Below, in pieces: positions 1 to 64,000 of a DNA stretch of 64,000 nucleotides. The notes under the pieces are model-generated. The model was given only the letters and a program-made list of their open reading frames with translations, ran no database searches and was not told the DNA's origin. Source of the stretch: Emcibacter sp. (lineage in GTDB: Bacteria > Pseudomonadota > Alphaproteobacteria > Sphingomonadales > Emcibacteraceae); the NCBI GenBank assembly GCA_021774785.1, contig JAJFIQ010000026.1, forward strand, positions 1 through 64,000. Direction: 5' to 3'. Each line of letters begins with the position of its first letter. The stretch's first letter is position 1. The translations under genes were made by a program, and so were the position numbers.

Positions 1-98
1 GACAAATAATTCATATAAAACTTGAGTTTAACTCCAGCCCTCGATGCCAATCCAAACCATTTTAAGACTGATGATTTTTTAGTTATTCTATAAAATAT

Positions 99-440
99 TC
101 ACAACCTCAACCCAGTTCTCGCCCCTATCTTGCCTTGTCCACTACTCTCATTTAAAATGGGCACTACCGCTGCCGTGGCTTTTTCACCCCGATAATCATG
201 CCCCATCCACATTGCCGCATCGAACACGGATATTCATCTGCCACACGGCGTGATATTAGATTTCAAATAAAGTGACCCGCGCCCTTTAAATCCCTCCAGT
301 TTTTCTTAGGCGGGTGTATAGGTCTTGCCTTCAATAAGACCTGCGCTGGAGAGCATTACTTCTAATCTCCTAAAGAGTGCGAAGAAATCAGCAATATTCA
401 TATCCACAAAAATTTCTTTAACTTGGATTGTTCTCGCCAC
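99..440 (-). pseudogene. possible degraded coding remnant
   Basis: The first 518 bases hold no intact gene. On the minus strand one frame runs 114 codons from a GTG at 440 to a stop at 99-101, broken only by two in-frame stops (306-308 and 234-236). The upstream piece encodes about 44 residues, including FFALFRRLEVMLSSAGLIEG. The downstream piece includes FDAAMWMGHDYRGEKA. The composition looks protein-like, but I do not recognise a family. It could equally be chance open frame. Nothing else is visible in 1-518. Confidence 0.25.
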
Positions 441-518
441 TATACTTGTATAATATTTCTTAACTTCTTTGACTTTTCATTATCATTATCCATCACTTAT
501 AGAAGCTCTCACGTTATT

Positions 519-1241
519 TTATAATGAGGCTCTTGCGGCCTGTTTGGTGACAGCGGCCTTAATCGTGTCAATACTACCGTCATCTAATATATAGCTCGGT
601 GCCGTGCAACTGATCGCCCCGGCACAACTACCATCAGCGCCATATATGGGTGCCGCAATACAGACCAGACCCCGCGTGATTTCCTCGTTATCAAGGGCAA
701 AGCCCTGTTCGCGGACTCTTTTGCATTCCGCTGTTAATTTCCCATGACCGGTAATAGTATTATCGGTAAATGCAATAAGTTTATTTTTTATTGCTACGCC
801 ATCATTAAAGGCCAGCAAAATTTTGCCCATGGCGGTGGCATGCAAAGGAAAGGCCTTGCCAATTGCAGAATGCAGGCGAATACCAAAGCCATTACCTTCA
901 ACCTTATCAATATAAACCCCCGCATCACCATTTAAAATACCAAGGGTCACCACTTGGCCTGTTATTTCCTGCAACTTTTCAAGATAAGGGCGAACTTTTA
1001 CACGGATATCATATTCTGCCGTAACACCTGCCCCAAGTCGCGCAAGAAGTAGGCCACAACAATAACTTTTTGTCGGCGAATCAAAGGACAAAGCACCAAT
1101 CTCAACCATTTCTTTCAACAGCCTATGTGTTGATGCTTTTGGCAGATCAGTTTGCCGTACAATCTCTGCAAAAGACAAGCCGCGCCCTCCTGCTCCGCTT
1201 ACATGGGATAAAATAGTAAATGCTTTTGTGACAGAGGCCAT
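519..1241 (-). CDS. IclR-family transcriptional regulator
   Basis: A 240-residue protein with the two-domain IclR layout. The N-terminal winged helix-turn-helix covers about residues 1-60 (SFAEIVRQTDLPKASTHRLL is the recognition region). The C-terminal effector-binding domain covers about 75-235 and contains the typical LHATAMGKILLA segment and the EEITRGLVCIAAPI segment. The gene is divergent from eda-kdgK across a short intergenic region, so it is most likely the KdgR-type regulator of those two sugar-acid genes, with a 2-keto-3-deoxy sugar acid as plausible ligand (inference). The ATG is preceded by an AAGGAGG-like site reading out from about 1250. The IclR assignment is firm; the ligand is not shown by the sequence. 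Confidence 0.9.
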   Translation of the reverse strand: MASVTKAFTILSHVSGAGGRGLSFAEIVRQTDLPKASTHRLLKEMVEIGALSFDSPTKSYCCGLLLARLGAGVTAEYDIRVKVRPYLEKLQEITGQVVTLGILNGDAGVYIDKVEGNGFGIRLHSAIGKAFPLHATAMGKILLAFNDGVAIKNKLIAFTDNTITGHGKLTAECKRVREQGFALDNEEITRGLVCIAAPIYGADGSCAGAISCTAPSYILDDGSIDTIKAAVTKQAARASL

Positions 1242-1387
1242 AAGGAGGTTTCCTTATCATTAATGTGCGGAAGTATCACTTGACTCTATTAAAGCACAAG
1301 TTTAATAATATCCATAATATAAACATAGTTTCATACTTGGAACTTATCAAGTCTTATTTTAAATTATTTTCCAACCGGGATGCTAAA

Positions 1388-2032
1388 ATGGCCACACCAA
1401 TAGAAACGCTCTTAGAAACCATATCTATCGTGCCCCTAATTCAAGCCGATAACCCCGCAATAGCCGTTGAAATTGCCCGCGCTCTCGCTAAAGGAGGTCT
1501 AAAGGTGGTTGAAGTCGTTCTTCGTACGGACGCTGCTCTTGAATGTTTACGCACCATCGCCTCAGAGGTACATGAGGTTATTCCCGGAGCAGGAACTGTA
1601 TTAAGCGCCACACAAGCCGAGGCCGTTGTAGAGGCGGGGGCAAAATTCATTGTCTCCCCCGGTCTTGATGAGGGTGTCTTTGCCGTGGCCAGGGCCGCTG
1701 GCCTTCCTCTCTATGCTGGCATATCAACGGCGACGGAAGCCCAGCGCGCCTATAATTTGGGTTTAACAGCCGTAAAATTCTTCCCGGCCTCTCTCTCAGG
1801 CGGCATTCCGATGCTAAGGGCCTTGTCATCGGTATTTCGTGATATGCGTTTCATGCCTACTGGCGGCGTATCGGCGGCAAACCTGCCCGAATTTTTGAAC
1901 GTGCCCTCCGTCATTGCCTGTGGCGGAAGCTGGATCACACCTGCAAATGCCATTGCAACAGGCGATTTTGAAACCGTGACACGTCTTGCCCGTGAAGCGG
2001 TAAATATTGCCCATACCGCAAGATCCAAATAA
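1388..2032 (+). CDS. eda: 2-dehydro-3-deoxyphosphogluconate (KDPG) aldolase
   Basis: A 214-residue cytosolic class I aldolase that splits KDPG into pyruvate and glyceraldehyde 3-phosphate (Entner-Doudoroff pathway). Visible family signatures are the GLKVVEVVLRT strand carrying the catalytic glutamate, the VIPGAGTV phosphate-side loop, and the Schiff-base lysine in GLTAVKFFPAS. I chose ATG 1388. The open frame extends upstream to a GTG at 1265, but those 41 extra residues are lysine- and asparagine-rich and unlike the family, whereas 1388 gives the usual length. It is followed 32 bases later by kdgK, so the two probably form an operon controlled by the divergent IclR gene. Confidence 0.93.
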   Translation: MATPIETLLETISIVPLIQADNPAIAVEIARALAKGGLKVVEVVLRTDAALECLRTIASEVHEVIPGAGTVLSATQAEAVVEAGAKFIVSPGLDEGVFAVARAAGLPLYAGISTATEAQRAYNLGLTAVKFFPASLSGGIPMLRALSSVFRDMRFMPTGGVSAANLPEFLNVPSVIACGGSWITPANAIATGDFETVTRLAREAVNIAHTARSK

Positions 2033-2064
2033 CCTTTCAATGTTCTTAAGATAAGGAGCCCTCC

Positions 2065-3093
2065 ATGGCCGATTTTATTACCCTTGGCGAAATTATGTTA
2101 CGCCTGAAAACCACCGCCCATGAACGTTTTTTCCAAAACCCTTCCATGGAAGCCACATTTGGCGGGGGCGAAGCCAATGTGGCCGTGGCCTTGGCCAATT
2201 ATGGCCTTGATGCCGCCTTCGTCACCGCCCTGCCCGACAATGACATTGGTGAGGCCTGTATCCGCGAAATACGCAGCTTCGGGGTTGATACCAGCATGAT
2301 CCGCCGTTCAGGTTCGCGGGTTGGCATTTATTTCCTCGAGACTGGCTCCAACCAACGTCCCAGCAAAGTGATTTATGACCGCGAGGCATCCTCCATCGCA
2401 CAATGCGGTCCGGGGGATTTTGACTGGAATGAAATTTATAAAGGTGCCAAATGGCTGCATATCACCGGCATCACACCGGCACTAAGCCAGTGCGCGGCTG
2501 ATATGTCTCTGGAAGCCATGAAGGCGGCCAAAGAGCATGGTGTGACTGTGTCCTGTGATTTTAATTTCCGGGGAAAATTATGGAAGTACGGCAAAACAGC
2601 ACCTGAAGTCATGACCGAACTGGTTAAATATATCGATGTGGGTATTGCCAATGAAGAAGACTGTCAGAAATCGCTGGGAATTTCAGCAGATGTGGATGTG
2701 GAAAGCGGCGAACTGGATACGGCCAAATATGAAGCCCTGTCAGAACGTATGATGGAAATATTTCCAAATCTTTCTGTGATGGCAATTACCCTCCGGGAAA
2801 GCCATAGTGCGGACCGTAACGGCTGGTCGGCCTGTCTGCGTGACGAAAACGGGTTTCATTTATCAAGACATTATGAACTTACCGACATTGTGGATCGTGT
2901 CGGAGGCGGGGACAGTTTTGCCTCTGGCCTGATTGCAGGATTAAATCTCTATTCAGACCGGTCCGACGCCCTGAATTTTGCCGTTGCCGCAAGTGCCCTT
3001 AAACACACCATTTCCGGGGACTTTAACCGTGTCAGCCGCGATGAAGTGGTAAAGCTCATGGAAGGTGATGGCTCGGGCCGCGTCCAACGCTAA
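2065..3093 (+). CDS. kdgK: 2-keto-3-deoxygluconate kinase (PfkB family)
   Basis: A 342-residue PfkB/ribokinase-family sugar kinase. The N-terminal GEIMLRLKT segment and the glycine-rich [17 protein letters not shown] are typical of KDG/fructose kinases. The C-terminal signature [17 protein letters not shown] places the catalytic base at Asp283 within the anion-hole GGGD. The neighbouring eda supports phosphorylation of KDG to KDPG, giving a KDG to pyruvate plus GAP route, as used for hexuronates or alginate. An AAGGAG ribosome site lies at about 2053-2058. Specificity for KDG rather than another sugar rests on context; the kinase family call is firm. Confidence 0.88.
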
Positions 3094-3315
3094 ACTGGAT
3101 GCGCTGTTGCACTTCATGACAACGACCAAAGACTAGAAAATGGCAGGGAATAAAGGGTTTCAGAATGTAGTGCTATGACAATAGAAGTCTAATTATGATC
3201 ATTTCTATTTAATTTTAACACATAAATATCGCAGCAACCATTAACGGTAGCAGCTTGATGTCACCTACCTAAAAAATTACATAACTCAATCTAATAAATA
3301 CTATATTTGAATTGC
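3094..3315. other. AT-rich intergenic region, probable CRISPR leader side
   Basis: This stretch between kdgK and the first CRISPR repeat contains no convincing gene. Its right half is AT-rich. Because the crRNA-sense strand of the array is plus, this side would be upstream of the array. The opposite flank leaves only 46 bases before the cas2 3' end. That makes this the more likely leader, but no leader motif is recognised. Confidence 0.4.
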
Positions 3316-3615
3316 GTCATAGCTTCCCTTTTCACACCGTTATGATATGCTTATAAAACAAAGACTTAGTCAATAAAATTTGTCATAGCTTCCCTTTTCA
3401 CACCGTTATGATATGCTATTGAGCCACTTGAAAACAACATTATTGAGGTCATAGCTTCCCTTTTCACACCGTTATGATATGCTTGCCTTTGCTATGCAGC
3501 AGAGCGTGACGAGGTCATAGCTTCCCTTTTCACACCGTTATGATATGCTGAACCATTTATTCACCCATCCCGGCGTGTCGTCATAGCTTCCCTTTTCACA
3601 CCGTTATGATATGCT
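3316..3615 (+). CRISPR. type II-C CRISPR array, five repeats, four spacers
   Basis: Five identical 36-base repeats start at 3316, 3382, 3448, 3514 and 3580 with an exact 66-base period, so all four spacers are 30 bases (3352-3381, 3418-3447, 3484-3513, 3550-3579). The repeat begins GTCATAGCTTCCC and ends TTATGATATGCT. The start resembles the Neisseria-type II-C repeat (GTTGTAGCTCCC) in sense orientation, so crRNAs should be made from the plus strand, convergent with the cas operon. No repeat is degenerate. The strand call is also supported by complementarity to the tracrRNA at 8088-8111. The last six bases of each repeat, TATGCT, with TG two bases before, form an extended -10-like element. 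Confidence 0.97.
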
Positions 3616-3661
3616 GGATTTTGTGTAAGAGTTTGATTTTATTGATATAATGGCGGATGGC

Positions 3662-4003
3662 TCATAGTAAAAGGAGCTGTTCGCTGTTGTATTTTGGGTC
3701 GTCTTCATCGAATCTTTCGGCATTTGAGAGCAAAATATTCATATTTTTATACTGTCGGTCAGTGATTTGCAGTGCCCGGATACTGCCTTTTGGCGGCAGG
3801 ATCATTTCCAGACGTTTGACATGTTTCTGCACACGTTCCGTCCCATTGCATATCCTACCATATATGGAATATTGAAGCATCATATATCCGTCTTTTAACA
3901 GAAACTTTCGAAAGCGGGTGGCATGGCGGCGTTCTTTTTTTGTGGTTGTTGGCAGGTCAAACATTACAAATATCCACATAAACTGGTTCCCTTGCGCACT
4001 CAT
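3662..4003 (-). CDS. cas2: CRISPR-associated endoribonuclease/adaptation protein Cas2
   Basis: A 113-residue Cas2 that dimerises between two Cas1 dimers in the spacer-acquisition complex. The ferredoxin-like fold opens with MWIFVMFDLPTTTKKERR, in which the conserved Asp after the first beta strand (FDLP) is present. LQYSIYGRICNG follows, and ITDRQYKNMNIL lies near the C terminus. Length and sequence are typical of the type II-C Cas2 group. Its start overlaps the cas1 stop by four bases (ATGA), indicating translational coupling. It is the last gene of the cas9-cas1-cas2 operon and ends 46 bases from the array. Confidence 0.95.
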   Translation of the reverse strand: MSAQGNQFMWIFVMFDLPTTTKKERRHATRFRKFLLKDGYMMLQYSIYGRICNGTERVQKHVKRLEMILPPKGSIRALQITDRQYKNMNILLSNAERFDEDDPKYNSEQLLLL

Positions 4004-4893
4004 ATCACAAAATCAGGCAGTTTCAGAAGGGTGGGGTCCTTTTCCCGAATGGCATTGACCAGACTATAGGCTGTCACATCCGTCGCATTGGTCATATTCT
4101 GCACTTCACCATTTATCAGAACCTGTAGCGTGGCCAGCCGGGCAAGCTCTTGCCTGACGTCACGGGATAAATCATCATCCTTACCATCAAAATTTTTCAG
4201 GATTTTAATGACCTCCTGATCAACCATAGGCCGGAAGGGTTCCAGAATATCGTCTGCAAGGTTAAAGGCATTCAGGTTATTATCATGATGAAGCCCAAAG
4301 CACGGCAGCAAGCCATAGCTCACCAATGACCGGGCCACCACGGCCCGCAGAACCATATATCCGTAATTAAGTGCATTATTGGCAAAATCTGTTGCTCCCC
4401 TGACAAAGCCGTTACCCATCAGGCTCGACCAATATTTCCGAGCCGCCTGGGCTTCCTTGTTTTTGGGATCGCCGGAGTCCACCCGTCTGGCCATGTGACG
4501 CAGGGTCGAGACATTCTTCCGGCCTGAAATTTCCAGTGATCGCGCCTGATTAATAATCTTGGCTTTGACGATCTTCTGCCAACAGCGTTTTTTGAACGGA
4601 CTGCTCCACTGATTCTGCAGAAAAGCGACCTCGCTGACACGGGAATGGGGCAGGAACGGCAACAACAGGCCATTAGGCATATGTTTGCTATTACAGGTGA
4701 TCAGAACCACATTCTGTTCCTGCAATTCGGCAAGCAGAGATGAGGTAATTGTAGCTTGCGGTGTTTCCAGAATGATGATGGTGATATCTTCGATTGGCAC
4801 TGAAACAATGCCGTCTTCTCGTTTACAGTTCAGTTGCTCATCTTTTTTGGACAGATGACATTTTTGCTGAATAAGTAAGGTCCGCCAAGACAT
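4000..4893 (-). CDS. cas1: type II CRISPR-associated integrase Cas1
   Basis: A 297-residue Cas1 integrase that inserts protospacers at the leader-proximal repeat. It starts MSWRTLLIQQKCHLS, typical of type II Cas1. Expected metal-binding residues are visible as Glu147 (KNKEAQAARKYW), His203 in GLHHDNNLNAFNLADD and Glu218 in DDILEPFRPMVD, closely matching the E/H/E triad spacing known for type II Cas1. It lies 65 bases downstream of cas9 and overlaps cas2 by four bases. The length is normal. No csn2 or cas4 gene is present, which with the Cas9 size makes the locus II-C. Confidence 0.96.
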   Translation of the reverse strand: MSWRTLLIQQKCHLSKKDEQLNCKREDGIVSVPIEDITIIILETPQATITSSLLAELQEQNVVLITCNSKHMPNGLLLPFLPHSRVSEVAFLQNQWSSPFKKRCWQKIVKAKIINQARSLEISGRKNVSTLRHMARRVDSGDPKNKEAQAARKYWSSLMGNGFVRGATDFANNALNYGYMVLRAVVARSLVSYGLLPCFGLHHDNNLNAFNLADDILEPFRPMVDQEVIKILKNFDGKDDDLSRDVRQELARLATLQVLINGEVQNMTNATDVTAYSLVNAIREKDPTLLKLPDFVI

Positions 4894-4958
4894 TATAAAC
4901 TCCCCAACCAGTATAAGTTGAGGTGTTTATACAATACAATCAGTTAAACTTTGATTAA

Positions 4959-7900
4959 CTATGAAATTTTAGAGCGGTTACCAAATAAATCTACATGATA
5001 CTTTTTAAAAAATTTCATGCTTTGCACCCCCGGTTCACGATCTTTAACGCTACGATCATGGAAACGAATTTTAACCGTTCCAACACCCCTATGTGTAGAA
5101 ACATAATAGCCTTCCACAATCACACCTTTTTTGTTCTCAAGCTTCACATAATCATTCTTATAAAGATCAAATTTATGGGTATAATTTTCATCCACAATTG
5201 GCCAGTCTTCTTCTTTTTGATAGGCCTTAATCACCCGATTAGGCTCAATCCCCGCCATCACGTCTTTAATATATACAGGGCAGAGATAAAATTTTCCGGC
5301 TTTTTCATAGACCTTGACATAGGCCATATCGCCGTTGCTGGCGATGCCCTCTCGTACGGGAAAACCACTGCGATCATTGGTGATCAGCCGCACGGAACGG
5401 ATTACCGGCCCCTGACCATTCTTACACGGCATATGAACAGGGGTAACGAATGCCTTGTCCGCCTTGCCGTCAAATTCATCCAGACGGTCTTTCAGGACAT
5501 TATACAGAGCAGCATTGCGGCCCGTTGCCACGCCACCTACCAGTTTTACATCCACCAGATTTTCAAGATCTTTGACTTTCAGGGATCCAACCGACACCCG
5601 CTTCACCGCATATGACTGTCCCTCTTCATCATGGCGCAGGCTTTTGATGGTATCTTCATGGATAGCGCCGGTGAGCTTTCGATTTACTTGTCTTGTAACA
5701 AAAATATTATCAATCATCCCCAGCGCATCGTCACGGAATGTATCCCACGGTTTTGGGGGATAAAAATTCGGCTGATCCGGATGGTTTGACCGATGGCGTT
5801 TGCTCCAGTTGGTCATGGCTTGCACATGGCTCTGGGTTGCGGCGGCAATGATGATGGCGTCCAGACCATGATGGCGATCATTTTCTTCCCGGTCTTTCAA
5901 GCCCAAACCCCAGGCATGGCGTAGTTTGCTGGTTAAGGCCCCGTTACGGGTTTTTACGAATATTTTACCTTCCTCATGGGGGTTTTCCAAATAGCGTTCC
6001 ATATGCTCTTTCAGCAGACGTGAAATATAGCGATTGTCATTCAGGTGGCGGGATTTCCATTCTTCCTGTTTATCCTCATCAAAATTTTCCATGAGCAACC
6101 GTTTTGATTTATCGGGATTGCGGAGCCGTTTGGCGAAATCCTCCAGACCATTCATTGAACGGCCTTTGGCGGCAAAATACTCAACGGGGGTCTGATTTCC
6201 CTTTTCCTGATTTTCATCGGCAAAGCAGATGACCTTGTTAAACCAGCTGTTATCATAAGACCGGCTATAGGGCAGGATATGATCTACTTGGGTTGCTATG
6301 CTATCAGACAACTCTAGGGGATCAATATATGAACCGCTATAGGCGCAATAACCATTTTGTTCTTTCCATAGCTTATATTTAGCAAAATCTTCACCACTTA
6401 ATGACCGGCCAAATATTTCTTCTGCATGTTTTTTAAGTTCTTCGTTATTGGCACGGTTTTTCTGGATTTCACGTTCTTTGTCTTTTCGGTCCTTGAAGTT
6501 TTTGCCCAGTTCCCGTGACATTTCAATATGGAAAAAATCGGGCATACCATGCTTTCTGATCAGGGCATTGATCATCTTGCGGGTCTGGCTTAGGGCGCGT
6601 AGAACCAGAGGGTTCCGCACATCTACGCCGAATTCTGGTAGAAAGGGGGGCAGTTTCTGATAGGCACCTTCACGGCGTTCGCTATGATCATAGCCCGCCA
6701 TTTCGCAAGCTACGGAATAGACCTCGCCCTGCTCAAGGAACGGCAGAATATTGCGGATTGCTTTCAGAGAAAGACCCGCCGTACCAGACAGGTTCAAAGG
6801 CATGATAGCCTCCAACTGTTCTGTGGTCAGGGGCAAATCAGCGGTAAGTTTAAAGATTTCTTTCCTGTCATCATTGAAAGCCATGATCTCAACCAGTTCA
6901 TCCAGAATATCAGCCCGACCCATAAATGTCATAAGCTCTTGTTCCGACATTGATTTCTTAAGCTCGGTCTTGATTTTATGATAACCTTCAAGCTTGATCA
7001 AACCAACCTTTTCGGCGGTCTTGACAATTTCTGCCCAGCTTTGGTCCTCGCCCCTGATTTTACGATAAGAAGCCAAGTTAAAGGTGCTGTTGTCATTTAT
7101 TTCAAGAAGATCACGGGCTTTCTTGAAGGTCACCTGTTTTTGTTTATGGGCCGCCTCAATCAGGGTTCTTTTTTCGTCCAGTGACAGGGAACGCCCTTTG
7201 CCGCCAGTTACCACTGAAAGACTGCTCAGCCGTTCCCAGCAGACGCGCAATTCATTGCTATAGGTCATTTTGGCAGCACGGCGTTCATCTTCTTCAAATT
7301 CGCAAGGGCCGACCAGATCATGGCTGGATTTCAAGGGGCGCTGGGTGAAAGCTTGTTCAAGGAATTCATCGCACAGGTCATCCGTGGCAAGGGCATTGCC
7401 AAGGTCTTTTTGATGGGCAAAAATAATCCTCACTTCCTCAGCCAGAAGGTCACGGGTGACGGTGTGATTATAGGCACTGGGGTTATTGCGTCTTTTATCC
7501 TGTATCGAAAGATATGCCCCTATGGTTTCTGCTTTTGCGTCCTTTTGTGCTTCTTGTAAGGCGGCGGCGTCTTTTAACATCACGCCCGCCTCGCTGCCCT
7601 GAACGCTGTCAGATTTACGGGTTGATTTAAAGCCGCGTCTTTTGTTGATATGGCTCAAAATCTGCCCTAATTCATGGGGGATAAGTTTTCGGGTAAGGGC
7701 TTCCGCCCGCAATTGCCATACGTCGGGTGCGGTGATGGTACCAGTCTTCCGGCCTTTTTTAGGCAGTCTGAGGTCGTCTGCCGTAAAGCCGTGAGACAGG
7801 AGCAGGTGCCGGATGCGTATTTTTCGCCGCCGTTTGCGATCTGCCATGCGCCGGGCTAGCCTTTTGACGCGCCGGGGCATGGCAAGGGACGCTCCGTCTT

Positions 7901-8021
7901 TGCCATTTTCTGCCGCCTCAAATATTCTGACCCCCGCATCAATTATTTCTTCATCTGATAAATCAAGCACCGCCCAGCCGACGCTGGCGATACCCGTATC
8001 AATACCAATTATCTGAACCAT
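4959..8021 (-). CDS. cas9: type II-C CRISPR-associated endonuclease Cas9
   Basis: A 1020-residue RNA-guided DNA endonuclease of the compact II-C class. Domain order and key residues are readable. RuvC-I is IGIDTGIASVGWAVLD with Asp8. An arginine-rich bridge helix covers about 50-72. A helical recognition lobe covers about 75-470. RuvC-II is FHIEMSRELGKN with Glu500. The HNH domain has QVDHILPYSRSYDNSWFNK with His581 and Asn604. RuvC-III is RHHGLDAIIIAAATQ with His718 and Asp721. The wedge/PAM-interacting region covers about 800-1020. All nuclease residues are intact, so an active enzyme is expected. Spacing closely parallels Neisseria Cas9. A GGGGAT site precedes the ATG. It leads the cas9-cas1-cas2 operon; the tracrRNA is divergent from it. 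The PAM cannot be read from the window. Confidence 0.98.
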   Translation of the reverse strand: MVQIIGIDTGIASVGWAVLDLSDEEIIDAGVRIFEAAENGKDGASLAMPRRVKRLARRMADRKRRRKIRIRHLLLSHGFTADDLRLPKKGRKTGTITAPDVWQLRAEALTRKLIPHELGQILSHINKRRGFKSTRKSDSVQGSEAGVMLKDAAALQEAQKDAKAETIGAYLSIQDKRRNNPSAYNHTVTRDLLAEEVRIIFAHQKDLGNALATDDLCDEFLEQAFTQRPLKSSHDLVGPCEFEEDERRAAKMTYSNELRVCWERLSSLSVVTGGKGRSLSLDEKRTLIEAAHKQKQVTFKKARDLLEINDNSTFNLASYRKIRGEDQSWAEIVKTAEKVGLIKLEGYHKIKTELKKSMSEQELMTFMGRADILDELVEIMAFNDDRKEIFKLTADLPLTTEQLEAIMPLNLSGTAGLSLKAIRNILPFLEQGEVYSVACEMAGYDHSERREGAYQKLPPFLPEFGVDVRNPLVLRALSQTRKMINALIRKHGMPDFFHIEMSRELGKNFKDRKDKEREIQKNRANNEELKKHAEEIFGRSLSGEDFAKYKLWKEQNGYCAYSGSYIDPLELSDSIATQVDHILPYSRSYDNSWFNKVICFADENQEKGNQTPVEYFAAKGRSMNGLEDFAKRLRNPDKSKRLLMENFDEDKQEEWKSRHLNDNRYISRLLKEHMERYLENPHEEGKIFVKTRNGALTSKLRHAWGLGLKDREENDRHHGLDAIIIAAATQSHVQAMTNWSKRHRSNHPDQPNFYPPKPWDTFRDDALGMIDNIFVTRQVNRKLTGAIHEDTIKSLRHDEEGQSYAVKRVSVGSLKVKDLENLVDVKLVGGVATGRNAALYNVLKDRLDEFDGKADKAFVTPVHMPCKNGQGPVIRSVRLITNDRSGFPVREGIASNGDMAYVKVYEKAGKFYLCPVYIKDVMAGIEPNRVIKAYQKEEDWPIVDENYTHKFDLYKNDYVKLENKKGVIVEGYYVSTHRGVGTVKIRFHDRSVKDREPGVQSMKFFKKYHVDLFGNRSKIS

Positions 8022-8077
8022 AACGAAATCCCCACTTTTTTTGTTGATTACTTTTTATAAAACTGTTTTACTGTGAT

Positions 8078-8176
8078 TACAACAAATCGGTGTGAAAAGC
8101 GTTGTTGTGATAAGGAATTTATTTCCGTAAAGCTCTGTCCCCGTCAACTATATAGTAGGCGGGGATAACTTTTTTA
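8078..8176 (+). ncRNA. tracrRNA of the type II-C system
   Basis: Found by complementarity to the CRISPR repeat. Bases 8088-8111 pair with repeat bases 1-24: a perfect 12-base-pair upper duplex (CGGTGTGAAAAG against CTTTTCACACCG), a small internal bulge, then an 8-pair lower duplex with three G-U pairs. A short hairpin follows (GGAA/TTCC, 8114-8126), then the AGCTCTGTCCCC segment, then a terminal hairpin (CCCCG 8139-8143 with CGGGG 8160-8164, inner ACT/AGT 8147-8156), then a T run at 8170-8175 acting as terminator. This order matches Neisseria-type tracrRNA, including its GCTCTGCCCC block. The 5' end is a guess within 8070-8088. It is divergent from cas9. Confidence 0.88.
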
Positions 8177-8373
8177 CGGGCCATTATTTGATACATTGAA
8201 CCAAAACCACCCAGTTCTCTTTTTCATCCTGTCGGGCGCGCCAATATTCTCGGATCCGAACCGGAGAGAGATATCTTTTTATATAATTTCCATCCCCGCT
8301 TAAAACAGCTAATTTGACGTTTTCCAATTCAGCCTGTACCTTTTAATCAATATTATAAAGTTTAGGGAATTAT
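8177..8373. promoter_or_regulatory. promoter region of the MalT-like regulator gene
   Basis: Between the tracrRNA terminator and the regulator gene there is no open frame of note. A consensus -10 hexamer TATAAT sits at 8282-8287, with no good -35 at the usual distance. That would place transcription start near 8294 and a leader of about 80 bases. A TTTAGGGA ribosome site lies at about 8361-8368 before the GTG start. Confidence 0.4.
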
Positions 8374-11106
8374 GTGAGTTTATCCAAAGATGTCATAATT
8401 ACAAAACTTGCACCGCCCGTATTAAGGCAGGCGTTAATCGCACGCACTGACCTTATGGCAACAATTATGGACAATGACGTTAAAAGATTGACGCTCATTT
8501 CCGCCGGTGCCGGCTTTGGCAAAACAACCTTCATTACATCGCTTTTCCACGGATTTGGGGACCAAAATGCATGCCGGGCCTGGATATCATTGGATGCTGA
8601 TGAAAGAAATGAATTTCGTTTTCTAAAGTATCTAGTCACGGCCTTAAGCCATGATGGAACATTATGCACCGACGAAGCAGCAATTATTCTGGAAAGTCAG
8701 ACCCTTAACCGAACCAGCAGGGTAATGACAGCCCTGATCAATGAAATGACGCATATAGACAGGCAGATCATACTGTTTCTGGATGATTATCACCTTGTGG
8801 ATGGGCGCGAGGCCGGGTTTATAGTGGATTATCTCTTATCCCATGCCCCAGCTAATTTCAGATTGGTGATTTCAAGCAGGACCAGACCCTCCCTGCCCAT
8901 ATCTTCTCTCAAAGCACAGAATGAGCTTCAGGAAATAACAGATTATCATCTGCGGTTTTCTGTAACGGAAACCCGCGAGTTTTTACGTATCGCCCATCAG
9001 CTAAATCTGACCGACAAGCTTATTACCGGGTTGCAAACCAAGACAGAAGGTTGGATTGCAGGACTACAACTTGTATCATTGATTTTAAAAGATAAGCGCC
9101 ATAATAAGGACCTGATGCAAGTAATATCCGGTAATTTCCGCGACATAATGGATTATCTTGCGGCCGATGTTTTTGCCCTTCAAAGTGAGGAGAATCAAAG
9201 TTTTCTACTAAAGTCATCCGTGTTGGACAGGATGAATGCAGAAGTCTGCAACTGGATGCTGGACATTCATAACAGCCGGGAAATATTCGAGAATCTCGAA
9301 GATAAAAATCTGTTCATTACACCTTTGAATGAAGAAAATGGATGGTATCGTTATCATCACTTGTTTCAGGATTTCCTGCGGGTTCGGCTGGAAAGGCAAG
9401 ACCCCGGCCTGAAAAAGGAACTGACCATCAAAGCGGCACAATGGTTCCTGCAATATGGCTCTGTAACGGAGGCCGTAAATTATGCTCTTGAAGCACAGGA
9501 TTATGAACTTTCTGCATCTTTAATTGAAGAACATGCCAGCACTTTCACAGCGCGCGGGCAAATGCCGTTACTACAAGATTGGCTCACGCGAATTCCGGCC
9601 CATATCGCCAGCGAAAGATACCGGATACCCATGTATCTCTGCTGGGCTCTATTTCACATGCGGCGGTCTGTAGAAGCCGCCAGTGCCGCATACCGGGCAG
9701 AAGAAATAATAGAAAGACAAGCGCAGACCAATTTATTATCGGGCGAGAATCTTAAAAATATCCGCGCCGAACTAAAAGTCTTGAAAATAGGTGTCGCCGT
9801 AGCATCCGATGACGTGGAACGCGCTAAAATATTATGTTTAAAATTTCTGGAATTAGACTTTGCCGAGAATTCTTTCATCACAGGCGTCATGTATAATATG
9901 TTGGGCTATGCCTGCTATGCCCTGAGTGAATTCAGTCAGGCAAAGGGCGCCCTTCTCAAAGCCCGCCATTGTCACGGTCAGGCGCGAGCCATATATGGAA
10001 AGATTTATTCAGATTGTTTTATGGGTATGAATGAAGCGGCCATGGGAAAACTTCATATGGCCCATGCTTTATTCCTGCAAGCCGAAGACTGGGCGATCAA
10101 AGACCGCTTGCCCCGTTCATCCGGGGCGGCAAATGCCCGCCTGTATCGTGGGTGCGTCCTCTATGAATGGAATAAAATAGACGAAGCAAAAGAGCTCATG
10201 GAGAAAAATATTGACCGGGTTATCGAATGTGGGCAGGCAGAAGCACCCATTCTAGGGCTATGTACCTATGCCCGAATATTACAAATAACCGGTGAGAGCG
10301 AAGAAGCGTGGAAACAGTTGGAAAGAGCCCGCAATATCTGTCGCGATGACCAGCTATACCGACTGGCCATCCTGACCGATTATGAAGCCATCCGCTTCCT
10401 TGTTAAACAGGATAAACTGGCGCAGGCCATCGCCCGTGCCGGCCTTGCTGCCATATCCATGGGTGAACAGGACGAAGATTTTCAATTACAGAAATGGGAC
10501 AGGGTTTTATGCCTGAAATTATTAATTAAGGTCCGTTTGCTATTTACGCTTGAAGAATATTACCATGCCTTGAAACTCATTGACCATATTTTTATACTCG
10601 CCACCAATGTTGGCCGTACAAAACGGGTTCTTGAATGTCTCATTCTCAAGGCTGTTACCCATTGGCAAATTGGAAAAAAAGATCAGGCTATAGTTAGTTT
10701 TGAACAGGCCTTAAATATGGCTCGCTCGGAAGAATTTACCCGCGTTTTTCTTGATGAAGGCGACATTATAGCCCCCCTCCTTCAAGCCATAATTTCGAAA
10801 CAGAAATCAACAACTGAAGATAACAGATATATTAACCGGCTAGTGGAAGGGCTGGGCAATGCCGCTACTGTTTCAGCGCGCAAAGCCATTGGCGGCAACT
10901 ATTTACTGCTGGCGGAATTAAGCCAACGCGAACTGGATGTCATGTCACTGCTTGCCGCCGGGGAAAGTAATGCGGAAATTGGCAAACAACTTAAAATCAA
11001 AGAAAATACCGTTAAATGGCACATCAAAAATATCTTTGAAAAACTTGGCGTGAATAACAGAACCTCTGCTGTTCTGGCGGCTCAGGAACTTAAACTGGTC
11101 GTGTGA
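8374..11106 (+). CDS. MalT/LAL-type ATP-dependent LuxR-family transcriptional regulator
   Basis: A 910-residue STAND-type activator. The N-terminal NTPase has Walker A SAGAGFGKTT (about 43-52) and Walker B ILFLDDYH (about 133-140). A winged-helix/arm region follows (LEDKNLFITPLN, GWYRYHHLFQDFLR), then a long helical TPR-like sensor (about 340-830), then a C-terminal LuxR helix-turn-helix (LSQRELDVMSLLAAGES, ENTVKWHIKNIFEKLGVNNR). Members of this class bind an inducer in the TPR part and oligomerise with ATP to activate catabolic promoters. Start is GTG 8374; an ATG two bases earlier runs straight into a stop. It lies directly upstream of, and co-directional with, the amidase-to-matB island, so it is the likely activator of that island (inference). 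Confidence 0.88.
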   Translation: MSLSKDVIITKLAPPVLRQALIARTDLMATIMDNDVKRLTLISAGAGFGKTTFITSLFHGFGDQNACRAWISLDADERNEFRFLKYLVTALSHDGTLCTDEAAIILESQTLNRTSRVMTALINEMTHIDRQIILFLDDYHLVDGREAGFIVDYLLSHAPANFRLVISSRTRPSLPISSLKAQNELQEITDYHLRFSVTETREFLRIAHQLNLTDKLITGLQTKTEGWIAGLQLVSLILKDKRHNKDLMQVISGNFRDIMDYLAADVFALQSEENQSFLLKSSVLDRMNAEVCNWMLDIHNSREIFENLEDKNLFITPLNEENGWYRYHHLFQDFLRVRLERQDPGLKKELTIKAAQWFLQYGSVTEAVNYALEAQDYELSASLIEEHASTFTARGQMPLLQDWLTRIPAHIASERYRIPMYLCWALFHMRRSVEAASAAYRAEEIIERQAQTNLLSGENLKNIRAELKVLKIGVAVASDDVERAKILCLKFLELDFAENSFITGVMYNMLGYACYALSEFSQAKGALLKARHCHGQARAIYGKIYSDCFMGMNEAAMGKLHMAHALFLQAEDWAIKDRLPRSSGAANARLYRGCVLYEWNKIDEAKELMEKNIDRVIECGQAEAPILGLCTYARILQITGESEEAWKQLERARNICRDDQLYRLAILTDYEAIRFLVKQDKLAQAIARAGLAAISMGEQDEDFQLQKWDRVLCLKLLIKVRLLFTLEEYYHALKLIDHIFILATNVGRTKRVLECLILKAVTHWQIGKKDQAIVSFEQALNMARSEEFTRVFLDEGDIIAPLLQAIISKQKSTTEDNRYINRLVEGLGNAATVSARKAIGGNYLLLAELSQRELDVMSLLAAGESNAEIGKQLKIKENTVKWHIKNIFEKLGVNNRTSAVLAAQELKLVV

Positions 11107-11218
11107 TATAGCCATCCCCTACTTTTGGGTGGGTTAACTATTTTTCAAGCGACCCCCCTTTCGGGTCGGGTATGTTTCTAATCTTCAGGATATCTTCAAT
11201 CATCTCATAAAAAACTCA

Positions 11219-11249
11219 GGGGCCAGACCCGCATCTGGCTCCCCTTTTT
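11219..11249 (+). terminator. rho-independent terminator / possible attenuator
   Basis: GGGG-CCAGA pairs with TCTGG-C-T-CCCC around a six-base loop and is followed directly by TTTTT. It ends only about 22 bases before the amidase ATG at 11271. It can simply end the regulator transcript. However, no good promoter is seen between it and the amidase start, so it may also act in the leader of the amidase operon. A second small hairpin (CGACCC/GGGTCG) lies at 11150-11168. Confidence 0.7.
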
Positions 11250-11270
11250 ATAAAAATGGTCCGGAGGAAT

Positions 11271-12731
11271 ATGAAGTTATCAGAATATCGCAACTATGAT
11301 GCCTTGGGCCTTGCTTCCCTTGTCAGGAAGCAGGAAGTTCAAGCTATTGAATTAGCTGAACTGGCTTTCAAGGCTATTGGTGAATTAAACCCTGAGCTGA
11401 ATGGCGTTCTTGAGATCTTTGAATATCCTCTGGATAATTTAGACAGCGGATGTGTCAATGATGCTCCCTTTGCCGGTGTGCCGTTTCTTATTAAAGATTT
11501 AATTCTTCACCAGCAAGGCCGCAAGAATGAAATGGGCTCCCGCCTTTGCAAGGATATGATAGCCCCTCATGATACAGATCTGGCAACAAAATTTAAAGAA
11601 GCTGGCCTTGTTACATTGGGTCGGACCGCAACACCGGAAATGGGTTTTTGCACAACAACCGAATCCCTTTTAAACGGACCAACACGGAACCCATGGAACA
11701 CAGACATGATGCCGGGCGGGTCAAGCGGCGGGTCTGCTGCCATGGTGGCATCCGGTGTGGTGCCGGTCGCGCATGCCAATGACGGTGGCGGTTCCATTCG
11801 TATTCCGGCGGCCTGTTGTGGACTGGTAGGATTAAAACCTAGCCGGGGACGCACCCCCATAGGGCCCGATGCGGGGGAGGGTTTAAATGGGCTTGGTATT
11901 GAGCATGTTGTCACGCGAAGCTTAAGGGATTGCGCCGCCATATTAGAGGCAACGGAAGGGCCGATGTCTGGTGATCCCTATGCCATTATTCGCCCAGAAA
12001 AATCCTATTTATCCGAGCTGGACCAGAAATGTGCGCCCTTAAAAATCGGCTTCACAAGCAAAGCCTGGTCCGGCGTGCACGTAGATGCAGAAATAGCAGA
12101 AAAGACTAAGAGAGCAGCCCTTCTCTGCGCAGATCTAGGCCACCATGTGGAAGAAGCTTCTCCCCTATTTGACTATGACAATTTTCAGGAAGCAACCATT
12201 ACTTTCTGGTGCGCAAATATTGCAGCGTGGGTTAGCCAGATAGCCGAAATGACCGGACAGAACCCAACGGGCGATATATTGGAGGCCACCACACTGGCCT
12301 GTTATGAATATGGTCTTGGCCTGAAAGCAACGGACATGGTCAATGCCTTTGCCATCATGAATATGACCAGCCGCCAAACAGCCGGATTTTTCGAGAAATA
12401 TGATATTCTGATCACGCCGACCACAGCGTTACTACCTCAAAAAATTGGTACCTATAATGCCAATGATCCCACATTGGGTGCCCATGGCTGGACTGATCAT
12501 ATCTTCTCTTTCGCCCCCTTTACCGCCCTGTTTAACATGACAGGACAACCGGCAATTTCTCTACCGCTCAGCATGTCGGCAACAGGTCTTCCCATTGGCA
12601 CACAATTCATCGGCGGGGCTGGGCGCGAGGATGTCCTTTTCCGCCTGTCATCACAATTGGAACAAGCTGCGCCGTGGGTGGCGCGACATCCTGAAACCAG
12701 TCTTTGGAATGAAAAATATATTAGGAATTAG
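11271..12731 (+). CDS. amidase-signature family amidohydrolase
   Basis: A 486-residue cytosolic amidase of the Ser-cisSer-Lys class. The catalytic lysine is in VPFLIKDL. The glycine/serine-rich signature GGSSGGSAAMVASGVVPVAH and the nucleophile-side GGGSIRIPAACCGLVGLKPS are intact. ATG 11271 was chosen over 11256 because GGAGGA sits at 11263-11268. The family hydrolyses carboxamides (acetamide-type, malonamate, urea derivatives); the substrate cannot be read here. Malonamidase E2, a prototype of this family, works beside malonate-uptake genes. The downstream MadLM-MatB genes therefore make a malonyl-amide substrate plausible. The HDAC-like gene starts one base after its stop. Confidence 0.88.
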   Translation: MKLSEYRNYDALGLASLVRKQEVQAIELAELAFKAIGELNPELNGVLEIFEYPLDNLDSGCVNDAPFAGVPFLIKDLILHQQGRKNEMGSRLCKDMIAPHDTDLATKFKEAGLVTLGRTATPEMGFCTTTESLLNGPTRNPWNTDMMPGGSSGGSAAMVASGVVPVAHANDGGGSIRIPAACCGLVGLKPSRGRTPIGPDAGEGLNGLGIEHVVTRSLRDCAAILEATEGPMSGDPYAIIRPEKSYLSELDQKCAPLKIGFTSKAWSGVHVDAEIAEKTKRAALLCADLGHHVEEASPLFDYDNFQEATITFWCANIAAWVSQIAEMTGQNPTGDILEATTLACYEYGLGLKATDMVNAFAIMNMTSRQTAGFFEKYDILITPTTALLPQKIGTYNANDPTLGAHGWTDHIFSFAPFTALFNMTGQPAISLPLSMSATGLPIGTQFIGGAGREDVLFRLSSQLEQAAPWVARHPETSLWNEKYIRN

Positions 12732-12732
12732 A

Positions 12733-13842
12733 ATGACAAAAAAAACAGGCTTTGTATGGCAAGAAATTTATATGTGGCACGATACAGGTACCCATTCCGG
12801 TGTCTTGCCGCCCGGCGTTCCGGTGCAGCCCGGCACTCATGCGGAAAACCCCGAAACAAAGCGGCGGTTCAAAAACCTTCTGGAAGTGAGTGGACTTTAT
12901 AAACAACTACATCAGATTGAAGCTTATGCCGCCAGTGAGGAGGATATTCTTCAAGTTCACACGGCGGATTATATGAATCAGATCAAAGCCTTGAGCGATG
13001 AAATCGGCGGTGATGCCGGCATGCTTACACCCTTTGGCAAGGGCAGCTTTGATATTGCAAAACTGGCCGCTGGTGGCGTCATGGCGGCAATTGATGCGGT
13101 GCTGGATGGCAAGGTGGATAACGCTTATGCCTTGGTCCGCCCTCCCGGCCATCATGCGGAACCGGATACAGGTAAAGGCTTTTGCCTTTTTTCAAATGCC
13201 TCCATTGCCGCAAAATATGCCCAAAATGAAAGAGGGGTCGGGAAAATAGCTTTCATTGACTGGGATGTTCATCACGGTAATGGGGCCGAGAAAATATTCT
13301 GGAATGACCCCTCCGTTCTAACCATATCAATTCATCAGGACCGATGCTTCCCGCCGGATAGCGGCGACCTCACCGATAATGGCGAAGGAGCCGGGGCCGG
13401 ATATAATATCAATATTCCCCTGCCTGCGGGCAGCGGCGTCGGCGCATACGAAGCGGCCTATGACCGTGTGGTTATCCCGGCATTATATAAATTCAAACCA
13501 GACCTGATCATCGTACCCTCCGGCTTTGATGCCGGTGCCCATGATCCTCTGGGCCGCATGATGATGCATAGTGACGGCTATCGCAGCTTAACTGAAAAAC
13601 TTCTGAAGGCCGCAGATGACCTATGTTCCGGTCGTGTCGTGATGTGCCACGAAGGCGGCTATAATGATGCCACCGTCCCCTTCTTTGGCTTGGCCGTTAT
13701 AGAAACAATGTCCGGCATCAAGACCAATACAGACGACCCCTTCATGGCCTTGTTTGAGGCATTGGGCGGACAGGAACTACAACCCCATCAGGATCAAACA
13801 CTTAAGGAGGCAGAAAAACTGCTGAATAATCTGAGAACTTAA
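12733..13842 (+). CDS. class II histone deacetylase-like / acetylpolyamine amidohydrolase
   Basis: A 369-residue zinc-dependent deacetylase of the arginase/deacetylase fold. The catalytic strip is complete: RPPGHHAEPDTGKGFC (general-base histidine pair), DWDVHHGNG (metal Asp and His), GFDAGAHDPLGRM (second metal Asp) and a late CHEGGYN loop. Bacterial members deacetylate small N-acetyl compounds such as acetylpolyamines. The open frame extends back into the amidase gene. The start used here (ATG 12733) lies two bases after the amidase stop codon, has AGGAA at 12723-12727 and gives a family-like N terminus (GFVWQEIYMWHDTG). Tight coupling to the amidase suggests both act on one amide-bearing substrate. 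Confidence 0.88.
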   Translation: MTKKTGFVWQEIYMWHDTGTHSGVLPPGVPVQPGTHAENPETKRRFKNLLEVSGLYKQLHQIEAYAASEEDILQVHTADYMNQIKALSDEIGGDAGMLTPFGKGSFDIAKLAAGGVMAAIDAVLDGKVDNAYALVRPPGHHAEPDTGKGFCLFSNASIAAKYAQNERGVGKIAFIDWDVHHGNGAEKIFWNDPSVLTISIHQDRCFPPDSGDLTDNGEGAGAGYNINIPLPAGSGVGAYEAAYDRVVIPALYKFKPDLIIVPSGFDAGAHDPLGRMMMHSDGYRSLTEKLLKAADDLCSGRVVMCHEGGYNDATVPFFGLAVIETMSGIKTNTDDPFMALFEALGGQELQPHQDQTLKEAEKLLNNLRT

Positions 13843-13944
13843 TATCACATAATACCAACAAAATAATTTCCACCTTCCCATTGGAAGATAAGGAAAGCAA
13901 AACATCCCAAATAATAGGGAATTATACATAAAGGAAATGGAACT

Positions 13945-16380
13945 ATGAACAAGCGACAAAAAACAAGATATTCTACACGCAATATTTTATTACTTTCAAC
14001 AGCGTTGTCAGTGGGAATACTTATGCCCGCAGCACCCGCTTTAGCCGACAAAGCAATTGAAGAAATTATGGTTACAGCGCAAAAGCGTGAACAGGGCATA
14101 AATGATGTCGGCTTCACAGTGACTGCTTTTACAGGCGAGCTATTGAAAGAGCGTGGCATCTCCACATCTGAGGATATTGCCCAGATAACCCCCGGCCTGA
14201 CGGTCAATGATACGGCGGCTACAGGCGTCCCACTTTACACTATTCGCGGCATTGGTTTTCAGGATTATTCAACCGCTGCATCCTCCACAGTTGGCCTATA
14301 TTTTGATGAAATATCAATGCCTTATACCGTGATGAGCCGGGGACTTGTTTTTGATCTGGATCGGGTTGAAGTCCTGAAAGGGCCACAGGGTGATCTCTAT
14401 GGTCGTAATACGACGGGTGGTCAGATTAATTTTATCAGCAAAAAACCAACGGGCGAAGCCGGAGCAGGATTGACCGTTGGCTTCAGTAGTTTTGAAACAT
14501 TGGATGTTGAGGGCTATATTAACGGGCCGATAACAGATAATATTAACGGGCGTCTTGCTTTTAAAACCACGCAATCGGGCGAAGGATGGCAGAAAAGTCT
14601 GACCCGTGATGATACGCTGGGTAAGAAAGACGTCTACTCCCTGCGCGCAATGTTTGATATTGAGTTGAGCGAAACGGCTAGTGTGTTGATAAATGCTCAC
14701 TACAGCAACGACCAGTCTGAAAATAAAGCCAGTACAGCATATGATGGACGCCTGATCGGTCTTGATGAATTTAATAACCCATATCGTCAATTATTTCCCT
14801 TTGTTGTCAGCGGAGAAACACCGCCGTGGTATTCAACGGGCGACAACCGGGCCGCTGACTGGACAAATAGCTATACAGACCCCAATGGCAAAGTCTTTGA
14901 TCTTCGTCCCAAGCGCGACAATCAGATAAAAGGTGTCTCCATCAAGCTGGAATGGGATATCTCCGAGAACATTACACTGACCTCAATAACCGGCTATGAC
15001 AAATTTAATCGTGCCGAGACCAATGATTGGGACGGCACGTCAGCTAATGATTCCAGTAACATCAATACGACTGATTTAGAGGTTTTTTCCTCAGAACTTC
15101 GCCTTGATGGGGAAACTGAAAATATATCCTGGATTGCCGGGGCCTATTATTCTGATGATCAAATGGTAGAGTTTTATAATTACTTTATGTCAGATTCAAT
15201 ATTTGGCAACGGCTCAATTCCATTCAATGCTATGCCATTTGTGCTGTCGCCTATTCTACAGCTTCATACCAAATATGATCAACAAACAGACTCACAAGCT
15301 ATTTTCGGTCATGTTGAATATAATGTAACAGACAAGCTGCGGGTGACACTTGGTGCCCGTTATACCCAAGAGGACCGCACCTGGTCAGGATGTACATTCG
15401 ACGCACAGGAAGGTACACTTTCAGGCTTCCTGAATACTCTTTTTGGAACAACTTTGGCCCCGGGAGATTGTGGCACTATTGATGATGACCCCACATCTCC
15501 AAATTTCATTTTTGGTCTTCTGGGCACACCGAATGCTAACGATGCTTTCCATGTCTTTACCAGAAGCATAGAAACCAACAGAGCGATGTTTAAAGTTGGT
15601 TTGGATTATGCCATTACTGATGACTTTCTGGTATATGCTACCGTCTCAAATGGTTTTAAATCCGGTGGCTTTAACGGTGCAAACTCCAACACCACACTAC
15701 AGCTCGAGCCTTATAAGGCAGAGCGGATCACCTCTTTTGAAGCGGGTTTGAAATCAACCCTTCTTGAGGGTGCCATGCAGTTAAACGCATCAGCCTTTTA
15801 TTATGATTACAAAGACAAGCAGGAACAGAATATCGCCGTTGCCTTTGTGGGTAATATCAGTGGTATCACCAATGTGCCTAAATCCGAAATTTATGGTGCA
15901 GAACTTGAAATGCAATGGGTACCTGCTGAAGGCTGGTATGTTAATTTTGGCGCGTCTTACCTTAAATCAAAAATCATTGAATGGTTTGCCACTTCGCCTA
16001 CCAGCAGTTGGCCTGTTGTAGAAACCGTAGATGTCTCAGGCATGGAATTGGCCATGACACCCAGATGGCAGCTTAATGGAGGTATAGAATATGAATGGGA
16101 TATTTCCAGCAACCTTGTCATGAAACTTGGTGCAGATGCCAACTTTAAAGACAGCACCACGGGCGGAATTCAGCCTGAGGGGGCAACAGAAGCTTATGTT
16201 GTGGTGAATGCGCGGGCAATGATATCCAATCCGGATGCCAATTGGTCTCTCATGATCTGGAGTAAAAACCTGTTTGATGAATATTATTATCCATCTGCAT
16301 TTACTGGCGGTAATGGACCATTCGTCCGCAGTGTAGGTATGCCACGGACCGTTGGTATCACCCTTTCCTACGACTTCTGA
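13945..16380 (+). CDS. TonB-dependent outer-membrane receptor
   Basis: An 811-residue receptor with a signal peptide (cleavage near ALA-DKAIEE), a TonB box region EEIMVTAQKREQ, and a plug domain (about 35-160) containing GIGFQDYS, DRVEVLKGPQGDLYGRN and GGQINFISKKP. A 22-strand-type barrel ends in SYDF, a normal outer-membrane terminal aromatic. The VTAQKREQ-type box is common in receptors of sphingomonad and Emcibacter-like taxa for organic nutrients rather than ferric siderophores. It sits between the deacetylase and the two exported hydrolases, and so is the likely importer of the compound the island degrades. Confidence 0.92.
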   Translation: MNKRQKTRYSTRNILLLSTALSVGILMPAAPALADKAIEEIMVTAQKREQGINDVGFTVTAFTGELLKERGISTSEDIAQITPGLTVNDTAATGVPLYTIRGIGFQDYSTAASSTVGLYFDEISMPYTVMSRGLVFDLDRVEVLKGPQGDLYGRNTTGGQINFISKKPTGEAGAGLTVGFSSFETLDVEGYINGPITDNINGRLAFKTTQSGEGWQKSLTRDDTLGKKDVYSLRAMFDIELSETASVLINAHYSNDQSENKASTAYDGRLIGLDEFNNPYRQLFPFVVSGETPPWYSTGDNRAADWTNSYTDPNGKVFDLRPKRDNQIKGVSIKLEWDISENITLTSITGYDKFNRAETNDWDGTSANDSSNINTTDLEVFSSELRLDGETENISWIAGAYYSDDQMVEFYNYFMSDSIFGNGSIPFNAMPFVLSPILQLHTKYDQQTDSQAIFGHVEYNVTDKLRVTLGARYTQEDRTWSGCTFDAQEGTLSGFLNTLFGTTLAPGDCGTIDDDPTSPNFIFGLLGTPNANDAFHVFTRSIETNRAMFKVGLDYAITDDFLVYATVSNGFKSGGFNGANSNTTLQLEPYKAERITSFEAGLKSTLLEGAMQLNASAFYYDYKDKQEQNIAVAFVGNISGITNVPKSEIYGAELEMQWVPAEGWYVNFGASYLKSKIIEWFATSPTSSWPVVETVDVSGMELAMTPRWQLNGGIEYEWDISSNLVMKLGADANFKDSTTGGIQPEGATEAYVVVNARAMISNPDANWSLMIWSKNLFDEYYYPSAFTGGNGPFVRSVGMPRTVGITLSYDF

Positions 16381-16394
16381 TATTTCATAATAGT

Positions 16395-16430
16395 GGGTCA
16401 TGTCATTCTGGCATGGCCCGTCTTTATTTT
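16395..16430 (+). terminator. hairpin with T-rich tail between receptor and amidohydrolase genes
   Basis: GGGTCATG (16395-16402) pairs with CATGGCCC (16412-16419) through eight pairs with one G-U. It is followed by GTCTTTATTTTT. It may partly end the receptor transcript and so set the receptor-to-enzyme ratio within the island. Confidence 0.5.
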
Positions 16431-16442
16431 TAAGGATAGAAT

Positions 16443-18158
16443 ATGATCAAGCTGCTCTGTCTCACACTGACGATATTTGTCTTGGGTTTAGGCTCTACCC
16501 AAGCGGCTGATGCCGATAAAATTCTGATTAACGGCTTTATTTATACCATGAATGACGCCCAGCCAAAAGCCAATGCTGTCGCCATTAAAAATGGAAAATT
16601 TATCGCTGTCGGCTCAACGGAAGACATACAAAAACTGGCTGGAAAAAATACACAGATCATTGACCTGAAAGGCCGCATGGCCATGCCCGGCCTCAATGAT
16701 GGCCATAGCCATCCAACCGAAGGCGCCATTGCCAATTTATTCAGCTGTAAATTTGAATTTACAGCTACCCAGTCGGATATTGCCCATACCCTGAAGAACT
16801 GCATTAAAAAGAATCCCGAAGCGGTTTGGGTTGTCGGGGGCCGCTGGGACAGCAGCTTTTTTGAAAATAATGATATTCCCTCACCCCGAAAGTGGCTGGA
16901 TCAATATTCTGGGGATAAAGCGGTTTATTTCAGCGACGATTCAGGTCATAACGGCTGGGCTAATACCAAGGCGCTTCAGCTTATTGGTCTAAGCAAGGAC
17001 ACCAAAGACCCCAAAGGGGGAACCATAGTCCGGGACAAAAAAACCGGGGAACCTAACGGCCTGTTACTAGAAGAGGCCCAGACAACCTTGGAACGCAAAT
17101 TACCCGACTGGACATCAACACAATATCAGGCAGCTGTTCGGGAAATGGCCCGTATCGCCAATAGTTTCGGGATCACGGGGATTAAAGATGCCATTGCCCG
17201 CGACCCCATCCTCAAAGCCTATCATGCTGTGGATCAGGCGGGTGAATTAAACATTCATGTGGCGGCTGCCATTTCCACACCCTATGGTCACCGCGAAGTA
17301 CCGCTGGATTACGAGCGCATTGTGACCCTCAGGGATAAATTTGCCTCAAAAAATGTTGATACGCGGTTTGTTAAAATTACAAATGACGGTGTTCCTACCG
17401 TGTCACGCACAGCCGCCATGATCGACCCCTACCTGCCACACGAAGATTTCCCTGAAGGGTTCACTGGGCTTTTGCATGTGGACGAAGAAACGTTGGCGAA
17501 AGATGTTGCGGAACTGGAAAAGCTTGGCTTTACCGTAAAAATACATACTGCCGGGGACCGGTCTGTAAGGGTCGCGTTAAATGCAATCGAAAAAGCCCAT
17601 AAAATCTCTGGACGATCCGACTTGCGTCATGAGCTGGCCCATGCGGAATTTATTTCTCCCGAAGATATGCCACGTTTCAAGACGTTAAATGTTGTGGCGG
17701 ATTTATCGCCCTATCTCTGGCACCCCTCTCCCATCGTCCAGTCAATTTTTGATGCTCTGGGTGAAAGGGCGGAAAAATATTTTCCGATCCGTGATTTCAT
17801 AGAATCTGGAACGCCTGTTCTAGCGGGGTCAGACTGGCCGTCGGCTGTGGCATCATTGAACCCGTGGATCGGTATTGAAGCCATGATAACAAGGCGGGAC
17901 CCGAACGGGAAAACCAAAGGGGCTTTGTGGCCAGAACAGGCCATAAACCTCGAACAGGCTCTGAAAATATTCACTATTGATGGAGCAAAGGCTCTACGTC
18001 TTGAAGCGGTATCTGGTTCTATCCAGGTTGGCAAAAATGCCAACATAATTGTACTTTCCCAGAATCCATTCACCATCAAACCTACGGATATTGCAGATAC
18101 AAGGGCTGAAATGACCTTATTCTCCGGCAAGGTTGTTCATAAAGAACAGGCACAATAA
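16443..18158 (+). CDS. exported metal-dependent amidohydrolase (YtcJ-like, amidohydrolase 3)
   Basis: A 571-residue protein with a clear signal peptide (cleavage after STQA-AD), so it is periplasmic. The amidohydrolase beta-sandwich opens with ILINGFIYTMNDAQPKANA, followed by the metal site GLNDGHSHP. Later TIM-barrel landmarks are KLGFTVKIHTAGDRSVR, ELAHAEFI and the catalytic-Asp motif AGSDWPSAV. The C-terminal sandwich ends SIQVGKNANIIVLSQNPF. Family members hydrolyse amide or imide C-N bonds of small molecules. An AAGGATAGA ribosome site precedes the ATG. It is followed two bases later by the CehA/McbA gene. Confidence 0.9.
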   Translation: MIKLLCLTLTIFVLGLGSTQAADADKILINGFIYTMNDAQPKANAVAIKNGKFIAVGSTEDIQKLAGKNTQIIDLKGRMAMPGLNDGHSHPTEGAIANLFSCKFEFTATQSDIAHTLKNCIKKNPEAVWVVGGRWDSSFFENNDIPSPRKWLDQYSGDKAVYFSDDSGHNGWANTKALQLIGLSKDTKDPKGGTIVRDKKTGEPNGLLLEEAQTTLERKLPDWTSTQYQAAVREMARIANSFGITGIKDAIARDPILKAYHAVDQAGELNIHVAAAISTPYGHREVPLDYERIVTLRDKFASKNVDTRFVKITNDGVPTVSRTAAMIDPYLPHEDFPEGFTGLLHVDEETLAKDVAELEKLGFTVKIHTAGDRSVRVALNAIEKAHKISGRSDLRHELAHAEFISPEDMPRFKTLNVVADLSPYLWHPSPIVQSIFDALGERAEKYFPIRDFIESGTPVLAGSDWPSAVASLNPWIGIEAMITRRDPNGKTKGALWPEQAINLEQALKIFTIDGAKALRLEAVSGSIQVGKNANIIVLSQNPFTIKPTDIADTRAEMTLFSGKVVHKEQAQ

Positions 18159-18159
18159 T

Positions 18160-20274
18160 ATGAGACTTATTTTAATTTTTCTCGCGTTACTCTTTTCCAT
18201 TAATAACGCAACCCTATGGGCTCATACAAAAGGGCCTTTGGGAAATATAGAACATGACTGGCACCCCGATCCCGCCATCAAATCTACGGTCTCCCTGAAT
18301 TTTGATTTTCATGCAGGTGACAATTTTGTCAGTTGGAGCCCCACCGCACGTATAGAATTCAGAGAAGGCAAAAAATGCATTATCGGGGCTTATATTCTCT
18401 TTAATATTGATGAAAAATTTGCCTTCAATACCGATGAAGATATTTTTTTGGATTTAACCTTTTACCGCCCGGAAACCGATGGCTTTATCCTGTCCTACGA
18501 CCAAGCCGTAAAACCCACAGCCATACAGAGTCGTTTCAAAGATAATATCAGTGACAGCCCATGGCATAAGGAGACAATAAAACTTGAACGGGCACGATTT
18601 GCCAACCGGAAATATTATGGAACAGACCTTGCCATCGGGGGAATTGGCAGTCAGCTCACCCATCCCGGGGGCCGTGGCGAAGCGGTTCTTTGCGATATGA
18701 AAATCTACCGCAAAGCAGAAGTCCCTATTATACCAACAAGTCAAGCCGCCCTGTCATTAAATATTATTGATGAGACAGGCAAACCCACAGCGGCCCGTGT
18801 GGGCCTTTATAAATCAGACGGCTGGTCACCACTGGCGGGCAGTGATGCCATTCCCGTACAACGCTATACTGAAAATACGCGCGAACTACCCATGGTATCC
18901 ATACCAAATGAATGGTCTCATAAAGGAAGATACGCTTTCTTCGTCGACGGGAAATACACCAGCAATATCCCCGAAGGCCAGTATCAGGTTTTTGTCATGA
19001 AGGGACCAGAATATAAAATTCATAAAGAAAATATTACAATCACAGCCGGTGATAAACAGTCCCTCACTATCAAGCTGGAACGCTTTGATGATTTAAAGGC
19101 ACGAAACTGGCTCTCCGGCGATGATCATATTCATATTAGCCGTCCCTCCCCTGAAAATAATCAGGCAATCATTGCCTTTATGAAGGCCGAAGACATTCAT
19201 GTGGCAAATCTTCTGCAAGCCACTAACCTCCGGGATATATATTTTAAACAATATAAATTCGGCAAGAATGGCACCTATAATCATGAAGATTTTTCGCTGG
19301 TTTCCGGACAGGAATCACCCAGAACATCCCACCGGGGTCACACCATTGGTCTTAATATACCCCGCTTTTATAAGCCCGTAGAAGAATATTATCTCTATGA
19401 TGATACCCCAGATCATATTCATGAGGATGGTGGATTATGGGGTTACGCCCATGTGGCGATTGACGCTTTCAATGTTTTTAATGGATTGGCGCTGGATGTT
19501 CCACGGGGAAAGGTGGATTTTGTGGAGATGCTTCAATATGGCATGATGAATGTCGGCTATCTTTATGATTTTCTTAATATGGGTTTCAAGCTTTTGCCAA
19601 GTGCCGGATCTGATTACCCCTATATTGATTTTCCGGGTGCCGAACGACTATATGGGAAGGTGGACGGTCCGCTGACCGCAAAATCATGGTTTGCATCTCT
19701 GAAATCGGGTCGTTCCTTCGTCACAAATTGGATGTCGGTTGATTTCACGGTTAACGGTGACAACCGCGCGGTGGAATATAACGTCAAATCCGGTGAACCC
19801 GTCTCCATAGAAGCATTGGTTAAGGTCAATCCTGATTTCGATCAGATGGATCGGGTCGAGCTGATTGCTCATGGCGAAATCTTACAGGTGGCATCCCGTG
19901 AGAAAAGCATTTCAGAACTATCCCTCAGCCATTCTTTCATCCCACAACAATCCCAGTGGTTAACGATTCGCGCCTATGGTAAGGGGAGGGCATTACTGCA
20001 TACGGCACCCATTTACATCTATGTAGACGGTGACCGCGATTTCTCTGATCGCAGAAAATCTGGCCAACTGGCTCAGAAATATCGCGATATTCTTGTGAGG
20101 TTTCGCGCCTCCACCCCAAGACTGGATGTGGAATTTGAACGTTTTGCAGTTGAAGACCTGATCCTGCCACGATGGGAATACTCAAAACAAAGCCTTGGGA
20201 TAGCCATAGACGACGCCATCACCATTTATGATGAAATAATACGGCTAGGGTCAAATAAAATTAAAGAAAGATAG
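18160..20274 (+). CDS. CehA/McbA-family metallohydrolase, exported
   Basis: A 704-residue protein with a signal peptide (MRLILIFLALLFSINNATLWA). The C-terminal half holds a PHP-like metallohydrolase: NWLSGDDHIHISR (His-x-His metal site), a later YAHVAIDAF histidine, and LLPSAGSDYPYIDFPG followed by GRSFVTNWM, which are the hallmark blocks of the CehA/McbA family (carbaryl hydrolases). The N-terminal 200 residues look like a beta-sandwich. ATG 18160 is used because the longer frame starts inside the upstream gene. The location suggests periplasmic hydrolysis of an ester, carbamate or amide bond in the imported compound. The exact bond is not known. Confidence 0.87.
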   Translation: MRLILIFLALLFSINNATLWAHTKGPLGNIEHDWHPDPAIKSTVSLNFDFHAGDNFVSWSPTARIEFREGKKCIIGAYILFNIDEKFAFNTDEDIFLDLTFYRPETDGFILSYDQAVKPTAIQSRFKDNISDSPWHKETIKLERARFANRKYYGTDLAIGGIGSQLTHPGGRGEAVLCDMKIYRKAEVPIIPTSQAALSLNIIDETGKPTAARVGLYKSDGWSPLAGSDAIPVQRYTENTRELPMVSIPNEWSHKGRYAFFVDGKYTSNIPEGQYQVFVMKGPEYKIHKENITITAGDKQSLTIKLERFDDLKARNWLSGDDHIHISRPSPENNQAIIAFMKAEDIHVANLLQATNLRDIYFKQYKFGKNGTYNHEDFSLVSGQESPRTSHRGHTIGLNIPRFYKPVEEYYLYDDTPDHIHEDGGLWGYAHVAIDAFNVFNGLALDVPRGKVDFVEMLQYGMMNVGYLYDFLNMGFKLLPSAGSDYPYIDFPGAERLYGKVDGPLTAKSWFASLKSGRSFVTNWMSVDFTVNGDNRAVEYNVKSGEPVSIEALVKVNPDFDQMDRVELIAHGEILQVASREKSISELSLSHSFIPQQSQWLTIRAYGKGRALLHTAPIYIYVDGDRDFSDRRKSGQLAQKYRDILVRFRASTPRLDVEFERFAVEDLILPRWEYSKQSLGIAIDDAITIYDEIIRLGSNKIKER

Positions 20275-20344
20275 AGATGATAGCTATTGTAGCCCTACCT
20301 CTATAAGCTGATTTACATAATCACTATGAATAAGAGGGGTACAG

Positions 20345-21910
20345 ATGTCGACTGATCTTACTAATAAAGTGAACCGTAGAGCTTTTTTAATGGCTTCTGC
20401 TGCGACGGGGGTGGGCCTAGTAACTTCAACCTTTTCGCCCACTGTTCTGGCAAGTTCCAAGGTTTCCACCCGCAAATATTCAAGCGACATTATTAACCTG
20501 TCGGCCCTTGATCTGTCTGCGGCAATTAAACGCCGCACCGTTTCCTGTGTTGAAGTTATGACGGCTTATCTTGCCCATATTGACCACCATAATCCGGCTG
20601 TGAACGCTATAATCCTGCGTCAGGATCAGGAACAATTACTGGCTCAGGCGAAACAGAAAGATCACGACCTTAGGCAGGGGGTATATCATGGCTGGATGCA
20701 TGGCTTCCCCCATGCTGTAAAAGACCTGGCTAATGTCAAAGGCATTCACACCGTTTCCGGCTCACCTATCTTTAAAGATCATATTGCTCAAGCGGATAGT
20801 ATTTTTGTTGAAAAATTACGCGCATCCGGTGCGATCTTTATCGGCAAAACTAATGTACCGGAGTTTGGCCTTGGCTCGCAATCATACAACAAAGTGTTTG
20901 GGGCAACGGGAAGTGCCTATGACCCCACAAAAACATCCGGCGGAAGCAGTGGCGGTGCCGCAACAAGCCTGGCCCTGAAAATGCTGCCGGTAGCGGACGG
21001 CAGTGACATGATGGGTTCCCTTAGAAATCCCGCTGCCTTCAATAATGTCATCGGTTTCCGGCCTTCCGTTGGCCGGGTGGCAGGCGATACTAATTTCTAT
21101 CAGCAGTTGGCCTGTCTGGGCCCTATGGGCAGAAATGTTGCTGATACTGCAAAATTGCTCTCAACCATGGCAGGCCATGATCCTAGGTCACCGTTGTCTC
21201 TACAGGATAACCCCGGGCAATTCGCCATGCCACTGGACAAAGACATGAAGGGGGTTCGTATTGGCTGGCTGGGGGACATGGATGGCTATTACCCTATGGA
21301 GGCGGGCGTGTTAGACCTTTGCCAAAAGTCCATGAGCCATTTTTCTGACATCGGCTGCCACGTGGAAAATTCGACCATAGATTATGCCATGAACGACCTT
21401 TGGCAATCATGGAAACATCTTCGCCATTGGTGGATAGATGGCCGCTTAGGGTCCATTTATGATGATCCGAAATTGCGTACCCTGTTAAAATCCGAGGCCA
21501 TTTGGGAAATTGAGAATGGTCGGAATCTATCAGGAAGCGGTGTCTATCAGGCCACAGCGGCAAGGGCGGCTTTCTATAGCGCCATAGCACAAGCCTTTAA
21601 GCGCCATGACTTCCTTATTTTACCTACCGCACAGGTCTTTCCATTTGATAAAAACATTCATTGGCCAAAAACGGTCGCGGGGCGGGATATGGATAGTTAT
21701 CATCGCTGGATGGAAATTGTCATACCCGGCACCATGTCCGGCTGTCCGGTTATTAATGTACCTGTGGGCTTTAACAAGAACGGCCTGCCAATGGGAATTC
21801 AGATAATTGGCCCAAGAGGTAAAGACTTCGAAGTTCTGCAAATAGCCCATGCTTATGAGCAGGCAGCAAGATGGAATTATACCCATCAGCCGCCCGCTTT
21901 GAGGGCCTGA
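20345..21910 (+). CDS. Tat-exported amidase-signature family protein
   Basis: A 521-residue amidase. The N terminus NRRAFLMASAATGVGLV is a twin-arginine signal, so the folded enzyme should be exported to the periplasm. The catalytic lysine is in FPHAVKDL. GGSSGGAATSLALKMLPVAD and GSDMMGSLRNPAAFNNVIGF carry the Ser-cisSer pair, although the second block reads MMGSLRNPA rather than the more usual GGSIRIPA. The family call is firm. It is a second amidase in the same island, located outside the membrane, so a two-step hydrolysis on either side of the inner membrane is possible. AGGGG precedes the ATG. Confidence 0.88.
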   Translation: MSTDLTNKVNRRAFLMASAATGVGLVTSTFSPTVLASSKVSTRKYSSDIINLSALDLSAAIKRRTVSCVEVMTAYLAHIDHHNPAVNAIILRQDQEQLLAQAKQKDHDLRQGVYHGWMHGFPHAVKDLANVKGIHTVSGSPIFKDHIAQADSIFVEKLRASGAIFIGKTNVPEFGLGSQSYNKVFGATGSAYDPTKTSGGSSGGAATSLALKMLPVADGSDMMGSLRNPAAFNNVIGFRPSVGRVAGDTNFYQQLACLGPMGRNVADTAKLLSTMAGHDPRSPLSLQDNPGQFAMPLDKDMKGVRIGWLGDMDGYYPMEAGVLDLCQKSMSHFSDIGCHVENSTIDYAMNDLWQSWKHLRHWWIDGRLGSIYDDPKLRTLLKSEAIWEIENGRNLSGSGVYQATAARAAFYSAIAQAFKRHDFLILPTAQVFPFDKNIHWPKTVAGRDMDSYHRWMEIVIPGTMSGCPVINVPVGFNKNGLPMGIQIIGPRGKDFEVLQIAHAYEQAARWNYTHQPPALRA

Positions 21911-21937
21911 CCATACCATAACCATAAAGGGAATTGA

Positions 21938-22315
21938 ATGATCATTTACGGTGTTGCCATCTTGGCTTTCTGTACACTCGTTGGAAAATATACCGGTGAT
22001 CTGATCGGGATCATGATCGGGGTTCAGTCCAATGTGGGCGGTGTTGGTATTGCAATGCTGCTGCTCATTCTGCTGGCTAACTTTCCCAAAAGAATATTCC
22101 ATTTGGATGAGATTAGTCAGAAAGGCGTGACATTCTGGAGTGCTATGTATATCCCGATCATCGTTGCCATGGCCGCAAAGCAAAATGCGGTAGCGGCAAT
22201 GTCTTCGGGGGCAGTGGCCATAACGGCAGGTGTTCTGGCGGTTGTTTTCAGCTTTGCCATGATCCCTCCCCTAATGCGCCTATCCAATAACAGGGACATT
22301 AAAAAGGATGACTGA
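21938..22315 (+). CDS. madL: malonate transporter subunit MadL
   Basis: A 125-residue integral membrane protein with about four hydrophobic segments (residues about 2-20, 35-50, 65-85, 88-108). The start MIIYGVAILAFCTLVGKYTGDLIG and the segment QSNVGGVGIAMLLLI match the small subunit of the MadLM malonate:sodium symporter. It overlaps madM by eight bases. The pair imports malonate across the inner membrane. An AAAGGGA site precedes the ATG. Presence of madM and matB directly downstream makes the assignment secure. Confidence 0.9.
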   Translation: MIIYGVAILAFCTLVGKYTGDLIGIMIGVQSNVGGVGIAMLLLILLANFPKRIFHLDEISQKGVTFWSAMYIPIIVAMAAKQNAVAAMSSGAVAITAGVLAVVFSFAMIPPLMRLSNNRDIKKDD

Positions 22316-23072
22316 CCTATTATATATAATAGCCCAAAAAAACAGCCTGCTTGTTGCGTTTGTCTTTGTTGGTGTCATCATGTGGCTTTCCTATAAGGCA
22401 TCCAAATATCTTACTGTCGGGCATTTACACGGCTCGGCGATTGCGATAATGGCCGGCCTTATACTGGCCTATTTCAGCGGACAATATACCGGCGGCAGCA
22501 AGGGAGTTGCTGATATAGAACTGCTGACTGGCGTGGCCATAATGGGTGGTGGCATGTTCAGGGATTTTGCCATCGTCGCCACCGCTTTCGGCGTTAATGT
22601 TGAAGACCTGAGAAAGGCCGGCGTGGTTGGGGCGGCATCTATTATCATTGGTGTGTTGTTATCCTTTTTTGTTGGTGCAGGCGTGGCCGTTGCCTTTGGC
22701 TATACCGACCCCGTCGCCATCACGACCATCGGGGCCGGGGCCGCGACTTATATTATCGGCCCGGTTACCGGCGCATCACTTGGGGCATCATCTGAAATTA
22801 TTGCACTAAGCATTGCGGCGGGGCTGGTAAAATCAATATTGGTTATGGTTTCAACCCCGCTTGTCGCCAAAAGAATTGGCCTTGATAATCCCACGGCTGC
22901 CATGATCTACGGGGGGCTAATGGGCACCACAAGCGGCGTATCCGGCGGCCTTGCCGCGACGGATCCAAAGCTGGTTCCCTACGGTGCGATGACAGCGACA
23001 TTCTATACCGGGGTAGGCTGCCTGTTGGCACCGTCGGTATTATATCTTATCATCAAGCAGCTAAGCACATAA
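22308..23072 (+). CDS. madM: malonate transporter subunit MadM
   Basis: A 254-residue polytopic inner-membrane protein with roughly seven to eight hydrophobic segments, the large subunit of the sodium-dependent malonate symporter. Recognisable stretches are SKYLTVGHLHGSAIAIMAGL, TGVAIMGGGMFRDFAIVATA and YGGLMGTTSGVSGGLAATDP. It is translationally coupled to madL, whose stop lies inside its first codons. It is followed 30 bases later by matB. Length and content are normal for the family. Confidence 0.92.
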   Translation: MTDLLYIIAQKNSLLVAFVFVGVIMWLSYKASKYLTVGHLHGSAIAIMAGLILAYFSGQYTGGSKGVADIELLTGVAIMGGGMFRDFAIVATAFGVNVEDLRKAGVVGAASIIIGVLLSFFVGAGVAVAFGYTDPVAITTIGAGAATYIIGPVTGASLGASSEIIALSIAAGLVKSILVMVSTPLVAKRIGLDNPTAAMIYGGLMGTTSGVSGGLAATDPKLVPYGAMTATFYTGVGCLLAPSVLYLIIKQLST

Positions 23073-23102
23073 AATATAACGTCACGAATGTATGAGAAAA
23101 GA

Positions 23103-24626
23103 ATGAATAATCTGGATTGTAATTTATATAACCATTTCAGTGCACAGATTGGCCTGTATTGCGATAAAATTTTATTAACGACCGAGAAGGAGAAAAGCTA
23201 CAGTTACCGTGACATTGAGCAGGAAACCGCAAGGCTTGCCAATTATCTTGTTGGGCTTGGGGCAAGAAAGGGCGACAGAATATCCGCGCAGATAGAAAAA
23301 AGCCCGCAAGCCCTTTGTTTGTATCTCGCCTGTTTACGGTCCGGTTTGGTTTATCACCCCCTCAATCCCGCATATAGTGCCCACGAGCTAGAATATTTTA
23401 TTGAAAATGCGGAACCCGTAATTATCATCTGCGATCCAAAGCAATTTCATATCCTTCAACCATTAGCAGAATCTTCTCACGTCTCCAGAATGGAAACCCT
23501 TGACGGTGACGGGCAAGGAACATTGATTGATAATTCCCGTGATAATTCCACTGAGTTCGAGATCGTCCCAAGAGCTGAGAATGATATGGCCGCATTGTTA
23601 TATTCTTCGGGTACGACGGGGGTTCCAAAAGGCATTATGATCACCCATGGAAATTTATTAAGCAATGCAAAATCCCTTGCCGAAATATGGGGGGTTACAA
23701 ATGAGGACCATTTGTTGCATTGCCTGCCCACATTCCATGTTCATGGGTTATTCATTGCCCTAAACTGTATGTTATTATCCGGGGCGTCCATGCGTTGGCT
23801 TGCGGCATTTAAAACAGACCTCATCTTAAAATTTTTACCCCAATCTACGGTTATGATGGGGGTACCGACATATTATACACGTCTGCTTGATGACCCGCTT
23901 TTTACCACTGATATGGCGCAGAATATAAGGCTGTTTATCTCAGGGTCAGCCCCGCTAAAAGTAGAAACCTTTGCCAAATTTAAACAACGAACCGGTCATT
24001 GCATCCTTGAACGTTATGGTATGACAGAAACCAATATCAATACTTCAAACCCCCTTGAAGGGGAACGGAAGCCGGGGACGGTCGGTCTGCCGCTTCCGAA
24101 TGTGGAAGTCCGCATAGTGGATGATGAAGACAAGCCACTTGCCACGGGCGAGATAGGAAATTTGCAGGTGCGTGGCCCTAATGTCTTTATTGGATATTGG
24201 CGTATGGCGGATAAAACCGAAGAATCCTTCACTGAAAATCATTATTTCGACACTGGTGACAAAGGACAAATCGACGCGCAAGGATACGTCTCAATTGTCG
24301 GCAGAAGCAAAGATCTCATTATCAGTGGCGGCCTGAATATCTATCCCAAAGAAATTGAAGTTCTCATTGATGATATCTCTGGTGTGAAAGAATCAGCGGT
24401 CATTGGGGTGCCCCATTCAGATTTTGGCGAAGCCGTCGTGGCCATCATTGTTGAAAAGCAAAAGAACACGTTCAAAGAAGAACAGATTATCACTTCCCTG
24501 AAAGACAAGCTTGCCAATTTCAAGGTTCCCAAGCGCATTATATTTCTGGATGAATTACCAAGAAACGCCATGGGAAAGGTTCAGAAAAATATCCTGCGGG
24601 ATAACTATGGCGACCTGTTAAGTTAG
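23103..24626 (+). CDS. matB: malonyl-CoA synthetase
   Basis: A 507-residue adenylate-forming ligase that converts malonate, ATP and CoA to malonyl-CoA. The AMP-binding P-loop LYSSGTTGVPKG, HCLPTFHVHG, the substrate-side motif LERYGMTETN, and the C-terminal YFDTGDKGQID, SKDLIISGGLNIYPKEIE and PRNAMGKVQK (catalytic lysine) are all present. The run ERYGMTETNINTSNPLEGER is characteristic of MatB rather than acetate or acyl ligases. An in-frame ATG at 23088 would add five residues. The stop overlaps the convergent S8 protease stop by four bases. With madLM it completes malonate use. Confidence 0.9.
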   Translation: MNNLDCNLYNHFSAQIGLYCDKILLTTEKEKSYSYRDIEQETARLANYLVGLGARKGDRISAQIEKSPQALCLYLACLRSGLVYHPLNPAYSAHELEYFIENAEPVIIICDPKQFHILQPLAESSHVSRMETLDGDGQGTLIDNSRDNSTEFEIVPRAENDMAALLYSSGTTGVPKGIMITHGNLLSNAKSLAEIWGVTNEDHLLHCLPTFHVHGLFIALNCMLLSGASMRWLAAFKTDLILKFLPQSTVMMGVPTYYTRLLDDPLFTTDMAQNIRLFISGSAPLKVETFAKFKQRTGHCILERYGMTETNINTSNPLEGERKPGTVGLPLPNVEVRIVDDEDKPLATGEIGNLQVRGPNVFIGYWRMADKTEESFTENHYFDTGDKGQIDAQGYVSIVGRSKDLIISGGLNIYPKEIEVLIDDISGVKESAVIGVPHSDFGEAVVAIIVEKQKNTFKEEQIITSLKDKLANFKVPKRIIFLDELPRNAMGKVQKNILRDNYGDLLS

Positions 24627-27001
24627 AATTTTTTGCTGGATTGCAGCAGGACGGCAATGTCATTTAAAGAAGCCCTGTGGCCGGTATCAAATCGCCTGAT
24701 CAGATTTGCGCTCATGGTCCAGGGGCCTTTTTGCAGGGAATATCCCGCTTCAAGAGAAATCTCGCGACCCGTCGGTGTCAGAGTTATCTGTTGCAAAGCA
24801 AAGACAGGAGCATCCGTAGAAAGATCAAAATGAGTCGCGGTGGAAACCAAAATATTGGCATTTTCAACCCTTAGAGGCTGCGAAATATTAAAACCGAACC
24901 GGTCGCCTTTGGTAAACAACCCATGGGTTGTAATTCTGGCGGACCATTGGGTACTCAAAAAACGGTTAAAACCACTGAACAGAGAAATCTGATTGGTCGT
25001 GACATTGCTCATGCCACCCATCGCCTGTCCGCTCAAGGTCCATTTCTCGCCTAACGCCACAGCGCCGTTAAGGGACAATGTTCCGGTAACCGTGTGATCA
25101 GCGAGGGCAAAACCCGCGTTGGACCGTGAACCAAGCACAGATTTCTGTTCCATCAACGCCCCAAGGCCCATTGAAATATGCCCGCCATCGAAAAGATGTG
25201 TCAGACGGGTTTCAATACCGTATCGGTTCAAGTCATCCTGAAGTACGGCAAGCGCATTATGGCCCTGACCTTTGCTATCCCCGGTCATCAGGCCAATAGA
25301 AAAACTATCCCTGGACCCCAGAGCCATACCACCCGCCATAAAAATATTATCAATGCTGCCCACTAAATTCTTTTCGTGGCCCGCCAGAAACAGATCATGA
25401 TCTGTCACGCTTCCTTTATCGACCATATCAAGTACTGAATTAAGCCCGCGTCCCTGCCCCATAACCCACTGGCTATTTTTGTTCATACTGCCTGATATAT
25501 ACCACGACCGAAGCTCTTGTTTTTGTGCGGTCTTTTCCAGATCGGAGAGCGTATCCCGATGGGCATCCCGACTAAAACTGCTATTTTGCATAACCATATT
25601 TGCCCGCATACCCGAATTAACCCGCCAGTTTGAGCGGGTTTGAGAGCGGCGCAGATCAAGAATACCGCTAAAATTCAAGTCCGTGGGTGCCGTCAGAACT
25701 GACGAACGGGCATCAATATAAAAATCCCGGTCATATTTATCGAGGATCATCACAGCGCTGAGGTTTTGCGGGCTGGCATCACCAAAAGCGGAACCCAACA
25801 CCATCATGCTGTCGCCCACGGATACGGGAACTACAGCCCCCTTAACAGCGACCGTTGTCTGACCTGTGGGTTTGGTGGCCTCATCCAAATTCAACAGGCC
25901 ATGACCATAAATGGCATCAACGCCAGGCGCACCAAGATCAGTGGCCGTCGTCAGTAATATATCGGCAACCTCAAAGGCTTCAAGCTGTGGCCATTGACCA
26001 AATAACAAAGCGGCAGCACCGACAATATGTGGTGAAGCAAAGCTGGTGCCACTCCCAATTCCAAAGGGTGAAAATTCAAATGAGCTTACCGCAACATCTT
26101 CGCCGGGTGCCACCAGATAAAAATCCTGCAAAACACCCGCACGATCCGAAAAGTCGGAAATGGTACCATTTTCATTGAGTGACCCTGCCACCAGATAAAA
26201 ACCACCGGACGCCCAGAGATTATTTTGATTGATGATATCAAGGGTTTCAATATTAGAGACCATTGGGTCCGGATCACCATCATTTCCCGCAGATGCCACG
26301 AGCAAACCACCCAGCTCAACCACTCTTGCGGAATTGGTAATGACATAATGTTCATTGCCATTGCGTGCGGGAGGGTTTTGAACGAAGTCTTCCTCATCAA
26401 ATCCGAGCGATTTATTCACCACACGCGCCCCATTTTGTACAACAAAGCCCCAAGGATCAGAGACAAATAATGTCACACCATCTGACACTTCCGTGTGCAT
26501 GGAGACACCGGAAAAAAAATCAACGGCGAGGACACGGGAATCAAAAGCTACTCCGTGGCTTGCAAAGTTATCTTTCCGGGCGGCTGCGATGCTTGATACC
26601 CATTGCCCGTGATTGCTATTGGTTGTTTCCACCCCCAGAAAAGCCTCATACATGGTGATCCAGCGCTGGTCTTTATCACGGCTCGCAGAATGCCAATCCA
26701 CATCACTATTATCAAGTTCGAAGTTAAAATCAACGATGCCTATAATTGCCCCTTCGCCCGTAAATCCACGGGCATAGGCATCAGAGGCATTAATGGCAGA
26801 CAGAGACCAATCCGCATTATATTCTGCGGTTTCAAAATCACTTGGACTTTCTCCTGTGGGAGGTGGCGGTGCGGGTGGAGGCGCCGTAGGCATCGTTATA
26901 GGCCGGGTTGGTGATGGTGACGATCCGCCACAGGCCGCAAGGGTAAGGCATAGTGCAACGATCAATCCAGAAGATAAATAATATTTATTAGATATACCCA
27001 T
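24623..27001 (-). CDS. S8 (subtilisin-like) serine protease with lipobox and C-terminal barrel-like region
   Basis: A 792-residue exported protease. The N-terminal signal ends in a lipobox (LTLAAC followed by GGSS), so it may be a lipoprotein. A proline-rich linker follows. The S8 catalytic triad is readable: Asp in AIIGIVDFNFELDN, His in NSNHGQWVSSIA, Ser in GSGTSFASPHIVGAAALLFG. From about residue 430 the sequence is rich in alternating polar/hydrophobic strands and ends in SSKKF. This resembles the autotransporter-like C-terminal domain often fused to such proteases. ATG 27001 has GGGGAA just upstream; a longer start at 27055 lacks a good site. It is convergent with matB and unlikely to belong to that island. 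Confidence 0.85.
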   Translation of the reverse strand: MGISNKYYLSSGLIVALCLTLAACGGSSPSPTRPITMPTAPPPAPPPPTGESPSDFETAEYNADWSLSAINASDAYARGFTGEGAIIGIVDFNFELDNSDVDWHSASRDKDQRWITMYEAFLGVETTNSNHGQWVSSIAAARKDNFASHGVAFDSRVLAVDFFSGVSMHTEVSDGVTLFVSDPWGFVVQNGARVVNKSLGFDEEDFVQNPPARNGNEHYVITNSARVVELGGLLVASAGNDGDPDPMVSNIETLDIINQNNLWASGGFYLVAGSLNENGTISDFSDRAGVLQDFYLVAPGEDVAVSSFEFSPFGIGSGTSFASPHIVGAAALLFGQWPQLEAFEVADILLTTATDLGAPGVDAIYGHGLLNLDEATKPTGQTTVAVKGAVVPVSVGDSMMVLGSAFGDASPQNLSAVMILDKYDRDFYIDARSSVLTAPTDLNFSGILDLRRSQTRSNWRVNSGMRANMVMQNSSFSRDAHRDTLSDLEKTAQKQELRSWYISGSMNKNSQWVMGQGRGLNSVLDMVDKGSVTDHDLFLAGHEKNLVGSIDNIFMAGGMALGSRDSFSIGLMTGDSKGQGHNALAVLQDDLNRYGIETRLTHLFDGGHISMGLGALMEQKSVLGSRSNAGFALADHTVTGTLSLNGAVALGEKWTLSGQAMGGMSNVTTNQISLFSGFNRFLSTQWSARITTHGLFTKGDRFGFNISQPLRVENANILVSTATHFDLSTDAPVFALQQITLTPTGREISLEAGYSLQKGPWTMSANLIRRFDTGHRASLNDIAVLLQSSKKF

Positions 27002-27221
27002 AATATTCCCCGTCTTATCCCTCAAGTCATTCTGATTATCTGAACAGCTTGGCAACAGGAATAAATTCTATCCTGTTTTTATTTATGTTGCCAGTTCCTT
27101 TGAAGCCAACACAACTATTGTCACGAACAAGTGATATAATCCATATAAGACAGATATTTTTCTACCATTGACGACAGACCTGTAACAGGCTTAGAGTTGA
27201 CGATATATAAGGGAGAAAAAA

Positions 27222-27671
27222 ATGCGTAAAATTTTATTACCCCCTGTGATGCTCGCCCTGTGTCTGATCGGCATAGTAGCGGTTAATTTTTTTGGAATTG
27301 CCATCATAGTCCTGCTTTCAGGGCCGGTAAAATTTGTCGGCTATGTCCTGATTGCCCTGGGGGCTTTCCTGCCCGCATGGGGTGCACGCCTGTTTGCTCA
27401 ACATGAAACCAACATATTGCCCTATAAAGACCCTGACCGCATTGTCACCGCTGGTCCGTTCGGCTTTTCCCGAAATCCCATGTATCTGGGCATGCTTTTG
27501 GTATTATTAGGCGTTTCGGTTCTCTATGGCACAGCCCTTAGTTTCTTCTTTCCATTAGCCTATTTCAGTGTCGCCAACGGCTATTATATTCCCTATGAAG
27601 AAGGCCGGATGGCTGAGGCTTTTGGTGACGAATTTAACGCTTATAAAGCCAAAGTGCGCCGCTGGCTCTAA
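27222..27671 (+). CDS. isoprenylcysteine carboxyl methyltransferase-like membrane protein
   Basis: A 149-residue membrane protein with four hydrophobic segments. The C-terminal core GPFGFSRNPMYLGMLLVLLG and later YYIPYEEGRMAEAFGDEFNAYKAKVRRW match the ICMT / phospholipid methyltransferase family, where the RNPMY and the E-E-x-x-x-x-x-F-G-x-x-Y blocks bind S-adenosylmethionine. The methyl acceptor in bacteria is usually unknown. A GGGAGAAA ribosome site precedes the ATG. It stands alone, divergent from the protease gene. Confidence 0.82.
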   Translation: MRKILLPPVMLALCLIGIVAVNFFGIAIIVLLSGPVKFVGYVLIALGAFLPAWGARLFAQHETNILPYKDPDRIVTAGPFGFSRNPMYLGMLLVLLGVSVLYGTALSFFFPLAYFSVANGYYIPYEEGRMAEAFGDEFNAYKAKVRRWL

Positions 27672-27755
27672 AGCCTGTAAAAGGCTTTGACAGCTCCATA
27701 AACTAGGGCCAATATCAAATCTTATTTTGATTGATTCTATTTGAAAGGGCCCGTA

Positions 27756-29081
27756 ATGACGTCTGTATTTTATCGGGGTGTTAACGCTAGCTATCCCAAG
27801 GCCTCTCATTCTGAAGGCATGTATATCTATGACGAAGATGGCAAAGAATATCTGGATATGAGCGGTGGGGCGGCAGTATCCTGTGTCGGTCATCAACATC
27901 CGCACGTGATAAAAGCACTTTGTGATCAAATTAAAAGCATGAGCTTTGCCCATACGGCTTTTTTCTCCAACACACCTCAGGAACAGCTGGCAAATCTACT
28001 GGCGGCAAAATTTGGTGAAGCGGGGGCTAAAGTTTATTTCACTTCGGGCGGCACGGAAGCCAATGAAACCGCCTTAAAAATGGCGTGGCAGTACTGGCGG
28101 GCAAAGGGTCTGCCCTCTAAGCAAAAAATCATCAGTCGGGTCCATAGCTATCACGGTAACACTTACGGCGCACTCTCCATAAGTGGCAATCTGCCCCGTC
28201 GCCGCATCATGGGTGAAATTTTAATGGACTGGCCACGCATTGACGCCTGTTATTCCTATCGCAACAGGCAAGATGATGAAACAGAAGAAGAGTATGGATT
28301 ACGAGCGGCAAATAGCCTGGAAGATGCCATCCTGCACGAAGGTGCGGACAACATTGCCGCCTTCATAGCGGAGCCAGTTGTCGGTGCGTCGCTGGGCGTT
28401 GTTCCTGCGGCACCCGGTTATTTCAAAAGAATACGCGAGATATGTGATGCCCATAATATCCTTCTGATCGCCGATGAAATCATGTGCGGCACCGGACGCA
28501 CCGGAACTTTCTTTGCCCATGAGCAGGAAGACATCTTGCCGGATATTGTCACCCTTGCCAAGGGGATTGCTGGCGGCTACCAACCCCTCGCCGCAACCAT
28601 AACCCGCGCCTATATCCATGAAGAATTTGTCACTAGCGGCAAGGGTTTTGACCACGGTCATACCTATGTGGGCCATGCCAGTGCCTGTGCGGCGGGACTG
28701 GCGGTCGTGAGTGTGATTGATGAAAATAACCTGCTACAGAATGTTCAGAAGCAGGGGGACTATATTCATAACAGTTTACTGTCTGCTTTTGGCGATCATC
28801 CACATATTGGCGATATTCGCGGCAGGGGATTATTCAGGGGCATAGAAATTGTTGCTGATAAAGAAACAAAAATACCATTCCCGGACGAGAGACAAATCAC
28901 AAAACGGCTGAAACAGGCAACCATGAAACATGGCCTGATTTGCTATCCGGGCGGTGGCTCCTTTCAGGATAATCTGGGCAGCAGTATTCTTCTCGCCCCA
29001 CCATTCATTGCCCAGCAGACGCATGTCGATCAATTAGTTGATAAATTACGGGCCATGTTTACGGATGTATTTAATGACTGA
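27756..29081 (+). CDS. class III pyridoxal-phosphate aminotransferase
   Basis: A 441-residue fold-type I aminotransferase. The N-terminal YDEDGKEYLDMSGGAAVSCVG and TSGGTEANETALKMAWQYW contact the cofactor phosphate. IAAFIAEPVVGASLGVVPA and LLIADEIMCGTGRTG carry the cofactor-ring Asp. The Schiff-base lysine is in VTLAKGIAGGYQPLAA. Start ATG 27756 has GAAAGGG just upstream; the longer TTG start is not needed. The gene overlaps the BKACE gene by eight bases. That coupling suggests it supplies a beta-keto acid, by transamination of a beta-amino acid, to the next enzyme. The substrate itself cannot be read. Confidence 0.88.
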   Translation: MTSVFYRGVNASYPKASHSEGMYIYDEDGKEYLDMSGGAAVSCVGHQHPHVIKALCDQIKSMSFAHTAFFSNTPQEQLANLLAAKFGEAGAKVYFTSGGTEANETALKMAWQYWRAKGLPSKQKIISRVHSYHGNTYGALSISGNLPRRRIMGEILMDWPRIDACYSYRNRQDDETEEEYGLRAANSLEDAILHEGADNIAAFIAEPVVGASLGVVPAAPGYFKRIREICDAHNILLIADEIMCGTGRTGTFFAHEQEDILPDIVTLAKGIAGGYQPLAATITRAYIHEEFVTSGKGFDHGHTYVGHASACAAGLAVVSVIDENNLLQNVQKQGDYIHNSLLSAFGDHPHIGDIRGRGLFRGIEIVADKETKIPFPDERQITKRLKQATMKHGLICYPGGGSFQDNLGSSILLAPPFIAQQTHVDQLVDKLRAMFTDVFND

Positions 29082-29895
29082 CCCCTTTATCATCATGTCG
29101 GCCCCCAACGGCGCACGCCGGCAAAAAACCGATCATGCCGCCCTACCCATAAGCCCGCAGGATATGGCCCAATGTGCAGAAGAAATCATTGATGCCGGGG
29201 CCAGCATACTGCATCTTCATGTGCGCGATGATCAGGGGGCACATTCCCTTGATGTGGACCGCTACCGGGCCTCCACCCAAGCCATACGGGATGCGGTGAG
29301 CCGCGATATTATCATTCAGGCCACGTCAGAGGCCGTGGGGCGTTATTCCCGCCACGAACAGATGGCGATGGTGAAGAACTTAAAACCGGAAGCGGTATCA
29401 TTGGCCCTGCGCGAATTGGCCCCCAGTGATGATGATTTAAGCGAGATGGCTAACTTTGTCCTCTGGATGACGCGGGAACATATTTTCCCGCAATATATTC
29501 TCTATGATGACCATGATTACCAGCGTTTTGAAGCATGGCGCAAACAGGGTGTCTTTCAGAATGATAATCCCTTCACACTTTTTGTTCTGGGAAATTATCA
29601 GGGCACATCCCCTGAAATGGATATAGACCTCCTTAAACAACGCACACAGCAGGCCGCCTTTCCGTGGGCCGTATGCGGCTTTGGCACCAATGAAATTAAT
29701 TCCGTGACCCATGCCGTAAAAAACAACGGCCATATTCGGGTGGGGTTTGAAAATAATATCTGGCGCAAGCAAGGTCAATTGCTCACCAATAACGCCGAGA
29801 TGATACAGCTTTGCACTGATGCCGCCCATAAAGAAGGCCGCACCGTTGCCACGGTCAATGATGTGAGACACCTGTTTGACATAAAAAAAGGCTGA
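29074..29895 (+). CDS. beta-keto acid cleavage enzyme (BKACE, DUF849 family)
   Basis: A 273-residue zinc-dependent TIM-barrel enzyme that condenses a beta-keto acid with acetyl-CoA to give acetoacetate and a new acyl-CoA. Family landmarks are MSAPNGARRQKTDHAALPIS (anion-binding start), ASILHLHVRDDQGAHSLD (metal-binding His-x-His), and a late LFVLGNYQG and VCGFGTNEI region. ATG 29074 overlaps the aminotransferase end. The stop lies inside the following terminator hairpin. It presumably acts on the keto acid from the upstream aminotransferase. Confidence 0.85.
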   Translation: MTDPFIIMSAPNGARRQKTDHAALPISPQDMAQCAEEIIDAGASILHLHVRDDQGAHSLDVDRYRASTQAIRDAVSRDIIIQATSEAVGRYSRHEQMAMVKNLKPEAVSLALRELAPSDDDLSEMANFVLWMTREHIFPQYILYDDHDYQRFEAWRKQGVFQNDNPFTLFVLGNYQGTSPEMDIDLLKQRTQQAAFPWAVCGFGTNEINSVTHAVKNNGHIRVGFENNIWRKQGQLLTNNAEMIQLCTDAAHKEGRTVATVNDVRHLFDIKKG

Positions 29896-29915
29896 CTGGA
29901 ATTAACCAGTCAGCC
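29883..29915. terminator. strong terminator between BKACE and TonB receptor genes
   Basis: A perfect ten-pair stem, GGCTGACTGG (29890-29899) with CCAGTCAGCC (29906-29915), and a six-base loop. Read on the minus strand it is followed by seven T residues (29883-29889), an ideal rho-independent terminator for the receptor gene ending at 29957. On the plus strand its tail is only CTGACCCCTTTT. The BKACE stop codon (29893-29895) is inside the stem. Confidence 0.88.
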
Positions 29916-29956
29916 CTGACCCCTTTTAATAAAAAGATCAGTTTGGCAGAATATTT

Positions 29957-32386
29957 TTAGAAGGTGAAAGTACCTTTAAAGTACCATGAACCACCTTCGT
30001 AGTTAGCAGCCGACCGGCGTGGGAACTGCAGGCCAACGCTCAGACGGTTTGCATTTGGTGGGCCAACCTCGTCAATGAAGGTATCAAAGACGTTGACGGC
30101 ACCAGCCGCAAGTTTGAAGTTCTCAGTAACCTGATAACCAAGCTCAACATCGAAGTATATCGTTGCTCCGATTTCCGCACTTGGTTCAACAGCGGCACCA
30201 ATGGTTCCGCGCTCATCAAAGTGAGAACCATAGTAGTTTGCCCGAGCCATAAAGTTCCAGTTTTCACCGAAGAACGTATTGGCTGTTGCCACAAACCGTG
30301 TGTCAGGATAGTTGTTTTCAATATCTTCAACTGTACTGTCACTTACTGGTGTGAAAGGTCCGCTCGGCGTATCAATTATCTTTTGCCCGGTAACTTCGAA
30401 ATCATTGTAATTGAAAGCAAAGGAAAGCTGAGTGCTTGCCTGTTCTGACCATTCCAGATTCGATGTCAAGACAACATCAATACCCTGTGACAGCGTGTCG
30501 ATAGCATTGGTATAGAAGGAGATAGTCGCTCCCGGAACCACGGCATCAGGAATATCACCGGTACGATAGATACGATCATCAACCTCAATACGGTAAAAAT
30601 CCACCGTCAATGTGGTGTTATCACCAATATCAGTAGAGAAACCCAAGCTATAATTGAGGGCTGTTTCTTCTTTAAGAGGCTTACCACCAACGGCGATAGC
30701 AGCAGGACTTGATACAGGGATCAGGCCTTCTTCAACCTGCAGACCCGAGGTGCCATCAAATGTTGTAATTGTTGTACGAACATTTGCCTGACCAGGTGTT
30801 GGCGCATGGAAACCGGTTGAAATAGCACCGCGTACTGTTACCGCATCGGAAACACTATAACGTGCCGCCAATTTACCATTAATGGTACTGCCAAAGTCAG
30901 AGAAGTCTTCGAAACGACCCGCATACTGCACCATGAATTTATCAGTAATATCATGCTCAATATCAACATAAAAAGCATAGTTATCACGATCAAATGATCC
31001 GGAATCCTGTGTGGTAATACCTTTAAAACCACTTGAACCACCACCAACGAAGGAGTTTGGCTCGCCAGCAATCACTTCATAAGTTTCCTGACGCCATTCA
31101 CCACCAAAAGCAAGGTTGATAGTGTCAGAAAGCGGATAAGAGAAATCAGCATTTAGGTTGATTTCTTTCTGGTTATAACCACCAACATCAAAATCTCTTT
31201 GTGGTGCGCCACCCTGTGGATCTAATTGACCATTGAGTGTATTGTTTAGGAAGTAATCAAGCGTACTTTTACCATATCCAACACTGAAATCATAAGTCAT
31301 TTCATTGGCGAATTCACCTTTAACACCACCAACAAGACTGATGTCTGTCTGATGACCGTCAAGGAATGGGGTGAAACCTGCTGGTAGGAATCCGGCATCA
31401 ACACCGAAATCATTCTTCAATGCTGTAATTGTCGAGTGGTTTGGATCACGGTAGAAGAAACGATAACGACCATCCGTATCGGCATAGTTACCATGGAAAT
31501 AAAGCTGTGCTGTATCACTCAGGTCAACACCGGAGTTTACGAAGAAACGACTACCGCTTGTTTCAGGACGACCCCATGTTTGCACAAATGGTGCATCGCC
31601 AAACGGGCTGTCTTCACCAACACCCTGAACGCCGGAATCGATAAGAGCTTGAGCGACTGGGCGTTGAATACCCCGTGAAAGAGCCTGGTTATCAACATAT
31701 TCGGCACTGATGTTAACAAAACCGTTTTCACCAAGACCAAAACCAGCATTCGCTGCTATTTTATAACTTTCTTCACCTTCGTAGAAGTTACCATATTGGC
31801 CAACAACAGATCCGCCTTCGGCATCATCTTTCATGGCAAAGTTAATAACACCGGCGATCGCATCAGAACCATACTGAGCTGCTGCACCATCACGCAGCAC
31901 TTCAACACGTTTCAGGGCAATACCCGGAATCATACCGATGTCCACACCGTGGGCACCATTACCAGCAGCAGGCGCAAAGAACTGCACCAATGCAGAACGG
32001 TGACGACGTTTGCCGTTAACCAGTATCAATGTCTGATCCGGTGCCATGCCGCGCATGGATGTTGGACGGATAAAGGCACTACCGTCACCAGTAGCTGGTG
32101 TTGCAGTGAATGATGGTACCAGTGATTTCAGGTTATCTGTAATATCAACTGAGTTACCACCAGCATTAAAATCTTCAGCACTAATGACATCGATCGGAAC
32201 TGGTGAATCAGTTGCGGAACGTGGCTTCGCACTTCTGGAACCAAGTGTTACCACTTCTTCCATTACAACTTCTTCATCAGCCGCCATGACGGATGTTGAA
32301 GAAGCCGCCATTAAGACAACAGAACATATGGCTGTCGTGCTCATGGCTTTGCCCAAAGGGCTTTTAAATGATTTGCTTTGAAACAT
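29957..32386 (-). CDS. TonB-dependent outer-membrane receptor
   Basis: An 809-residue receptor. The signal peptide (AMSTTAICSVVLMAASSTSVMA) is followed by a TonB-box-like EVVMEEVVTLGSRSAKPRS, a plug with GMAPDQTLILVNGKRRHRS and RVEVLRDGAAAQYGSDAIAG, and a barrel ending KGTFTF. ATG 32386 was chosen because GGGAGA lies six bases upstream. It is clearly paralogous to the receptor at 34354-37233, sharing the VTLGSR and KRRH.S blocks. It lacks the N-terminal STN signalling domain. It is divergent from the ECF sigma / FecR pair, which may control it. The ligand is unknown. Confidence 0.92.
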   Translation of the reverse strand: MFQSKSFKSPLGKAMSTTAICSVVLMAASSTSVMAADEEVVMEEVVTLGSRSAKPRSATDSPVPIDVISAEDFNAGGNSVDITDNLKSLVPSFTATPATGDGSAFIRPTSMRGMAPDQTLILVNGKRRHRSALVQFFAPAAGNGAHGVDIGMIPGIALKRVEVLRDGAAAQYGSDAIAGVINFAMKDDAEGGSVVGQYGNFYEGEESYKIAANAGFGLGENGFVNISAEYVDNQALSRGIQRPVAQALIDSGVQGVGEDSPFGDAPFVQTWGRPETSGSRFFVNSGVDLSDTAQLYFHGNYADTDGRYRFFYRDPNHSTITALKNDFGVDAGFLPAGFTPFLDGHQTDISLVGGVKGEFANEMTYDFSVGYGKSTLDYFLNNTLNGQLDPQGGAPQRDFDVGGYNQKEINLNADFSYPLSDTINLAFGGEWRQETYEVIAGEPNSFVGGGSSGFKGITTQDSGSFDRDNYAFYVDIEHDITDKFMVQYAGRFEDFSDFGSTINGKLAARYSVSDAVTVRGAISTGFHAPTPGQANVRTTITTFDGTSGLQVEEGLIPVSSPAAIAVGGKPLKEETALNYSLGFSTDIGDNTTLTVDFYRIEVDDRIYRTGDIPDAVVPGATISFYTNAIDTLSQGIDVVLTSNLEWSEQASTQLSFAFNYNDFEVTGQKIIDTPSGPFTPVSDSTVEDIENNYPDTRFVATANTFFGENWNFMARANYYGSHFDERGTIGAAVEPSAEIGATIYFDVELGYQVTENFKLAAGAVNVFDTFIDEVGPPNANRLSVGLQFPRRSAANYEGGSWYFKGTFTF

Positions 32387-32525
32387 TAATTTCTCCCTGT
32401 TCAAAATTTATAAGTTAGTCTCTTAAATTTATAGTAGCGGGACCATAAATTACGCCAGCCCTTCTCGCCACTATCCGGTAAAGACGACACTGAACAAGAA
32501 TTGTGGAAAAAATAAATTAAAAATG

Positions 32526-32561
32526 TTAGGGTGATGATCCGTGAAAGGGGAAACACCCTAA
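32526..32561. promoter_or_regulatory. eight-base inverted repeat upstream of ECF sigma gene
   Basis: TTAGGGTG (32526-32533) and CACCCTAA (32554-32561) are perfect reverse complements separated by 20 bases, in the divergent region between the receptor and the sigma-factor genes. It could be an operator with sites two helical turns apart or a leader hairpin. There is no T run after it. No regulator can be assigned. Confidence 0.45.
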
Positions 32562-32657
32562 AATAATTACGGCTAGTTGTTAATTGTAGGATTTTTTTGT
32601 GTTTATTTATTCCACTTTTTTAAGACTTGTTCGTCTTTACCGTCTAGTGAGGTGTGT

Positions 32658-33260
32658 ATGAAGGTTAAAAGTCGACTTAGGCTGGTTAGCATTGAAGGTG
32701 AAAAAACGACCTTCGGTGATGGCGATTCTCAGTGGGCGGATGACCGGAGTAAAAAGGCAGGCAATTGTTATCACGATGAAATAACAGCCCTATATCAGAA
32801 CTATAACGAAACACTTGTTCGGTACCTCACCATAAGATTACGCAGCAGGCAAGACGCCGTTGAAGTTGCACAGGAAGCATATATTCGTTTGCTCAGACGG
32901 GACAATTTGGAAGATATAGACTGTTTTCAGTCTTTTTTGTTCAGGACAGCGACAAATATATCCATTGATTTGCAACGACAAAGAACACGTCTGGCTAAAA
33001 ACTTTACGAAAAGTAAAATACTTTTTGGCAATATAGATGAAATAACACCAGAACGAGAACTGGACGCTAGACAAACACTCGATGAATTAAGGAAGGCACT
33101 GGACGAGCTACCACCAAAATGCAAGCAAGCATTTATGCTCTATAAGTTTAAAAATATGAGTCATACGGAAATTGCTGAAAAGATGGATCTTTCCGTAAGT
33201 TCAATTAGGAAATATATCGCCCGTGGCCTTGCCTTTTGCATGCAAAAAATGGATGAGTAG
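32658..33260 (+). CDS. ECF-type RNA polymerase sigma factor (FecI-like)
   Basis: A 200-residue ECF sigma factor. Region 2 is seen in ALYQNYNETLVRYLTIRLRS, DAVEVAQEAYIRLLRR and FLFRTATNISIDLQRQRTR. Region 4 is seen in LDELPPKCKQAFMLYKFKNM and SHTEIAEKMDLSVSSIRKYI. The start ATG 32658 follows a GTGAGGTG ribosome site. The 27-residue upstream extension is hydrophobic and unlikely to be translated. It is followed 30 bases later by a FecR-type anti-sigma gene and then by an STN-domain receptor, which is the standard cell-surface signalling order. Confidence 0.9.
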   Translation: MKVKSRLRLVSIEGEKTTFGDGDSQWADDRSKKAGNCYHDEITALYQNYNETLVRYLTIRLRSRQDAVEVAQEAYIRLLRRDNLEDIDCFQSFLFRTATNISIDLQRQRTRLAKNFTKSKILFGNIDEITPERELDARQTLDELRKALDELPPKCKQAFMLYKFKNMSHTEIAEKMDLSVSSIRKYIARGLAFCMQKMDE

Positions 33261-33290
33261 ATTTAGCATATAAAGATACAGAATAGTAAA

Positions 33291-34280
33291 ATGAAAAATA
33301 ACGATAATATAAAAGTTGCAAACAACCCGGTTAATGAAGCCGTAGAATGGTTCATAAAACTTCAGGATGATGACTTGTCCGAAGCAAACTATCTGGAATG
33401 GCAGGATTGGCTTGCAAAAAACGAAGCGAATAAAAAAGCCTTCGCCCGGGCAGAAATCTGCTGGAAAGACCTAGGCGATGTCACTGACCTGCCCTGGGCC
33501 AAAGATACGAGCAAAAACAATATTAGCCTATTACGCCGTTTTGCGCCTATTGCTGCCTCCATATTAATTATCCTGTCCATTGGTGTTTTTATACAACAAT
33601 ATGTACTAACCCCTATGGCTACAACGACTTATCAGACCGCGCGGGCTGAACATAAAAATATACTGCTGGATGATGGCTCAAATATTACACTTGGCGCCCG
33701 CTCAATTGTTAATGTGAATTATAGTGATGCGGAACGTCACATCACATTGGTTCGTGGAGAGGCCTTTTTTGACGTTGCCAAAAATAAAGAGCGTCCTTTC
33801 ATTGTTAAGGTTGGCAAGGGGACAGTGACCGCAATCGGCACAAAATTTAATATCCATTCAAGCACTCAGGACGTTACCGTAACTGTGCTGGAAGGTATTG
33901 TGGAAGTAAATCCTGACCTTACAGATAATGATTTTGTGGATACAGCTTTCCCAAGGGTTACTGCGGGCAAGGCTATTTCATATCATGACAATGGTTTTGT
34001 CTCAGATATCATAGCAACAAATCTTGAGGCCGCCACCTCTTGGGAAAAAGGGCTTCTGGTAAGGGTAAATACTTCTCTGGCCAATGTTATCGAAGATGTG
34101 AACAGATATTCCTCGCGTGAGATCATAATTGGCGACCCCTCTCTGAACGATATCAGATTTACCGGTACCGTGTTGAATGACGGCATAGACAATTGGTTGC
34201 GCGGACTGTCAGTTGCCTATCCGATAAAAGTTCTCGACAGTGGGCATGATGCTATATTATTATTAAAAAAAGGGAAATAG
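33291..34280 (+). CDS. FecR-family anti-sigma regulator
   Basis: A 329-residue inner-membrane protein. The N-terminal cytoplasmic DUF4880-type segment (EAVEWFIKLQDDDLSEANYL, WLAKNEANKKAF) binds the sigma factor. One transmembrane helix follows (PIAASILIILSIGVFIQQYV). The periplasmic FecR domain contains LLDDGSNITLGARSIVNVNY, VRGEAFFDVAKNKERPF and AIGTKFNIH. The C-terminal STN-contacting region ends FTGTVLNDGIDNWLRGLS. It should pass the receptor's signal to the ECF sigma factor upstream. Confidence 0.92.
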   Translation: MKNNDNIKVANNPVNEAVEWFIKLQDDDLSEANYLEWQDWLAKNEANKKAFARAEICWKDLGDVTDLPWAKDTSKNNISLLRRFAPIAASILIILSIGVFIQQYVLTPMATTTYQTARAEHKNILLDDGSNITLGARSIVNVNYSDAERHITLVRGEAFFDVAKNKERPFIVKVGKGTVTAIGTKFNIHSSTQDVTVTVLEGIVEVNPDLTDNDFVDTAFPRVTAGKAISYHDNGFVSDIIATNLEAATSWEKGLLVRVNTSLANVIEDVNRYSSREIIIGDPSLNDIRFTGTVLNDGIDNWLRGLSVAYPIKVLDSGHDAILLLKKGK

Positions 34281-34353
34281 CATCCGGCTGATATATTTAC
34301 GATCAGCGAAAAATGAGACGGTTTCACAAAACCGCTAATGCAGAGAGGAAATA

Positions 34354-37233
34354 ATGTCAACCAGCAGCCTGCGTCTGCCAGAGGTTAGACAACATATGGT
34401 TATCTGGGCCATGTGTATAACTGTATTGATCCCTTTTTCTGCCAATGCTTTCGCTGTAGATCAAGTAAAGCTTAATGAGGTCAGACTGGCGGAGAGTCAA
34501 TCGAGGTCTGTAAATTTTTCCATTGAATCTCAGCCCCTGCGCTCAGCCCTGCTCGAATTTTCCAAACAATCCGGCGTACAGCTAATTTATGTGGCTAAGA
34601 AAGAACCCACACAGAATTCACTTGCCTTAAGGGGTAGCTACAGCATCAGACAGGCCTTGACACAGTTACTGCTTGACACCGGCTTTGAATATGAATTCTC
34701 CGAGGAAAATACGGTGACCGTTCGCGCTATTGACGAAAATAGAGATAAGAGCAAGCAACATAACACCATTTCAGTCTCGCCTGATCCCGCGCAAGAAGAG
34801 GAAGATAATTCAACCAATAATATAGAGGAAATCGTGTCCCTGGGAAGTCGCGCCAAGGGTCGATCCAATATTAAAACGCCCGTGCCGGTGGATATTATCA
34901 ATGCTGACAGTATGAGGTCCACAGGTGAAACTGAAACCGGACGTATCCTGCAATCACTGGCCCCGAGCTTTAATTTCTCCAGTTCCAGTATCTCTGATGG
35001 CACCGATGCCGTCAAACCTGCCACATTGCGGGGACTTGGCCCCGACCAGACCTTGGTACTGATTAATGGAAAACGTCGACATACCAGTGCGCTGGTCCAT
35101 GTGAATACCTCCGTTGGGCGCGGCGCAACAGGGGTTGATATGAACGCCATCCCACCCGGGGCTATCAAACGGATTGAAGTTTTACGCGACGGAGCCTCGG
35201 CCCAATATGGTTCCGATGCCATAGCGGGAGTTATTAATATTATTCTCAGGGATCAGAATGATGGTGGCGATATTTCCGCCTCTTACGGTCAGACCTACAA
35301 AGGTGATGGCGATACTTTTGTTGCCGATGCCAGCTACGGCATTAAACTGCCCAACAAGGGAAGTCTTACCATTTCTGCGGAATATAGAGATAAAAAATAT
35401 ACCAACAGGGTTGGCCTTACCGGATGCCTGCAATTTGAAACTGGTGGTCAGGAACCTTGTGCCGCAGGGAATACTGCCATAGATCCCAGAGAAGCCACAT
35501 TTGACCGAAAAAATTTCCGTGTTGGTGATTCAGATTCAGAACAAAAAGCTTTGATCATGAATATGGCCCTGCCCATAAATGATAGTACCGAATTTTATAT
35601 GTTCGGCACATATTCAGATCGGAACAACCAGTCCGCAGGGTTTTTCCGCCGGGCCAATGATATCCGCCGAACAGTAGTAGAGTTATATCCGGAAGGTTTT
35701 TTGCCCCTGATCAATTCCAAAATCAAAGATTACTCCATTTTGGCAGGAACAAGATTGACCGTAGGGAATGGCTGGTCAATTGATGCTAGCGCCACCACAG
35801 GCGGCAACAGCTTCCAATTCCTCATTGCCAATTCACTAAATGCCTCTTTTGGGGCCGACAGTCCGACTTCGGCCGATGCGGGAACGCTAAAAATTTATCA
35901 CTCTACGGTCAATATTGATGTTGCCAAGTCATTTGAAATGGCCAATATCGCCTTTGGGTCAGAATGGCGCCATGAAAATTATCAGATCATTGCCGGTGAT
36001 CCCGTGTCATACGAAGACGGTGGGCAGCTTAACCGAAACTGTCCGGGTTGTGATATAAACCCCATTCCTTATGCCCCAGGGTTTCAAGTATTTAGAGGGT
36101 TCTCACCCGATAATGCTGTTAATAAAAGTCGAGATAATTTTGCCGTCTATACAGACGTTGAAGTAGAAATATCGTCAAATTTCCTGCTCAATGTCGCCGC
36201 CCGCTATGAAGACTATAGTGACTTTGGTAACCGTATAAACGCCAAGCTTGCTGCCCGCTACCAGATTTCAAATGCCTTTGCACTCAGGGGTTCTATCAGT
36301 TCCGGTTTCCGCGCACCCTCCATGCAACAGAAATTCTTCAACAGCACCAGCACCCAGTTTATTGAAGTTGATGGCGTATCTGTAGCACAGGAAAGGGGCA
36401 CATTCCGCAACGACAGCGACGTTGCCAGAGCCCTGAATATACCAGAACTTAAAAAGGAAACATCCATAAACTACAGTTTGGGTTTTGTCGCAACACCCGT
36501 CGAAAACCTAACCGTCACAACAGATTATTACCGTATCGATATCAGCGACCGTATTGCCATTTCCGGCAGCATCCCCATTAGTGACAATTTTCCATTAATT
36601 ACCGCCGCAACGGGGGCAACGGACGGTCAGTTTTTCACCAATATGGCTGACACTAAAACCCAGGGCATAGATTTTGTTGCGAATTATGCACTTCCCATGC
36701 CTAAGGGCCAGAAACTCATACTCACACTGGCAGCCAATAAAACTGAAACCAATATTAAGAAGGGATCGATAGCATCGCCTCTCCCCGGTGTGGACGGGCT
36801 GGTTCTATTCAGCCCACAGGATCGGTCCATCATTGAAGAATGGCAGCCTTCCTCGCGTATTAACTTTACCGTCGACTATAGCTATGAAAAATGGGCCGTG
36901 GTACTTCGGAATAATTTCTATGGCTCCTATGTGGTTTGTGAAGGTTCCTGCAATATTGCTTCCGGTGCCGGACAGAATATCCAAAAATTCGGGTCCAAAA
37001 TACTCACTGACCTGCAAATATCCTACAATTTAAAAAAGGAACGTGTTAGACTTATGGTCGGGGCAAATAATCTATTCAATATTTTCCCCGACATAAACAG
37101 GATTGGACAATCCCGCGCAGGTTCCATTGACGGCATTGTATCTTCACCGGGCGTGTTCACCTATTCTCGCCGTTCAGCCCCATTTGGTCATAACGGTGGA
37201 TATTATTACCTACGTATTGCGAAAAACTTCTAA
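34354..37233 (+). CDS. TonB-dependent transducer receptor with STN domain (FecA-type)
   Basis: A 959-residue receptor. A signal peptide is followed by an STN (secretin/TonB short N-terminal) domain at about 50-130 (FSIESQPLRSALLEFSKQSG, IRQALTQLLLDTGFEYEF), the periplasmic part that contacts FecR. The TonB-box/plug start EEIVSLGSRAKGRS, the plug landmarks GLGPDQTLVLINGKRRHTS and RIEVLRDGASAQYGSDAIAG, and a barrel ending in RIAKNF follow. It completes the sigma/FecR/receptor signalling triad and is paralogous to the divergent receptor. An AGAGGAAA site precedes the ATG. The ligand is unknown; iron complexes are the commonest in this architecture. Confidence 0.93.
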   Translation: MSTSSLRLPEVRQHMVIWAMCITVLIPFSANAFAVDQVKLNEVRLAESQSRSVNFSIESQPLRSALLEFSKQSGVQLIYVAKKEPTQNSLALRGSYSIRQALTQLLLDTGFEYEFSEENTVTVRAIDENRDKSKQHNTISVSPDPAQEEEDNSTNNIEEIVSLGSRAKGRSNIKTPVPVDIINADSMRSTGETETGRILQSLAPSFNFSSSSISDGTDAVKPATLRGLGPDQTLVLINGKRRHTSALVHVNTSVGRGATGVDMNAIPPGAIKRIEVLRDGASAQYGSDAIAGVINIILRDQNDGGDISASYGQTYKGDGDTFVADASYGIKLPNKGSLTISAEYRDKKYTNRVGLTGCLQFETGGQEPCAAGNTAIDPREATFDRKNFRVGDSDSEQKALIMNMALPINDSTEFYMFGTYSDRNNQSAGFFRRANDIRRTVVELYPEGFLPLINSKIKDYSILAGTRLTVGNGWSIDASATTGGNSFQFLIANSLNASFGADSPTSADAGTLKIYHSTVNIDVAKSFEMANIAFGSEWRHENYQIIAGDPVSYEDGGQLNRNCPGCDINPIPYAPGFQVFRGFSPDNAVNKSRDNFAVYTDVEVEISSNFLLNVAARYEDYSDFGNRINAKLAARYQISNAFALRGSISSGFRAPSMQQKFFNSTSTQFIEVDGVSVAQERGTFRNDSDVARALNIPELKKETSINYSLGFVATPVENLTVTTDYYRIDISDRIAISGSIPISDNFPLITAATGATDGQFFTNMADTKTQGIDFVANYALPMPKGQKLILTLAANKTETNIKKGSIASPLPGVDGLVLFSPQDRSIIEEWQPSSRINFTVDYSYEKWAVVLRNNFYGSYVVCEGSCNIASGAGQNIQKFGSKILTDLQISYNLKKERVRLMVGANNLFNIFPDINRIGQSRAGSIDGIVSSPGVFTYSRRSAPFGHNGGYYYLRIAKNF

Positions 37234-37258
37234 AACATCTTTTGAAGGAATATACATC

Positions 37259-37990
37259 ATGGGTCATCATAACTTTCAGAGCTACAGGGTTTGGGATTTA
37301 CCCACCCGGGTTTTTCACTGGTTAAATGTCATTTGTGTGATTGGCCTGATTGCTGTTGGCACGGCAATCTTATGGGCGGGAACTTTGGGTGTCACCAATG
37401 ATGGTAAAATCCTGTTAAAAACGATCCATGTTTATTTCGGGTATGTATTTGCTGTAAATCTGCTCATTCGCCTGATATGGGCATTTATGGGCAACAGATA
37501 TGCCCGTTGGAGCAGCATTTTGCCATTTGGAAAAGATTACGGCAAAAATTTAAAAACCTATATTGCCGCTGAAAAATCTTGCAATCCAGAATATTATCTG
37601 GGCCACAATCCAAAAGGCCGACTGGCTGTAGCGGCATTATTTCTTGTGCTGCTAACCATGGCTTGTAGCGGGTTGGTGCTAGCGGGAACCGATATTTATT
37701 ATCCACCCTTTGGGGCAATGATACAGGAATGGATAGCCGCAACGGGAGTCAATCCGGCGGAGGTCGCACCCTATATCAAAGATAATGTCGACGCCGCAGC
37801 CTATAAAGAGATGCGTGCCTTACGGTCGCCCTTCATTACAACCCATTACTGGACATTCTTTATACTGTTGGGATTGGTGATCATCCATATTGGTGCGGTC
37901 ATTTACACTGAAATAAAAGCGGGCGGCAGCCTGATATCGGCTATGTTCACAGGTAAAAAGCTCTTACCCCGCGAGCCAGAAGATAAATAG
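37259..37990 (+). CDS. cytochrome b561-family di-heme membrane protein
   Basis: A 243-residue protein with four main hydrophobic segments. Histidines placed for b-heme ligation occur in LPTRVFHWLNVICVIGLIAV, LLKTIHVYFGYVFAVNLLIR and HYWTFFILLGLVIIHIGAVI. This is the Ni,Fe-hydrogenase/cytochrome b561 type that passes electrons between quinol and a partner. ATG 37259 is preceded by GAAGGA; the longer frame lies inside the receptor gene. It follows that gene by 25 bases and could be co-transcribed, perhaps linked to metal reduction (inference). It is convergent and abutting with the bicupin gene. Confidence 0.87.
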   Translation: MGHHNFQSYRVWDLPTRVFHWLNVICVIGLIAVGTAILWAGTLGVTNDGKILLKTIHVYFGYVFAVNLLIRLIWAFMGNRYARWSSILPFGKDYGKNLKTYIAAEKSCNPEYYLGHNPKGRLAVAALFLVLLTMACSGLVLAGTDIYYPPFGAMIQEWIAATGVNPAEVAPYIKDNVDAAAYKEMRALRSPFITTHYWTFFILLGLVIIHIGAVIYTEIKAGGSLISAMFTGKKLLPREPEDK

Positions 37991-38656
37991 TCAGGATGGT
38001 CCCAAGTGGCCGACCTTGACCAGAGCGGTAACCCCCTCTTCCTTGGTGAACGGATGGTGCTTACTCTGATGTGGGCTTCGTAGCCATGTCCCTTTTGGAT
38101 AAACACCATGTTCATCATAAAAAGCACCCTCCAGCACGAATATCTCCTCTCCGTTATGATGTTCATGGGTCGCTAGGTCTACGTTTGCTGCCAATTTCAC
38201 CAATGCCACCTGTTCCCCGCCATACTTATGAAGCGGCATGATTTGCAGGCCTTCTACCATACCAGCCTGCCATTCTGCCGTATGTGTATTAATACTTTTT
38301 TGGTCCTGATCGTCAGGGTCATATTGATAAAGCTTTACCAGGATGGTTGCCCCCGTAGGGCCAATCCTTGGCGTGTGACCTGTGCCAATGGGATTACGGA
38401 CATAGGTTCCCGCCGTATAATCCTTATGTTCGTCTGAAAACACACCGTCCAGTACAAAAAACTCCTCACCACCCGTATGGGTATGCGGAGAAAATTCACT
38501 ATTGGGAGCAAAACGAACGATGGTGGTTGCCCGCGCCACTTCGCCACCTATCCGGTCCAGCATCATTCGTTCCACACCCGGCATGGGGGATGGCACCCAT
38601 TCATAGTCTTCAGGTCGAACTACAACACGCTCATTAAAATCAGCATTAATTTCCAT
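37991..38656 (-). CDS. ChrR-like bicupin protein
   Basis: A 221-residue protein made of two cupin domains. Each shows the metal-binding pattern: FSPHTHTGGEEFFVLDGVFS with a downstream HTPR in the first, and LATHEHHNGEEIFVLEGAFY with a downstream HQSKHHP in the second. This is the ChrR C-terminal cupin type without the zinc anti-sigma N-terminal domain, so it is probably an enzyme or sensor rather than an anti-sigma factor. It lies 33 bases after the TetR gene on the same strand, likely in one operon. Confidence 0.83.
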   Translation of the reverse strand: MEINADFNERVVVRPEDYEWVPSPMPGVERMMLDRIGGEVARATTIVRFAPNSEFSPHTHTGGEEFFVLDGVFSDEHKDYTAGTYVRNPIGTGHTPRIGPTGATILVKLYQYDPDDQDQKSINTHTAEWQAGMVEGLQIMPLHKYGGEQVALVKLAANVDLATHEHHNGEEIFVLEGAFYDEHGVYPKGTWLRSPHQSKHHPFTKEEGVTALVKVGHLGPS

Positions 38657-38689
38657 AATTCATTCCTTTATTTATATCCGAGCCGGTGT

Positions 38690-39256
38690 TTAACTGCCTA
38701 AGGCTTCCGCCAGTAAAATTTTTGCCGCCGCTTTAGCATCCATCGCCGGATTTTCTGTGGACTTTAAATGTGCCGTTACAATAGCACCTTCCTTCAGGAT
38801 AAGCAGACTGCGTGCCAGTGCCGCCGGATCAGATGCTCCGGCCTTTTCTGCAAGATCATTAACATGGTTAAACAAAAGGCGTTTATGCTCAGCGGACATG
38901 GCATGGATCGGGTCGGAGGTTTCCTGATACTCTGCTGATGCCTTGATGAACATACATCCCCGGTATTTATCCTGTGCAAACCATTCCTTCAAGGCATCAA
39001 AGATAGCGATCAATTGTCCACGCGGCGTGGAACCCAGCTCCTCCATTCGGCGAAAAAGCCATTGACAGAATTTTTCATCCCGCAGATGAAGCGTAGCAAG
39101 AATTAAATCTTCCTTGGTACGAAAATGCTTATACATGGATGTTTTCGAGATACCGGTCTCTGCGGCCAGCATATCCATTCCGGTTGCATGGAAACCGTTA
39201 TGGTAAAATACTTCCAATGCCTTTTCCACTAATTCGTTACGTTTGGATGGTCGCAA
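38690..39256 (-). CDS. TetR/AcrR-family transcriptional repressor
   Basis: A 188-residue TetR-family protein. The N-terminal helix-turn-helix is ALEVFYHNGFHATGMDMLAA then ETGISKTSMYKHFRTKEDLI. The C-terminal ligand domain includes GCMFIKASAEYQE. The start is a TTG at 39256 with GGAG about seven bases upstream; the next methionine lies inside the DNA-binding domain, so TTG is needed. Its upstream region carries two palindromes of the ACTGATCAGT type, and similar sites lie at 41188 and 41224. It probably represses itself, the downstream bicupin, and the small membrane-protein gene at 41257. Confidence 0.88.
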   Translation of the reverse strand: MRPSKRNELVEKALEVFYHNGFHATGMDMLAAETGISKTSMYKHFRTKEDLILATLHLRDEKFCQWLFRRMEELGSTPRGQLIAIFDALKEWFAQDKYRGCMFIKASAEYQETSDPIHAMSAEHKRLLFNHVNDLAEKAGASDPAALARSLLILKEGAIVTAHLKSTENPAMDAKAAAKILLAEALGS

Positions 39257-39273
39257 GTGACAACTCCATTAGT

Positions 39274-39335
39274 TTACTGATCAGTAATAATACTGCCATA
39301 TACCATGAATTTTGTCAATGTTTACTGTTCAGTAC
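39274..39335. promoter_or_regulatory. two TetR-type operators upstream of the tetR gene
   Basis: TTACTGATCAGTAA at 39274-39287 is a perfect 14-base palindrome. TTACTGTTCAGTAC at 39322-39335 is the same motif with two changes. A minus-strand TTGACA lies between them at about 39312-39317, so the pair brackets the tetR promoter, as expected for autorepression. Confidence 0.7.
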
Positions 39336-39343
39336 ACTTAACT

Positions 39344-40255
39344 TTATTCGCTGACTCTGTTGGTCTTGGTGAAATAATATTTTACCAATTGATAGAAGCG
39401 TGTGACATGTATTGGCTTTTCGCCCTTGAAGGGGTGCACAATATAGGTGGGCCATTTTTTTCCATGATAGTTTTTCAGTATGCGCTTTAACTGCCCTTTC
39501 CTTACATATTCCTCGCAAGTGATCGGTGAAAGCAAACCTACCCCCATATCTTGCCTTACCATTTCTTCAATACAGGCAAAGCTGTTACTGCGAACGTAAG
39601 GCTTTAGCTCTATGCGTTCCTCAGTATTATCCTTGGTACAAAAAATTGTTTTGATATCATCCTGCCAGTCTGCCGACAAACAACGATGATTTATTAAGTC
39701 TGCTGGCTTTTCAGGCTCACCATATTGTTGAATATAGGTGGGGGATGCATAAAATATTTCTGTCACAGTTCCCACAGGCAGGGCGCGATAATTACTGTCC
39801 GGTAATTCTCCGCCAAACATGGCTACATCCAGATTTTCTTTTATAAGGTCAAGGACTTCATCCGTAACCACGACCCTTGGCTGAAGCTGTGGAAATTCTA
39901 TACACAACTGTCGCAATGCCGGGGCCGTAACTTCCTTATGCATTACTTGTGGGGAGGTTATGGAAAATACTCCCGATGGCACTTCCTCCGCACTGGCTAA
40001 TTCCTGAAAGGCCATATCTACCTGATCCTTCAGGCTCTCACTACGGGACAATAGCTTGGCCCCATTTGCCGTTAATGACATACCTCGGGTGTTCCGGGAC
40101 AATAGCTGCGTACCCATCTGTTCTTCTAAACGACTTATATGTTGACTTACGGCTGATTTGCTCATGCCGAGGTGACGGGCTGCATCCGTGAAAGAGCCTC
40201 TATTGGCCACTTCAGCAAAAATAAGCAGGCTGGGAAGTAATTTTATATTGTTCAT
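39344..40255 (-). CDS. LysR-family transcriptional regulator
   Basis: A 303-residue LysR protein. The winged helix-turn-helix (FAEVANRGSFTDAARHLGMS, KSAVSQHISRLEEQMGTQLL) is followed by the two-lobed effector domain (GVFSITSPQVMHKEV; VRQDMGVGLLSPITCEEYVR). It is divergent from the PepSY-like secreted protein gene at 40413 and may control it. It reads toward the tetR gene, ending just before the second TetR operator. Confidence 0.9.
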   Translation of the reverse strand: MNNIKLLPSLLIFAEVANRGSFTDAARHLGMSKSAVSQHISRLEEQMGTQLLSRNTRGMSLTANGAKLLSRSESLKDQVDMAFQELASAEEVPSGVFSITSPQVMHKEVTAPALRQLCIEFPQLQPRVVVTDEVLDLIKENLDVAMFGGELPDSNYRALPVGTVTEIFYASPTYIQQYGEPEKPADLINHRCLSADWQDDIKTIFCTKDNTEERIELKPYVRSNSFACIEEMVRQDMGVGLLSPITCEEYVRKGQLKRILKNYHGKKWPTYIVHPFKGEKPIHVTRFYQLVKYYFTKTNRVSE

Positions 40256-40412
40256 TTAATTAAACAGTTATTTAATTTTTTAGCTATTGTTTATTTATAT
40301 GTACTTATCTAAGTTCCTGTCAAGGTAATTATCCGTTGGTTTTATTATTATTTTTTGCATCCGGACCATGCCTAGACAGCATCTAGGATGTAGGCAAATT
40401 GAGGAGAATAAC

Positions 40413-40760
40413 ATGACTAACACTAAAACATATAAGGCCCTCTCGTTAGCTGGCGCCGTAACCCTGATACTTTCTTTTGGGTCATCTGCTTTCGCCAATA
40501 ACCTGGATAGCGGCTTCTACAATATTGCAAATACGGAAATACACGCCCGCATCTCAGAAAAGGATGCAAGGAACTTGATAAAGGCATTATTAGAACGCGA
40601 ATTTTACGGTTTTGGATACAGGGCCCGAAACATCAAGAAAGTTGATAACCAGTGGGTTGTCACCATAAAAGACCGAAAGGATTTTGTCGCTACGGCTTAT
40701 GTGAACGATACAACAGGTAATATTGACTTCAGTTACAGGCGTCACAATAGACGAAACTAA
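40413..40760 (+). CDS. small secreted PepSY-like protein
   Basis: A 115-residue protein with a signal peptide (cleavage near SSAFA-NN). The mature part (EIHARISEKDARNLIKALLE, VDNQWVVTIKDRKDFVATAY, NDTTGNIDF) resembles a PepSY-type alpha/beta domain, often an inhibitor or sensor of periplasmic proteins. ATG 40413 has AGGAGA just upstream; the longer frame from 40368 is not needed. It is divergent from a LysR gene. The function is unknown; the secretion call is good and the PepSY call is tentative. Confidence 0.72.
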   Translation: MTNTKTYKALSLAGAVTLILSFGSSAFANNLDSGFYNIANTEIHARISEKDARNLIKALLEREFYGFGYRARNIKKVDNQWVVTIKDRKDFVATAYVNDTTGNIDFSYRRHNRRN

Positions 40761-40833
40761 TAGTTGGGCTGCTCAATGGTTATTTGGTCAGCCCATCAAA
40801 CCAACAAAGATAGAATATGAAATAGGAAAAGAA

Positions 40834-41112
40834 ATGACTACATATATCGTCGTTGATATAACCCCAACCAACGTGGAAAAACTACAGCAATATTCTGCGC
40901 TGGCAGCAGAGACACTCATCCCCTTTAATGGTGAGTTCATTGCTAAAGGCCCGGTAACGGTCTTGCATGGGGAACCGCCATTCAAAATGAAAGTTATCAT
41001 CGGCTTCCCTGATTATGAAAGTGCCACAAGCTGGTACCATTCCGATTCCTATCAGTCAATTATCGGCCTGCGTAATCAAGGCGCAGATAGCCAGTTCCAT
41101 CTTATTGGGTAA
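40834..41112 (+). CDS. DUF1330 family protein
   Basis: A 92-residue dimeric alpha/beta-barrel-like protein. The order TTYIVVDITPTNVEKLQQYS, GEFIAKGPVTVLHGEPPFKM, KVIIGFPDYESATSWYHSDS then YQSIIGLRNQGADSQFHLI matches DUF1330, a small ferredoxin-fold family of unknown role often beside stress genes. ATG 40834 has AGGAAAAG upstream; an upstream ATG at 40723 overlaps the previous gene. It lies 73 bases after the PepSY-like gene, probably in the same transcript. Confidence 0.85.
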   Translation: MTTYIVVDITPTNVEKLQQYSALAAETLIPFNGEFIAKGPVTVLHGEPPFKMKVIIGFPDYESATSWYHSDSYQSIIGLRNQGADSQFHLIG

Positions 41113-41184
41113 AAAGATAATCCTGCCGACAAGCGTACAGATCAGTTTAGATATCAAGAGAATTTAGAATAATTTATTTTATAG

Positions 41185-41233
41185 TTGACTGATCGGTTTT
41201 ATTATATATTATGACATTTATTAACCGATCGGT
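41185..41233 (+). promoter_or_regulatory. promoter with two TetR-type operators
   Basis: A -35 TTGACT (41185-41190) and -10 TATTAT (41207-41212) are spaced 16 bases apart. ACTGATCGGT (41188-41197) overlaps the -35, and the perfect palindrome ACCGATCGGT (41224-41233) sits past the start point. Both resemble the operators in front of tetR (ACTGATCAGT), so the same repressor probably controls the small membrane-protein gene that follows. Confidence 0.6.
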
Positions 41234-41256
41234 ACATATTGAGAAAGGAGAAAAAC

Positions 41257-41466
41257 ATGAACCATATTTTGAACGAAATTATTTCAAGACAGCACCCGGC
41301 AAAGAACCCCTCATTTGTGCTGGAATTTATTGCCTTTTGTGTTTCAGTGCTTTTTATACTCCTGCTCACTGCGGTACTGACCATAGCCCAAGCGGAAGCC
41401 CAGAATGATTTCCACAACCTATGTGATATGTCAATCATTCAGGCAGCGCTCCACAACAGTCCCTAG
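41257..41466 (+). CDS. small single-pass membrane protein, function unknown
   Basis: A 69-residue protein with one strong transmembrane helix (FVLEFIAFCVSVLFILLLTA) and short flanking tails. ATG 41257 has GAAAGGAG ideally spaced. It has its own promoter with TetR-type operators and is followed by two hairpins, so it appears to be a genuine regulated gene rather than chance frame. I recognise no family. The C-terminal tail carries one cysteine (HNLCDMSI). Confidence 0.7.
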   Translation: MNHILNEIISRQHPAKNPSFVLEFIAFCVSVLFILLLTAVLTIAQAEAQNDFHNLCDMSIIQAALHNSP

Positions 41467-41540
41467 GACAGCCAATGGCTGTCACCCTGAGGAGGAAGTC
41501 CGACCCTCACTTCCCCGGACTTCCTCCTTCCTCATTTTAA
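41467..41540 (+). terminator. tandem hairpins after the small membrane-protein gene
   Basis: GACAGCC/GGCTGTC (41467-41483, three-base loop) is followed by a perfect 13-pair stem, AGGAGGAAGTCCG (41490-41502) with CGGACTTCCTCCT (41516-41528), then a short T-containing tail. The second stem hides an AGGAGG sequence, and the next gene starts at 41551. It may be a partial terminator or a processing/stability element. Confidence 0.65.
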
Positions 41541-41550
41541 GGATAAATCA

Positions 41551-41991
41551 ATGGTCCAAATTATCACTCCCCCTTTCACCCGTGAAACAGCGCTAAAAAA
41601 AATACAACTCGCCGAAGATGGCTGGAATAGCAAAAACCCGGAAAAAGTATCCATGTCCTATTCAAAAGATTCAGAATGGCGCAACCGTAATATCTTCCTT
41701 AAAGGCCGCACAGCCATCCAGAATTTTCTACGTGATAAGTGGGACCGGGAACTGCATTATAAGCTGAAAAAAGAATTATGGGGCTTTACCGATAATCGTA
41801 TTGCGGTGCGTTTTGAATATGAATGGCTGAATGCTAAAACCGGCCAATGGTATCGTTCTTATGGCAATGAAAACTGGGAATTTAATGATAGCGGGCTCAT
41901 GACGCACCGCTATGCAAGCATAAATGATCTGGCCATTGACCCCAAAGATTTACGTATCGCAACCCTACCCACCGAAGATAACATGACTTAA
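41551..41991 (+). CDS. NTF2-like family protein (DUF1348)
   Basis: A 146-residue cone-fold (SnoaL/NTF2-like) protein of the DUF1348 group. Typical blocks are [40 protein letters not shown], and [20 protein letters not shown] then ENWEF. The role is unknown; members often accompany TetR genes and detoxification enzymes. An AAGGATAAA site precedes the ATG. It may be read through from the small membrane-protein gene upstream and so share TetR control. Confidence 0.85.
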
Positions 41992-42126
41992 ATATACCCC
42001 AAAAATCAAACGTTACCGTGCAGCCAACACAACAGAGCTGGCGAATAATAGGGCTAATTTATCGTCGTCCTTAACATCAATTGCAAACGATTCATTCTTC
42101 TGTCATCTTTTCCGAATGCTTAAGCT

Positions 42127-43104
42127 TTAAATCTCAGCCCGGTTGTGGGGCGCAGCATAATCAACTTCTGGACCCAGAGGCACCACCCGAGTCGGATTAA
42201 TCGTATGGTGACTTGTGTAATAATGCGACTTGATATGTGTCATATTCACCGTATGCGAAACGCCGGACCGCTGAAACAGATCCCGCACATAACCGGATAA
42301 ATTTGGATAATCGGAAATGGTCTTCAGGTTACATTTAAAATGCCCCACATAAACAGGATCAAACCGCACGAGTGTAGTAAACAAACGCCAGTCAGCTTCG
42401 GTAATCTGTGATCCGGTCAAGTAACGTTGGGTCGAGAGAATTTCTTCCAGCCAATCCAGACTTTCGAATAACGGAACAACCCCTTCTTCGTAAGCATCCT
42501 GTGTGGTTGCGAAACCAGCCTTATATACCCCGTTATTAACGGTGCTATATATCCGCTCGTTCAGGGTATCAATTTCAACCCGCAGGTCGGACGGATAATA
42601 GTCCCCCTGTAGGGCACCAATATCATCAAAGGCGATGCCCAGCATGCGAATGATGTCAGATGATTCATTGGACACAATGGTATTTGTATGTTTATCCCAA
42701 AGCACCGGAACCGTAACCCGACCCGAATAACTGGGCTGTGCCGCCGTATAGACCTGATGCATGTATTTGGCGTTATTAATACCATCCACCACAACACCGT
42801 CACCTTCTTCAAAAGTCCAGCCGTGTTCTGCCATATATGGATGAACAACAGAGATTGAGATCATGTCTTCCAGACCCTTGATCGCCCTGAAAATCAGCGT
42901 ACGATGCGCCCAGGGACAGGCCAGTGAAACATAAAGGTGATAACGGCCCGCTTCGGCCTTAAAACCGCTATTTCCTGTAGGACCCGCAGACCCATCAGCC
43001 GTAATCCAATTACGAAATTGCGATTCATTGCGCACGAACCGTCCTTTATGGGACTTGGTATCATACCATTGATCGTGCCATTTTCCTTCGATGAGTATAC
43101 CCAT
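42127..43104 (-). CDS. glutathionyl-hydroquinone reductase (Xi-class GST)
   Basis: A 325-residue Xi-class glutathione transferase that reduces glutathionyl-hydroquinones using a catalytic cysteine. The active site lies in YVSLACPWAHRTLIFRAIKG. VPVLWDKHTNTIVSNESSDI binds glutathione, and YLTGSQITEADWRLFTTLVR belongs to the helical domain. The long N-terminal segment and the length are normal for the class. It is the third gene of a minus-strand run DoxX-pirin-GST, all typical of electrophile or quinone stress, opposite a LysR gene that may control them. Confidence 0.92.
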   Translation of the reverse strand: MGILIEGKWHDQWYDTKSHKGRFVRNESQFRNWITADGSAGPTGNSGFKAEAGRYHLYVSLACPWAHRTLIFRAIKGLEDMISISVVHPYMAEHGWTFEEGDGVVVDGINNAKYMHQVYTAAQPSYSGRVTVPVLWDKHTNTIVSNESSDIIRMLGIAFDDIGALQGDYYPSDLRVEIDTLNERIYSTVNNGVYKAGFATTQDAYEEGVVPLFESLDWLEEILSTQRYLTGSQITEADWRLFTTLVRFDPVYVGHFKCNLKTISDYPNLSGYVRDLFQRSGVSHTVNMTHIKSHYYTSHHTINPTRVVPLGPEVDYAAPHNRAEI

Positions 43105-43114
43105 ATCTATTCTC

Positions 43115-43966
43115 CTAAAATTTACCTTTTTGGTAGTCCTGATAGGCCTGAAGCACTTCGGCTCTTGTGTTCATGACAAAGGGGCCACCACGGGCCACAG
43201 GCTCGTTCAGCCTCTGTCCCGCAATCAGCAACAGGCGGCTGTTTTCATCCCCCGCCGTAAGGGTAACATGATCGCCAGCTCCTAGAACTCCCAGTGTCTT
43301 TTCGGTCACCACATCACCGGCCCCATCAGCCTGTACAGCCCCTTCAATCACATAGATAAAAGCGTTATGGCTCTCTGGGGTTGTTTGCGTGAATGATGAC
43401 CCTGCCTTTAGGGTTATGTCTAGATACAGGGGCGTTGTGGAAATATATTTGACGGCCCCCACGGTCCCCTGATCAGTCTCTCCGGATATCACTTTGACTA
43501 TTGTACCGCTATCCTGAATTTCTGCGGTAATATTCTCCGCTGAAAACTCCTGATAAGCGGGATCAGACATCTTATCTTTCGCGGGCAGGTTCACCCAAAG
43601 CTGAAACCCCTCCAAAAGCCCGTCTTCCTGTTCTGGCATTTCTGAATGGACTATGCCCCGGCCCGCTGTCATCCACTGCACATCCCCGGCAGCGATGACC
43701 CCTTCGTGACCAACGTTATCTTTATGCCGCATGCGGCCCGCCAGCATATAGGTCACTGTCTCAAAGCCCCGGTGGGGGTGGGACGGAAAACCACCTATAT
43801 AATCTTTGGGATTATCGGATTTAAAATTATCCAGCAACAAGAACGGATCAAGCATATCAACGTCCGGACCACCGATAAAGCGTGTCAGCTTTACCCCGGC
43901 CCCGTCCGAAGCAAGAAGCCCCGAACTTAATTTAATTATTTTTCGTGAAACAGTCATAATATTCAC
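43115..43966 (-). CDS. pirin family bicupin protein
   Basis: A 283-residue pirin. The N-terminal cupin carries the metal-binding histidines in FPSHPHRGFETVTYMLAGRM and the hallmark VQWMTAGRGIVHSEMPEQ. The C-terminal half forms the second cupin (LLLIAGQRLNEPVARGGPFV). Bacterial pirins can act as quercetin dioxygenases or redox-sensing partners. The start overlaps the doxX stop by four bases. A methionine three codons later is an alternative start. Confidence 0.93.
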   Translation of the reverse strand: MNIMTVSRKIIKLSSGLLASDGAGVKLTRFIGGPDVDMLDPFLLLDNFKSDNPKDYIGGFPSHPHRGFETVTYMLAGRMRHKDNVGHEGVIAAGDVQWMTAGRGIVHSEMPEQEDGLLEGFQLWVNLPAKDKMSDPAYQEFSAENITAEIQDSGTIVKVISGETDQGTVGAVKYISTTPLYLDITLKAGSSFTQTTPESHNAFIYVIEGAVQADGAGDVVTEKTLGVLGAGDHVTLTAGDENSRLLLIAGQRLNEPVARGGPFVMNTRAEVLQAYQDYQKGKF

Positions 43967-44355
43967 GCTTTGCTTTGAAGGCGGTTATCCAGCGAATAAG
44001 CACCGGCACCATGAGCAACAAGAAACAGAAAGCCTCCTGCAATAGCGATATTCTTCATAAACATGATAAATTGTATCTGTTCACCAAGATTAGAATGGAA
44101 TATCACCGCCGTAATAAGGTTAAATCCCGCTAGGGCCAGCGCCGCAAGTCGTGTATTCCAGCCAATGATAATAGCGAGAGAAAATCCAATTTCAAACAGA
44201 ATGGTGACAGGCAGTAATTCACCAGAAACCCCCATAGCTTCCATATAGCCTTGCGTACCTTCGTAACCAGATATTTTGCTAATGCCGGATAATAGAAAAA
44301 TCAGGGAAATGAAGAGACGTCCTACTGGTGCCGCAAAAATTTGATATTTAGTCAT
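43963..44355 (-). CDS. DoxX family membrane protein
   Basis: A 130-residue inner-membrane protein with four hydrophobic helices. The opening GRLFISLIFLLSGISKISGY and the middle LPVTILFEIGFSLAIIIGWN match DoxX/SURF4-type proteins, linked to thiol and redox stress. A GAGGA ribosome site precedes the ATG. It is the first gene of the DoxX-pirin-GST operon and is divergent from a LysR gene at 44462. Confidence 0.9.
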   Translation of the reverse strand: MTKYQIFAAPVGRLFISLIFLLSGISKISGYEGTQGYMEAMGVSGELLPVTILFEIGFSLAIIIGWNTRLAALALAGFNLITAVIFHSNLGEQIQFIMFMKNIAIAGGFLFLVAHGAGAYSLDNRLQSKA

Positions 44356-44461
44356 GATAAATCCTCTTTGTTAATTTCAATTAAACTCACATTAATAGTT
44401 GCATTGATATGAATAAACAGTGATTATATGAACTCTTTGTTCTATTTTGGAGAACTGTTTA

Positions 44462-45370
44462 ATGGGCCAACTGGAAGACATGGAAGCCTTTGTTCGCATT
44501 ATTGATGCCGGTAGCATCAGTCAGGCGGCAAATCAGCTCGGGGTGGTAAAATCTGCTATAAGCCGTCGTCTGGTTGACCTTGAAGTACGGCTCGGCGTGC
44601 AACTGCTTAACCGGACTACACGCAAATCCCACCTTACCGAAGCCGGAAAGCAATATTACGACAGATCTGTTCAAATCCTTGCCGATGTTGCGGAAATCAA
44701 CGCTATTACATCCAATACCAAAGCCGCCCTAAATGGGACTTTAAAAATTTCTGCACCCCTGTCATTTGGCCTACAGCATCTTGCGGCACCCATAAATGAA
44801 TTTGCCGCCCTGCATCCCAACCTTGTCATTCATATGGATTTTAATGATCGGCAAATCGATCTGATTGCAGAAGGCTATGATGTGGCCATTCGCATTGCCG
44901 AACTCAATGATTCTACCCTCATGGCCAGCAAGCTTGCTCCCATACGCCGTACCCTGTGCGCAAGCCCCGACTATCTCGCTCGGATGGGGGTACCTGCAAA
45001 ACCGTCAGACTTAAAAAAACATCATATTCTACAATACGCCAATGCCCAAAGCGTACCTTGGCAATTATCTGGCCCTGATGGGCGCAAACACACCATCACT
45101 CTACCTGCTAAAATTGTCGCCAATAATGGAGACTTTTTGAAACAGATTGCCAAAGAGGGTCACGGTATTATTTCATCCCCCACTTTCATCGTCTGGCAGG
45201 AATTAGCCTCCGGTGAACTGGTGACCATTATGGATGATTACCCCTGCTCCGCGCTAAATGCCTATGCCGTCTATCCCCAGACCCGCCATCTACCTGGACG
45301 GGTTCGTCTGTTCATCGATTTCCTGAAAGACAAATTCGGCGGCGAGCCATATTGGGACAAAGGCATATAA
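44462..45370 (+). CDS. LysR-family transcriptional regulator
   Basis: A 302-residue LysR protein. The helix-turn-helix is FVRIIDAGSISQAANQLGVV then KSAISRRLVDLEVRLGVQLL. The effector domain (LKISAPLSFGLQHLAAPINE, EGYDVAIRIAEL) resembles the DmlR/CrgA-like group. ATG 44462 with GGAG at 44449-44452 is preferred over a TTG at 44447. The divergent position makes it the likely regulator of the doxX-pirin-GST operon, whose promoter lies in the shared 106-base gap. Confidence 0.9.
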   Translation: MGQLEDMEAFVRIIDAGSISQAANQLGVVKSAISRRLVDLEVRLGVQLLNRTTRKSHLTEAGKQYYDRSVQILADVAEINAITSNTKAALNGTLKISAPLSFGLQHLAAPINEFAALHPNLVIHMDFNDRQIDLIAEGYDVAIRIAELNDSTLMASKLAPIRRTLCASPDYLARMGVPAKPSDLKKHHILQYANAQSVPWQLSGPDGRKHTITLPAKIVANNGDFLKQIAKEGHGIISSPTFIVWQELASGELVTIMDDYPCSALNAYAVYPQTRHLPGRVRLFIDFLKDKFGGEPYWDKGI

Positions 45371-45388
45371 GCTTGACTTGATTGTTAT

Positions 45389-45400
45389 GTGTATTTACAC
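45389..45400. promoter_or_regulatory. MarR-type operator upstream of the cysteine-synthase-like gene
   Basis: GTGTA-TT-TACAC, five-base perfect arms, lies just before a TATACT -10-like hexamer (45403-45408). It is the best-formed copy of a motif repeated upstream of marR and of the RND exporter gene. Confidence 0.65.
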
Positions 45401-45424
45401 TTTATACTTTTAAGGCTCAAGATA

Positions 45425-46348
45425 ATGACTAATGACATCCTACAGACTATTGGCAATACGACACTCATGGCATTAAACAATGTGGTACCAGATGATCATG
45501 CGCGCATATATGTTAAGCTCGAAACAGAAAACCCTACTGGCAGCATGAAAGACCGTATGGCACTGGCCATGATCGAAGCGGCGGAATCCGATGGACGCTT
45601 AGGAAAAGGTGGAAATGTTGTTGAATATACTGGTGGCAGTACCGGCGTATCTCTGGCATTGATCTGCAATGTAAAAGGATATCCCCTAAGAATTGTGACA
45701 TCAGAGGCCTTTAGTGCGGAGAAACGCGGCCATATGAAAGCCTTGGGTGCCGAATTGACGCTTATAAAAAGTATCGGCGGCAAGACCACCAAGAAGCTAA
45801 CCCTCGATATGATTGAAGCCGCAGGGGAAATTGCTGATAAACACAATAGCTTTTGGACTGATCAGCTGAAAAATTACGATCAGCTCACGGCCTACCGCAC
45901 CCTTGGTGAAGAGATATGGCAGCAAACGGACGGAAAAATTGATGCCTTTGTCCAAGCTGTCGGTTCCGCAGCCTCCCTGAGGGGGGTTAGTGAGGCTCTG
46001 AGAGCCCATAATCCTGATATCCGTATAGACGCCGCTGAGCCAGCGGAATCTGCTGTGCTGTCTGGTGGCAAAACCGGCGCCCATAAGATTGAGGGCGTAG
46101 GGCCGGGTTTTATCCCGCAACTCTGGCATAATGAACTTGCCGGTAATATCCACCGCATATCAACGGAAGACGCCATGGCGATGGCAAGAAGACTGGCCAG
46201 TGAAGAGGCTTTATTTGCAGGCACCTCTACTGGGGCCAATGTCCTGGCCGCGCTAAGGGTAGCCAAAGAAATTGGCCCCTATGGCATCGTCGTCACGCTT
46301 GCTGTTGATTCCGGTATCAAATACCTCAGCACCGACCTTTACGACTAA
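45425..46348 (+). CDS. cysteine synthase / PLP-dependent beta-replacing enzyme
   Basis: A 307-residue fold-type II PLP enzyme of the cysteine synthase / cystathionine beta-synthase group. The cofactor lysine is in ENPTGSMKDRMALAMIEAA. The substrate loop is VVEYTGGSTGVSLALICNVK, and the phosphate-binding region is VQAVGSAASLRGV with SEEALFAGTSTGANV. The family makes cysteine from O-acetylserine and sulfide or related products, but the exact nucleophile is uncertain: the motif EYTGGSTG is used here rather than EPTSGNTG. Start ATG 45425. A MarR-type operator lies in its promoter. Confidence 0.83.
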   Translation: MTNDILQTIGNTTLMALNNVVPDDHARIYVKLETENPTGSMKDRMALAMIEAAESDGRLGKGGNVVEYTGGSTGVSLALICNVKGYPLRIVTSEAFSAEKRGHMKALGAELTLIKSIGGKTTKKLTLDMIEAAGEIADKHNSFWTDQLKNYDQLTAYRTLGEEIWQQTDGKIDAFVQAVGSAASLRGVSEALRAHNPDIRIDAAEPAESAVLSGGKTGAHKIEGVGPGFIPQLWHNELAGNIHRISTEDAMAMARRLASEEALFAGTSTGANVLAALRVAKEIGPYGIVVTLAVDSGIKYLSTDLYD

Positions 46349-46383
46349 TCCTGACAGTGCTTTCTCTTGACATTTCTTATAAA

Positions 46384-46395
46384 GTGTATATACAT
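46384..46395. promoter_or_regulatory. MarR-type operator overlapping the marR promoter
   Basis: GTGTA-TA-TACAT overlaps a -10 (TATACA 46389-46394) that lies 16 bases after a consensus TTGACA (46367-46372). The position is ideal for autorepression. Confidence 0.65.
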
Positions 46396-46416
46396 TTTTG
46401 CTGAAAGGCATGAAAC

Positions 46417-46845
46417 ATGACGACAGCAGATTATGTTGCCAAGAACTGCGCAGCCATAAGAACCCGCAAAGCATCCCGTCTCGTATCCCGTTACTATGAT
46501 GAGGCATTACGGTCACTGGGCATAAAAAATACCCAACTTTCCTTGCTTGTCGCTATCAAGACAGGGGCTCCAGATTCCATATCGGCCTTTGCCGACCGCA
46601 TGGGGATGGAGCGCACAACCCTAACCCGCAACCTGCAATTACTTGATAAAAAAGGACTTATTGAAATAGGACCGGAAGGTTACCGCAGATCAAGAGCCAT
46701 GCATCTGTTACCCCTTGGTCAATCAACATTGGAAAAAGCTCTGCCACTATGGCAGAAAGCACAAGATGTTATTGAGCAGAAACTTGGCCCGGACCAATGG
46801 CACGCCTCCAAGGTAATTCTAGAAAAATTCTGTAAGATACTGTAG
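46417..46845 (+). CDS. MarR-family transcriptional regulator
   Basis: A 142-residue winged-helix MarR protein. The recognition region is SISAFADRMGMERTTLTRNL and the wing is LIEIGPEGYRRSRAMHLLPL. Flanking helices provide the dimer interface. A GAAAGG site lies eight bases before the ATG. The same imperfect palindrome occurs in front of this gene, the upstream cysteine-synthase-like gene and the downstream exporter gene, so it is the likely repressor of all three. The ligand is unknown. A residue Cys10 (AKNCAAIRTRK) is present in the N-terminal helix but is not enough to claim thiol sensing. Confidence 0.9.
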   Translation: MTTADYVAKNCAAIRTRKASRLVSRYYDEALRSLGIKNTQLSLLVAIKTGAPDSISAFADRMGMERTTLTRNLQLLDKKGLIEIGPEGYRRSRAMHLLPLGQSTLEKALPLWQKAQDVIEQKLGPDQWHASKVILEKFCKIL

Positions 46846-46866
46846 ACAGTAATCTGAAAATAATAT

Positions 46867-46943
46867 TTGACATGTATATTTCCATATTCTATGTAGTGTA
46901 ATTACATATATTACATTTTTTGCCTCATAATGTGCATATACAC
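46867..46943 (+). promoter_or_regulatory. exporter promoter with two MarR-type operators
   Basis: A consensus -35 TTGACA (46867-46872) is followed 17 bases later by TATGTA. GTGTA-AT-TACAT (46896-46907) sits at the expected start point and GTGCA-TA-TACAC (46932-46943) further down the leader. Both match the operators before marR and the cysteine-synthase-like gene. Confidence 0.62.
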
Positions 46944-46975
46944 TAGTTAGGCGATAAATTCTAAAGGACAAAATA

Positions 46976-49900
46976 ATGAATGAATACGCAAAAGCCTTTC
47001 CACAAACCAAGGCACAGAATTTTTTCTGGCGCATGATAGATCTCAGATGGCCTATCATTACCTTGAGTATTTTATTTCTGGGGCTCGCGGGAAGTTTCCT
47101 GCCAACCATGGTAAAGGATACAACCTCCGATGCCTTCATAAACCCAACAGAACCATCCCTTATCTACCGCCATAAAGTGCAGGAGATATTCGGCCTTGCC
47201 GATCCTATCGTGATTGCTGTGATCAACGAAGGGAGCAATGGCATCTACAATGCGGGCAGCCTTAATCTGGTTCAGTGGCTCACCGACAATATCCAGCGAC
47301 TGGATAATATTGATCCCGACAAGCTAATCAGTCTAGCCACAGAATCCAATATCGTCGGCACCAATGATGGTATGGAAGTAGAGGATTTCTATGACACAGC
47401 CCCCACTTCTCATGAACGTATCGAATGGATCAAAAATGCTATTGAACAGTTCCCACTTTATCAGGGCAGCCTTGTGGCAAAGGATAGAAGCGCCACTATC
47501 ATCATTGCCGAACTGATTGACGAAGCAAAGTCCCCGGAAACTTATGACGCCATCATGGAATTGATAAAATCAGCACCCAATACCCTTGGCAATGAAATTC
47601 ATGTGGCCGGTGAAGGGGCGGTTTCCGGCTATATGTCAGTCTATATCGACAATGACACTAAAACGCTTAATCCACTGGCCGGCCTGGTCATCACTATCAT
47701 ATTATTTATCGCTTTTTTTACTCCGCGCGCAACGGTCTTGCCCAACGTGATTGTCCTGGCAACGGCGGTGGGCACCTTTGGTATTATGGCGGGTGTCGGG
47801 GTTAGTTTCTACGTGATTACCAATGGCTTGATCGTTTGTCTGATCGGTATCGCGGTTGCGGATTCCCTCCATATCTTCAGCCAGTATTATGAAGAAATGA
47901 CCGAACGCCCTGACGCTGGTCAAAAGGAGCTTGTGGTACGGGCCATGGCATCCATGTGGCGACCTGTCACTCTGACCACAGTCACAACCATGGCCGGCTT
48001 CATGTCTCTCTGGCCCACCAACGACATGCCACCTATCCAGTATTTTGGCCTTTTTGGTGCCTTGGGGGTTTTCATCGCCTGGGCCTATTCGCTTACCTTC
48101 CTGCCCGCTGTTTTGAGTTTGCTGCCAAAACGGAAGAGTCGCGCCTTTAAGCATAAAGAGAAGACCAGCAAATCATCACGCCTGATGTTGTCCCTCGGCG
48201 CAAAAGTTCTTGCTAACCCAAAAAAGATTCTTACCGCCGGGGTGATTATTATCCTTCTGGGTATTGTTGGCACAAACCGGGTGATAATTGAGGAAATGCG
48301 GGTTGAGAACTTCAAATCCACCGAACCGCTATATCTGGCGGACAAGCGTATCAATGCTAAAATGGACGGAACCTATTATCTGGATATCATGGTTGAAACG
48401 CCGGATTTTGAAGATCTCTATAAAGCGGAAAACCTTGAACATATTGAGCAGCTTCAAGCATATCTGGCGACCCTGCCCAACATAGGCGGCACGACGTCGA
48501 TTGTTGATTACATCAAACAGATGCACAAGGCAGTCAATGAAAATGACCCTGACTATTTCACTATCCCAGATAATGACCTGCTCATAGCCCAATTATTTCT
48601 GCTCTATTCCGCATCCGGTGAACCCACGGATTTTGAAGAGGAAATTGACGGTGACCGTCAACTGGCACTGGTGCGGGCGAACCTCAACATAGGCAGCTTC
48701 GTTCAAAATCGCGATGTGGTTCTGGCGGTTGAAAATTACCTAGTCAATCACTTTAACAATGATCAGGTCACGGGCAATATTACAGGTAGGGTCAACGTGG
48801 ATTACCATTGGATCAAGGGAATTAAAGATAGCCATCTGGCAAGTGTGCTTGTTGCCTTCCTTGCGGTGATTACGATGGCTGCTATCCTGTTCCGTTCCGT
48901 ATGGGCTGGATTATTTGCCGCCATTCCGGTGGGCATGTCGATCCTGCTGATTTATGCGGTCATGGGCTTTGGCAATATATGGCTTGGGGTCGGAACTTCC
49001 ATGTTTGCCTCTATCGCCATCGGCCTGGGTGTTGATTTTGCTATCCATACCATTGACCGCATGAAAGAACTTCTTGCGGACGGTAAGGGTTCCATTGAAA
49101 GTCGACTGGTAAAGCTATACCCCACAACAGGTCGTGCCTTATTGTTCAATTTTGCGGCTATTGCACTGGGTTTCGGTGTCCTGCTAACCAGTGATGTGCC
49201 GCCCCTGAATAAATTCGGCGGCTTGGTGGCCATCGCCATCGCAACTTCATTCATTGCCAGCATGACCATATTGCCAGCCTTGGTCACATTACTCGGTCCG
49301 GATTTTCTTGTGAGCCGCACGAGACGGCGGAAATTTAAACCGGCAACGGCTTCCGCCATTCTTGCTGTTATGGTTATCGGCTCTGTAATCTTTAACAGCG
49401 AACAGACACAGGCGTCTGATCTGCCCTTAGGTAACGACATTATCAAAAATGTCATCGCCCGCGATGAAGGTGAGTTTGTTACCCGTAACCTGACCTTGGC
49501 GCTCACTGACCGGCGCGGCAAGGTTCGGCTTCAGGAAACCAAGAGCTTTCGCCGTTATTTTGGTAAAGAAAAAAGGACAGTGCTTTTTTATACCGCACCC
49601 GCCAATATTCGTGGCACCGCTTTCCTGACCTATGACTATCCCGATGTGAATATTGATGATGATCAATGGCTTTATATGCCTGCCCTGCGCAAGGTGCGCC
49701 GGATTTCCGTCTCTGACCGGGGGGATTATTTCCTTGGCACTGACCTGACTTATGAAGAGATCAAGAAAGAGAATAAGGTTGAGTTCTCTGACTATCACTA
49801 TAAGACGCTCGGGACAGAGACCATTGACGGTATAACGACCTATACAGTCGAAGGAACGCCCGTGGATGATATAATCGCCAAAGAATTGGGTTATAGTAAA

Positions 49901-50155
49901 GTCATATGGTCGATCGATCCCGAAATCTGGATATCGCGCAAGGTGGAATTATGGGACCGCAATGGCAATCACCTGAAGACCATTACAAATCACGATATTG
50001 ATAAGATTGATGATATCTGGACCGTGCAAAAAATCCATGTGGTCAATCACAAAACAGGACATAAGTCGATGCTGACATTCTCCAACATCAATTACAAAGC
50101 TGCCGTGAGCGATAATATGTTCAAACAAAATATGATGAGGCGGGGCATAAGATGA
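46976..50155 (+). CDS. MMPL/RND-type exporter fused to a LolA-like periplasmic domain
   Basis: A 1059-residue protein. Residues about 1-800 form an RND/MMPL transporter: a first transmembrane helix near 25-45, two large periplasmic loops, and two sterol-sensing-like bundles (IAVADSLHIFSQYYEEMTER; IAIGLGVDFAIHTIDRMKEL carries the conserved proton-relay Asp). Residues about 787-812 look like a complete signal peptide (ATASAILAVMVIGSVIFNSE). From 815 a LolA-like outer-membrane lipoprotein-sorting domain follows (DQWLYMPALRKVRRIS). The extra helix would place that domain in the periplasm. The next gene is a DUF1302 outer-membrane protein with overlapping start. A role in moving lipid or hydrophobic cargo is inferred. 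Confidence 0.88.
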   Translation: MNEYAKAFPQTKAQNFFWRMIDLRWPIITLSILFLGLAGSFLPTMVKDTTSDAFINPTEPSLIYRHKVQEIFGLADPIVIAVINEGSNGIYNAGSLNLVQWLTDNIQRLDNIDPDKLISLATESNIVGTNDGMEVEDFYDTAPTSHERIEWIKNAIEQFPLYQGSLVAKDRSATIIIAELIDEAKSPETYDAIMELIKSAPNTLGNEIHVAGEGAVSGYMSVYIDNDTKTLNPLAGLVITIILFIAFFTPRATVLPNVIVLATAVGTFGIMAGVGVSFYVITNGLIVCLIGIAVADSLHIFSQYYEEMTERPDAGQKELVVRAMASMWRPVTLTTVTTMAGFMSLWPTNDMPPIQYFGLFGALGVFIAWAYSLTFLPAVLSLLPKRKSRAFKHKEKTSKSSRLMLSLGAKVLANPKKILTAGVIIILLGIVGTNRVIIEEMRVENFKSTEPLYLADKRINAKMDGTYYLDIMVETPDFEDLYKAENLEHIEQLQAYLATLPNIGGTTSIVDYIKQMHKAVNENDPDYFTIPDNDLLIAQLFLLYSASGEPTDFEEEIDGDRQLALVRANLNIGSFVQNRDVVLAVENYLVNHFNNDQVTGNITGRVNVDYHWIKGIKDSHLASVLVAFLAVITMAAILFRSVWAGLFAAIPVGMSILLIYAVMGFGNIWLGVGTSMFASIAIGLGVDFAIHTIDRMKELLADGKGSIESRLVKLYPTTGRALLFNFAAIALGFGVLLTSDVPPLNKFGGLVAIAIATSFIASMTILPALVTLLGPDFLVSRTRRRKFKPATASAILAVMVIGSVIFNSEQTQASDLPLGNDIIKNVIARDEGEFVTRNLTLALTDRRGKVRLQETKSFRRYFGKEKRTVLFYTAPANIRGTAFLTYDYPDVNIDDDQWLYMPALRKVRRISVSDRGDYFLGTDLTYEEIKKENKVEFSDYHYKTLGTETIDGITTYTVEGTPVDDIIAKELGYSKVIWSIDPEIWISRKVELWDRNGNHLKTITNHDIDKIDDIWTVQKIHVVNHKTGHKSMLTFSNINYKAAVSDNMFKQNMMRRGIR

Positions 50156-51456
50156 CCCCCCTCAGGGGCATGATCGCATCGGGTTTACTTAGTCTCTCCC
50201 CCCTTACAGCCCTTGCTGAAATCCCTACTGATTTTCAGGCCATTATGAAAAGCGAAGTTGCGGTTGGTCTCAGTGATGGTGATCTCCAGAAATGGGATTT
50301 TAGCATCAGGCCGGAAATCAATATGAGCTTAAGCGATAATATTCGGCTGACTGCTATCGGGCTGGCCCGCATTGAAGCCGCCGACAATCTTGAGCCGGGC
50401 CGCCCGGACCAATTCATGCGCGGAACCATGTCCAAACGCGGCTATATAGGCGATATAGTAGAGGTTGAACTGAGGGAGTTTTATATTGACACATCAATTG
50501 GCAGTTCATACCTGCGGCTTGGCAAACAACAGATAGTCTGGGGACAGGCCGACGGCCTTCGGGTGCTGGATGTGGTCAATCCGTTCAATTACCGGGAATT
50601 TATTCTCGATGAATTTGAAGACCGCCGCATTCCGCTCTGGTCCCTAAATCTGGAAGTCCCAGTCGGTGATATGATGGCTCAACTCGTCTGGATACCCGAT
50701 CAGACCTATGATCAATTTCCGGAGACCGGGGCAACCTTTGCCATAACTTCCCCACGCTTTATCCCCACGGCCCCGGCGGCTATGCCTGTGACGCTGAATG
50801 AAGTCAGCAAACCCAATAATTTTATCGGCGATTCAGATGTGGGGCTTCGCCTGTCCGCTTTTATGAGTGGATGGGACTTGACCCTGAATTATTTATATCA
50901 TTATCAGGACCGAACGGTTTTATTTCAGTCCCACCATAATAATGGTGTTACCATAAATCCGGAATATCACCGAAGTCACTTGGTCGGCGGCACTTTTTCC
51001 AATGCTTTCGGCTCCTTCACCCTCCGCGGCGAAATTGGCTATTCCACCGACAAATTTTTTCTTAGGCCTGATCAGGACGGCGTCCATAAATCCGGCGAAT
51101 TCAGCTACGTCCTAGGTCTTGATTATGGCGGCATAGAAAATAGCTTCATCAGCGTCCAATTCTTTCAAAGCATTATCACCGGTTATGTCGAAAATATCCC
51201 GCGCGACAAGGCTGATAACCAAATGACATTTCTGGTAGACCGTGATTTTATGAATGATACACTGAAGGCCAGCTTGTTGTTAATCCGGAGTCTGAATGAC
51301 GGTGACGGTGTGGTTGAGGTGGATATAGAGTATGAAATGCAGGATAATATCACTTTGACAGTCGGGGCAGATATTTTCTATGGCACGAAAAGGGGCCTCT
51401 TCGGTCAGTTCAGCCACAACGACCGGATGACATTGGCCATTGAAATTGGCTTTTAA
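50152..51456 (+). CDS. DUF1302-type outer-membrane beta-barrel protein
   Basis: A 434-residue exported protein. A signal peptide (GLLSLSPLTALA) is followed by barrel strands and the characteristic block LRLGKQQIVWGQADGLRVLD then VVNPFNYREFILDEFEDRRI. The C terminus MTLAIEIGF ends in an aromatic as in outer-membrane barrels. DUF1302 proteins are commonly encoded with LolA-like/DUF1329 proteins and RND pumps, as here. Its ATG overlaps the exporter stop (ATGA), so expression is coupled. It is probably the outer-membrane leg of the same transport system. Confidence 0.85.
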   Translation: MTPLRGMIASGLLSLSPLTALAEIPTDFQAIMKSEVAVGLSDGDLQKWDFSIRPEINMSLSDNIRLTAIGLARIEAADNLEPGRPDQFMRGTMSKRGYIGDIVEVELREFYIDTSIGSSYLRLGKQQIVWGQADGLRVLDVVNPFNYREFILDEFEDRRIPLWSLNLEVPVGDMMAQLVWIPDQTYDQFPETGATFAITSPRFIPTAPAAMPVTLNEVSKPNNFIGDSDVGLRLSAFMSGWDLTLNYLYHYQDRTVLFQSHHNNGVTINPEYHRSHLVGGTFSNAFGSFTLRGEIGYSTDKFFLRPDQDGVHKSGEFSYVLGLDYGGIENSFISVQFFQSIITGYVENIPRDKADNQMTFLVDRDFMNDTLKASLLLIRSLNDGDGVVEVDIEYEMQDNITLTVGADIFYGTKRGLFGQFSHNDRMTLAIEIGF

Positions 51457-51480
51457 CAACATATAGAGAAAGATTAATTC

Positions 51481-52098
51481 ATGATTGATTATTATGCCTA
51501 TAATACCAGCAACGGACAGAGAGGGGTCATAGCCCTAGAAGAAGCCGGACTTGCATATAAATTGCACCCTGTAAATCTGGTCAAAGGGGAACATAAAAGC
51601 CCGGATTATTTGAAAGTCAATCCCCGTGGCACGATTCCGGCTTTAGTAGATCCTGATGGTTCGGACGGACAACCCATCATCCTGACCCAAACATTTTCCA
51701 TCCTTTATTATATTGCCCAAAAAAGTAACCTGCTGCTGCCAACAGATACTCTTGCCAACAGCCAATGTATGGAATGGTGCAGTTTCTTTTTAAGTGACGT
51801 CGGTTCTGCCGCTATGCAAAGTTTCTACCTGCGGGTCATATCCAAGGAGAAACACCCACAAGCCGCAAAGCTGTTAACAGAGCGCGCTGTGAATTTTTTG
51901 TCCTTCGCTGACCAACACCTGAGCAAGGTTCCTTATTTTGCAGGGTCAGAATATTCTCTGGCTGACATAATGGCCTATCCCGGCCTTTTGTCGCTACTGA
52001 ACAGAATTGACCTGAACAGTTATCCGCATTTATCGCGGTGGAAATCATTGCTTGAGGAACGCCCCGCCATAGTGACCGCCCTAGGGCGGCTTTCATAA
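51481..52098 (+). CDS. glutathione S-transferase family protein
   Basis: A 205-residue GST. The thioredoxin-fold domain (YYAYNTSNGQRGVIALEEAG, VNPRGTIPALVDPDG, ILTQTFSILYYIA) is followed by the helical domain with YFAGSEYSLADIMAYPGLLS. The serine/asparagine in YNTSNGQR takes the place of the catalytic residue, as in Nu-class/YfcG-like enzymes. It lies 24 bases after the DUF1302 gene and may be in the MarR-controlled operon. Confidence 0.87.
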   Translation: MIDYYAYNTSNGQRGVIALEEAGLAYKLHPVNLVKGEHKSPDYLKVNPRGTIPALVDPDGSDGQPIILTQTFSILYYIAQKSNLLLPTDTLANSQCMEWCSFFLSDVGSAAMQSFYLRVISKEKHPQAAKLLTERAVNFLSFADQHLSKVPYFAGSEYSLADIMAYPGLLSLLNRIDLNSYPHLSRWKSLLEERPAIVTALGRLS

Positions 52099-52146
52099 CC
52101 GGAAAATAAATAGGCTTTTTTACCTAAGCAGTGTAGAAGGGCCTTT

Positions 52147-52608
52147 ATGACCGATAAAAGTAATATTTCAATATATATTGATGCGGACGCCTGCCCGGTG
52201 AAGGAGGAAATCCTCAAGGTTTCTTACCGCCATAAAATCCCCGTTTATATTGTCAGCAATCAATGGATGCGGTTGGAGGTTGGCCCATTGGTCCAGAAAA
52301 TTGTAGTGGCCGAAGGCGCCGATGCCGCTGACGACTGGATCGCGGATCATATTGACCGGAATGGTATCGCCATAACAGCCGATATTCTATTGGCTAAACG
52401 GTGCCTTGATGCGGACGCCGTAGTTATCGGGCCAACGGGCAAGGCTTTCTCTCAAGACAATATCGGCATAGCTGTTGCCATGCGCGATATTAAAGCTCAT
52501 ATGAGGGAAACAGGCGAAAGCAAAGGCTATAACCCCAGCTTCACAAAGGCCGATAAATCAAGATTTCTACAGGCATTGGAAAGCGCCATCCAGTTAAAAC
52601 TGCGATAA
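52147..52608 (+). CDS. YaiI/YqxD (DUF188) family protein
   Basis: A 153-residue PIN-like-fold protein of the DUF188 family. Hallmarks are the opening IYIDADACPVKEEILKVSYR, AEGADAADDWIADHI and GIAITADILLAKRCL, which carry conserved acidic residues. The biochemical role is unknown. It is a widely conserved solitary gene, here between a GST gene and the convergent cysNC gene. Confidence 0.92.
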   Translation: MTDKSNISIYIDADACPVKEEILKVSYRHKIPVYIVSNQWMRLEVGPLVQKIVVAEGADAADDWIADHIDRNGIAITADILLAKRCLDADAVVIGPTGKAFSQDNIGIAVAMRDIKAHMRETGESKGYNPSFTKADKSRFLQALESAIQLKLR

Positions 52609-52638
52609 TATCCGGAGCAATGTCAGAGCTATTTGGCT

Positions 52639-54558
52639 CTAGCTGGTCAGATATGTCTCTTCAATCTTGGCGATGACCGCTTCCGCTGCTGCTTCCGCTG
52701 TCATATTTCCCGTATGCAGATGGATATCTGCCCGTTCAGGCCTCTCGTAAGGGCTGTCAAAACCGGTGAAATTCTTGATCTCACCACTTCTGGCTTTCTT
52801 ATACAGGCCTTTGGGGTCGCGCTGTTCGCAAATTTCAATGGGCGTATCCACAAAAACCTCAAGAAATTCATGATCTTCCATCATGTCCCGCACCATACGC
52901 CGTTCCGCACAGAAAGGGGATATAAAGGCGGTCAGCACGATCAAACCAGCATCAACCATTAATTTGGCTACCTCACCCACGCGGCGGATATTTTCCACCC
53001 GGTCCGCATCAATAAAGCCCAGATCTTTATTCAGTCCGTGACGTACATTATCACCGTCCAGAAGGTAAGTATGTTTGCCCAGAGAGTGCAATTTCTTTTC
53101 CACCAGATTGGCAATAGTCGATTTGCCGGAAGCACTTAGCCCCGTGAACCATAGCACTACTGGCTTCTGCTTTTTTTGTGTGGCACGGGCTTCTTTATGG
53201 ACATCCACTGCCTGCCAATGGACGTTTGTTGCACGACGCAAACCAAAATCAATCATACCGGCAGCTACCGTCACATTGGTAATTTTATCAATCATGATAA
53301 AGGAGCCAAGGGCAGGGTTATCGGCATAAGGTTCAAAAACTATTGTCTCATCAAGGCTTAAATTACATACCCCGACCTCATTCAATTCCAGCGTTTTGCC
53401 CGCTTCATGTTCAAGGGAATTAATATTCACCTTGTGTTTTAGTTCGGTCACTTCGCCGGCAACCGTTTTATTGGTGGTTTTAATAAGATATGGCCGACCC
53501 GGCAGCAATGGCTGGTCATGCATCCATATGATGCTGGCATGAAACTGGTCCGTTGCTTCCGGTCTATGGTCAAATTCCGCCAGCACATCACCGCGCGAGA
53601 TATCAATCTCATCTTCCAGTGTGATCGTAACTGCCTGATCCGCAACCGCTACAGTCATCTCGCCATCATATGTGACAATGGATTTCACGACACTGGTCTT
53701 AGCACTGGGCAGGGCAATAACTTTATCGCCGGGTTTTATGGTGCCCGATGCTATGGTTCCGGAAAAGCCGCGAAAGTCCAGATTGGGGCGATTGACCCAT
53801 TGAACAGGCATACGGAAAACATCGTCCGATGTCTCTTTTGAAACATCAATATTTTCCAGTACCGCCATTAATGTCGGGCCATCATACCAATCCATATTTG
53901 TACTGGCATCCATGATATTGTCCCCTTTCAGCGCCGACATGGGCACAAAGGTGATGCTTTCAAAATTCAGATTACTGGCAAATTCACGATATTCCTGCTC
54001 TATTCCCTGAAATGTTTCCTGTGCATAATCCACCAGATCCATTTTGTTGATCGCCACCACCGCATGACGGATTCCAAGCAGATTAACAATATAGCTGTGA
54101 CGGCGGGTCTGGGTTAGCACCCCGCGCCGGGCATCAATCAGGATAACCGCCACATCCGCAGACGAAGCACCGGTGGCCATATTGCGGGTATATTGCTCGT
54201 GGCCCGGGGTATCAGCGACAATGAACTTTCGTTTATCGGTGGCAAAGAAGCGATAGGCCACATCTATGGTAATGCCCTGTTCCCGCTCCGCCGCCAGGCC
54301 ATCAACCAGCAAGGCAAAATCCATATCACCGCCCTGGGTGCCGACCTTCTTGCTGTCATTCTCTAAGCTTGCCAACTGGTCTTCAAAAATAAGTTTTGAA
54401 TCATAAAGCAGCCGACCAATCAGAGTTGATTTACCATCATCCACACTGCCGCAAGTGATGAAACGCAGAAAGCTCTTATGCTCCTGCTCATACAGATAAC
54501 CTTCGATATCATTGGCTATTTGTTCAGACTGCTGAACCTCATAAGATTTTCTGGTCAT
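52639..54558 (-). CDS. cysNC: bifunctional sulfate adenylyltransferase subunit 1 / APS kinase
   Basis: A 639-residue fusion. The N-terminal GTPase (CysN) has the P-loop [28 protein letters not shown] and NKMD, then two beta-barrel domains. The C-terminal APS kinase (CysC) begins near 465 with P-loop GLSASGKST (about 473-481) and includes [15 protein letters not shown] and [12 protein letters not shown]. It drives ATP sulfurylase by GTP hydrolysis and phosphorylates APS to PAPS for sulfate assimilation or sulfation. It overlaps the cysD stop by one base, so both subunits are made together. The length is normal for CysNC. Confidence 0.97.
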
Positions 54559-55460
54559 TAGAAATAGCCCTCCTGCTTTTTCTGCTCCATAGAGGCGTGT
54601 GCGTCCTTGTCAATAGCTCTGCCCTGCCGTTCAGACGTTTTGGTCAGCAACATTTCCTGTATGATTTCAGGCAGGGTCGTGGCGGTCGATTCAACCGCAC
54701 CCGTCAGTGGATAGCATCCCAACGTACGGAAGCGTACCATTTTCATTTCAGGTTTTTCGCCATCAAGCAACGGCATCCGGTCATCATCGACCATCACCAA
54801 CATACCATCTAGCTCAACCACCGGACGCTCTTTAGCGAGATACAATGGCACAATGGGTATATTCTCCAGATGGATATACTGCCAAATGTCCAACTCAGTC
54901 CAGTTGGACAGCGGGAATACCCGCATGCTTTCACCTTTTTGAATGCGGTTATTATAAATATTCCACAGTTCAGGCCTCTGATTTTTCGGGTCCCAGCGAT
55001 GCTGCGCCGAACGGAAGGAAAAAATACGTTCCTTGGCCCTTGATTTTTCCTCATCCCGGCGAGCGCCGCCAAAGGCCGCATCAAAACCATATTTATCAAG
55101 CGCCTGTTTCAACCCCTGCGTTTTCATGACATCGGTATGAATGGCTGAACCATGAGAAAAAGGGCCGATACCCTGATCAACACCGTCTTGGTTAATATGA
55201 ACATGCAGATCAAGACCATTCTCCGCTACGAACTTCTCGCGGAATTCAATCATCTCGCGGAATTTCCATGTGGTATCCACATGCATGAGCGGAAAGGGTA
55301 ATTTTGACGGGTGAAATGCTTTCATTGCCAGATGCAGCATCACACTGCTGTCCTTGCCAATGGAATAGAGCATCACCGGATTATCGCAGGTCGCCGCAAC
55401 CTCGCGCATAATATGAATAGACTCCGCCTCAAGACGTTGTAAGTGAGTGAGCGTGGTCAT
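54558..55460 (-). CDS. cysD: sulfate adenylyltransferase subunit 2
   Basis: A 300-residue PAPS-reductase-fold enzyme that adenylates sulfate with ATP. The pyrophosphate loop is [60 protein letters not shown] and [15 protein letters not shown] are standard CysD blocks. It heads the cysD-cysNC operon. A TAGGAATA-type site lies upstream of the ATG. The 250-base region upstream is AT-rich and holds no other gene. Confidence 0.97.
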
Positions 55461-55708
55461 AATGCAAAATATTCCTAGTATAAGTTATTTTAAATTATCT
55501 ATATATCATTCTATATCTATAGACAAACCTGCAAATTTCAAGCATTAACATTAAAATTTAGTGATTTGTTTTATTATACTTTTTTTAAGTGTATTTAAAT
55601 GAAGAAAACTAAGATGAAATATATACTCGCCTCAAACCAAGAGGCCATAGACTTGCCGTGTAAATTTCTGTAAAAATTCTCAATTTTAAATCTAGATAGG
55701 AATCAAAA

Positions 55709-56572
55709 GTGAGCAGAGTGTTTATTGTTTTTCTAACATTATGTTGTGTACTTCATAGGACAGAGGCATTCGCAGCGCCAGCAAAGAGCTCTAAATCTTT
55801 CGAGATAACAGGAACAGAAATATATAAAATAGAATCTGCCACACTTGGGCGTACTTATGACATCTATATCAAAGTACCATCAGATTACACACGCGAAGAA
55901 AACGCGAAGAAAATATATCCCGTAATTTATATGAATGATGGCCCCTACCCCTTTCTTGTTGCCGCTGGCGTCACACATATGCGAAAGATGGACAAAGCAA
56001 TACTTGTCGGAATTTCATTTGCACAGGGTGAAAATGGAATGGCCAGCCGCGTGCGAGACCTCACCCCCGAAGTCGATAACAACTGGACCAAATATAAAAC
56101 AGGGGGGGCTAGTCAATTTCTTAAGTTTATTGAGACAGATATAATGACGTTCATTGAAAATAACTACCGGGCAGACCCAACACGTAGGATATTTGCCGGA
56201 CAATCACTTGGTGGTTCATTCGGGGCTTGGGTACTGTTTACCAAACCAAATTTATTTTCAGCATGTATTCTGACTAGTCCATCACTTTGGTTCAAAAACT
56301 ATATGATCTTTGACCTTGAAAAGCGATATGCTGAAACCAACGAGGACTTACAAGCAAAAGTTTATTTTGCGACTGGAGAGTACGAGACGCCTATTTACGG
56401 AATGAAAAATGATATGGTGGGCGGCCTTAAGAAATTCACCCATCATCTACGGTCTCGCAAGTACCCAAACCTTGTGATGCATGAAGAAATAGTTAATGGG
56501 GCTACCCATGTAACAACCTTCCCAATCGGCTTTACTAAAGGATTGCTTTGGCTCTTTGCAGACACCCAATAG
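55709..56572 (+). CDS. secreted alpha/beta-hydrolase, esterase D / enterochelin esterase-like
   Basis: A 287-residue exported hydrolase. A signal peptide (VFIVFLTLCCVLHRTEAFAA) is followed by the putative esterase fold: YPVIYMNDGPYPF, a nucleophile elbow GQSLGGSFGAWVLF with Ser in G-Q-S-L-G, and a late GATHVTTFP supplying the histidine. The family includes siderophore esterases and feruloyl-type esterases. GTG start at 55709 with TAGGAA upstream. The gene and its flanks are more AT-rich and use more A/T-ending codons than neighbours, hinting at separate acquisition. The substrate is unknown. Confidence 0.85.
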   Translation: MSRVFIVFLTLCCVLHRTEAFAAPAKSSKSFEITGTEIYKIESATLGRTYDIYIKVPSDYTREENAKKIYPVIYMNDGPYPFLVAAGVTHMRKMDKAILVGISFAQGENGMASRVRDLTPEVDNNWTKYKTGGASQFLKFIETDIMTFIENNYRADPTRRIFAGQSLGGSFGAWVLFTKPNLFSACILTSPSLWFKNYMIFDLEKRYAETNEDLQAKVYFATGEYETPIYGMKNDMVGGLKKFTHHLRSRKYPNLVMHEEIVNGATHVTTFPIGFTKGLLWLFADTQ

Positions 56573-56739
56573 GATACGGTCAAAGCAAAGACAGTAAAAT
56601 GAATTAACAGCAATCTTGAACTCCTCTTAACTCCTATTAATAGGCATTTAATGTTGATAATTTGATTAAATAAATAATATTTGCCTATTTTTCACTATTG
56701 ACGTAACATTGTGGCGAATGAAGCGTAATGCATGCTTTA

Positions 56740-56866
56740 TTCACGATTAGCATATCATGACAGATATGCTGGGTCGTCTGTTTATGCGATTTGCAGATGA
56801 CCTATGATCGAAACCCTCCTTGCGACTTGGCGTCCCTTCATTTTATGAAGGGCGCCACTTTTTTCT
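56740..56866 (+). ncRNA. candidate structured small RNA
   Basis: In the 360-base gap after the esterase gene three hairpins occur in series. They are AGCATATC/GATATGCT (56749-56756 with 56763-56770); GGTCGTCTG/CAGATGACC (56772-56780 with 56794-56802, one G-U); and a terminator stem GGCG-t-CCCTTCAT/ATGAAGGGCGCC (56829-56856) followed by ACTTTTTT. Between the second and third is an unpaired CCCTCCTT (56814-56821), complementary to a Shine-Dalgarno sequence. A TTGACG (56698-56703) lies upstream as possible -35, though the -10 is poor. The ends are estimates. No known sRNA family is claimed. The rest of 56573-56932 shows nothing recognisable. Confidence 0.55.
56829..56864 (+). terminator. rho-independent terminator
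   Basis: Twelve-pair stem with one bulged T, three-base loop, and six T residues at 56859-56864. It lies 290 bases after the esterase stop, too far to be its primary terminator, which supports a separate short transcript upstream. Confidence 0.8.
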
Positions 56867-56932
56867 TGAAACAAATGTCTATGAGCTATAGGGAATGAGA
56901 AGCTTGAATTGGTAAATAATATTGGATAGAAA

Positions 56933-57112
56933 ATGGCAACTTACAAAGTCACCTTAAAGGCAGACCTTAAACGCGGAGCTTTCTATTGGGTTTCCACCGT
57001 TAATGCGGACAGCGAGGAAGAAGCCATGATCGCCGCCGAGCACCTCTTCATGGCAGAAATGGAAAATGCCCAAGATTGGAATTTTTCTGACAGCGACATA
57101 GAAGTTCAATAA
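56933..57112 (+). CDS. 59-residue hypothetical protein
   Basis: A short frame from ATG 56933 to TAA 57110-57112. The product starts MATYKVTLKADLKRG and contains VSTVNADSEEEAMIAAEHLF. The pattern of a beta-strand (YKVTLKADL), a second strand (FYWVSTVNA) and an acidic helix (EEEAMIAAEHLFMAEM) suggests a small compact alpha/beta fold like the N-terminal half of DUF-type strand-helix proteins. The upstream GGATAG is a weak ribosome site. Codon use is chromosome-like. I recognise no family. It is convergent with the lipoprotein gene, four bases away. Confidence 0.6.
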   Translation: MATYKVTLKADLKRGAFYWVSTVNADSEEEAMIAAEHLFMAEMENAQDWNFSDSDIEVQ

Positions 57113-57115
57113 ATT

Positions 57116-57724
57116 TCATTTCTTCTCTGGCGACCAGCCGCTTGACCATAATGATGCCGGAACTATCTCAGGCTCCCGTCCATTGGAATGAAACCAGGAA
57201 TCGACAACAAAGCGGGCTTCCGTATTTTTTATCTCATGAATTGTTGCGCTATTATGGGGCCAGCGATCAAAATAATTCCCTCTTTGCAAAGGCTTGCCCA
57301 AGCTGTGAAACTGAATTAGCCCGGCTTTGCGAAGCAGGTAAAGATAGGTGGTTGAATTAAAGGCCTCATCAATACAGTCCATCTGATCACGGGTGGAAAA
57401 ATTAATGATCTGTGCCCCGGCATCATCAGCGTCCGTTCCCGTCTTGGGGCCAATGAATTTCTCGAACAGGCCAATGGCCTTTTTAATGGCTTCCCGTTCC
57501 TGCACGGCATTATCCGGGGCTGGGACAAAGATAGCCACAATCTGCTGCCATTCTTCTTCTGTCAGGCCTGTTTTAAGATAGTATCGGCAGCCATAGCCTT
57601 TGCATATGCCGAAACTTGTATGAATGATAAAGTCGTTGTGATGTTGCTTCAAAGACCCCGATGCCGGATTTCCGCTACAGGCAGAGAGGCTAAAAATCAG
57701 ACACACCCCTAGCCCTAACCTCAT
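57116..57724 (-). CDS. putative lipoprotein, function unknown
   Basis: A 202-residue protein with a lipoprotein signal (LGVCLIFSLSAC followed by SG). The mature part has a short cysteine-containing region (FGICKGYGCRYYLKTGLTEE), an acidic helical centre and a conserved-looking C terminus (EARFVVDSWFHSNGREPEIV). ATG 57724 has AAGGGGC upstream; the longer frame runs into the YheT gene. It starts two bases after the stop of the YheT-like hydrolase gene and is surely co-transcribed with it. No enzymatic motif is visible. Confidence 0.78.
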   Translation of the reverse strand: MRLGLGVCLIFSLSACSGNPASGSLKQHHNDFIIHTSFGICKGYGCRYYLKTGLTEEEWQQIVAIFVPAPDNAVQEREAIKKAIGLFEKFIGPKTGTDADDAGAQIINFSTRDQMDCIDEAFNSTTYLYLLRKAGLIQFHSLGKPLQRGNYFDRWPHNSATIHEIKNTEARFVVDSWFHSNGREPEIVPASLWSSGWSPEKK

Positions 57725-57725
57725 C

Positions 57726-58757
57726 TTAAGCCCCTTCTGGCAAAATACGGCCGAGATACTGAACCGCAACCCGCTCCTGCCACGGAACCTTATGGTCCTT
57801 GCCATGAAAACCCACATGGCCGCCATCATCGACAATCAGAAGACTGAGCGGACCATCCGTGGGCCACTGCCGCTCCCGGTAATCCTCCACCGGTATCCAG
57901 GGATCATTTTGCGCATGAATAAGCAACGTGGGTACCGCTATGCCATCAACAAACCGCCGGGCTGAATGAAGACGGTAATATTCCTCGGCCCCCGCTATAC
58001 CATTGGCCGGCGCCGTTATCTGATCGTCAAATTCAAACAAAGATTTTGCCGCCTTTGCTTTATCAAGCAGGCCCTTGTCATGATGCCCTTTCGTTTGCTT
58101 CATATAATTTTTCATGCCCAGCAGAAGATAGTTATGATACACTCTGTTCCGGGACGCCATGATACGCATCTGAACCGTCTTCAGATTAAGCGGCGCACTG
58201 ACAGAAATCGCTGCCCTTACCCCTGCATCCGCGCCTCTTTCGCCCAGATATTTCAACATCATATTTCCGCCAAGGGAAATACCATAAAGCACAATCCCCG
58301 CACCATATTTGCGAGCAGGTAACTGATCAATAACCTTCGCGAGATCTTCACTTAATCCCCCGTGATAAGGACCGACGCTGGTCTTAGCGGATGGCCCGGC
58401 ACCACGTAGGTTCAGACGCAACACCGGAAAACCCTGTGTATTAAAATAGGCCGCCGAGGAGATAACATTAGGGGACAGCTCATCCCCGGCCATACTATGA
58501 ATAATGATAATCAACGGCAGGCTATCAGACTTGGTTGACGAATGAAAGGCGGCCATAAGACTTTTGCCCTCACCCAAATCAAAACTGACCCGCTCGAAAT
58601 CTTTATCAAGTGAATTGGCCGGACCCAAAATTGTATTACGCATAGTTTGCAAATCACCACCACGCCATTTTAGCCCGCTATTGAATTCTGGAATTTTAAG
58701 GTCAGGAACAGTCCGTCCAAGTTGCTGAAAGCCGCACTTATTTCTTTTCGCCGCCAT
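57726..58757 (-). CDS. YheT-family alpha/beta hydrolase
   Basis: A 343-residue hydrolase. It begins with the family-typical LKWRGGDLQTMRNTILG and then IIIIHSMAGDELSPNVISSA (oxyanion side), RLNLRGAGPSAKTS, the nucleophile elbow LYGISLGGNMMLKYLGERG, the acid in HAQNDPWIPVEDY and the histidine in VDDGGHVGFHGKDH. ATG 58757 overlaps the GNAT gene end by 20 bases; a longer frame exists but is the wrong size. The physiological ester is unknown. The operon order is GNAT, YheT, lipoprotein. Confidence 0.9.
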   Translation of the reverse strand: MAAKRNKCGFQQLGRTVPDLKIPEFNSGLKWRGGDLQTMRNTILGPANSLDKDFERVSFDLGEGKSLMAAFHSSTKSDSLPLIIIIHSMAGDELSPNVISSAAYFNTQGFPVLRLNLRGAGPSAKTSVGPYHGGLSEDLAKVIDQLPARKYGAGIVLYGISLGGNMMLKYLGERGADAGVRAAISVSAPLNLKTVQMRIMASRNRVYHNYLLLGMKNYMKQTKGHHDKGLLDKAKAAKSLFEFDDQITAPANGIAGAEEYYRLHSARRFVDGIAVPTLLIHAQNDPWIPVEDYRERQWPTDGPLSLLIVDDGGHVGFHGKDHKVPWQERVAVQYLGRILPEGA

Positions 58758-59205
58758 CGCCACCACCCATCTTATGGTCATAGGTGAGCCAACCGGTTTT
58801 TTTACCGAACTGGTCATAAAAATTCTGAGCATCATGATTATGTTCAGCGGTCATCCATCTTATAACCGTGCAATCCTGAATTTCGGCAATATGCTCTAGA
58901 TGCTTCAGCAAAGCCTTTCCCACCCCTAAACGACGCACGGATGGACAGACAAAAATATCATCCAGAAAAATACCCACTTCGCCTACCAGGGGACGTAAGA
59001 AACGGCGGTAATGGACGATCCCTCTTGGCTCGCCATCAACCAGGGCCGCAATGCCACGTAATTCCGTTTCATGACCATCAAGCCAGTTCCACGCAGTTTG
59101 CAGTTGTTGACTGGTCATTGGCACCTTATAAAATTCCGCATAGGCTTTATACAGACCTGCCCATTTCTCAAATCCTATTTGCCGTGTTTCTACGACTTTA
59201 ATCAT
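58738..59205 (-). CDS. GNAT-family N-acetyltransferase
   Basis: A 155-residue acetyltransferase. The acetyl-CoA-binding motif A is FLDDIFVCPSVRRLGVGKAL (R-x-x-G-x-G/A pattern RRLGVGKA). IRWMTAEHNHDAQNFYDQFG is motif B. The substrate is unknown. It starts 40 bases beyond the rpsU terminator and heads a three-gene operon with the YheT hydrolase and the lipoprotein. Confidence 0.9.
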   Translation of the reverse strand: MIKVVETRQIGFEKWAGLYKAYAEFYKVPMTSQQLQTAWNWLDGHETELRGIAALVDGEPRGIVHYRRFLRPLVGEVGIFLDDIFVCPSVRRLGVGKALLKHLEHIAEIQDCTVIRWMTAEHNHDAQNFYDQFGKKTGWLTYDHKMGGGDGGEKK

Positions 59206-59245
59206 TAGTTCCCTATATTTCTTATTTTTTTATAGTATATCGTAA

Positions 59246-59280
59246 AAAAGCCGCACCTCAAGTTTTTGAGGACGGCTTTT
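59246..59280. terminator. terminator after rpsU
   Basis: AAAAGCCG-ca-CCTCAA pairs with TTGAGG-a-CGGCTTTT around a four-base loop (59246-59280). On the minus strand the stem runs into CTTTTTT, giving a strong terminator that separates rpsU from the GNAT operon. Confidence 0.88.
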
Positions 59281-59303
59281 CAGAAATTTATAACGAAACG
59301 TAA

Positions 59304-59510
59304 TTAAATAACGCCGTCGCGTTCCATACGTTTGCGATCAAGTTTACGCGCACGTCTGACAGCTGCGGCTGATTCACGGGCCTTCTTTTCAGACGGTTTT
59401 TCAAAGAACCTGCGCATCTTCATTTCACGATACACGCCTTCACGCTGCAATTTTTTCTTTAGCGCACGAAGAGCTTGGTCTACGTTATTGTCGCGGACAG
59501 AAACCTGCAT
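59304..59510 (-). CDS. rpsU: 30S ribosomal protein S21
   Basis: A 68-residue basic ribosomal protein, needed for initiation on the 30S platform. It starts [20 protein letters not shown] and continues [20 protein letters not shown], characteristic of alphaproteobacterial bS21. ATG 59510 has AAGGAG about ten bases upstream. A longer frame adds sixteen residues not found in S21. It is divergent from the COQ9 gene and followed by its own terminator. Confidence 0.97.
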
Positions 59511-59693
59511 TGGTCTGTCACACTCCTTTCTAGTTGTAAGTGTTAAAACAACCCCCAAAATCCATAATAGACTCTAGAGGCAGTGACTTCTAGCAAAAGC
59601 TAGCGCTCTTGTGAAGTATTTTATGGAAAAAATCCTAACATCCGGTAAAATACAACCAATATATACAAACGATCAAAACATTTTGAGACAGAA

Positions 59694-60368
59694 ATGACAG
59701 CACCGAACACAGATATCCCCGATGAATTACGCGCTCCCCTGTTGAAGGCGGCATTACCACATGTGCCATTTGATGGCTGGTCGGAAAATATATTTACCCT
59801 CGCCGCTGAGGACCTTGGGATTGATCCGGGACTGGCAAAACTGGCATTCCCCGACGGTGTGGCAGAAATGATTGATCTGTTGGCCGCAGAACAAGATCAA
59901 AATATGGTCGATGCCTGCCCCGATGATGTTTTACAGGCCTTAAAAATCCGTGAAAAAATAACCCTGCTAGTGCGCCGCCGCATAGAAGCCGAGCAGAATA
60001 TCCGCGAAGCCGCCCGCAGTGCCGTAACCTATCTGGCCTTGCCTATCAATAGCGCCCTTGGCCTGAAGCTACTCTACCGGACGGCGGACCTGATGTGGAA
60101 AACAATTCATGACCCGTCCACGGATTTTAACTTTTACACCAAACGCTTAACTTTGTCTGCTGTCTATAGTACCACCATGCTTTATTGGCTGAATGATGAA
60201 TCCGAAGGATATCAGGACACATGGAATTTTCTTGACCGGCGCATCGCTAACGTCATGCAGTTTGAGAAAGCAAAAGCCACGGCCAGAGATATGGCCACCA
60301 AACTATCTGATTCTTTACCAAATTTCTGCAGTGAACTTGGAAAAGCAAGATATCCGAATTCAAAATAA
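59694..60368 (+). CDS. COQ9-family ubiquinone biosynthesis protein
   Basis: A 224-residue protein of the COQ9 family, a TetR-fold lipid-binding helper of ubiquinone ring hydroxylation. The N terminus LLKAALPHVPFDGWSENIFT then AAEDLG and the helical C-terminal domain (LGLKLLYRTADLMWKTIHDP and STDFNFYTKRLTLSAVYSTT) are typical. Pairing with rpsU in divergent orientation is common in Alphaproteobacteria. It is complete, with the usual length. Confidence 0.92.
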   Translation: MTAPNTDIPDELRAPLLKAALPHVPFDGWSENIFTLAAEDLGIDPGLAKLAFPDGVAEMIDLLAAEQDQNMVDACPDDVLQALKIREKITLLVRRRIEAEQNIREAARSAVTYLALPINSALGLKLLYRTADLMWKTIHDPSTDFNFYTKRLTLSAVYSTTMLYWLNDESEGYQDTWNFLDRRIANVMQFEKAKATARDMATKLSDSLPNFCSELGKARYPNSK

Positions 60369-60388
60369 CCACTAGCATTCACACAGCC

Positions 60389-60403
60389 GTCCCAAATTGG
60401 GAC
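60389..60403. promoter_or_regulatory. palindrome, possible enhancer site for a sigma-54 activator
   Basis: GTCCCAAATTGGGAC is a perfect 15-base palindrome about 120 bases upstream of the sigma-54 promoter at 60510, a normal distance for an enhancer-binding protein. Alternatively it could be a weak terminator of the COQ9 gene, but no T run follows. Confidence 0.45.
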
Positions 60404-60509
60404 ATATTAACTATAATAATCTGGAAAGTGTCAGGATTCTTTACAGAAAAGCAAAATTCATTTTTAATATTTTGCCTTAGTATGTTAGAATCTAATGATA
60501 ATTTGATTC

Positions 60510-60525
60510 TGGCACGCTTATTGCT
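60510..60525 (+). promoter_or_regulatory. sigma-54 (RpoN) promoter
   Basis: TGGCACG-CTTA-TTGCT fits the -24/-12 consensus exactly, with GG at 60511-60512 and GC at 60523-60524. Start of transcription is expected near 60535, about 105 bases before the PEP-CTERM gene. Confidence 0.8.
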
Positions 60526-60639
60526 TATTATTCGTGTATATTATTTATTGATGATTGCGGCGTTTGTATAAACTGATAATTACTTGAGGCGGGATTTATC
60601 CTCAGGACATAATAAACACCGAAATACAGAGGGTAAAAA

Positions 60640-61386
60640 ATGAAGAAGGTTTGTTCTTGTTCAATATATTCAAAATTTCTTGCTTCCAGCGTGGCTGTGT
60701 GCCTATGGGCCGTGAGCAGTATGAGCGCCTCTGCGGTTGATTTCGTATTCGATCTGACCCGCTTTAGCGAAGATCAGGACATTGCTTTTGTACAGGTAAC
60801 GGTTCAGCAGTGGGATACTGCTACTGACATGGAATCTGACATATTAACTGATACATTAAAATTTACAGTAGATCAGCCAGATCCGGATATTTTCGGTGAT
60901 CTGCGTGGCCTGTTTTTTCACATCAATGAATCCATTATTGACCCTGAAGACTTAGTTTTTGATGCAGAAAGCTTTATGGCTTACTCAAATGCTGACGGGA
61001 ATCCCCTGCTTACGCCAGACCCAAATTTTTTGGTTGAGAGTAGCCTGAACGATATAGATTCTGTAAATGTCTCCGGTAACAGCAATACAATTAAACCAAT
61101 TCCATCCCTAGATATTGGTATTGAATTTGGCACAAGCGGGGCAAGTCCGGACGATATTCATCATGTTTCATTTGAAGTCAGCAAAGCTGGCGGTCTGGAT
61201 TTATTTACTTTCTTTCCTGTCCATATGGAACATTTCATGGCAGCCCGTATCATGTCCTTACAGCCAAACGGGGGTTCTAGTAAATTAAGCTGTTGCGGTA
61301 CCAGCGTTCCTGAGCCTTCTTCAACCATGGGTCTATTTGCCTTTGCGTTTGGCGGACTTCTGTGGCGCAGACGACTGGCGTCATAA
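60640..61386 (+). CDS. secreted PEP-CTERM sorting-signal protein
   Basis: A 248-residue exported protein. A signal peptide (LASSVAVCLWAVSSMSASAV) is followed by a beta-rich mature domain of unknown role. The C-terminal tripartite PEP-CTERM signal is VPEPSS, then a hydrophobic helix (TMGLFAFAFGGLLW), then arginines (RRRLAS). Such proteins are cleaved by exosortase and exported, usually with exopolysaccharide. No exosortase gene is in the window. A perfect sigma-54 promoter lies upstream, matching the known RpoN/PrsR control of PEP-CTERM genes in other bacteria. An AGAGGG site precedes the ATG. Confidence 0.86.
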   Translation: MKKVCSCSIYSKFLASSVAVCLWAVSSMSASAVDFVFDLTRFSEDQDIAFVQVTVQQWDTATDMESDILTDTLKFTVDQPDPDIFGDLRGLFFHINESIIDPEDLVFDAESFMAYSNADGNPLLTPDPNFLVESSLNDIDSVNVSGNSNTIKPIPSLDIGIEFGTSGASPDDIHHVSFEVSKAGGLDLFTFFPVHMEHFMAARIMSLQPNGGSSKLSCCGTSVPEPSSTMGLFAFAFGGLLWRRRLAS

Positions 61387-61410
61387 ATTCCGGGCAACAA
61401 TGAATATTCG

Positions 61411-61441
61411 AAAGCATCTGAAAATTTTCAGATGCTTTTTT
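61411..61441. terminator. bidirectional terminator between PEP-CTERM gene and purK
   Basis: AAAGCATCTG...CAGATGCTTT forms a ten-base-pair stem around an A/T core (61411-61438), with T residues running on to 61441. It serves the PEP-CTERM gene on the plus strand. The purK stop codon (61428-61430) lies inside it, so it also serves purK. Confidence 0.85.
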
Positions 61442-62525
61442 TATTTGTCCCAACCGTTGGTAAAATCCGGGTAACATGCCCCATCTTCCGGCCCGGTCGG
61501 GCATGGGTTTTGCCATAGTGGTGAAAATTGGCGTCTGGGTCCTTTAAATAAAGTGCCACATCAAGAATATCATCCCCGATCAGGTTTTTCATTTCCGCTC
61601 GCCCATAAAGGCTTGTATCGCCGAGGGGAAGACCACAGATGGCCCGGATATGCTGTTCAAACTGACTTGTGGGGCAGGCTTCTATAGACCAGTGGCCGCT
61701 ATTGTGAACCCGGGGCGCTATTTCATTGACCCGAAAGACCGGATCGCTAGAGGAGACGAAAAATTCCACCGCCAGAACCCCGACATACTCCAGTTCCGCC
61801 ACAATATGGCAGGCAATACCCACAGCTTGCGCCCGCAAGTGCGGTGCTATACGTGCCGGGGCAATTGACAGATCAAGAATATGGTTTTTATGTATATTCT
61901 CAGCCGGATCAAAACATTTTATTTCTCCATCCTGCCCTCGGGCAGCCAATACAGAAATTTCCATGTCAAAGGGGATGAAGCCCTCAATTATAATGTCACT
62001 GGAATTAAGCATAGCCCATGCTGCTGATAATTCTTCCGGGCTTTTGACGATGGCTTGCCCCTTTCCATCATAGCCAAAACGACGGGTTTTCAAAACGGCG
62101 GGATAGGTGATGATTTTTAAAGCTTCCACCGCCTCACCCTCTGTCATGACAGCGGCATAGGGGGCCGTCTCAACACCAATTTTATTTAGAAAGTTTTTCT
62201 CGTGCAGCCGATCCTGTGAAACCTGTAATACCTGGGCACTGGGAAATGTCGGCACATGCTGGTTCAGTAATTCCACAGTTTCCACTGGAATATTCTCGAA
62301 CTCATAAGTAACAACATCAACCACTTTGGCAAAACGTATCAACGCCACTTCATCGGTATAGCTGCTCCGGCTAAGTCGGTTCGTAACCTGTTCTGCCGGA
62401 TTTTTTTCATCGGGACAATATATATGAGTATGATACCCAAGCTGCGCAGCCGCCATAGCTAACATCCGGCCCAGCTGTCCCCCACCAAGAATACCGATGA
62501 CCGATCCGGGTTCCAGCTTTATCAT
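61428..62525 (-). CDS. purK: N5-carboxyaminoimidazole ribonucleotide synthase
   Basis: A 365-residue ATP-grasp enzyme converting AIR, bicarbonate and ATP to N5-CAIR in purine synthesis. Signatures are the opening IGILGGGQLGRMLAMAAAQL, the grasp-domain AVLKTRRFGYDGKGQAIVKS, IIEGFIPFDMEISVLAARG and the metal site VNEIAPRVHNSGHWSIEAC. The last codons (KKSI, stop) fall within the terminator stem. It is 18 bases downstream of purE, giving the usual purEK operon. Confidence 0.97.
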   Translation of the reverse strand: MIKLEPGSVIGILGGGQLGRMLAMAAAQLGYHTHIYCPDEKNPAEQVTNRLSRSSYTDEVALIRFAKVVDVVTYEFENIPVETVELLNQHVPTFPSAQVLQVSQDRLHEKNFLNKIGVETAPYAAVMTEGEAVEALKIITYPAVLKTRRFGYDGKGQAIVKSPEELSAAWAMLNSSDIIIEGFIPFDMEISVLAARGQDGEIKCFDPAENIHKNHILDLSIAPARIAPHLRAQAVGIACHIVAELEYVGVLAVEFFVSSSDPVFRVNEIAPRVHNSGHWSIEACPTSQFEQHIRAICGLPLGDTSLYGRAEMKNLIGDDILDVALYLKDPDANFHHYGKTHARPGRKMGHVTRILPTVGTNKKSI

Positions 62526-62543
62526 TATCCTTGTCTTTCGTGA

Positions 62544-63038
62544 TTATTGATCAACGGGCACAATGGCAACTGAAGCCGTCTGGGTCTTGCGCCATGCGGC
62601 CAGTTTTCCGGATATATTTTCATCCAGAAGGGATATGATTGATGCCGCCATCAGTCCTGCATTTTTGGCCCCGGCCTTGCCAATAGCAAGAGTTCCCACT
62701 GGCACACCGCCCGGCATTTGCACGATAGACAAAAGACTATCCATGCCTTTTAAGGCTTTGCTTTCCACCGGCACCCCCAGCACGGGAAGCGCCGTCATGG
62801 AGGCGGCCATGCCCGGCAAATGAGCCGCCCCGCCAGCACCGGCAATGATCACCTTCAACCCTCTGGTGGCCGCCGTTTCAGCATATTCCACCAACCGCTT
62901 TGGTGTCCGGTGGGCGGAGACAATCCTGGCCTCATAATCAATACCCAGTTGATCCAAAATATCCGTCGCATGCTTCATGACCGGCCAATCAGACTGACTG
63001 CCCATAATCACACCTACAACTGGTTTATTGTCGCTCAT
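62544..63038 (-). CDS. purE: N5-carboxyaminoimidazole ribonucleotide mutase
   Basis: A 164-residue class I PurE that shifts the carboxyl group of N5-CAIR to give CAIR. The conserved [39 protein letters not shown] (catalytic His), [20 protein letters not shown] and [20 protein letters not shown] are all present. It is the first gene of the purEK operon. Confidence 0.97.
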
Positions 63039-63182
63039 TATTTTATTCCCATAATAGAACCCAAAGACTTCAAAACCTAAGGTGTCCCAGAAAGTCGCGA
63101 ATTATAACGATCCTTGGTCTGAGTGCAAGTTTTCCATCACAGCCACAGGCCACAAATGAATGTTTCTGGATAATATATGAAA

Positions 63183-63218
63183 TTATGTTATCATGCATAT
63201 TAATTCATAATAACATAA
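63183..63218. promoter_or_regulatory. AT-rich inverted repeat upstream of the diguanylate cyclase gene
   Basis: TTATGTTA (63183-63190) and TAACATAA (63211-63218) are perfect reverse complements separated by 20 bases, in the gap between purE and the GGDEF gene. It may be an operator. The high AT content makes chance occurrence more likely than for the other operators listed. Confidence 0.3.
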
Positions 63219-63237
63219 GTATATTGGATTACACGTA

Positions 63238-63972
63238 ATGAGAGTACCAACAACGGGCCCAACGAGAAGAGCCGAGCCACTGCGCCGAAAAACCGTGGGC
63301 AAAGTAGAGAGTTCAACTCAGTCTGCCCCAGTAAACGGTATACGTAATATACAGGATACCAGCAGTATCATGGGTATTCCGGCGGGGGAAGTCACCGAAA
63401 AAGTGCGCAATGCGATCATGACGCTAATGTCAGAAGTGGACAGCATGCGCAAAGACCTGGAGTTGGCACACCGCAAAATATCCGAACTTGAAAAGTTGGC
63501 CGATCAGGACAGCCTGTTAGAAATTTCCAACCGTCGGGCCTTCGTGCGGGAAATGACCCGGATGATTTCCTACTCCCAGCGCTATGGCATTAACAGCTCG
63601 CTGGTATATTTGGATATGAATGACCTGAAGAAAATCAATGATAGCTACGGCCATCAGGCAGGAGATACAGCGCTTTCCCACATGGCCAATGTCATTGTAA
63701 AAAATCTGCGTACTTCAGATATTGTCGGCAGACTTGGTGGCGATGAATTCGGCATCATCCTGCCCAAAGCAGATGAGGAAACAGCCAGAGTGAAAGCTCA
63801 GTCCCTGATAGAAGCTATCAAGAATACCCCCTTGAATTGGCAAGGCAACAACGTCATCCTTAGGGTTGCTTATGGTATTCATCCCTTAATGGGCCATGAA
63901 AGTGCCGATCAGGCTCTGGATAAAGCCGATCAAAATATGTATGCCCATAAAAAAGAATTGAAAAAAGAATAG
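63238..63972 (+). CDS. GGDEF-domain diguanylate cyclase
   Basis: A 244-residue cytosolic enzyme predicted to make cyclic di-GMP from two GTP. A disordered basic N terminus (about 1-45) is followed by a coiled-coil helix (about 50-88, SEVDSMRKDLELAHRKISEL), then the GGDEF domain from DQDSLLEISNRRAF onward. The active-site GGDEF is at 167-171. An inhibitory I-site RTSD (Arg158, Asp161) lies five residues before it, so product inhibition is expected. There is no sensory domain. No clear ribosome site is seen at the ATG; a downstream methionine (Met45) is an alternative. Confidence 0.9.
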   Translation: MRVPTTGPTRRAEPLRRKTVGKVESSTQSAPVNGIRNIQDTSSIMGIPAGEVTEKVRNAIMTLMSEVDSMRKDLELAHRKISELEKLADQDSLLEISNRRAFVREMTRMISYSQRYGINSSLVYLDMNDLKKINDSYGHQAGDTALSHMANVIVKNLRTSDIVGRLGGDEFGIILPKADEETARVKAQSLIEAIKNTPLNWQGNNVILRVAYGIHPLMGHESADQALDKADQNMYAHKKELKKE

Positions 63973-64000
63973 CGGATATATTTTAGGCTATAATATCAGG

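What the first reader, a model, noticed from the sequence alone, without database searches (positions are those of the whole stretch)
8078..8176. tracrRNA located and folded by hand, with Neisseria-like architecture
A 24-base anti-repeat pairs with the repeat (12-pair upper stem, bulge, 8-pair lower stem). It is followed by a short hairpin, a GCTCTGTCCCC block and a terminator hairpin with T run. It lies divergent from cas9, so cas9 and tracrRNA promoters share about 60 bases and may be co-regulated. The whole RNA is only about 90 bases.
Basis: seen in the sequence. Interest (0 to 1): 0.72.

Follow-up and report, generated by a model that had tools for sequence, protein, structure and literature searches.

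The report
Ordinary type II-C CRISPR tracrRNA gene

Summary
A 24-nt anti-repeat (8088-8111, + strand) pairs with nt 1-24 of the 36-nt CRISPR repeat at 21 of 24 positions: 12-bp upper stem, internal loop, 8-bp lower stem. A short hairpin, the GCTCTGTCCCC block and a terminator-like hairpin with a T run follow. The gene is divergent from cas9 in a cas9-cas1-cas2 locus with five repeats. It is the only match of a covariance model in the 3.5-Mb genome. Seven other cas9 loci (one a cas9 relic) carry a homologue in the same divergent place, with compensatory changes in the duplex and the short hairpin. The RNA resembles the Nme1Cas9 guide RNA more than the GeoCas9 one, although the Cas9 protein scores higher against GeoCas9 structures. 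The layout matches published alphaproteobacterial II-C systems (EHCas9, DfCas9). Co-regulation with cas9 is only geometry: no sigma-70 consensus match lies in the 66-bp gap. Novelty: a new member of a known kind. Extras: the free tracrRNA can fold a 5' hairpin over its own lower-stem anti-repeat, and one relative carries a solitary scaRNA-like half-repeat between cas1 and cas9.

The parts
8088..8111 (+). anti-repeat of the tracrRNA (12-bp upper stem 8088-8099, internal loop, 8-bp lower stem 8104-8111)
   Evidence: 21 of 24 positions pair with repeat nt 1-24; co-fold; covarying pairs in L032/L033
8078..8087 (+). 5' arm of the predicted tracrRNA; 8078-8085 can pair with 8102-8109 in the free RNA; the 5' end itself is inferred
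   Evidence: folds; no transcript data
8114..8126 (+). short (nexus-type) hairpin GGAA..TTCC
   Evidence: fold; two pairs with changes on both sides
8132..8142 (+). GCTCTGTCCCC block, like GCTCTGCCCC of the Nme1 guide RNA
8136..8175 (+). terminator-like hairpin TGTCCCCGTC..GGCGGGGATA and T run (8170-8175)
   Evidence: fold; kept in form in relatives. The consensus terminator scan did not list it
8022..8087 (.). 66-bp stretch between the cas9 start codon and the anti-repeat; must hold or overlap both divergent promoters
   Evidence: no sigma-70 consensus hit there
4959..8021 (-). cas9, 1020 aa
   Evidence: TIGR01865 2e-208; PDB Cas9 chain 9ar4 7.9e-173
4000..4893 (-). cas1 (type II)
   Evidence: TIGR03639 6.2e-91
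3662..4003 (-). cas2
   Evidence: TIGR01573 6.9e-24
3316..3615 (+). CRISPR array: 5 identical 36-nt repeats, 4 spacers of 30 nt

Best explanation
The stretch encodes the tracrRNA of a type II-C CRISPR-Cas9 locus. Inferred mechanism, by analogy with characterised II-C systems: the + strand is transcribed from a promoter between cas9 and 8088 and ends at the hairpin and T run near 8175. The anti-repeat pairs with repeat nt 1-24 of crRNAs read from the same strand; the duplex may be trimmed by RNase III; the short hairpin and terminator stem are held by Cas9; the dual RNA guides cleavage of phage DNA. Shown here: sequence anatomy, pairing, conservation, covariation and locus context. Inferred: transcription, processing, Cas9 binding and cleavage.
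For: Pairing and fold. Single model hit in the genome. Homologues in the same divergent position at 8 of 8 loci of the family, window included. Repeat:anti-repeat changes on both sides at repeat nt 2, 16, 17, 18 and 23 in L032 and L033, and at nt 13 in L033. In L034, L036 and L048 the tracr part has 80 of 83, 78 of 84 and 81 of 83 aligned columns identical, the 66 nt upstream 55 of 68, 56 of 68 and 55 of 67. cas9, cas1 and cas2 open and full length. Published systems of the same layout: EHCas9 and DfCas9, whose crRNAs keep 24 nt of repeat.
Against: No Rfam family matches at E up to 1. No transcript data. No sigma-70-like promoter at the tool's threshold in the intergenic stretch, and the terminator was not listed by the consensus scan. 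Two-sided changes are only moderate (4 pairs against a shuffled mean of 2.1; 37 of 500 shuffles reach it); one nexus pair is unpaired in 4 of 7 distinct rows, and L032 and L033 each break six terminator pairs, L031 two, in that alignment. At the distance of L032 and L033 the tracr part (53 of 93) is no better conserved than the upstream 66 nt (40 of 74 and 40 of 80), and near the shuffled level. No convincing protospacer was found for the window's spacers.
Confidence: 0.96

Rival explanations
1. Silent or decaying tracrRNA gene: the locus no longer works.
For: Small array of 5 repeats; no convincing protospacers for its spacers. One relative (G012, L048) keeps the tracr gene beside only a cas9 fragment, with no cas1, cas2 or repeat copy (up to 9 mismatches) in the 11 kb examined.
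Against: cas9, cas1 and cas2 are open and full length in the window; all five repeats are identical; the tracr part is better conserved than its flanks in near relatives; the RuvC and HNH motif segments align with 9ar4.
Confidence: 0.03
2. The RNA is chiefly a regulator (scaRNA or long-form tracrRNA type) rather than the crRNA partner.
For: The free RNA can fold a 5' hairpin that imitates the lower stem; an scaRNA acting on efeUOB is reported for N. meningitidis (passages of PMC13431127).
Against: Pairing with the repeat is near complete and covaries; no half-repeat outside the array lies in this genome within 3 mismatches; no upstream guide was demonstrated.
Confidence: 0.01

Closest known systems
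EHCas9 system (El Hondo metagenome, closest homologues alphaproteobacterial; PMC10281378)
   Same: II-C, cas9-cas1-cas2 order, about 100-bp tracrRNA gene upstream of cas9, array inferred to be read in the tracrRNA direction, two presumed stem-loops after the anti-repeat (passages; section 22 part 1 of 2)
   Different: Cas9 of 1070 aa with NGG-type PAM shown by experiment; sequences were not compared here
DfCas9 system of Defluviimonas sp. 20V17 (PMC7708072)
   Same: II-C, tracrRNA upstream of the cas genes, array read opposite to the cas genes, tracrRNA products of 72-83 nt, crRNAs with 24 nt of repeat (passages)
   Different: Cas9 of 1079 aa with PAM NNRNAYN; expression was shown there, not here; sequences not compared
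Nme1Cas9 guide RNA of Neisseria meningitidis
   Same: Repeat nt 1-18 identical at 13 of 18; ATAAGG after the anti-repeat and GCTCTG-CCCC before the terminator stem; alignment above all 500 shuffles
   Different: The short hairpin is smaller here; the Cas9 protein scores lower against N. meningitidis Cas9 (530 bits) than against GeoCas9
GeoCas9 of Geobacillus stearothermophilus
   Same: Best-scoring solved Cas9 group for the protein (8jtj 565.8 and 8uza 561.4 bits; the top hit 9ar4, 580 bits, looks GeoCas9-like to me from recall); repeat nt 1-18 identical at 12 of 18; ATAAGG shared
   Different: tracr alignment weaker than with Nme1 (3 or 23 of 500 shuffles as good, by length used)

Membership tests
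Type II-C CRISPR-Cas tracrRNA | anti-repeat complementary to the locus's own CRISPR repeat | tested here: met
   21 of 24 positions; best in window; single model hit in genome
Type II-C CRISPR-Cas tracrRNA | hairpin(s) after the anti-repeat and an intrinsic terminator | tested here: met
   but the consensus terminator scan missed it and the short hairpin depends on the 3' end chosen
Type II-C CRISPR-Cas tracrRNA | transcribed, co-processed with crRNA and bound by Cas9 | not testable with these tools
   needs RNA sequencing and binding assays
Type II-C CRISPR-Cas locus | cas9, cas1 and cas2 only, no csn2 or cas4 | tested here: met
   Between the sugar-kinase gene (2065-3093) and the MalT-like regulator (8374-11106) the ORFs of 80 aa or more are cas2, cas1, cas9 and frames overlapping these or the regulator. 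The rest of the genome was not searched for csn2 or cas4
Type II-C CRISPR-Cas locus | Cas9 of the II-C branch with RuvC and HNH motifs | tested here: met
   Best PDB matches include GeoCas9 and N. meningitidis Cas9, which I recall as II-C; motif segments align. No tree was built
II-C repeats with an embedded promoter | promoter active in each repeat | tested here: inconclusive
   The repeat ends in TGATATGCT, of the form TGNTANNNT that I recall for II-C repeats; activity not testable
Rfam tracrRNA families | covariance-model match | tested here: not met
   No match at gathering score in the window nor at E up to 1 in 3000-8500

The most novel reading that the evidence does not exclude
In this tracrRNA group the 5' arm (TTACAAC and its neighbours) stands where L032/L033 have the part of the anti-repeat that pairs with the 3' half of the repeat, and it folds onto the lower-stem anti-repeat (6 of 8 sequences). 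It would gate assembly: free tracrRNA stays closed until a crRNA opens it (net pairing energy -15.8 instead of -22.0 kcal/mol), or it acts as a crRNA-free imitation of a guide near the cas9 promoter.
Probability: 0.07. Interest if true: 0.4.

Novelty: new member of a known kind. Interest (0 to 1): 0.14.

Why it matters
It defines, with covariation support, the guide-RNA parts of a compact (1020-aa) II-C Cas9 for which one paper search (Emcibacter with CRISPR) showed no description. Otherwise it is ordinary and matches known alphaproteobacterial II-C systems.

Tried and rejected
Rfam gave nothing. Protospacers: three of the window's four spacers were scanned as exact 24-mers in viral contigs (0 hits). 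The whole array against phages gave 76 records at E limit 10: the 20 listed are all the AT-rich first spacer against Staphylococcus phages at E about 4; 56 were not listed, and the call counts 2 records at 99% identity or more among all 76, which I did not inspect. The array of relative L035 (36 repeats) hit 18 microvirus records, all listed, 17 with one spacer and 1 with another; exact scans for those two and one further (repeated) spacer in viral contigs gave 0. Arrays L031 and L033 gave none in phages. A PAM guess of N4CA(G) rests on three protospacer records of two spacers and is too thin to claim.

Model R1 in 289 genomes of the class, with stricter filters and 15 scored candidates a genome in the rows shown, found only the window and G385. 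Over the window and 33 fetched loci it gave 12 matches at E up to 5, of which only the window's and L054's are strong. R1 therefore describes near relatives, not II-C tracrRNAs at large.

A search for long-form tracrRNA autoregulation terms returned 0 papers. Emcibacter with CRISPR returned 2 papers, seen as a listing. I first took the best PDB matches for Nme-type Cas9; checking showed that 8jtr and 8uza are GeoCas9 and 6jdq is N. meningitidis Cas9, and the report was mended; the odds did not change, because both support II-C.

Of the 19 regions taken, one search examined 17 (L045 and L047, without an array, were left out) plus the window: 18 sequences. Eight carry this tracr family; for L010, L034, L036 and L048, where no array was found, the window's repeat was the probe. 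Six (L037, L039, L040, L042, L044, L046) carry other-looking candidates. Four (L035, L038, L041, L043) gave no convincing site; L035 lacks the cas9 5' end. My filter against array copies may have hidden sites there.

Full report
What is there. Cas9 has 1020 aa and matches TIGR01865 at 2e-208. Its best solved relatives are 9ar4 (E 7.9e-173), then 8jtj and 8uza; N. meningitidis Cas9 (6jdq) follows at 9.3e-158. The PDB listing names no organism; passages of PMC12088677 say that 8jtr (listed with 8jtj) and 8uza are GeoCas9 and 6jdq is N. meningitidis Cas9. The RuvC and HNH motif segments align with 9ar4. No csn2 or cas4 gene lies in the locus.

Pairing. Repeat nt 1-24 pair with 8088-8111 at 21 of 24 positions, as an 8-bp lower stem, an internal loop with one isolated pair, and a 12-bp upper stem (co-fold). 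In an ungapped scan of both strands of the window this is the best site apart from the complements of the array copies (21 against 19 for the next). In the whole 3.5-Mb genome covariance model R1 has one match, at 8087-8177 (105.8 bits; 150 of 527 first-look candidates scored), and no repeat or half-repeat copy lies outside the array within 3 mismatches.

Fold. 8078-8176 folds at -31.6 kcal/mol, z -4.35 against shuffles, with the GGAA/TTCC hairpin and the terminator stem. With about 10 more bases at the 3' end the predicted free structure changes and the short hairpin is lost in 5 of 8 sequences. The consensus terminator scan did not list this terminator.

Relatives. A Cas9 search of 196 genomes, the window's own included, matched in 30. 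One search examined 17 of the 19 regions taken, and the window. In 8 of these 18 the same tracr family is found, each time divergent from and next to cas9: the window, L010 (Cas9 91% identical), L034 (86% over the part held), L036 (87% over the part held), L031 (66%), L032 (48%), L033 (46%; identities) and L048, where only a cas9 fragment remains. Six others have different-looking candidates and four gave none. Between the window and L032/L033 the duplex changes on both sides at repeat nt 2, 16, 17, 18 and 23, and L033 restores a pair at nt 13 that L032 lacks. L032 and L033 are close to each other, so these are few independent events. In alignment A1 the short hairpin has two pairs with two-sided changes and one pair unpaired in 4 of 7 distinct rows. 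For the whole structure 86.7% of cells pair (at most 59.3% when slid), 4 pairs have two-sided changes against 2.1 in shuffles (37 of 500 reach it), and 3 of 500 shuffles reach the covariation score. L032 and L033 each break six terminator pairs and L031 two in this alignment, although each has a terminator stem of its own when read directly. In near relatives the tracr part is more conserved than its flanks; at the distance of L032/L033 it is not. R1 also finds the tracr gene upstream of a 37%-identical Cas9 (G385, L054) and no other at E up to 0.01 in 289 genomes of the class.

How it works. By analogy with characterised II-C systems: tracrRNA and crRNA are read from the same strand, opposite to the cas genes; they pair over 24 nt of the repeat and guide Cas9. 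DfCas9 of Defluviimonas has this layout, with 24-nt repeat-derived crRNA parts and 72-83-nt tracrRNAs shown by sequencing (passages of PMC7708072). The EHCas9 locus has a tracrRNA gene of about 100 bp upstream of cas9, and target-specific plasmid loss was shown (PMC10281378: passages; section 22 part 1 of 2). The tracr part resembles the Nme1 guide RNA beyond all 500 shuffles in two runs (sequence from a passage of PMC6594998) and the GeoCas9 guide RNA less well (sequence from a passage of PMC12514136). Transcription, processing and cleavage in the present organism are inferred.

Co-regulation. The cas9 start codon and the anti-repeat are 66 bp apart, so the promoters must share this space or overlap the transcripts. 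No sigma-70-like site at the tool's threshold lies there. By eye, TTGTAA and TATAAA on the cas9 strand with a 17-bp spacer could be a cas9 promoter whose first box lies in the tracrRNA 5' arm; this is a reading, not a result. Divergence holds at all 8 loci of this family, so it is not a special feature of the window.

Where it lives. Locus L029, a contig titled Emcibacter sp. (MAG), has the same length and match as L010 of G013, which is listed as same genus as the window's genome; the host is therefore probably Emcibacter or a close alphaproteobacterium.

Verdict. Confirmed, and ordinary: a new member of a known kind. Two side observations are listed separately: the 5' hairpin of the free RNA, and a half-repeat element in a relative.

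Noticed in passing
L035:3896-3985 (G010, between cas1 and cas9; same contig as L030): A solitary 24-nt half-repeat (the part that pairs with the tracrRNA, one letter unread) followed by a strong hairpin, preceded by a 21-nt stretch that recurs with 2 mismatches in inverted orientation at 4325-4345, about 20 nt past the cas9 end. It could be an scaRNA-like natural guide or the end of a small inserted element with inverted repeats.
   Followed up: partly
L035:1896-1925 and 2159-2188: Two spacers of a relative's array match capsid genes of microviruses: best 96.7% over 30 nt for one (17 records, 81-97%) and 100% over 25 nt for the other (1 record). In the three records fetched, CAG stands at positions 5-7 past the protospacer, if the second is taken as 30 nt with its last bases mismatched.
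   Followed up: partly
L048:5328-5713 (G012): An intact-looking tracrRNA gene next to a cas9 relic, with no cas1, cas2 or repeat copies in the 11 kb examined.
   Followed up: partly
window 8076-8111: The free tracrRNA can close an 8-10-bp hairpin between its 5' arm and the lower-stem anti-repeat; comparable hairpins in 6 of 8 sequences, a different 5' pairing in L032/L033, whose input began at a later point of the arm.
   Followed up: partly
G018:C4:252042-252065 (L075) and G015:C12:1506-1529 (L078): Single sequences 2 and 3 mismatches from the half-repeat, the only ones within 3 mismatches in those two genomes; only the flanks and ORFs were printed.
   Followed up: no
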